A DNA stretch of 24,676 nt from a virus: the IMG/VR virus record IMGVR_UViG_3300005581_000125, positions 1-24,676 of that record; one strand, 5' to 3'. This document shows, piece after piece, positions 1-24,676 of the stretch. The translations under genes and the position numbers were made by a program. Below the pieces are notes generated by a model that was given only the letters and a program-made list of their open reading frames with translations, made no database searches and was not told the origin of the DNA. Numbering within the stretch: position 1 is the stretch's first letter; each line of letters begins with the position of its first letter.

Positions 1-638
1 CCATTAACTATTACATCTGCATCAGGCATAATGCTGGCATATCTACCGCCGCCTAGTGTGCCTTTTGTTATTACACCGCCCCATGTGCCGTGGTGATAAC
101 CAAGAGTTAGGCGCCTAATTTTTTCTTGTCTTTGTTGAGCAGCAACATTACCTTCCATGTAAAAAGTAAAGAATACAAACCCCTGGTACCGCATATGTTC
201 TACAGGGCTGCCGCTATCACGCATGATGCGCACTACATTGCCAAGTGGGTCAATCTCATTGTGGTTAATGATTGCAGTTTCGTGGTTACCGTCTGACATC
301 ATCACAATGTCATCTTGCCATGGCTTTAACCAGTCTGCTGTTTCATTAAATACTAGGTCGAAGTAATTACCGCCTAAATGTTCTGGCCTTATATCGCCCT
401 TGCTGCCACGTCTATCTTTTTTGCCTTGCATTAGGCACATTATATCACCAAAGAAAAGCGCCTTACCTTGACGTTCTTTCATCTCATCTAAATGCTTTTT
501 GAAAAGCTTACGGTCGCATTTTGGATTATCTAGGTGAATGTCAGATGCAAGAAAGAAATTATATTGCGTTGTAGTTGAAGTATAGGGGATCCGTATTTCA
601 GTTAATTCTGGGCTGCGGCGGATTACCTCGCATTTCAT
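1..638 (-). CDS. Calcineurin-like metallophosphoesterase (3' end beyond window)
   Basis: The minus frame is open from the ATG at 638 to the left edge, giving 212 complete codons and no stop. The protein shows the ordered metal-binding motifs of the calcineurin-like phosphoesterase family: SDIHLD (D33, H35), FFGDI (G64-D65), DGNHE (G117-N118-H119-E120) and YHHG (H182-H183). The sequence breaks off at PDADVIVNG, where the family's last motif (GHxH) would normally follow, so probably only that motif and a short tail are missing. The family hydrolyses phosphomono- or phosphodiesters with two metal ions; the substrate here is unknown. The start overlaps the endolysin stop by ATGA, so it is translated with the lysis genes. 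That position is unusual for a nucleic-acid enzyme. The family call is firm; the role is open. Confidence 0.88.
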   Translation of the reverse strand, partial: MKCEVIRRSPELTEIRIPYTSTTTQYNFFLASDIHLDNPKCDRKLFKKHLDEMKERQGKALFFGDIMCLMQGKKDRRGSKGDIRPEHLGGNYFDLVFNETADWLKPWQDDIVMMSDGNHETAIINHNEIDPLGNVVRIMRDSGSPVEHMRYQGFVFFTFYMEGNVAAQQRQEKIRRLTLGYHHGTWGGVITKGTLGGGRYASIMPDADVIVN

Positions 639-1780
639 GGCTTCACCAACAGCGCCCAGCCGGTAGATGCGCCATCGACTTCCCAACGCCTATTGAAGCG
701 AGGTTTGGAGTACTTCACGCCAGCACCGCCTTTATTGCTGACGTAGCCACCGTTGATGAGATCAGCCTCACCGTTGGGATCGTTGACTACCCAATAGTCT
801 GGATCGAAGCCGATGATTACAGACCAATGGCCGCCGCCAGTTGGCGCGTTATATGGCCCATGGTGTAGCCATCCGACTGCTACAGGTCTGCCAGCACGTA
901 TCTCAGCCTCTAGTAGGCCAGGTGCGCAGTTAGTGACGAACCTTGAATTTGTGAGTCCTAGTGCCCGTAATGCAAGCACTTGAGCCTGTGCGTCGGTGGT
1001 ATCGCCATATTTGGCCCGTACTTTATTGTATTCATCATCGCTTTTTACCTTGCCGTGGTAACGAGCAATCATCGCACAACTGCTGCTGAAACACTCGCGG
1101 TAACCGGTGCCGCTGGCATTGTCGTTTTGGTATTCATACGGCACCTTGAGCAGCACTGAGCTGGCTTTAGTTGGTATGCCCCAAAGTTTTGCCTCAGCTT
1201 CACGTCTACGGCGGAGGCCAGGTTCCGCTGGTGTGCCAGCATTTACATATAGCATCAATGCCGCTGGTACTGCGTCATAGTTCGCCGCATGTAGCGCCTT
1301 TGATATTGTCTCGAAGCCTTCGCTGCCGTAGAAGTGCCAACCTACGTTATAGGCAAACGAAATCAACGCATTTTGCCTCTGCGCTGATAATGTTTTCCAG
1401 CCTGGAATACTTTTTGCTAATGCTGGTACTACTTGAGTTTCCAGCATGTTATCCAGCAATCCATCAGCAGCATCACGTGTGATGGTATCGCCTATTTTTA
1501 CTGCTGCGCCATCAGGCCATCTAGTGGTGCCCCAGCCGATGGTTGGCACACCGGCAGGACAAATGTATGCTACATCACTAAAGCCCTCAAACTCGCGTAT
1601 CAGCATGGCCGCTGGTATCCATGCCAATGTAGGTTTTGGCGCTGGGTCACTGCGGAATTTGTCGAGGAATGTAGCCTGCTCATCTGGTGCTAGTAGCTCC
1701 CACGCCCAGTTCCATGCCGCTTGCTGATGTGGCAACGGCGTTGGCTTTGTTGTAGCTTTTGCCGCTGCTAGGAAATTCAT
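635..1780 (-). CDS. Two-domain endolysin: GH24 lysozyme plus C39-like peptidase
   Basis: This 381-aa protein degrades peptidoglycan. Residues about 55-200 are a GH24 (T4-type) lysozyme: E65 in EFEGF is the catalytic acid, followed by CPAGVPTIGWGTT, with C74 and T80 spaced exactly like D20 and T26 of T4 lysozyme. Cys at the D20 position occurs in many phage lysozymes, and T4 D20C is known to stay active. Residues about 212-375 look like a C39-like papain-fold peptidase: Q218, C235 (SSSCAMI), H318 (GGHWSVIIGFD) and D334 (VVNDPNG). This half may cut stem peptides, or it may be non-catalytic. The first 50 residues (W-rich, HQQAAWNWAW) are not recognised. No signal peptide is seen, so export should depend on a holin; two small membrane proteins lie just upstream. 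The start is coupled to the preceding ORF by TGATG. Confidence 0.9.
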   Translation of the reverse strand: MNFLAAAKATTKPTPLPHQQAAWNWAWELLAPDEQATFLDKFRSDPAPKPTLAWIPAAMLIREFEGFSDVAYICPAGVPTIGWGTTRWPDGAAVKIGDTITRDAADGLLDNMLETQVVPALAKSIPGWKTLSAQRQNALISFAYNVGWHFYGSEGFETISKALHAANYDAVPAALMLYVNAGTPAEPGLRRRREAEAKLWGIPTKASSVLLKVPYEYQNDNASGTGYRECFSSSCAMIARYHGKVKSDDEYNKVRAKYGDTTDAQAQVLALRALGLTNSRFVTNCAPGLLEAEIRAGRPVAVGWLHHGPYNAPTGGGHWSVIIGFDPDYWVVNDPNGEADLINGGYVSNKGGAGVKYSKPRFNRRWEVDGASTGWALLVKP

Positions 1781-1941
1781 CAGCGGCGCCTAGGGAATGC
1801 CAACCGTGCAAACTGAAGCAACAACTGAATCCAGCTATTGGATTTCAGCGGTGATAATGCAATTAATTCTGAGCCAGCAGCCACCACAATGGCGACAGCA
1901 GCAACGGTGTTGGCATCCACAGCAATTGTGGCGAACGTCAC
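1780..1941 (-). CDS. Small single-span membrane protein, holin/antiholin candidate (53 aa)
   Basis: This short ORF starts at GTG 1941 and ends in a TGA that overlaps the endolysin ATG by one base (TGATG), which ties the two together translationally. It begins shortly after the TAA of the upstream 79-aa ORF, in the same frame. The protein has one hydrophobic segment (about residues 12-29, VAAVAIVVAAGSELIALS), then PLKSNSWIQLLLQFARLAF and a basic end PRRR. A hydrophobic span, an amphipathic helix and a positive C-terminus directly before an endolysin fit a holin or antiholin. I recall similar small proteins with a SELI..LKSNS pattern in aquatic phages but cannot search. No strong Shine-Dalgarno is present. 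CTG 1947 is the only earlier alternative. Confidence 0.62.
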   Translation of the reverse strand: MTFATIAVDANTVAAVAIVVAAGSELIALSPLKSNSWIQLLLQFARLAFPRRR

Positions 1942-1956
1942 ACTCAGTCTAACTGC

Positions 1957-2196
1957 TTACTTCACCTCAAGCTTAGTAACGCGGTTTTCGACGTGGTTCA
2001 GTCTGGTAAACATCTCGCGATTTGTCTCTTTTATATCCGTGTGCAACGTCTCAAGGCTGGTAGCGATATGCTCCACAGCACTGGTAAGCCTGATTACAGC
2101 AGCAGCGGCTTCTTCATTACGACGAGAAAAGCCGAATAGCCCCATTGCCGCCACGCTGATGCTGGCACCAGCGATAGCAGCAAACACTTCGATCAC
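1957..2196 (-). CDS. Small membrane protein with cytoplasmic coiled coil, lysis cassette
   Basis: This 79-aa ORF starts at GTG 2196; the frame is closed by a TAA a few codons upstream, so no earlier start exists. Residues about 4-22 (VFAAIAGASISVAAMGLFG) form a single hydrophobic span, followed by the basic stop-transfer FSRRNEE. The remaining 55 residues are a predicted charged helix with heptad-like spacing (AVIRLTSAVEHIATSLETL...MFTRLNHVENRVTKLEV). This resembles small phage holin-associated proteins of the XhlA type in composition, but XhlA has its membrane span at the C-terminus, so I do not assign it to that family. With the 53-aa ORF and the endolysin it forms a compact lysis module. 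A holin, holin regulator or spanin-like role is possible; none is shown. Confidence 0.7.
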   Translation of the reverse strand: MIEVFAAIAGASISVAAMGLFGFSRRNEEAAAAVIRLTSAVEHIATSLETLHTDIKETNREMFTRLNHVENRVTKLEVK

Positions 2197-2222
2197 GGCC
2201 CTGTGCTGGTGTTACCTCTATC

Positions 2223-2567
2223 CTAGCTCCAGGGCAGCCCCTGCGCTTTGGTTGGTGCGTGTTGCTCATCAAGCTGCGCCTGTAATGCTGCTTCGATTTC
2301 AGCCACTTTATTTTCATTGCCTAAACCTTTAGCTAACTCATTTTTTGTCCAGCTAATAACTAGATCAGGTGTTAGATCAGCAAATGGGATGATGTTATCC
2401 TCAGGCTGCTCTAGCCCAACTGAGCCATACGCACCAGCCGAGTAGGTGCCATCAGTTGCATTAATCGTGTAATGAACCGTAAACACCACGCCATCAGCAG
2501 TGTGACGTTCAAGTTGGGCAATTGCCCAGGTGAACTCTGTTACCGGTGTTGCAGATGCTTTAGCCAT
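2223..2567 (-). CDS. Conserved phage protein of unknown function (114 aa)
   Basis: The protein has a beta-rich N-terminal half (FTWAIAQLERHTADGVVFT, then VHYTINATDGTYSAGAYGSV), followed by an acidic helical half (DLTPDLVISWTKNELAKGLG and AEIEAALQAQLDEQ), ending in GLPWS. I recognise the pattern: a short protein with a 'V.W..NATD..Y.A..YG.V' strand pair, an 'F.DLT...V..W' helix and a proline-tryptophan end, found widely beside phage tail-fibre and lysis genes. Its function is not established. It is the first gene after the 154-nt gap downstream of the S74 fibre, so it may head the lysis transcript, and no Shine-Dalgarno precedes its ATG. A fibre chaperone or minor structural role is a guess from position only. 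Confidence 0.8.
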   Translation of the reverse strand: MAKASATPVTEFTWAIAQLERHTADGVVFTVHYTINATDGTYSAGAYGSVGLEQPEDNIIPFADLTPDLVISWTKNELAKGLGNENKVAEIEAALQAQLDEQHAPTKAQGLPWS

Positions 2568-2721
2568 AGTGATCAGTGGCGATGGGGTTAGTGTAATACA
2601 AATGATGTAACCAGTTAAAGGCCGGTTACCCGCCTAGCTAGAGAGAGTAGAGTCAAAGGTTACTGTGCCTAGCTGGTGTGAGCAGCCAGACATAGTATCG
2701 AAGGGGACATGTCGCTCTGGC
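2568..2721. other. Intergenic gap between fibre and lysis genes, two weak inverted repeats
   Basis: This is the longest gap inside the coupled gene block. It contains no ORF with a credible start. Two inverted repeats are visible: GTAACC at 2607-2612 with GGTTAC at 2624-2629, and the 7-bp AGCCAGA/TCTGGCT pair listed separately. Neither is followed by a T-tract, so a canonical intrinsic terminator is not supported. The minus strand carries a TTGACT at about 2653-2658, but no convincing -10 box lies at normal spacing. The gap plausibly separates the structural and lysis transcripts. Confidence 0.5.
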
Positions 2722-2722
2722 T
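2684..2722 (-). repeat. Inverted repeat at the 3' end of the S74 fibre gene
   Basis: AGCCAGA (2684-2690) and TCTGGCT (2716-2722) form perfect 7-bp arms around a 25-nt loop; the second arm touches the fibre's TGA stop (2722-2724). The RNA could fold at the gene end and slow exonucleases or weaken read-through. The long loop and lack of a U-run make it a poor intrinsic terminator. Confidence 0.35.
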
Positions 2723-4449
2723 CAGTCAATGCCAGCAGCAATAAGTCGCTGTTCTAATGTTTCGATCCGTCCCATTGCTTCTTGCAGTGCTTTAATTGCC
2801 ATCCAGTACATCTGTTGTTCCTTAACACCAAGCCGTTCTTCTTGCGCTGGTTTATCTTCTGTTGCATCTTTAGCTTCTTGGAAAATGGTAATTACTTCAG
2901 GGCAACTTTCCGCTACCTGTTGTGCGATCACGCCAAGGTTCAGTTCAGCATCATCTGGTTGATCTTTGTAGCGGTAGTTAACGATCTCCCATTCTTTAAT
3001 GCAATCCCAAGTGCCAGCAGCAAGCGCAATGTCTTTCTTGACGTTACGGTCGGAAAGATTAGCATCGTTGGCACTGTAATTTGCAATACCACCGTTAGAG
3101 CGAATTTCGCATCTTAAGGCACTAGCATCTTCTAGGTAAACAAATTGCGCTCCAGTACCATTTGGAGTAGCCGTTGTGTATTTAACAACCAACCCAAAGG
3201 GTGTTGCATTGCTGTTGTGCATTGTAAGCACTTGATTAGCGCCGCTGGTTAAGAATCCTACCTGACCAGTCCCAAGCGCACTAGACGTACCAACTAACAG
3301 TCTCCCAGAGCTGTCTATTTGTGCTTTTTCTGTAATTGTGCCGCCGGTCCTGGTACCAAAGCTCAAGTACCCTGTTGAGTCACCACTTTCTACAACACCA
3401 GTAATGCGTCCACCATCGGCAAAGCCTCCGGAAGTTTTAGCACCAATGTTTAAGAAGTAACCTCTGTTTCCACTTGTAACATTTCGGTAGAATCCTGTCT
3501 GAAAATTACCAAGGACTGTAAGGTTTGTATCGCTGGGCATTTCAGTAGTGCCAATCCCTAATCCAGTTGAGTTGAGAGTTGCGCGAATAGTCGATGTTGT
3601 ATTGTTTCCCGTAACAAGTTGAATGCTCCCATCGGTAGCACCACTATTCCAACTTCCCAACCATAGGTTTGCACTGTTGCCAACGCCCATTTGTGCAATG
3701 TACCCGGATGCTGTTCCATCTATTGCAAGGCGAGCGCCAATCGATGCTAACGCATTAGCATAAGAAATACCGTTTGGATCAGAATAAGCATTACCGGTTT
3801 GTATTCTAAAAACAGTTCTTGTGGTTGCTGAACTATTGCCAATATGCAATAAATCGCTAGGCCCACTATTCCCTATGCCTACCAGCCCTCCCGACGTAAT
3901 AGTTAGCGCAGGTGAGTTTGTTGTATTAAATACAATCGGGGCTGCTTCTTGCGTTGTAAAATTTAATGCCCCAGTACCGCGATGTTTTAGCTCTGATGTA
4001 GCATTAGCGCCTGTATTATTACGAATAATCCGTAAACCATAATCGGTATAAGTTGTGTCGGCAACAATATCAATATATGAGGTGCGGTTGCCGGTTGCAC
4101 CTTCACCAATTTCTAAAAACGCATCTGTTGCGTCATCGGCACCTACCCGCGTAGGGCCTGCTACATGCAAAGCTTTTTGGGGGTTTGCCGTTTTTATCCC
4201 AACAGCTTGCGTAGATGTACAAGTAATTGCATATTGACCGCCAGTTGCAATTGCTAAGGAGTTGCCGCCTTGAGGACAAAAAATTCCAGTATCGCTATCA
4301 TTCAGGAAACTAACGCTAGGCGCTTGTAATGTCCCCAGCGGTATGGCTGCCGTTTCCAGCTTGGCAGTATTTAGGTTAGTAAAATTAGTATCAACTTCCG
4401 TGTGCGTTAACGGTGAGCCTTTACCTGCGCGTGTGACAATTGTGGTCAT
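2722..4449 (-). CDS. Tail fibre/spike with C-terminal S74 intramolecular chaperone
   Basis: This 575-aa protein starts with a fibre anchor common in aquatic phages (TRAGKGSPLTHTEVDTNFTN, residues 6-25), which probably docks the trimer to the tail tip. Residues about 40-460 are Gly/Thr/Ser/Asn-rich with recurrent short beta motifs (GLVGIGNSGP, STGLGIGTTE, SGRLLVGTSS), typical of a trimeric beta-helical shaft. The last 110 residues are a peptidase S74/endosialidase-type chaperone: LSDRNVKKDI carries S466 and K471 at the +5 spacing of the known Ser-Lys cleavage dyad, followed by LGVIAQQVAE and a terminal coiled coil (MAIKALQEAMGRIETLEQRL). By family knowledge, the chaperone folds the trimer and cuts itself off just before S466. 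It is the last of the adhesin genes, after the 55-aa ORF. It probably binds the host surface; no enzymatic site is seen in the shaft. Confidence 0.9.
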   Translation of the reverse strand: MTTIVTRAGKGSPLTHTEVDTNFTNLNTAKLETAAIPLGTLQAPSVSFLNDSDTGIFCPQGGNSLAIATGGQYAITCTSTQAVGIKTANPQKALHVAGPTRVGADDATDAFLEIGEGATGNRTSYIDIVADTTYTDYGLRIIRNNTGANATSELKHRGTGALNFTTQEAAPIVFNTTNSPALTITSGGLVGIGNSGPSDLLHIGNSSATTRTVFRIQTGNAYSDPNGISYANALASIGARLAIDGTASGYIAQMGVGNSANLWLGSWNSGATDGSIQLVTGNNTTSTIRATLNSTGLGIGTTEMPSDTNLTVLGNFQTGFYRNVTSGNRGYFLNIGAKTSGGFADGGRITGVVESGDSTGYLSFGTRTGGTITEKAQIDSSGRLLVGTSSALGTGQVGFLTSGANQVLTMHNSNATPFGLVVKYTTATPNGTGAQFVYLEDASALRCEIRSNGGIANYSANDANLSDRNVKKDIALAAGTWDCIKEWEIVNYRYKDQPDDAELNLGVIAQQVAESCPEVITIFQEAKDATEDKPAQEERLGVKEQQMYWMAIKALQEAMGRIETLEQRLIAAGID

Positions 4450-4465
4450 GGGTTAATTGGGGTTC

Positions 4466-4633
4466 CTATAGGACAGTATAACCGGCATCACAATAGCCAG
4501 CTACGTCAAAGTATTGCAGGTTTACAAATATAACTGGTGCTGATCTAGCTGTGCCAATATCAGACGCAATAAGATACCTATACTCTAAGCTGCGGCTTAG
4601 TAAAATAGTAGTGGTTACGATAGGAGCTAACAT
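4466..4633 (-). CDS. Small coupled ORF between fibre genes (55 aa), unknown
   Basis: This short ORF starts at ATG 4633 in a TAATG overlap with the stop of the BppU-like gene and ends in TAG at 4466-4468, 16 nt before the S74 fibre ATG. It fills what would otherwise be a 180-nt gap. The protein (MLAPIVTTTILLSRSLEYRY... ending CDAGYTVL) has a weakly hydrophobic N-terminus and a beta-prone Tyr- and Val-rich C-terminal half. I do not recognise a family. Stop-start coupling and the snug fit between two genes favour a real gene, possibly a minor tail-tip part or fibre assembly factor. Lack of visible homology keeps confidence moderate. Confidence 0.55.
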   Translation of the reverse strand: MLAPIVTTTILLSRSLEYRYLIASDIGTARSAPVIFVNLQYFDVAGYCDAGYTVL

Positions 4634-5214
4634 TAATCTCTAGATACAGTTGCCGTAACCGTAAAACTGCCTTTAGCGTAAAAATAGCTGCTAACGTTGG
4701 GCACTTTCAGTTTTAAGTCCCATAAATAAACCCCAGCCGCTAAGGCTGCTGTAGTCGCTGCTGTTAATGATAAATTAAGCTTACCCGTAACAGCACTTGT
4801 GACAGTACAAACTAAAGAGCCAATTAACGCCCCGCCAAATTCGCTTCTTATGTCAGCGTCAAAAGTATAGCCAGTTAAATTAAGTATCTTACCAATTTCA
4901 TAAGTTGCAGCAGTATCAAGTATTGTAAAATCTACTTCTGAACCTCCGGCGCTAGTGCTAATTTTAAATGCACCAGTTGTAAAGCCATCAGCTAATACAA
5001 AATAATTCTCAGTTGCTTGGATGCCGCATGGCAGCCTGCCGCCACTAACAGCAAAGGCTACGCGATCACCAGCTACTAAGCCATGACATGCGCTTGTGAT
5101 TACATTAGTAGCATCATTTAATGTTGCAGCTTTAGCTGCTTCTGTTATTACAAGATCCTGCTCGAATGTACTGTCTTGCAGTACTGTTAGGTTAAGGGTT
5201 GATGGGTAGATCAT
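4633..5214 (-). CDS. BppU-like tail/baseplate protein with inserted module
   Basis: This 193-aa protein has the split pattern of the N-terminal beta domain of baseplate upper proteins: a first strand pair LNLTVLQDSTFEQDLVI (residues 7-23), then after an insertion LTGYTFDADIRSEFGG, LNLSLTAATTAALAAGVYLW and a closing strand YFYAKGSFTVTATV. Between the first strands and the rest (about residues 30-108) sits a separate module with HGLVAGDRVAF, GGRLPCGI, ENYFVLADGF and AFKISTSAGGSEVDF, a small beta motif I have seen repeated in other phage structural proteins. Such proteins usually bridge the tail tip and receptor-binding fibres. It lies between the collar fibre and the S74 fibre, 16 nt after the former, which fits an adaptor role. 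The upstream sequence AACCC-ATG also precedes the S74 fibre start; there is no Shine-Dalgarno. Confidence 0.75.
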   Translation of the reverse strand: MIYPSTLNLTVLQDSTFEQDLVITEAAKAATLNDATNVITSACHGLVAGDRVAFAVSGGRLPCGIQATENYFVLADGFTTGAFKISTSAGGSEVDFTILDTAATYEIGKILNLTGYTFDADIRSEFGGALIGSLVCTVTSAVTGKLNLSLTAATTAALAAGVYLWDLKLKVPNVSSYFYAKGSFTVTATVSRD

Positions 5215-5230
5215 GGGTTCATTCTAGCCA

Positions 5231-6271
5231 TTAGAACTTGATGCAGGCTAGCAATGCCACGTTACGTGGTCTGGTCTCGGCGCCACCGGCTGGGGATGGC
5301 CCGCCAGTTGTATATGTAAGATTTACTACGGCAGGGTTATTTTCATATTGCTCGGATTGTTGGTTATACGCTTGAGTCCATCCCGCCCCATAAGTTAAGG
5401 TGCCTTGACTGCCCCCTCCATAGGCAGTAACTGCAGAACTATGGGTATGGCTTAATAAATTAGTGTCTGCCGCCTGCGCACTACCAAATGCACGACCTGT
5501 ATCTACTGCACGGTCATCTGCCCAACCACGTATAAACTCACCACGCAGATCAGGCAAGTTAAATGTAGTGGTGCCATCACCAGCGCCATAGGTAGTGCCG
5601 GTAACAGCAAATAAAGCAGCAAAGGTGGTGCGACTGACCGCAGCACCATTAGCTTTTAGGAATCCAGTTGGGGCGGTATTAGCAGCAAAATAAAATACGG
5701 CGCCAGTTGGTACACCACCAATGGTTGCAAATGCAAGAGCGCCTGAGCCATTAGTAGTTAATGCCTGGCCGCTGCTGCCATCTGCTGCCGGTAGGGTCAA
5801 TGTCAGGTTTGATGCAACTGTTGCTGGTGCCTGCAACGCAACGTAATTACTGCTATCAGCATCAGCAAACCTTATATCTGATTGCGCATTCAGCGTTATG
5901 TTGCCGGTAACGGTGCCACCAGCTAATGGTAAATAGCTTGACACCACAAATGCCGTTGTTGCTATCTGCGTGGTGTTAGTGCCTGCTGCTGCTGTTGGTG
6001 CTGATGGTGTACCAGTAAAAGTAGGGCTTGCTAATGCGGCCAGACCCCAGTTGGTTGCGCCTAACGTACCAATTGTTACCCAGCCGCTATTACCCGCATT
6101 GCGCTGTTTTACTAGGTTATTGGTTGTATCAGCATATAACTGATAGGCGTACATGACAGCCGGATCTGATGATCCGCTATTAACGCTGACAATAGCAGCC
6201 AGCGCATTGTTTAGGTCAGATCTAAATGCTGACCCTGACTGGTTGCCAATGTCATAATCATGCTGGGCCAC
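5231..6271 (-). CDS. Tail fibre with phage tail collar domain
   Basis: This 346-aa protein starts at GTG 6271 in a one-base TAGTG overlap with the stop of J. Residues 1-75 (HDYDIGNQSGSAFRSDLNNA, ending near GWVTIG) are an anchor domain found in many phage fibres. Residues about 80-150 include a shaft repeat of the lambda Stf type (ASPTFTGTPSAPTAAAGTNT, TAFVVSSYLPLAGGTVTGNI). Residues about 188-262 are a phage tail collar domain (PF07484 type): PTGAVFYFAANTAPTGFLKA, GTTTFNLPDLRGEFIRGWAD and GRAFGSAQAADTNLLSHTHS. The rest is Gly/Tyr-rich and ends RNVALLACIKF, the usual end of collar fibres. It should be a receptor-binding or fibre-connecting protein attached to the tail tip. There is no tail-fibre assembly chaperone directly beside it. 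Confidence 0.9.
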   Translation of the reverse strand: MAQHDYDIGNQSGSAFRSDLNNALAAIVSVNSGSSDPAVMYAYQLYADTTNNLVKQRNAGNSGWVTIGTLGATNWGLAALASPTFTGTPSAPTAAAGTNTTQIATTAFVVSSYLPLAGGTVTGNITLNAQSDIRFADADSSNYVALQAPATVASNLTLTLPAADGSSGQALTTNGSGALAFATIGGVPTGAVFYFAANTAPTGFLKANGAAVSRTTFAALFAVTGTTYGAGDGTTTFNLPDLRGEFIRGWADDRAVDTGRAFGSAQAADTNLLSHTHSSAVTAYGGGSQGTLTYGAGWTQAYNQQSEQYENNPAVVNLTYTTGGPSPAGGAETRPRNVALLACIKF

Positions 6272-9200
6272 TAGATCACACCTCCATATCCCACCGCAGT
6301 ATAGGTGAAACTACGCGCAATAAAGCTGGCACCCTGTTTAAAGGCAACTGTAAAGCCGGTTCTGGTAACGCTTGTGATTGTATAATCCTCATTATATAAC
6401 AAATCATATGGTGTAATAAGAACAGATGGCGCCGAATAAAATGCTTTTGTATATGTCACATTATAAGCAGCAGCGCCTGTTGTTAAAATAGCTGATACCT
6501 CAACACGTTGCTGCAATTCAACTAAAACACCAAGTTGCGATATTTGTATGTTTTGCGCAACATCTTCGCTGGACGCAATAATTTTAAACTGAAATCCACG
6601 GCCACGTACTATAGCATTACTAAACTCACGCCAACTACTCCATACCGGTGAACTTGCTGGATCTTCAGTCGCATAGCGTACGTACATAGCAACATCAACT
6701 CTATCGACAACATCGCCATCAATTGTTTCCCATGTATCAATTAATGCAGTCTGGCTATCCCATAAAGTGATTGCGCTATAACCTGCTGATGCAATACGCC
6801 TTTGGATATTTACATCATAAGTAGCGCCAAGGTCTAATGGATTGTTGTTGTTTAAACCTAAATTAAATTCACCGGTTAAACCTACGGAATAACCGCTTTC
6901 TACGTAACCATCTACAACATACAAAAGGCTTAACTCAGTAATTATCAACGCATCATATCCCGCATTATAATTCATATTTACAGCGCTGCTGCCAGTACCA
7001 GCAAAATTTGAATCTTCTTCATTTACATTGCTAATTGTTAGTCGTGGTTGCTGTATTGTTAGGTCAGCCGTAATAACTGTTGCATCAACACTACGCCTGC
7101 CGCCATCATCTTCAAATTTAAGTAAGTAGCTGCCATTTAATAATGGCACTTGCTTTTGTGTTTGGCTGCCAGCAGCCGCCGCAACAATTTCTTGTGATTC
7201 ACCCCATGTTGCGTTTTCTGTTGCCTTGCTATGCCGTATTAATACTTTACCGCCTACCAATACATCAAGTTCACTGCTGCGCGTCCAACTTAAAATTGCA
7301 CTTGATTCATTGATTGGTATCAACGATACGCCAATTACATTTGCTGGTAATGCGGTCTTGCCAACTGTTGTAACAGTTAATTCTGCATAATCAGTTGATG
7401 GTATCCGCAATGGGTTTAAGCTATAAACACGGATATAATAAGTATCAATATCAGCTTCTAAGATTTCATATTGTGCGCTTACGGTATCAACTAAATTCCA
7501 ATTGCCGTCGCCGCGTTTCCATTGCACACGATAGTCGCTTACGCCGCGCACTGGCTGCCACCGAACAACTATTTTTGACGTTGCTCTATTGTTTGTAGCA
7601 TAAAACTTTTCTTCGTAGTTAATGCCAACTGGTATCTCAGGGCTAATTTCAGTAACTGATATATTTGGATTTTGCAATGGTCTATTCTGTTCTACATACG
7701 CATATTTACTAGGATTATGAGCTAATGCTGTAATTTGATATTCAGCACCTTCGCTTTCAGTTACAGTAAGCACCCGCCATGTTGTAGCTTCTACATCTGT
7801 ATTTTGCAACATCCATACACTACCAACATTTGGCGTAGTTGAATATGCTGTTGATACTGTAATAACAGCACCTACAACAGTTGTAATAGTGCGTTCTTCA
7901 ATGCTGCCATCAGGCATAATAACAGTTAGCTTTGCATTAAATAAATCAGTTACATCTGTCTGGTCTGTGTTATCTATTGTAATTTGTGTTGTTGTTGCGG
8001 CATTAATACGACCAGCGCGTCTGATGCCTGCTTTTAATGGGTCTGCAATCTTTATTACCTGCCCTGGCCTTACAACAACACCAGATTCAATGCTACATGT
8101 AAATGTAACAACTTCTGTTTCATTAGCCTCGGAATACAATACCCATGCGCCCAGCCTTGCTGCTTGGCCGCGACTGGTGCAGGCAAATGCACGCAATTCT
8201 GTCTTGCTAACTCCATATTTACTGATACCAGCCGCATCTTCCACTATCTCATATGCTATATCTTGCGTTTGTGTATCTAGGTAAGTAACAACTGCAACTG
8301 TATGTCTAGTTTTAAGGCTGCTACCGCTATAGGTAAATCCAGCTTCTGTTACATTAGCCATTGTAAATAGATAAGACGCATCCCGTGGTGCATCTTGCGA
8401 TATAGTCAACGCGCCAGTTGCCCAGTAGGGCATAACACGCATTACGCTGGATAGATCATTGATTAATTTGTATGCATCATCTTGGTTTTGGATTAATACA
8501 TTACAACTAAAACGTGGTTCGTTGCCACCTAAGCCATTTGATACTAAAGCTGATGCATAAGCTGATGCAGCATAAAAAGCTGGCTTATCAAGTTGCGAGT
8601 CAGTTATATGTTGCCCAAAGGAATATCTAGTGTTAGTAAGCAGGTCAAACAAAATCCATGCTGGATCTGATGTCCATACACGCGCATTCTCGGCTGTTAG
8701 CGTGCCATTAAATGTGTAGCCGTCAGGATAGATAATACGGCCATTGGCTTGGTCTATTGTGACGCCTGTTGGCACACGCACCTTAACGCCACGAATGCGA
8801 TAGGCGCGACTTGGTAATGAGCTAAATTGTTGCGCATTAAATTTAATAGCAACAATTGCGCTGTTCGGGTATGTAAGTTTTTGATATACCAATTCTTGGT
8901 AATACGTCCATAGAAACGCATTAACCAACGTAGCGGAATCAGCACTGTCGGCTGTCAATCTTGTTATTTTAATATCTACTGAGCCCGTCCATCCAGTGGC
9001 AAAATCAACTCTATAATCACGCTGGTAAGAATCAGCAGTGCGCCCGCTGACTGTCTCAGTTGCTACAGTAGTATATGCGCCACCATTATATGAAAGCGCA
9101 ATTGTGAATGAAAAGCTAGCGCCTAATATATCCCCCTGTGTGTTAAATTCTTGCAACGCTGGCACTGTAATAGTAATAACAACACCGTTTACGTTGACAT

Positions 9201-9726
9201 CGTCTACTCTTCTTACGACGGGCACAGCTTGTAGCACTGGGGTCGATTGAACGTTGACAGGCTCGCTTATATCGCCATAACCCTGGATATATGTTTGCGC
9301 TTGTGTGCCATAACGCGGCTCAATGGTTACATCCTGAAAATTGTAATCAACTAATTGCACATTACTTAAATCAGCACTAGCTCTTAAAATAGGCGTTTTA
9401 TTAAGATAAATATCCTTTAAAGCCGCAATATTATATGCGCTAGTGCCCTTGGTTAGCCCAGCCGCTGACGGGAAACCTTCAATTTCGCCTTCACTAAGCA
9501 AATCAATAAATGTAGCGTATTGCGTGCTAGCTAAACTGTCTGCTGTGCGTGTCGGCGTGCGTGGTCTATTAGCTTCAGCTAATTGATTTTGCTTAAGCTG
9601 ATTTACATAATTAATTTGCTCTTGGCCTTTTAATAAAGATGCATATTGATATTCGGCTGGTAAAGCTTGAAAATTTTGAATCGTCGGATCCCATAGACCT
9701 TGCTCAAAAAACGCGCTGCCGGGCAT
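6271..9726 (-). CDS. J: Tail tip host-specificity protein, lambda J-like
   Basis: This 1151-aa protein is the central tail-tip hub. Lambda J landmarks are present: IDLLSEGEIEGF (residues about 74-85), VKVRVPTGV (315-323), SDPAWILFDLLTNTRYSFGQ (353-372) and the domain with LRAFACTSRGQAARLGAWVL (511-530). Two fibronectin-III-like repeats follow (about 700-788, with VVRWQPVRGVSDYRVQWKRG, and about 792-890, with AILSWTRSSELDV). Residues 890-1151 are the likely receptor-contacting or fibre-holding part and match nothing I recognise. Its length is close to lambda J (about 1130 aa). The first 60 residues are Gln-rich and probably helical (YQYASLLKGQEQINYVNQLK). It shares one base with the stop of I. 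In Siphoviridae-type tails J determines adsorption and closes the tube; the three fibre genes that follow suggest adhesion is shared. Confidence 0.93.
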   Translation of the reverse strand: MPGSAFFEQGLWDPTIQNFQALPAEYQYASLLKGQEQINYVNQLKQNQLAEANRPRTPTRTADSLASTQYATFIDLLSEGEIEGFPSAAGLTKGTSAYNIAALKDIYLNKTPILRASADLSNVQLVDYNFQDVTIEPRYGTQAQTYIQGYGDISEPVNVQSTPVLQAVPVVRRVDDVNVNGVVITITVPALQEFNTQGDILGASFSFTIALSYNGGAYTTVATETVSGRTADSYQRDYRVDFATGWTGSVDIKITRLTADSADSATLVNAFLWTYYQELVYQKLTYPNSAIVAIKFNAQQFSSLPSRAYRIRGVKVRVPTGVTIDQANGRIIYPDGYTFNGTLTAENARVWTSDPAWILFDLLTNTRYSFGQHITDSQLDKPAFYAASAYASALVSNGLGGNEPRFSCNVLIQNQDDAYKLINDLSSVMRVMPYWATGALTISQDAPRDASYLFTMANVTEAGFTYSGSSLKTRHTVAVVTYLDTQTQDIAYEIVEDAAGISKYGVSKTELRAFACTSRGQAARLGAWVLYSEANETEVVTFTCSIESGVVVRPGQVIKIADPLKAGIRRAGRINAATTTQITIDNTDQTDVTDLFNAKLTVIMPDGSIEERTITTVVGAVITVSTAYSTTPNVGSVWMLQNTDVEATTWRVLTVTESEGAEYQITALAHNPSKYAYVEQNRPLQNPNISVTEISPEIPVGINYEEKFYATNNRATSKIVVRWQPVRGVSDYRVQWKRGDGNWNLVDTVSAQYEILEADIDTYYIRVYSLNPLRIPSTDYAELTVTTVGKTALPANVIGVSLIPINESSAILSWTRSSELDVLVGGKVLIRHSKATENATWGESQEIVAAAAGSQTQKQVPLLNGSYLLKFEDDGGRRSVDATVITADLTIQQPRLTISNVNEEDSNFAGTGSSAVNMNYNAGYDALIITELSLLYVVDGYVESGYSVGLTGEFNLGLNNNNPLDLGATYDVNIQRRIASAGYSAITLWDSQTALIDTWETIDGDVVDRVDVAMYVRYATEDPASSPVWSSWREFSNAIVRGRGFQFKIIASSEDVAQNIQISQLGVLVELQQRVEVSAILTTGAAAYNVTYTKAFYSAPSVLITPYDLLYNEDYTITSVTRTGFTVAFKQGASFIARSFTYTAVGYGGVI

Positions 9727-10388
9727 TACACTACCTCCAAGGTTGATATATTGGCTGATATAACAACTGATCCAACAATCGTCTCACCATAAATAATAGG
9801 TACTGGTGTACCTTGCACTGATGTATTTTGAATGCCGCTAAAGCTATAAGATTTTTGTGGGTCCATCTCTGTTTCACGCATTGTTGATGGCGACGATGTT
9901 GCAGTGCCATTACCTATTGATGGCGGTGCAATACGTGGCACTGGTGTCAGCATCTGCGACACACCACCTAATGCCATTGATATGCCGATCCCAGCCAATA
10001 CGCTACTGACAGCCACCGGTGCTGCCAAGCCTAATAAACCAATTGATGCGCCACCAGTAAAAAATGCAGCACCTATTAATAATGCACCAACAATAACTTT
10101 ACCCACGCCACTACCAAATACTTGTTTCCAAGTAATCCCGCCGGCTACTACCGGAATTATGCGGATAACATTTTGGCCTACAGGGTGATTGATTTCATCT
10201 TCGCCGATGTTATACGATCCAACTAGAACACGATAATCATATTGAGCCATATGCGCTTCTAACCCAGCAAAATTTACCAGTAAATACCTAACCGCTTCTG
10301 CTACATCACGCGCCTCAGCCATGAATGATCGCACACCCATGAACTTAGCCAGTTCACCATAAACACGGATTTCGCGTAGCATCGTCAT
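9726..10388 (-). CDS. I: Tail tip assembly protein, lambda I-like
   Basis: This 220-aa protein has nearly the length of lambda I (223 aa). Residues 1-85 form a ubiquitin/ThiS-like beta-grasp (MLREIRVYGELAKFMGVRSF, VRIIPVVAGG-type end at about 74-84). Residues about 95-148 are strongly hydrophobic and Gly/Ala-rich (VIVGALLIGAAFFTGGASIG then LLGLAAPVAVSSVLAGIGIS), the membrane-like segment typical of the TAP-I family. The C-terminal part carries the conserved SYSFSGIQNTSVQGTPVPII and YGETIVGSVVISANI. In lambda, I is needed to build the tail tip with J, K and L but is not clearly part of the finished virion. It sits between K (4-nt ATGA overlap) and J (1-nt overlap), as in lambda. Confidence 0.92.
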   Translation of the reverse strand: MTMLREIRVYGELAKFMGVRSFMAEARDVAEAVRYLLVNFAGLEAHMAQYDYRVLVGSYNIGEDEINHPVGQNVIRIIPVVAGGITWKQVFGSGVGKVIVGALLIGAAFFTGGASIGLLGLAAPVAVSSVLAGIGISMALGGVSQMLTPVPRIAPPSIGNGTATSSPSTMRETEMDPQKSYSFSGIQNTSVQGTPVPIIYGETIVGSVVISANISTLEVV

Positions 10389-10726
10389 CTCACTGCTTTC
10401 ACCAGCTTACTTGGTTCACAATAATTCCAGCTACCATCAGCAGGATTAACGATATGCCATGGCAATTGGCTGCGTTCGCAAAACTGGCGATCCATTGCAC
10501 TAGGCTCTGGTGATTGGTTTGGATGGCTATGTACTATCGCAATAATATCTGCTTGATCCTCAGCTTTTGCCCAGTCGGCTGGATGAATAATAAAATGATC
10601 GGTATCATCGGCAAGATTACGGCAAGCGACGTATATCGTATCGCCAGCAACATCAATAAGCAAACCGCAGGATTCATTTGGGGCCATAAGCTTCGCGTGG
10701 CTAATAGCTGCTTCACGCCATGTCAT
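10385..10726 (-). CDS. K: Tail assembly protein K-like, JAMM domain only
   Basis: This 113-aa protein is a JAB1/MPN-type metallopeptidase domain. The JAMM motif is intact: E18 (NESCGLLI), and H66-S67-H68 followed by seven residues, S76 and D79 (IVHSHPNQSPEPSAMDRQF). Lambda K and many relatives carry this domain followed by an NlpC/P60 cysteine hydrolase thought to act on peptidoglycan. Here the reading frame ends after the JAMM domain (CEPSKLVKAVR), and no NlpC/P60 motif is present in the overlapping I gene. The protein is therefore about half the length of a two-domain K. It overlaps L and I by 4 nt each, so the truncation is clean and not a sequencing break. Role: tail-tip assembly, possibly with zinc-dependent peptidase activity. 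Confidence 0.9.
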   Translation of the reverse strand: MTWREAAISHAKLMAPNESCGLLIDVAGDTIYVACRNLADDTDHFIIHPADWAKAEDQADIIAIVHSHPNQSPEPSAMDRQFCERSQLPWHIVNPADGSWNYCEPSKLVKAVR

Positions 10727-11451
10727 TGCGCAAACAAACCAACACCAGGAAATGATCCAAACGGTAACTGAGCTGTAACGCCAAATCTAGTAGCGCAACT
10801 GGTCAATCTCTTGCCGCATACATCAGCAGCGGCAGAACCAACTGGATTATCATTAGCGTCATAATATGTAGCTGCTGTATAACTGCATTCAGTTGAGCGG
10901 TATACCCATTGGCATAAGTTGGCGATACATTGCCGCTTTGGTGCCCTTACACCGACTAAATCAAATGCCGCCGCTAACTCCCATTCGACGAATTGCCGCG
11001 ATTCTATTACTTTACGATCAAGATAATAAATTTCCCTAGGAAACTCAGCAGTTGGATCAGCGCCAGCATTACCTGCTGTAAAATTAGCAGCATCAAGATA
11101 ACGCGCTAAAGTGCGAATCCTAATAAATTTAGCGCCATTCAAATCATTACCTGCGTTCATTTCGTTTACCGTAAGCAATATGCTTGTGACAAACCGCAAT
11201 GCATTGCTTACCCGTAGTGTTGGCCTTGGCAATTGACCATTACCGTTATATTCAAACCCTGTAGCCTCAACCGGGAAAGCAGTGTAAGTATTCCCGTCCC
11301 ATATAATATTGCCATTATTTACTTCATTAGTGCCAGAATGAAACCTAAATATAGTATCGGCACCATGAATAGCAGTAACTAAGTGCAATTCATATAATTC
11401 AATAATTGCTGATGGCGCCAGCTTTTGTAGCTCAGATACTGGTACACTCAT
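10723..11451 (-). CDS. L: Minor tail protein L-like, probable Fe-S protein
   Basis: This 242-aa protein matches lambda L in length and pattern. The N-terminal half has the L-type core (IIELYELHL, NGNIIWDGNTYTAFPVEATG, LPRPTLRVSN, then FPREIYYLDRKVIESRQFVE). The C-terminal region has cysteines at 175, 180, 189, 212 and 219. C180, C189, C212 and C219 show spacings of 9, 23 and 7, the same as the four cysteines (173, 182, 205, 212) that hold a 4Fe-4S cluster in lambda L. The local sequence QCIANLCQWVYRSTECSY is family-typical. It joins the tube to the J hub in the tail tip. It overlaps M upstream and K downstream by 4 nt (ATGA). Confidence 0.93.
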   Translation of the reverse strand: MSVPVSELQKLAPSAIIELYELHLVTAIHGADTIFRFHSGTNEVNNGNIIWDGNTYTAFPVEATGFEYNGNGQLPRPTLRVSNALRFVTSILLTVNEMNAGNDLNGAKFIRIRTLARYLDAANFTAGNAGADPTAEFPREIYYLDRKVIESRQFVEWELAAAFDLVGVRAPKRQCIANLCQWVYRSTECSYTAATYYDANDNPVGSAAADVCGKRLTSCATRFGVTAQLPFGSFPGVGLFAQ

Positions 11452-11783
11452 GGCTCTGCTACCTGCTCAAATGTTGCCTGCACTGAATTATTATTATAAC
11501 TTTCTAGCGTCCTGCTCCATTCGCGGCATACCCATTTGCTGCCGCCGCCCGATGGTGGTGTCCAGTCAAATGATTCAACACCAGCCCGTGCATTAAGGAA
11601 TGATTCAATCGCATCTGCATCAGTATTAGTACGATTTCTAAAAGTTAAAGACCAGCTTTTTAGATTTTGATTAATACCAAACGCTTGCCGTTTTTCGTAA
11701 CCGTCACCAAATTTAACTACTGTAACTGATGGCTTACTGCTAACCGCAGCACCAAAATCTGATACGTATGTAAATGTTGGCAT
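11448..11783 (-). CDS. M: Minor tail protein M-like
   Basis: This 111-aa protein has the length of lambda M (109 aa) and its signature strands: TYVSDFGAAVSSKPSVTVVK, GDGYEKRQAFGINQNLKSWS, LTFRNRTNTDADAIESFL and FDWTPPSGGGSKWVCREWSR. M is a distal-tail-type protein that forms a ring at the end of the tail tube between the tube protein and L. Its ATG shares a base with the stop of the tape measure (TAATG), and its end overlaps L by ATGA. Start, length and order all agree with the lambda tail-tip module, and nothing is missing. Confidence 0.92.
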   Translation of the reverse strand: MPTFTYVSDFGAAVSSKPSVTVVKFGDGYEKRQAFGINQNLKSWSLTFRNRTNTDADAIESFLNARAGVESFDWTPPSGGGSKWVCREWSRTLESYNNNSVQATFEQVAEP

Positions 11784-14700
11784 TAGGCTAGCAGTCCTCC
11801 AGGTCTACGTTGTTTGATCAGTTCAGCTTGCACCGCAGCGCTAAGGGCTTTACCTAATTGCTCGCCGCGTGGGGCATCACCTTGAGCGCTGGTGCCGCCT
11901 GCATCTACATTAACCACAACATTAGTGGTGCCGCCACCGCCTGCAACACCTAGGTTACCATCACGGCCACGACGTAATGGCATGATCGCTTCTGGCCCTG
12001 CCTCACCCATAAGGCCAATGCCTTTAGCAAATGGGAATAACGTTGGCTTATCTACAATGCCGCCACGCGCAAAAGCTTGAATGCCGTTTTGGGCATAAAG
12101 GTTGCCTTTGGCATTATTGACGTACTTAAACATATCGGTTGGTGCCAGTGTCCCACCGCCACCGCCACCGCCAAATAGGCCGCCGATGCCTTGCAGGATA
12201 GGCCGCAATATTAATTGTTGTGTTGCAATGCGTATCATATCTTTAATTATTGAATTAGCAAAATCATTAAAATTCATCTTACCTGTTGTTACTAATTCTG
12301 CAATGCCATCTGATAAACCTTGAAATGCATTCTGTGTTAATTGTGATACATTCTCACTCATTGTGCCAATGCTAGTAAGAAAACTTTCAACGCCATTCTT
12401 GAAGCCCTGCCCTACATCAGCCGCATTCAATTCATCTGTTGAACGCTTTAATGCGCGTATAGCCTCGGCTGCTTGCAATGCTTTATTTAATTCTTTATCT
12501 AAATCTTGAATACGTTGACTTGCTTCTTTGCCTGTAATCCCTTCTTTTGTTAAATCTTCTTCTAACGTTGAAGCTCTTTTTCCATATCTTTGCCGAATTC
12601 CAAGATCTTGCAATTCGGCTTCTAATGCACGCGGATCACGGCGATAACGCAATTTTAGATTTGCAATTGCTAATTCTTGTTGCTCGGCATCACCAAGCAT
12701 TTGGATTTCTTTGTCTAGTTGAGTTAAATATTTTTCTTTTTCTTCTCTGCGGTTTTTTTCAGTTTTCAAGAAATCACTATTTATAGACTGCTCTTTAGTT
12801 TTTAAATCTAAAATTAATTTTTGATTGTCGCTAAGCCCTTCGTTTTCAACATTTTGCAATTCTAAATTTCTTGCTGTTGCGTCTTCTATGGTTCTTGCTT
12901 TTTCTTTTGCATTAACGTATTTGAGCGTAAGATTAATTCTATCTTTTTCATTTTCTAAAAATACAACATCTAGCTGGTTGCGTAAAATTAATTTATTGAT
13001 TTCTAGCTCATTTGTTTTAGTGCGTTGCGCTTCAAATGCAACAGATTCTGCTTTTAATGAATTAATTACTTCTAATGCATGTATTTGTCTAGCATCTGCT
13101 TCTTTTTGATTGTTATTTGCTATTTGCTTGTACCTGTTTTCTGCTTGCCTGCGCTTTTCTTCATCGCCACCACCGCCACCCTGACGAACTTCGTTGGCTA
13201 AATTAGCCATTTCTTGATTAACAGTACCTGCACCTGGCGCTCTTAATTGTGGCTGCGGTGGTTTTTTTAATCGCTCAGGCACTGGTGAGCCAATAATGCC
13301 AGTTTTAGGATCAAGCAATATTTCAGATTGTGGGGTTGATCGGCCAGGTGTTCGCAAATATCCGCCTGATATAAAACTACTTTCTGCCCCTTCAAATTGC
13401 GGCACATTTTTTACAAAATTTTTAAACTCTGGAGATTGAGATAATTTTATAAATTCTGTTATTTTTGTGACCATCTGCGTAATAACCGGCAAAAATGTTT
13501 TGCCCATTGTGGCGCTAAGGTCTTTTGTCGCATTGTCAAATTGCTTAAACGGATCTTTTGCTTCTTTTGCTGCCTTTGCTGCTGCGCCTAATTTTTTTTC
13601 TTGATTATCTAAAAAATCATTAAAGCGGCTCATGTTAGGGCCGGTTAGTTTTAATATTGCATTAAAGCCATCAATATCCCCAAACAATATGCTAAGCGCT
13701 TCTGCACTGCCATCTGTTTTATCAGTTGCATCTTTTAGGAATCCCGCCCAACCTTTAGTTTGTATTGCAGCAAGACTAAATTCTAATCCTATTTTTTTCG
13801 CTAATTCACGCGCTTGATCAGTTGGTTTTATTACATTAATTAATGCTTGACGTAGGCCAGACATTGCCGTTTCTGCTGGTACGCCAGTTGCTGTAATAGC
13901 AGCAACAGATGCATTCATTTCTTCAACCGATAACCCAGCCGCCGCTGCAACAGATGCTACTTTTGCAATTTGATCAGCATATTGACTTACAACTATTTTG
14001 CCATCATTTTGCGTTTGTATCATCCCATCTACAATTTGATTTGCATTATCAGCGCTTAGCGAAAATGAATTTAGAATTGTAGTTGTTGCATCAGCAACAG
14101 TTTTAATGTCACTAAATCCGCCTGTAGCGGCTAATGTGCTAGCTTTTAATATGCTTAAAACATCAGACTGTTTAGTGTAGCCAGAACTTAAAATTTCATA
14201 CGCTGCACTTGCTGATTCCGCCGAACTTGTGAGAAATCCTTGCTCTGCAACTAATGATCTAATTGCATTGGTAAGCCCAGATGATTGCACTGTTAACGTC
14301 GCCAGCTTACGTTGCTGGTCATCTAATTCTTTGGCGGCATCAAATGATGCTTTACCTACTGCACCAGTTACAGCCAACCCAGCAACAACGGCCATGCCTA
14401 CTGGACTTGTTGATGCTAATACGCCAGCACCAGCGCCTAATGCTGCTGTTGCGCCGCCGCCTGATGCAAGCGCCCCACCTGCTGCGCCAATTGCTTGCCT
14501 GCCTACATTTACCTTATTGCTAACACGATCCAATCCTTGTAGCTTGCTTTCTAATCCTTTTATTTCATTTCCTAGCCTGCGATATGCTTGACTATTAATG
14601 TCAACATTATCACGTAAACTTTTTAATGCACCAATATGAGTACGCAATCCATTAGTAGTATTGCCCGCTTCGCGAGCCATGCGGTTAATATCAATATTAG

Positions 14701-14824
14701 CTTGGCCAAGTGATTGCTTGGTAATATTGCTTTGTTGGCTTAATGATTGCAGTTGCCGTTTTAATTGATCTAGCCCGCTGCCATCTAGCTTAGTGGTAAA
14801 TGTAATTGCAGTGTTTAATGTCAT
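11783..14824 (-). CDS. H: Tail tape measure protein, lambda H-like
   Basis: This 1013-aa protein sets tail length and is threaded through the tube. The N-terminal 110 residues are helical (LDQLKRQLQSLSQQSNITKQ). Next come a Gly/Ala-rich hydrophobic segment (about 113-160) and the classical tape-measure core at about 165-460 (VVSQYADQIAKVASVAAAAG, SVAAITATGVPAETAMSGLR). A Lys/Glu/Gln-rich coiled coil fills about 575-850, and a lambda-H-type C-terminal domain follows (GIAELVTTGKMNFNDFANSI, ATQQLILRPILQGIGGLF). At the usual 0.15 nm per residue the tail would be roughly 150 nm. The start overlaps the G-T stop by ATGA; AGGAG at 14835-14839 is a Shine-Dalgarno 10 nt upstream. The coding sequence of the coiled coil is clearly A/T-richer than its flanks, explained by Lys/Asn/Glu codons. 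Confidence 0.95.
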   Translation of the reverse strand: MTLNTAITFTTKLDGSGLDQLKRQLQSLSQQSNITKQSLGQANIDINRMAREAGNTTNGLRTHIGALKSLRDNVDINSQAYRRLGNEIKGLESKLQGLDRVSNKVNVGRQAIGAAGGALASGGGATAALGAGAGVLASTSPVGMAVVAGLAVTGAVGKASFDAAKELDDQQRKLATLTVQSSGLTNAIRSLVAEQGFLTSSAESASAAYEILSSGYTKQSDVLSILKASTLAATGGFSDIKTVADATTTILNSFSLSADNANQIVDGMIQTQNDGKIVVSQYADQIAKVASVAAAAGLSVEEMNASVAAITATGVPAETAMSGLRQALINVIKPTDQARELAKKIGLEFSLAAIQTKGWAGFLKDATDKTDGSAEALSILFGDIDGFNAILKLTGPNMSRFNDFLDNQEKKLGAAAKAAKEAKDPFKQFDNATKDLSATMGKTFLPVITQMVTKITEFIKLSQSPEFKNFVKNVPQFEGAESSFISGGYLRTPGRSTPQSEILLDPKTGIIGSPVPERLKKPPQPQLRAPGAGTVNQEMANLANEVRQGGGGGDEEKRRQAENRYKQIANNNQKEADARQIHALEVINSLKAESVAFEAQRTKTNELEINKLILRNQLDVVFLENEKDRINLTLKYVNAKEKARTIEDATARNLELQNVENEGLSDNQKLILDLKTKEQSINSDFLKTEKNRREEKEKYLTQLDKEIQMLGDAEQQELAIANLKLRYRRDPRALEAELQDLGIRQRYGKRASTLEEDLTKEGITGKEASQRIQDLDKELNKALQAAEAIRALKRSTDELNAADVGQGFKNGVESFLTSIGTMSENVSQLTQNAFQGLSDGIAELVTTGKMNFNDFANSIIKDMIRIATQQLILRPILQGIGGLFGGGGGGGTLAPTDMFKYVNNAKGNLYAQNGIQAFARGGIVDKPTLFPFAKGIGLMGEAGPEAIMPLRRGRDGNLGVAGGGGTTNVVVNVDAGGTSAQGDAPRGEQLGKALSAAVQAELIKQRRPGGLLA

Positions 14825-15479
14825 TTATTCATCGCTCCTAATGCAGCAGCTTCCATGACCTGCAAGCCTTCAAACATCTCGCGTTGGTCACTGACGCCGT
14901 ACATCTCAAACGCCCATCTGATCGCATTATAGTCTAACCCAGTAGCACCGCTCATCCCAATACGCCACTGCGTTTGCACACGTAAAAACATTACAACTGT
15001 ATCCCAGTTGTCTTCCCATACTTCAAAGTCAGTAGATTGCTTCGGCAGGTCTGGCAATTCAATGCCTAAACCTGCCGCATCTTTTTCTGTTTCATCTACA
15101 ACGCCGCCACCTGCCCAATGCTCAGCAGCGGCTTCTAGTTTTTTCTTTTTGCTCCAGTCAGGCTAGCAAAAAATGCTTGCACGATAGCACCAGCAACTAA
15201 TGGCACATCAAGTAGTTTACCTAATGCTTCAATGCTATAAGGCACATCAGCACCTTTAGCATCTGTAACACCTTTCCAGCCTGTAATTACTTCACGCGCA
15301 AATTCAGCATCCTTAATGGTGTCTGTGTTGCTGCGTTCAATTACTTGTTCAATTCGTGATTGTGGCAACCGCTTAAATTCAGCATCAAAAGTTTGCTTTT
15401 CAAAGCGGCCACCATCAACTGGAAATTCAACAGTAACAGGCCAACTGTAGCTATCGGATTGTGCAAGAATAAATGCCAT
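14821..15479 (-). CDS. GT: Tail assembly chaperone G-T, -1 frameshift product
   Basis: Ribosomes that slip back one base at AAAAAAC (15144-15138) avoid the TAG at 15137-15135 and continue as LEAAAEHWAGGGVVDETEKD, then through ELPDLPKQSTDFEVWEDNW to the stop at 14821, giving a fusion of about 219 aa. The extension (about 105 aa) has the aromatic and acidic pattern of the lambda T domain (WRIGMSGATGLDYNAIRWAF, MYGVSDQREMFEGLQVMEAA). In lambda, G and G-T at a fixed ratio coat the tape measure and recruit tube subunits. The T part has no proper start of its own: only a TTG at 15057 in the middle of continuous coding sequence. Position between the tube and tape-measure genes is canonical. The tape measure overlaps its end by ATGA. 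Confidence 0.9.
15135..15479 (-). CDS. G: Tail assembly chaperone G
   Basis: This 114-aa protein is the unshifted product, ending at TAG just after the slippery site (C-terminus GAKRKN). It is beta-rich at the N-terminus (SYSWPVTVEFPVDGGRFEKQ) and helical after about residue 35 (FKRLPQSRIEQVIERSNTDT, AREVITGWKGV), typical of lambda G-like chaperones that bind the tape measure during assembly and are absent from the virion. It begins 5 nt after the major tail protein gene. Length is close to lambda G (140 aa) and to many short relatives. Function rests on position, the frameshift signal and fold pattern. Confidence 0.9.
   Translation of the reverse strand: MAFILAQSDSYSWPVTVEFPVDGGRFEKQTFDAEFKRLPQSRIEQVIERSNTDTIKDAEFAREVITGWKGVTDAKGADVPYSIEALGKLLDVPLVAGAIVQAFFASLTGAKRKN
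15138..15144 (-). promoter_or_regulatory. -1 programmed frameshift slippery site
   Basis: On the minus strand the zero frame reads AGA AAA AAC TAG, so A AAA AAC is a perfect X XXY YYZ heptamer directly before the stop. The -1 frame from this point is open for 105 codons and encodes the T domain. An upstream A-run (GCA AAA AGA) lies 6 nt before it and is less slippery. Confidence 0.9.
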
Positions 15480-15484
15480 GTGGT

Positions 15485-16420
15485 TTAGGTGAATACAAGG
15501 GTTAGTTCGTCATTGCCTGCTGCTGTTGGTGTTGCAACATAAGGCAGGTTTAACATTTGGATGCCGTTCATGTCGGCATAGGATGCATCAGCTAGATCTG
15601 ATTGAGCCATTGTAAGCGTTGCTATGTTACCAGCAGTAGTGCCATGCTGAACTGTAATGCTACCGGTAGTTGAGCCGGTGCTAACGGTAAAGTAGTTTTT
15701 AGCGGCCAGCAATACTGCTTCAATCTGCAATGTGCCCCCAGGCTTGCGGTCAGTAATGATAACTTCTTTAGTGCCGCCTACCAACTCACGATAAATAATC
15801 TCATTGGCAATATTGAAATCAATTGATTGCAATGCGCCGGAATAACTAAATGCAGAAAAGCTAGTGGTATTACCATTTTTAAATATTAGTGGTGTTGCTT
15901 GGTTTGCATATGTTGGTGCAGCAAGTGCCGTATCAGTTGGTGCGTTAAATACACCTGTCATTGTAAATGCAATTGTTGGTATTGCGCCTACAGTGCCGTT
16001 AAGGGTAAATGTACCGCGAGCGCCAGTTACAACATGGCGGATGCCGTCTTGGAAAAAGTATAAAGTAACAGAACTAAAGCTGGCGCTAACAGGCGCATAA
16101 GTAGCACTTGTGCTTGCTGCTAAAGTTTCAGATAACCCACATGCTTTTAACACAGGACCATATGCTGGTGCTGTGCCTGCTGTGCCCGAACCAGCAAGCT
16201 CAACTTCAAAAGTTACCTGCACGCGGGTATTTGCTAATAACTGATCGTAATTACCAAGATATGGCCGGATTAATTCACGCTGCACAATATCAGACTGCAA
16301 CGGCACAATTTCTAAATTGCGCACCAATATGGCATTAGCGGCTCCTGTTGGTGTCGGGTCAGTGCCGTAGGTAACTTCAGCCTTGGCTAGAAGTAGCCTT
16401 TTGCGTGTCAGTAATGGCAT
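15485..16420 (-). CDS. V: Major tail (tube) protein
   Basis: This 311-aa protein forms the tail tube. It starts LLTRKRLLLAKAEVTYGTDP, the conserved opening of a large family of siphophage tube proteins, with LEIVPLQSDIVQRELIRPYL, ANTRVQVTFEVELAGSGTAG and APAYGPVLKACGL following. The middle has beta-strand repeats (TGARGTFTLNGTVGAIPTIA), and the C-terminus is TPTAAGNDELTLVFT. I see no appended Ig-like decoration domain such as that on lambda V. It lies directly before G/G-T and after the tail terminator, the expected place. The start overlaps the end of the preceding 57-aa ORF by 44 nt, which suggests coupling; no strong Shine-Dalgarno is present. Confidence 0.92.
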   Translation of the reverse strand: MPLLTRKRLLLAKAEVTYGTDPTPTGAANAILVRNLEIVPLQSDIVQRELIRPYLGNYDQLLANTRVQVTFEVELAGSGTAGTAPAYGPVLKACGLSETLAASTSATYAPVSASFSSVTLYFFQDGIRHVVTGARGTFTLNGTVGAIPTIAFTMTGVFNAPTDTALAAPTYANQATPLIFKNGNTTSFSAFSYSGALQSIDFNIANEIIYRELVGGTKEVIITDRKPGGTLQIEAVLLAAKNYFTVSTGSTTGSITVQHGTTAGNIATLTMAQSDLADASYADMNGIQMLNLPYVATPTAAGNDELTLVFT

Positions 16421-16550
16421 CGGTCAGTTCCTCAGGTGCGGTGTTGGCGGTAGCCGGTGCCGTGCGCTCAATGAGCTTACGTTTGCCGGTTTTAGGATCA
16501 AGCAGGTAAGACCCGCCTTGGCCCCAATATTCATCCACTATCATAGCCAT
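16377..16550 (-). CDS. Small ORF overlapping the major tail protein start (57 aa)
   Basis: This ORF begins at ATG 16550, three bases after the tail terminator stop, and ends in TGA at 16377, 44 nt inside the major tail protein gene in another frame. The N-terminal half, VDEYWGQGGSYLLDPKTGKR then KLIERT, matches a pattern I know from short proteins encoded just upstream of phage tube proteins (GGSY..DP.TG...L.ER). The C-terminal half is low-complexity (TAPATANTAPEELTDAITDT), and part of it is the shadow of the tube gene's start. It fills an otherwise empty 130-nt gap. Function is unknown; translational coupling to the tube gene or a minor tail role is possible. Confidence 0.7.
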   Translation of the reverse strand: MAMIVDEYWGQGGSYLLDPKTGKRKLIERTAPATANTAPEELTDAITDTQKATSSQG

Positions 16551-16552
16551 GG

Positions 16553-16978
16553 TTAGCTTGCAAGGTTACTAACCGATGTGCGGTATTGCACTCGGTAATC
16601 GCACATCACAACCCCAGCAGGTTGATCTGCTTCGACTATATCAAATGTAACCGCAATTGGTTGAATGTCAATTGCATAGCCGCCAAGCGTCAGGTCGGCC
16701 ATTAACTTGCTATGCATATCCTGCACTGTTGCATCTGCCGCTTGGTCTGGTATCGCGCCGCGTACAATCACCGCTATACGTACTGTAAGGCTCCAATCCA
16801 ACGTTGGCAGGCTTGTGTTTTGCGCTGCCGTATCGGTAAGCGGTTCAACGACAATTGCAGGTGATTCGCCGCGTGTTAATGGTTCTACCCTGCTACGATA
16901 AATTCTATTGCTAACGCCTGTGGTGCCTGTCAATGCTGTGCGTATTGCAGCAATAATTGTCTCGCGTTTGGTTGTCAT
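16553..16978 (-). CDS. U: Tail terminator protein, lambda U-like
   Basis: This 141-aa protein has the length and layout of lambda U (131 aa): an N-terminal helix (RETIIAAIRTALTG), strands around YRSRVEPLTRGESPAIVVEP, a central strand LDWSLTVRIAVIVRG, a helix VQDMHSKLMADLT, then LGGYAIDIQPIAVTFDIVEA and the closing strand VVMCDYRVQYRTS. U-type terminators form a hexameric ring that ends tube growth and joins the tail to the head. It lies two bases after the neck adhesin-like gene and before the tube gene, as expected for U. Confidence 0.85.
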   Translation of the reverse strand: MTTKRETIIAAIRTALTGTTGVSNRIYRSRVEPLTRGESPAIVVEPLTDTAAQNTSLPTLDWSLTVRIAVIVRGAIPDQAADATVQDMHSKLMADLTLGGYAIDIQPIAVTFDIVEADQPAGVVMCDYRVQYRTSVSNLAS

Positions 16979-16980
16979 GA

Positions 16981-17607
16981 TTAAGCGGATGCAACTTGCA
17001 CTATGGTACAGATAATTCCGGGAATACTTGGATGCGCGAATGAGCTGGTCTGTGCTACCTCAGCATGGATATAAGCACTGGCATTGCTGGTAGCCCAAAT
17101 CAATTCAAGATAGTCAGCAGCAGCAAGCTTTAATACAAAATTAACCGTGCCGATTACATTGCCATCAACTCCGCCATGACTAGACGTAATACTAAATCTG
17201 CTATCAGATGCAACAACATTAGTACCATTTCTGCGTAACCATACATTTATATCATGTATTGACGTATCGCTATTTGTAAACTGTATTGAAAATGTAATGC
17301 TATAAACGCCAGCATAGGCAAATGTAATCGTTGTATTTGACGCAATACTGATGCCACTATTATCTAAATCAGCACTACGCAATAAAATTGTAGTTGGTGT
17401 ATTTGCTACTGCGGTTTGTGATGTTAAATCCCAAAACGATGCCCAATAACCTGGGCAGCCGAAATATGGCAACTTATTCCAATTGGTAAGGCCATCGCCT
17501 ATTTTTAAAGCTGCTGTGTCTGATTCCTGCCCTAGCTCACCATGTAATAATTTTGGGTCAGATCCCGCCCAATCATTACGCTTAGCAACACGGATAGGAG
17601 CAGTCAT
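16981..17607 (-). CDS. Neck-region protein with Mtd-like N-terminus and C1q-like domain
   Basis: This 208-aa protein has two parts. Residues about 4-50 (RVAKRNDWAGSDPKLLHGEL, then DTAALKIGDGLTNWNKLPYF) match the beta-prism bead found at the N-terminus of major tropism determinant and many phage adhesins (GELG...DT..LKIGDG.T.W..LPY). Residues about 58-205 resemble a C1q/TNF-like jelly roll (TFAYAGVYSITFSIQFTNSD, INVWLRRNGTNVVASDSRFS, NFVLKLAAADYLELIWATSN). Such proteins are usually trimeric surface or fibre proteins. In lambda this slot, between FII and U, holds the tail completion protein Z; nothing here looks like Z. It overlaps the FII-like gene by ATGA and precedes the U-like gene by 2 nt, so it belongs to the neck module. 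A neck whisker or head/neck decoration is the best reading; fold calls are by pattern only. Confidence 0.75.
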   Translation of the reverse strand: MTAPIRVAKRNDWAGSDPKLLHGELGQESDTAALKIGDGLTNWNKLPYFGCPGYWASFWDLTSQTAVANTPTTILLRSADLDNSGISIASNTTITFAYAGVYSITFSIQFTNSDTSIHDINVWLRRNGTNVVASDSRFSITSSHGGVDGNVIGTVNFVLKLAAADYLELIWATSNASAYIHAEVAQTSSFAHPSIPGIICTIVQVASA

Positions 17608-17882
17608 GTTTTCTGCAATGCAATTTCAACAAAAGAACCATCGTCTATTAACCTAGTCTCGCGCACGGTATAAGCAACAGATGCAACTGTAATAGCATCA
17701 CCATATACTAAATTACCAAAATCAGATGCACGTGCCGTCAACATATAATCAGTGCTTAATACCATATCATTTGCAATGATTTGTGATGGCATGTCAAGAA
17801 TACCTAAACCGGTAACGGCGCCAGCAATACAACTGACGCCGAAATCGTTTAGAAAACCAAGCAGGTTTTCAGTTATCGCCAT
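17604..17882 (-). CDS. Head-tail joining protein, lambda FII-like
   Basis: This 92-aa protein has an N-terminal helix with ENLLGFLNDFGVSCIAGAVT and a beta-rich second half (FGNLVYGDAITVASVAYTVR, RLIDDGSFVEIALQKT). The motif of a Gly-Asp turn, a strand reading 'V...Y.VRE.' and a final 'DG...I.L' strand is typical of FII-family proteins, which form the ring on the head to which the tail attaches. Lambda FII is 117 aa. Order after the capsid and small head genes and before the terminator fits. It begins in a TAATG overlap with the preceding gene and overlaps the next by ATGA. Confidence 0.8.
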   Translation of the reverse strand: MAITENLLGFLNDFGVSCIAGAVTGLGILDMPSQIIANDMVLSTDYMLTARASDFGNLVYGDAITVASVAYTVRETRLIDDGSFVEIALQKT

Positions 17883-18256
17883 TAGCCGTACTTCTTAAGG
17901 CCGTAACCAACACAAGTAACGGAGCTAGATGCAGCGCCGGTTTCAGCAGTACAGCTCAACCGTACATAACGCTTTAATGCGTCACGGTTTAATGTAAGCA
18001 CTTCTTTATACGCAGCATTAGCAATAGCAGTAAATGAGCCACCTGTAGCTGCTGTATAAGTGCTGTTATCATCTGATTCTTCAATGCGGAAGGTCAGATC
18101 AGTACTAGCACCAGCGGCAGTGCCAAGCAAAATTACTTGGATGTCGCCGTCATAATCTTTAAGATCAACGCCAGTCTGGTTGCCTGTAGCTGTAATAGTG
18201 GTCGTAGCTAAAAGCGTAAAATGCTCTAGCTTTTCAAGTGTCTGTTGGAATAACAT
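17882..18256 (-). CDS. Head protein, possible capsid decoration or completion protein
   Basis: This 124-aa protein is beta-rich: ATTTITATGNQTGVDLKDYD, GDIQVILLGTAAGASTDLTF, RIEESDDNSTYTAATGGSFT, VLTLNRDALKRYVRLSCTAE. The pattern 'tG..VDL..Y.G...vIL...AG.ST.LtfkieES.D...yt' and 'L+RYVR' is common in small phage proteins encoded just after the major capsid gene. They are usually annotated as head or decoration proteins, but I know of no firm functional proof. Start choice is supported by GGAG at 18265-18268, 8 nt before the ATG. The gene overlaps the upstream ORF by 23 nt and the downstream one by 1 nt (TAATG). Confidence 0.75.
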   Translation of the reverse strand: MLFQQTLEKLEHFTLLATTTITATGNQTGVDLKDYDGDIQVILLGTAAGASTDLTFRIEESDDNSTYTAATGGSFTAIANAAYKEVLTLNRDALKRYVRLSCTAETGAASSSVTCVGYGLKKYG

Positions 18257-18434
18257 TGCGGGTTCTCCGTTTGGGTGGTTGGGGATCTGGTTCTGGATCT
18301 ACAGCAATCGTAGCTGTAATTGCTTTGCCAATACCAATTAATAATTGAGCATCAGCATTGCTTGCCTCAACGGTGGAGCCAGCCCTTACGAGCTGGCCGC
18401 CTACCATCGTGGTCTTAGTGACCTCGATTAACAT
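18234..18434 (-). CDS. Small conserved head-module protein (66 aa)
   Basis: The N-terminal 45 residues (IEVTKTTMVGGQLVRAGSTV, then EASNADAQLLIGIGKA) follow a pattern very common in short phage proteins next to the capsid gene: a strand, 'G..v..G..v..s..dA..L...GkA'. The tail is a Pro/Arg linker (DPEPDPQPPKRRTRNV). It starts in a TGATG overlap with the capsid gene stop. Possible roles are head stabilisation or an FI-like accessory function; neither is proven for the family. Confidence 0.75.
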   Translation of the reverse strand: MLIEVTKTTMVGGQLVRAGSTVEASNADAQLLIGIGKAITATIAVDPEPDPQPPKRRTRNVIPTDT

Positions 18435-20179
18435 CAGAGCGTATCAGCGCCGCGACAGAAGCCTTCAGGATGGCGAACAGCAAAGTCCACATCTTGTAGT
18501 GCTACCACACGTACAGTGCCGCTTGTGCTATGGGTGTAAGGATCAACAGTTAGATCCAACCCAGACCACATGCCCATGATCAATTGAGACCACACAGCAA
18601 AGAAAACATCGCCGGTAGCTACTTGGTTGCTAACAGCAGCGTTATAACCGTTAACAGTGCCGCCTGGTTCAAAAATAAACTGTGCGGTGTTTGTTGCTTT
18701 TTCTGCGGTCTTCAGTGATCCACGCATTGATGCATTCATCAAATACGACATGGCGCCAATGTCTGCGTTGTCAGCAGCAATTGCACTTTCCATGCTTACC
18801 ACTTCAGCATATGTAGGCACTGCACCGGCAAAGTTAACTGTATTGATGCCAGTTGTTAGCTTGATGCCTAAAGGCTGGTTGGTATTACCCAAACCATACA
18901 AACCAACGCGGTCAATCTCAAGTGCCAATACAGTAGCTAGATCCTGACGGATCATTTGCTCTACATCAATGCTGGATTGCAGCATCAACTTACGGCTGTA
19001 ATCAGTAAATGCACCACATGTCTTAGGTGACATGTTGACTTGATCAACAGTTTGGTTGCTTTCAGTAGGTGCGCCAGACTCAGCTACCCAGTAAGCAGTA
19101 GCAGCACCAGTTTGACGTGGAATTGCAACGTTACCGCTAAGGCCGGTTAATGATGCAACGCCAAGGCCAGCTAATGCTGAACGGTTGCGCAACAGCTCAA
19201 TAAAGCTGCCGGGGCGAAAATCAACGCCAACCAGGTTGCCAGCAGCAGACGCAGTGCCTACTACCAAGTCGCGACGCAATACATCATTAGGCACCATGAT
19301 GCCTTGTGCTGTTTTGCCTGCTTTAGCAGCAGCAGCATCAGAACACTCGCGTTCAAATGCAGCAGCTTCTTGCATCCGGCGATCACTAGGATTAGCCAAT
19401 GCATTGATCGCACGCTGGAAAGAAAACTCACGGCTTTCTTTTGCAGTAAGGCCGATGTCAGCAGCTTTTTCAGCTACTGGCTCTACCTTGGCGCCGATCT
19501 TATCTAGTACAGCAGCACGGGCTTCATCTAGGCTGCGGCCACTATCAATAAGTTGCCGAGCAGTGTCAGCCATGTTGTGCTTGTCGCATAATGCGGTGAT
19601 TGCGGAAATCCGGCTGCGTTCGGCTTTAGTAGCCTCCTGCACCGCCGCAACGTCAGGCGTGTTGTCCATAATCTCCATGGTTTGAGGTTGTTGTTGTGGT
19701 TGAACGTCGAGCGAACGCCCAACGCCGACCGTTGGGTCTGCTGGTATGCTAACAACACTTATCTCATGTGCATTCCAATTGGTAGCAACAAAGCTATCTT
19801 CGCGATGTTCCATTTCGTTTATTTGATAGCCAAATGATACATTACGCAGCACTTTATCTTTTACATCACGCAATACCTCTTGCGCAAATGGATTTTGGCT
19901 AAACCGCACTGACACATACCCACGGCGGTCTTCATCATTAATCCAACCGCGCTCTACTACACCAATAACGCGATCTGGGTCATGGTTAAACAATAACGGT
20001 GCGCCATCATTTAAACGGCTTAGGTCAGCAGCGCCTGCATCATGGCTCAACACTTCATTGCCAAAATAGCGTGATACCGGATATTCAGAGCTAAATGGAA
20101 ATTCCATTGTCCGCTCGTCATCAGCTAAAGCAAAAGTTGCTGGCTGTGACCTGATCATCATTTCGTTGTCGTTAGTCAT
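18434..20179 (-). CDS. HK97-type prohead protease fused to major capsid protein
   Basis: This single 581-aa ORF contains two head proteins. Residues about 10-157 are an S78-type prohead protease: H66 (LLFNHDPDRVIG), S115 (VLRNVSFGYQI) and E139 (NAHEISVVSIPADP), close to H65/S114/E148 of HK97 gp4. Residues about 165-285 are helical and charged (AVQEATKAERSRISAITALC), like the scaffolding delta domain. Residues about 295-581 are the HK97-fold capsid protein (GNVAIPRQTGAATAYWVAES, SRKLMLQSSIDVEQMIRQDL, GNTNQPLGI). The protease presumably removes the delta region and itself during maturation. The ORF is open to 20236, but I prefer ATG 20179: GAGGA at 20188-20192 is 8 nt upstream, and residues before it are portal-shadow sequence. 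I see no internal start with a ribosome site ahead of the capsid part. Confidence 0.92.
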   Translation of the reverse strand: MTNDNEMMIRSQPATFALADDERTMEFPFSSEYPVSRYFGNEVLSHDAGAADLSRLNDGAPLLFNHDPDRVIGVVERGWINDEDRRGYVSVRFSQNPFAQEVLRDVKDKVLRNVSFGYQINEMEHREDSFVATNWNAHEISVVSIPADPTVGVGRSLDVQPQQQPQTMEIMDNTPDVAAVQEATKAERSRISAITALCDKHNMADTARQLIDSGRSLDEARAAVLDKIGAKVEPVAEKAADIGLTAKESREFSFQRAINALANPSDRRMQEAAAFERECSDAAAAKAGKTAQGIMVPNDVLRRDLVVGTASAAGNLVGVDFRPGSFIELLRNRSALAGLGVASLTGLSGNVAIPRQTGAATAYWVAESGAPTESNQTVDQVNMSPKTCGAFTDYSRKLMLQSSIDVEQMIRQDLATVLALEIDRVGLYGLGNTNQPLGIKLTTGINTVNFAGAVPTYAEVVSMESAIAADNADIGAMSYLMNASMRGSLKTAEKATNTAQFIFEPGGTVNGYNAAVSNQVATGDVFFAVWSQLIMGMWSGLDLTVDPYTHSTSGTVRVVALQDVDFAVRHPEGFCRGADTL

Positions 20180-21683
20180 CGGAGTCATCCTCATCGGGTG
20201 GGGCGGTAGGCGGCACCTGGATGGCACCATCATCATCTACCTGTGTTGGGTCTGTATCAACCACAATACCCATTTCAGCTAATTTTTGCAGCTCCGCTTG
20301 ACGTTGCAACAATAGCTCATCTAAGTCACCGCCTTGCTCAGCCACAATTTGGCCTAGTGTTTTAAAGCCACACCTAACCGCATCCTTATACGCTGATACC
20401 TCTTTTACTGGATCAACCCATGCCCAGCCGCGTGGCATCCACCTAGCCATTTTAAATCTATTAGGTGCTTGCTCATAGCCTTGCAGTGATAAGGCCCCGC
20501 TTAATACCGCCATATCCATCCATATATCAAAAATACGCTGGTGGAAATTTTTGATCATCCAATCTTGTAAAATCCGCCAGTGGTCACGATCTTCTAGCAA
20601 GCTCAATCGGCTAGAGCTGTAGTTAGTTTGGCTAAAATCACGGCTTACCGTTTCATAGCTACAGCCAATACCAGCCGCCATTGCGCGTAACATTGCACGT
20701 AAAAATGGCTCAAACTGTCCATCTGGTGCATCTAGCTGCGGCACCGTTACAGTTTCACCCGGTTGCAAATACTTAAATACACCTGGTTCAAACTGGCTAA
20801 CACGGTCGCCATCCATTACATCATCACCTTGCAGCTCGCCTTCTGGGCTAGTAACAAAACCCATCAAGCTGCTAGCTGCACGCGCACGGATTACTTCCGC
20901 CTCCTCATAGCCTTGCAAATGATGCAACCGCTGGATAGCAGATGCAAACCACGTAGCACCACGTGTTTGGCCCGGGCGGTCCATGCGGTACAAATGGATT
21001 ACATCAGCCGCTAATACACGGTTATGACGTTGTGATGAAATCTGTTGGTTACTAAACTGATAGTCACCAGGATGATAAGCCAAAAAGTGATAAGCAATCG
21101 GACGGCCCCAGCGGTCAACCTCAACGCCCATCCGTATCTCATTACCCTGCAAGCTACGGCCATTAAGGCCATCATCTAATTGATCAGCTTCTATTATCTC
21201 AAGCGCTAATGGTATTGGTGAACCGCTAAATGATTGCTTTACTAGCCGCACAAATACTTCACCGCTTTCTGCAATACTACGAATAAGTAACCTTTCAATA
21301 TCACTAAAGCACAACTTACCGCCAGTATGGCAATACTCTGCATATGACCATTGATGCCACAATGATTCAATTGCATCATTGATAGGTTGATCTAATTTAT
21401 TGCCACGCAGCATCCGCACTTGTGACTGAAACGGTATGCCCTGACCAATTACATTACCTTCAATAGCACGTAATGCCTGCCTTGCGTAATCATTGTCACG
21501 GCATAATTGCCTAGCGCGATCACGTAGCTTTTGTGCTGAGCCATATACTTCACTATCAGCGCTTGTATTACCAGTTACCCAGTCAGCAGTAAGACGGCTA
21601 AATTTAGCGCCTTGATACATTCGCCGCCGTGGCTTTGTAGCGCCACTTTGCAACCAGCTAAAAATTGTAGAACGGATGCCCAT
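20172..21683 (-). CDS. B: Portal protein, lambda B-type
   Basis: This 503-aa protein forms the dodecameric portal at one head vertex, through which DNA is packaged and ejected. Family landmarks are clear: SEVYGSAQKLRDRARQLCRD near residue 45, NDYARQALRAIEGNVIGQGI, a RSIAESGEVFVRLV stretch, LALEIIEADQLDDGLNG, VIHLYRMDRPGQTRGATWFA, and GIGCSYETVSRDFSQTNYSS followed by SRLSLLEDRDHWRILQDWMI. The C-terminus is acidic (PPTAPPDEDDSDD), common for lambda-type portals (lambda B is 533 aa). The start is in a TAATG overlap with the gpW-like gene, and the last 8 nt overlap the chosen start of the protease-capsid gene. Confidence 0.95.
   Translation of the reverse strand: MGIRSTIFSWLQSGATKPRRRMYQGAKFSRLTADWVTGNTSADSEVYGSAQKLRDRARQLCRDNDYARQALRAIEGNVIGQGIPFQSQVRMLRGNKLDQPINDAIESLWHQWSYAEYCHTGGKLCFSDIERLLIRSIAESGEVFVRLVKQSFSGSPIPLALEIIEADQLDDGLNGRSLQGNEIRMGVEVDRWGRPIAYHFLAYHPGDYQFSNQQISSQRHNRVLAADVIHLYRMDRPGQTRGATWFASAIQRLHHLQGYEEAEVIRARAASSLMGFVTSPEGELQGDDVMDGDRVSQFEPGVFKYLQPGETVTVPQLDAPDGQFEPFLRAMLRAMAAGIGCSYETVSRDFSQTNYSSSRLSLLEDRDHWRILQDWMIKNFHQRIFDIWMDMAVLSGALSLQGYEQAPNRFKMARWMPRGWAWVDPVKEVSAYKDAVRCGFKTLGQIVAEQGGDLDELLLQRQAELQKLAEMGIVVDTDPTQVDDDGAIQVPPTAPPDEDDSDD
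20188..20192 (-). promoter_or_regulatory. Ribosome binding site that decides the protease-capsid start
   Basis: GAGGA on the minus strand lies 8 nt before ATG 20179, inside the end of the portal gene. The earlier in-frame ATGs at about 20236-20188 have no such site. Confidence 0.6.
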
Positions 21684-22252
21684 TAGAAACGCACGAATAG
21701 ATTGTGTGGGTTACCCAAGCCTTGCGCTTGGAGTGATGCCGCTTGCTCGCGCTTGACCTCAGCCTTTAGCTTACTTTCAAGTTGGATTAAATCAACCAAA
21801 TCATATTTCTTTAAACTACGTGTGCCGATCCGATATTCCTGCACCACGCCGCCAGATACAATCGCCCTGATCGCAGCCTTTACTGCATCTAGATCAATCT
21901 CCGCTTGGCTGCGGCCATCAAATGCACCAGGTGTGCTGGTATAGCTCAACGCTGCCTGCACTTGCAGTTGCCCAGCGCCTAACGTCAGCTTTTCCGTGCT
22001 ATAAGTCGCAATCGCCTGCCAATACCATTGCCCAGCATCAAAACCAGCACTGGTGCCAGTAGCAATCGTAAATTCCCACCCAGGCCCAAACGCTGTTCCT
22101 ACAACTGTTGCCGCCTCAGCCGCTACATTCGCACGCAAATAATATGTCAACGTCCACGTGGCACTGGTAATAGCATTGCCAAATCCATCCGCCGCCGCAT
22201 CATCACGCCATTTAATGGTGTCTCCTGCCCTAACCTGTGCTGGAATGTTCAC
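21683..22252 (-). CDS. gpW-like head-tail connector with N-terminal beta domain
   Basis: This 189-aa protein lies exactly where lambda W lies, between terminase and portal. Residues about 115-189 match the gpW pattern of helix, beta hairpin, helix: RSQAEIDLDAVKAAIRAIVS, VQEYRIGTRSLKKYDLVDLI, QLESKLKAEVKREQAAS, ending NPHNLFVRF. Lambda W is only 68 aa. Residues 1-105 are an added beta domain (GDTIKWRDDAAADGFGNAIT, TWTLTYYLRA, GFDAGQWYWQAIATYSTEKL, LGAGQLQVQAAL) resembling the BppU-type domain of baseplate proteins. The start is GTG 22252 in a GTGA overlap with the terminase stop. gpW normally closes the portal channel for FII binding; the beta domain could decorate the neck. The C-terminal call is fairly safe, the N-terminal one tentative. 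Confidence 0.8.
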   Translation of the reverse strand: MNIPAQVRAGDTIKWRDDAAADGFGNAITSATWTLTYYLRANVAAEAATVVGTAFGPGWEFTIATGTSAGFDAGQWYWQAIATYSTEKLTLGAGQLQVQAALSYTSTPGAFDGRSQAEIDLDAVKAAIRAIVSGGVVQEYRIGTRSLKKYDLVDLIQLESKLKAEVKREQAASLQAQGLGNPHNLFVRF

Positions 22253-24093
22253 CAGTTACTAACAAAGGGTTTGCTTGATTTTAGCACCGCCTTGGCTTTT
22301 GGCTTGCTTTCTAGCCGCCGCTCTAATTGATCCCATATTGTTCGCCTGTCATATCGCTGATATAACCAGTTCAAACCGGCATACGCATATACCAAGCAAT
22401 CCAACGCTTCATTACGCGCACCGGGTTTCTTTACCCATTCACGTACCGGAAACCCTTTTACATACTTTAACGCCTGCTTCTCTGCTGTTAACTGCTCAAA
22501 ATATTCCGCTGGTGTACCCATATGAAAATGCAATGCCTCGTTATGTTTTAACCGCGCAAACAATGTTGTTTTTATGGTATCACCGCCAACTGGATATACC
22601 AATGCGCCACGTTTTAATTGTTGGCCCTTGCTATTAATGTCAACCTTAGCAGCCTTACCAATTGGCGCTTTACCGCGTTGGCTTTGGCCTTTAATTGCAA
22701 TTACATTTTGCCTGCCGCGTTCTCTTGCATATTGATAAACCTCAGCCGTTGCATGGCCGCCACTATCAACACAAACTGCATCTGGCCTAAACCCACCGCC
22801 ATTAGCATGTGGCCATTCACGTAACAACAACTCATCTAGCTGCTTCCATACATCAGCACGACATGGATCACCAAATATCTCTTGATGATGCACTAGCCAT
22901 CCTTCCTCCTCACGGCCCCACGCCCATACACTAATAGCTAAGCGGTCGCCAATACTGCCGCCGCCACCTTGTACGTCAACACCTACAGTCAATGCCCATG
23001 CATCTGCTGGTATAATGCCAGGTTCATAATGTTCACACTTATCTATTAACCCAGCAGCATCTACCTTACTAGCATAATCTTCTTCCCATGTTTCAGCTAA
23101 TCTAGTATTAACAAAGCTCTTAAGCATTGGTGCATCAGACTTTGCACGTAAAAAGTCGTCAACCATATCAGCCCAACTAAGCCATCCTAATGGTGAGTAC
23201 AAACCCGATAACTGAAAACCAGCCGTCTTACCATCAAATGGTGCCGTAGCTCGCCATTCGCCTTCGCGTAACATCATTGGTTTATGTATATCACTAAATC
23301 TTTCACCGCAATGCTCGCATTCATATTGGGCAGTATTAGGATCATTATTTTCCCATTTAAGTTGTGCCCACTTTAGCCATTCCTTTACGCCACATTTAGG
23401 GCACGGCACATAAAAACGCCGCTGGTCACTACGTAAGTACTCAGCTTCAATACGGCTAAAGTCTTTTACCGTTGGTGTGCTAGTAAGCAAAATCTTACGC
23501 CTAGCAAAAGTAGTAGCACGTTTTTCCGCCAAACTGACAGGATCGCCCTCGCCATCTACATCAGCAGGGAACGCATCAACTTCATCCATAAAAATATAGC
23601 GGCATGGTGTAGACCGCAAACCAGTTGCGCTATTAGCACCAGTAAGCAGCATCATCCCACCTGGGAACTCCTTTGCCAGCATCGTATTACCGCTATCCCT
23701 ACTCCTCGACGGTGCGATCTTATCGTTTAAACAAGGCGTCTCACTAATAAGGGACTCCAGCCTTTGCTTTGATAACCTCTTTGCCATCTCTACCGTAGGT
23801 TGCACTAGCAGCATCGGCCCAGGCGAATGCGCGATCACATAACCCAACCAATTGCTGCCGCTTTCAGTCTTGCCTGTCTGCGCAGCAAACATCATCACCA
23901 CACGTTGGATGCCGCTATTAGTGCTAAGGCAATCCATCGGCTCCTTCAAATACGGCGTCCTATTAGTGCGCCATGGCCCAGGTTCCGCACTTGCCTTACT
24001 GCTAAGCCTTCTGTGAGCATCAGCCCATTCGCTTACCGTTAACACTGGGTCAGGCCGCAACCCATTCATAAATGCCTTTCTATAGATCGTCAT
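22249..24093 (-). CDS. A: Terminase large subunit, GpA type
   Basis: This 614-aa protein is the ATP-driven DNA-packaging motor and nuclease. In 615-residue numbering from GTG 24096, the ATPase has a terminase-type Walker A at about 70-79 (FAAQTGKTES), a Walker B at 168-172 (YIFMDE) and a coupling motif near KILLTSTPT (201-209). A zinc-ribbon-like insert has CPKC at 232-235 and CEHC at 260-263. The nuclease half has D374 (LTVGVDVQGG), D444 (AVCVDSGGHAT) and D566 (ARNEALDCLVYAYAG). Length equals lambda A (641 aa) closely. I chose ATG 24093 over GTG 24096 because GGAG at 24101-24104 then has a 7-nt spacer. It overlaps the small subunit by 14 nt and the gpW-like gene by GTGA. Confidence 0.96.
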   Translation of the reverse strand: MTIYRKAFMNGLRPDPVLTVSEWADAHRRLSSKASAEPGPWRTNRTPYLKEPMDCLSTNSGIQRVVMMFAAQTGKTESGSNWLGYVIAHSPGPMLLVQPTVEMAKRLSKQRLESLISETPCLNDKIAPSRSRDSGNTMLAKEFPGGMMLLTGANSATGLRSTPCRYIFMDEVDAFPADVDGEGDPVSLAEKRATTFARRKILLTSTPTVKDFSRIEAEYLRSDQRRFYVPCPKCGVKEWLKWAQLKWENNDPNTAQYECEHCGERFSDIHKPMMLREGEWRATAPFDGKTAGFQLSGLYSPLGWLSWADMVDDFLRAKSDAPMLKSFVNTRLAETWEEDYASKVDAAGLIDKCEHYEPGIIPADAWALTVGVDVQGGGGSIGDRLAISVWAWGREEEGWLVHHQEIFGDPCRADVWKQLDELLLREWPHANGGGFRPDAVCVDSGGHATAEVYQYARERGRQNVIAIKGQSQRGKAPIGKAAKVDINSKGQQLKRGALVYPVGGDTIKTTLFARLKHNEALHFHMGTPAEYFEQLTAEKQALKYVKGFPVREWVKKPGARNEALDCLVYAYAGLNWLYQRYDRRTIWDQLERRLESKPKAKAVLKSSKPFVSNW

Positions 24094-24574
24094 CACTTAG
24101 CTCCATCAGTGCTGCACGGTGTTCATCACTCAATAACTTATGAATCACAGTTGGGTCAGTCTCACCAGCTAATTGGTGGCTAAGCCTATCAGCCAAATTA
24201 GCTAATGCCTCGCGGATAGTACGGCCAAGCTGAAATGCTTGCTTCTTAATATCTTCTGCTGGCAACAACTCCTTGCGTTGCTGTGAAACCTGTAGTTTTG
24301 CTAATTCTGCTTGGTAATGCTCGCGCCGCTCCCTGCTTATGTTAAGCTCAGGGATTTGATCGTCGCTCAGCTTTACTTCGTCTGGTGCGCTTACCTTTGC
24401 GCTATATGTTCTTAGTGTATTACGATTCCATAACTCTAGTGCCATGTCTCTATCAACGTAGCGTTTGCCATTTTCTTCAACAACTGCTGCGGCAATACGT
24501 GATTTACACGCATGGGTAACTGCTGCTTTTGAGCACCCCTTAATTGCCGCTAATTCTGAAAACGTTATCAACAA
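24080..24574 (-). CDS. Terminase small subunit, Nu1-like
   Basis: This 164-aa protein has a winged-helix DNA-binding domain at residues 1-45 (FSELAAIKGCSKAAVTHACK, ENGKRYVDRDMALELW), then a long charged helix (ERREHYQAELAKLQVSQQRK) and LLPAEDIKKQAFQLGRTIRE, ANLADRLSHQLAGETDP at the C-terminus, which likely assemble the ring and contact the large subunit. Lambda Nu1 is 181 aa with the same order. It should recognise the packaging site, which in lambda-like phages lies just upstream, here within or beyond 24575-24676. The start is TTG 24574 (or TTG 24571); a TAA at 24581-24583 closes the frame, so no earlier start exists. No Shine-Dalgarno is visible. Gene order with the large subunit is canonical. 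Confidence 0.88.
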   Translation of the reverse strand: MLITFSELAAIKGCSKAAVTHACKSRIAAAVVEENGKRYVDRDMALELWNRNTLRTYSAKVSAPDEVKLSDDQIPELNISRERREHYQAELAKLQVSQQRKELLPAEDIKKQAFQLGRTIREALANLADRLSHQLAGETDPTVIHKLLSDEHRAALMELSDDDL

Positions 24575-24579
24575 TGGTC

Positions 24580-24605
24580 GTTAAGCGTAGTTAACACAGC
24601 TTAAC
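24580..24605. promoter_or_regulatory. 26-bp dyad upstream of the small terminase gene
   Basis: The plus strand reads GTTAAGC (24580-24586), three bases, the palindrome GTTAAC (24590-24595), three bases, GCTTAAC (24599-24605). The outer 7-bp arms are exact inverted repeats and the centre is itself palindromic, so the whole site has two-fold symmetry broken only at the 3-bp spacers. It ends 5 bp before the TTG start. It could be an operator, a small-terminase binding site near cos, or an RNA hairpin that controls translation. Confidence 0.5.
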
Positions 24606-24619
24606 CGCTGGAGACCGTA

Positions 24620-24647
24620 TGTGAATATAACATCATTGTGATATAAC
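24620..24647. repeat. Direct repeat with promoter-like sequence upstream of terminase
   Basis: TGTGAATATAAC (24620-24631) and TGTGATATAAC (24637-24647) are direct repeats differing by one base insertion, with start-to-start spacing of 17 bp. On the minus strand they read GTTATATTCACA and GTTATATCACA, whose TATATT/TATATC cores could serve as -10 boxes, but no good -35 is seen. The stretch 24606-24676 has no ORF with a start; two minus frames stay open from the right edge to stops at 24649 and 24633, so it may hold the end of an upstream gene. No tRNA or cos overhang is recognisable. Confidence 0.35.
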
Positions 24648-24676
24648 TTTACCTACTTTGAAGGCTGACGCTAGCT

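Follow-up and report, generated by a model that had tools for sequence, protein, structure and literature searches.

An adhesin-like gene between the head-closure and terminator genes of a lambda-like virus: optional, modular, and putatively at the neck

Introduction

Neck passage structures (NPS, or collar whiskers) are present in about two-thirds of lactococcal 936 phages (PMC6669499), and the neck fibers of TP901-1 are non-essential (PMC4493119). Cyanophage A-1(L) has neck fibers as well; the distal carbohydrate module of these did not bind host cells, nor did the CBD of its short tail fiber when tried alone (PMC10966104). In lambda, the position between the head-closure and terminator genes is that of Z, which encodes a tail completion protein (TCP, or Ne1). 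Published surveys describe the gene as essential and as nearly universal among phages with this type of neck (PMC4362835; PMC11099176); the proteins have two long alpha-helices and a small beta-sheet (PMC11784142).

The window, meaning the whole stretch of DNA analyzed here, is a 24.7-kb virus contig representing a partial genome. A first-pass annotation, made from the letters alone, had noted an adhesin-like gene in what it called the gpZ slot, and had suggested either that the virus carries neck whiskers or decorations, or that an adhesin-like fold has replaced a Z function. We compare the locus with its relatives and with these described systems.

Results

The gene and its neighborhood

The coordinates originally given for the gene, 16981–17607, are correct; the ORF is read from the minus strand, beginning with an ATG at 17607 and running to a stop codon ending at 16981, and the plus strand over the same interval is full of stops. 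The motif HGELGQ..DTAALKIGDGLTNW corresponds to residues 22–43 of the 208-aa product. The gene and its mapped neighbors are:

20172–21683, minus strand: lambda-family portal (PF05136, 3e-106)
18434–20236, minus strand: prohead protease–major capsid fusion, one gene (PF04586 and PF05065; phrog_617)
17882–18256, minus strand: Bbp16-like (cement-type) protein, 124 aa (phrog_5707, 1.3e-30; PF21190, 2e-4, under cut-off)
17604–17882, minus strand: FII-like head-closure (stopper) gene, 92 aa, without C-terminal extension (PF05354; phrog_24448)
17604–17607, minus strand: ATGA, the 4-base overlap of the FII-like stop and the adhesin start (sequence)
16981–17607, minus strand: subject gene, adhesin-like, bead plus C1q, 208 aa (ORF, Pfam, AF2 model, relatives)
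16553–16978, minus strand: U-like tail terminator gene, 141 aa (phrog_4204, 8.6e-39; PF06141, weak)
15485–16420, minus strand: tail tube protein, in the V position (PF18906, 2.9e-18)

The operon is lambda-like and runs leftward, from a terminase (22249–24096) through a 189-aa protein, the portal, the protease–capsid fusion, a 66-aa protein, and the Bbp16-like and FII-like genes to the adhesin-like gene, which is followed by the U-like gene, the tail tube, chaperone-type genes, the tape measure, M, L, K, I, J and the tail-tip fibers. The FII-like protein scores above the PF05354 cut-off (28.4 bits against 26), and together with the phrog_4204 match of the U-like protein this bears out the original placement of the gene between FII-like and U-like neighbors.

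CATGAC is present at both ends of the gene, so that its gain or loss keeps both starts intact, and exchange may take place at this CATGAC-flanked junction. Against near relatives dN/dS is 0.07–0.16, as expected of a real, constrained gene retained for a function. This value, the translational coupling through the ATGA overlap and the adhesin architecture described below all speak against a neutral or non-virion passenger gene (a moron) without any role in adsorption, and a promoter or terminator of the gene's own, as in a classical moron, was sought without finding anything above shuffled sequence. The pattern of presence and absence among relatives and the low G+C around the gene (about 0.39–0.41, against 0.46–0.51 further out) would both suit such a passenger, which we nevertheless regard as highly improbable.

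Domains and predicted fold

The beta-prism bead and C1q-like jelly roll of the first-pass annotation were recovered by profile search, the jelly roll again in the predicted structure:

17464–17607, minus strand: N-terminal Mtd_N-type bead, residues 1–48, putative virion anchor (Pfam Mtd_N; distance tracks backbone)
16984–17460, minus strand: C-terminal C1q/TNF-type jelly roll, residues 50–208, putative exposed binding head (BclA_C; structure match)

For the single protein both Pfam matches are below their gathering scores: Mtd_N at residues 12–40 (E 1.4e-4, 22.1 bits against 26.3) and BclA_C, a C1q-type domain, at residues 64–155 (E 5.5e-7, 29.9 bits against 38). Among the 39 members of the relatives' alignment (A1), Mtd_N is present in all 39, with a best E of 7.2e-9, and BclA_C in 29. 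The beads of phage hyaluronidases are also matched by phmmer (6x3m, E 3.5e-5). A single-chain AF2 model from 39 sequences (mean pLDDT 89.7) has one short N-terminal helix, the remainder being beta. By VIA-align, residues ~50–208 are predicted to form a jelly roll of the C1q/TNF kind, with BxpB as top match (Z 17.4, 135 aligned, rmsd 2.2), followed by BclA (Z 16.8) and C1q heads (Z ~14.5). Phage proteins matched include the central spike of phi812 (9eul, Z 15.4), one chain from the portal–tail complex of cyanophage A4 (9k09, Z 14.8) and the CBD of the A-1(L) short tail fiber (8ke9, Z 14.2, 134 residues).

Occupation of the slot in related viruses

The best 80 relatives of the protein in IMG/VR are all encoded between FII-like and U-like genes, as in the window. 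A survey of the slot itself covered 142 loci once exact copies were removed, a total made up of the loci found through a U-like protein together with the window and the cultured phages. The slot is empty in 45 of the 142, three of these being cultured phages (roseophages CRP-406 and CRP-811, and Pseudomonas phage KT1). It holds the window's kind of protein (type A) in 40 and a second bead protein (type B, as in S-CBS1 gp10) in 20, or 21 if L170 is included, a further type B variant that has the common bead and a different distal part. Fiber cassettes of about 1.8–5 kb occupy 23 loci, a protein of 108–109 aa another 10, and decayed remnants the remaining 3. Two of the remnants (L085, L267) have lost the middle of a type A gene but retain its opening codons and its end; the third (L133) retains the start of the 108-aa type. 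The intact 108–109 aa protein, which has no Pfam match, is encoded for example at L243:948-1274, L285:5675-6004 and L147:209-538.

Three empty loci (L082, L083, L084) have FII-like proteins 97–98% and U-like proteins 99–100% identical to those of the window, and their FII-like and U-like genes overlap directly by ATGA. In L082 and L084, the window's nearest kin, the flanking DNA is about 97% identical to the window over 1.3–1.5 kb on each side; since kin so similar lack it, the gene appears dispensable, and on this comparative evidence the slot gene is probably non-essential. At least 16 changes between empty and filled states are required on the FII+U tree, or 6 if well-supported branches alone are counted. 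The window and L084 form a natural pair with and without the gene, 97% identical in the surrounding DNA, which opens its role to direct testing.

An assembly artifact was considered as the source of the empty slots and rejected, as these come from many samples and include complete cultured genomes. Insertion by a mobile element was likewise rejected: there is no integrase at the window's site, and the junction falls exactly at the gene boundaries, each marked by CATGAC. In one metagenome (IMG/VR sample 3300028581) the site is found filled, head-swapped and empty (L008, L011, L084), so these states coexist. The slot of S-LBS1 (L154:7484-11441; MG271909.1) is taken up by 4.1 kb encoding a bead-less C1q-like protein, a 568-aa tail fiber and an integrase.

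Do empty phages encode the protein elsewhere? None of 11 empty contigs (15.9–41 kb, possibly incomplete) encodes a full slot protein at another site; two of the 11 have the bead alone, at the start of a large tail-tip fiber. No prophage copies of the slot protein were found in bacterial genomes, where the terminase has eight distant matches (30–49% identity, Proteobacteria). Judged by the neck genes, the closest cultured relatives are phages of Synechococcus.

The place of Z

These results bear directly on the second of the original proposals. The term "gpZ slot" is apt as far as gene order goes, the gene being located between FII-like and U-like genes; neither homology to gpZ nor a gpZ-like fold was recovered. 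Neither PF06763 (Minor_tail_Z) nor PF04883 (HK97-gp10-like) has a match in the window up to an E of 10, while control genomes do match, and the predicted fold is of the C1q/TNF type, nearly all-beta, where a whole-chain resemblance to gpZ-type proteins would call for the helical TCP fold (PMC11784142). A takeover of the tail completion function by an adhesin-like fold is suggested by gene position only. Near-identical relatives lack both Z and the slot gene, the slot versions of others are in many cases decayed or replaced, and as a general statement the proposal is already refuted by the cultured empty-slot phages CRP-406 and CRP-811. With the fold and the profile results also against it, we consider a takeover extremely unlikely.

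From the sequence comparison, this group of phages seems to need nothing at the place where lambda has Z. No recognizable gpZ/Ne1 gene was found between the head-closure and terminator genes, either in the window or in the empty-slot relatives. The group may be without a TCP, or may encode one elsewhere in an unrecognized form, the window being partial and TCPs strongly divergent. If the former is true, it challenges the need for a TCP in every long-tailed phage of this neck type (PMC4362835; PMC11099176). Annotation by position would miscall the window gene as gpZ.

Exchange of the C1q head

The two domains have had different histories. Distances were compared for 100 type A proteins, thinned to 56: bead distance correlates with backbone distance at r 0.57 and C1q distance at r 0.23, a difference of 0.34 (95% bootstrap 0.25–0.43). 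The bead thus tracks the backbone and the head does so less, the pattern expected of a bead fitted to the particle and an exchangeable head that faces outward. Some pairs combine different beads with near-identical C1q heads; no pair of near-identical beads with different C1q heads was found among type A proteins. When L007 and L011 are aligned to the window, DNA identity is 0.56–0.69 in FII and about 0.5 in the bead, rises to about 0.95 from gene nucleotide ~117–156 to the gene end (the C1q part), and drops to 0.54–0.76 in U. C1q DNA about 95% identical, joined to beads about 50% identical, indicates that heads have been exchanged at the domain boundary. The sequences of type A proteins show a modular anchor with an exchangeable tip, which is a trait of neck whiskers.

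Position on the particle

The product is probably an adhesin of the virion, optional and swappable and most likely mounted at the neck; for the neck location taken separately we would put the chances at a little over half. The neck is favored because the gene is located, and translationally coupled, between two ring-protein genes; because the slot beads are a class distinct from the tail-tip fiber beads of their own genomes; and because the FII-like protein is lengthened in relatives with type B proteins or cassettes in the slot. Slot beads have a mean identity of 0.56 among genomes, against 0.32–0.46 to the tail-tip bead of the same genome. FII-like proteins are 90–96 aa in empty and type A loci, bar two short partial matches, and 111–242 aa with other slot fibers: they are lengthened in all 21 type B loci (L170 included) and in 22 of 23 cassette loci, the remaining one, L206, having a partial FII match only. 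The association of extension with slot fiber reflects few independent events, 2 on well-supported branches, for which an independent-pair test is without power. In L136 the extension carries a fiber-type repeat, 'DVLVYDGTNWVN'. These FII-like tails suggest that the stopper ring serves as a dock, a clue drawn from loci with other occupants, since neither the window nor any of its type A relatives has the extension.

C-terminal tails of this kind, of about 20–150 aa, were observed in L136, L149, L299, L145, L191 and L153–L155, where the slot fibers are other than type A; some contain fiber repeats such as 'LSDLGDVNADSPQAGDVLVYDGTNWVN' and 'LLLEDGSFLLLEDGGYLLLEA'. Separately, a second class of Mtd_N bead, 'RRDTAANWTSANPTLLAGE', is well conserved at the start of the tail-tip fibers of L312:12387-14456, L313:11118-12500, L314:11179-12753, L315 and L316.

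Alternatively, the tail tip or the length of the tube might carry the optional adhesin, with the gene merely located in the neck module. Gene order can mislead in this way, as T5 p143 has this gene position yet was found at the tail tip (PMC11784142). Mtd_N beads do start tail-tip fibers in relatives, and S-CBS1 gp20, a tail-tip-region protein, matches residues 5–120 of the window protein. Still, the slot beads form a class apart from the tip bead of their own genome and FII-like extensions go with the other slot fibers, and we would give a tail-tip or tube mount perhaps one chance in several. Attachment to the head seems less likely again: a capsid decoration (head fiber) could attach to the capsid, or to the Bbp16-like product of the second gene upstream, in an operon that continues from capsid and cement-like genes, and some PHROG families with a related bead are labeled head or virion structural, but the relatives all place the gene after the head-closure gene and beside the terminator gene. 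A putative neck whisker or decoration, the first of the original proposals, thus remains the leading explanation, in keeping with the protein architecture, the gene position, the other slot fibers and the FII-like tails.

Discussion

How might a neck adhesin of this kind work? The overlap of its start with the FII-like stop codon would keep its synthesis in step with that of the neck proteins. The C1q/TNF fold commonly forms trimers, and three chains would probably join through this jelly roll. The N-terminal Mtd_N bead may then anchor the trimer on the virion, most likely on or beside the stopper and terminator rings, leaving the C1q head directed outward, where it could bind a cell-surface or extracellular ligand. 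The role would be one of accessory adsorption or decoration, not the main receptor contact.

A broader possibility, which we put forward tentatively and think somewhat less likely to be right than wrong, is that the stopper–terminator gene boundary of these lambda-like aquatic siphophages acts as a plug-in site where neck adhesins are inserted. The FII-like ring would serve as the dock, sometimes by way of a fiber-type tail; cassettes, single beads or nothing at all would be swapped in and out; C1q heads would be traded at the bead boundary; and the TCP would have been dropped. If true, a widespread group of aquatic siphophages exchanges its host-contact proteins in the neck module as well as at the tail tip, and does so at a precise gene boundary that leaves translational coupling intact.

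Several described proteins resemble the window protein in part. Lambda gpZ and other TCPs (Ne1) are alike in position between head-closure and terminator genes; the window protein differs in having another fold and in being apparently dispensable, and no homology to them was found. There is a close likeness in gene context and architecture to S-CBS1 gp10 and S-CBS3 gp09, each a cyanosiphovirus "tail fiber protein," which occupy the same FII-like/U-like slot and also combine an Mtd_N bead with a C1q-like domain (the predicted fold of the L145 homologue is C1q-like, Z 15.0, pLDDT 67.5). They are only about 25–27% identical to the window protein overall, and the FII-like proteins of S-CBS1 and S-CBS3 have a C-terminal extension of about 48 aa that the window's lacks. 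With Bordetella phage BPP-1 Mtd, the N-terminal bead (Mtd_N) is the sole likeness: the head of Mtd is a variable C-type lectin domain, where the window protein has a C1q head. The A-1(L) short tail fiber CBD (8ke9) has a jelly roll in common with it but, unlike the window protein, is the distal part of a long stemmed tail fiber on a myophage baseplate (PMC10966104).

The lactococcal structures are a parallel in way of working. The NPS and collar whiskers of 936 and P335 phages (such as the TP901-1 NPS) are likewise optional and non-essential; they are associated with the head–neck region and combine a modular anchor with an exchangeable binding module, a scheme that the window protein would probably follow (PMC6669499; PMC4493119). 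NPS proteins are about 500–900 aa, with a BppU-like ring and a helical fiber, against 208 aa of bead and C1q in the window, and the TP901-1 NPS gene follows the baseplate genes, whereas the window gene is inside the FII–U pair. By analogy, then, the window adhesin would work like the known optional neck fibers, while differing from them in size, domains and gene position.
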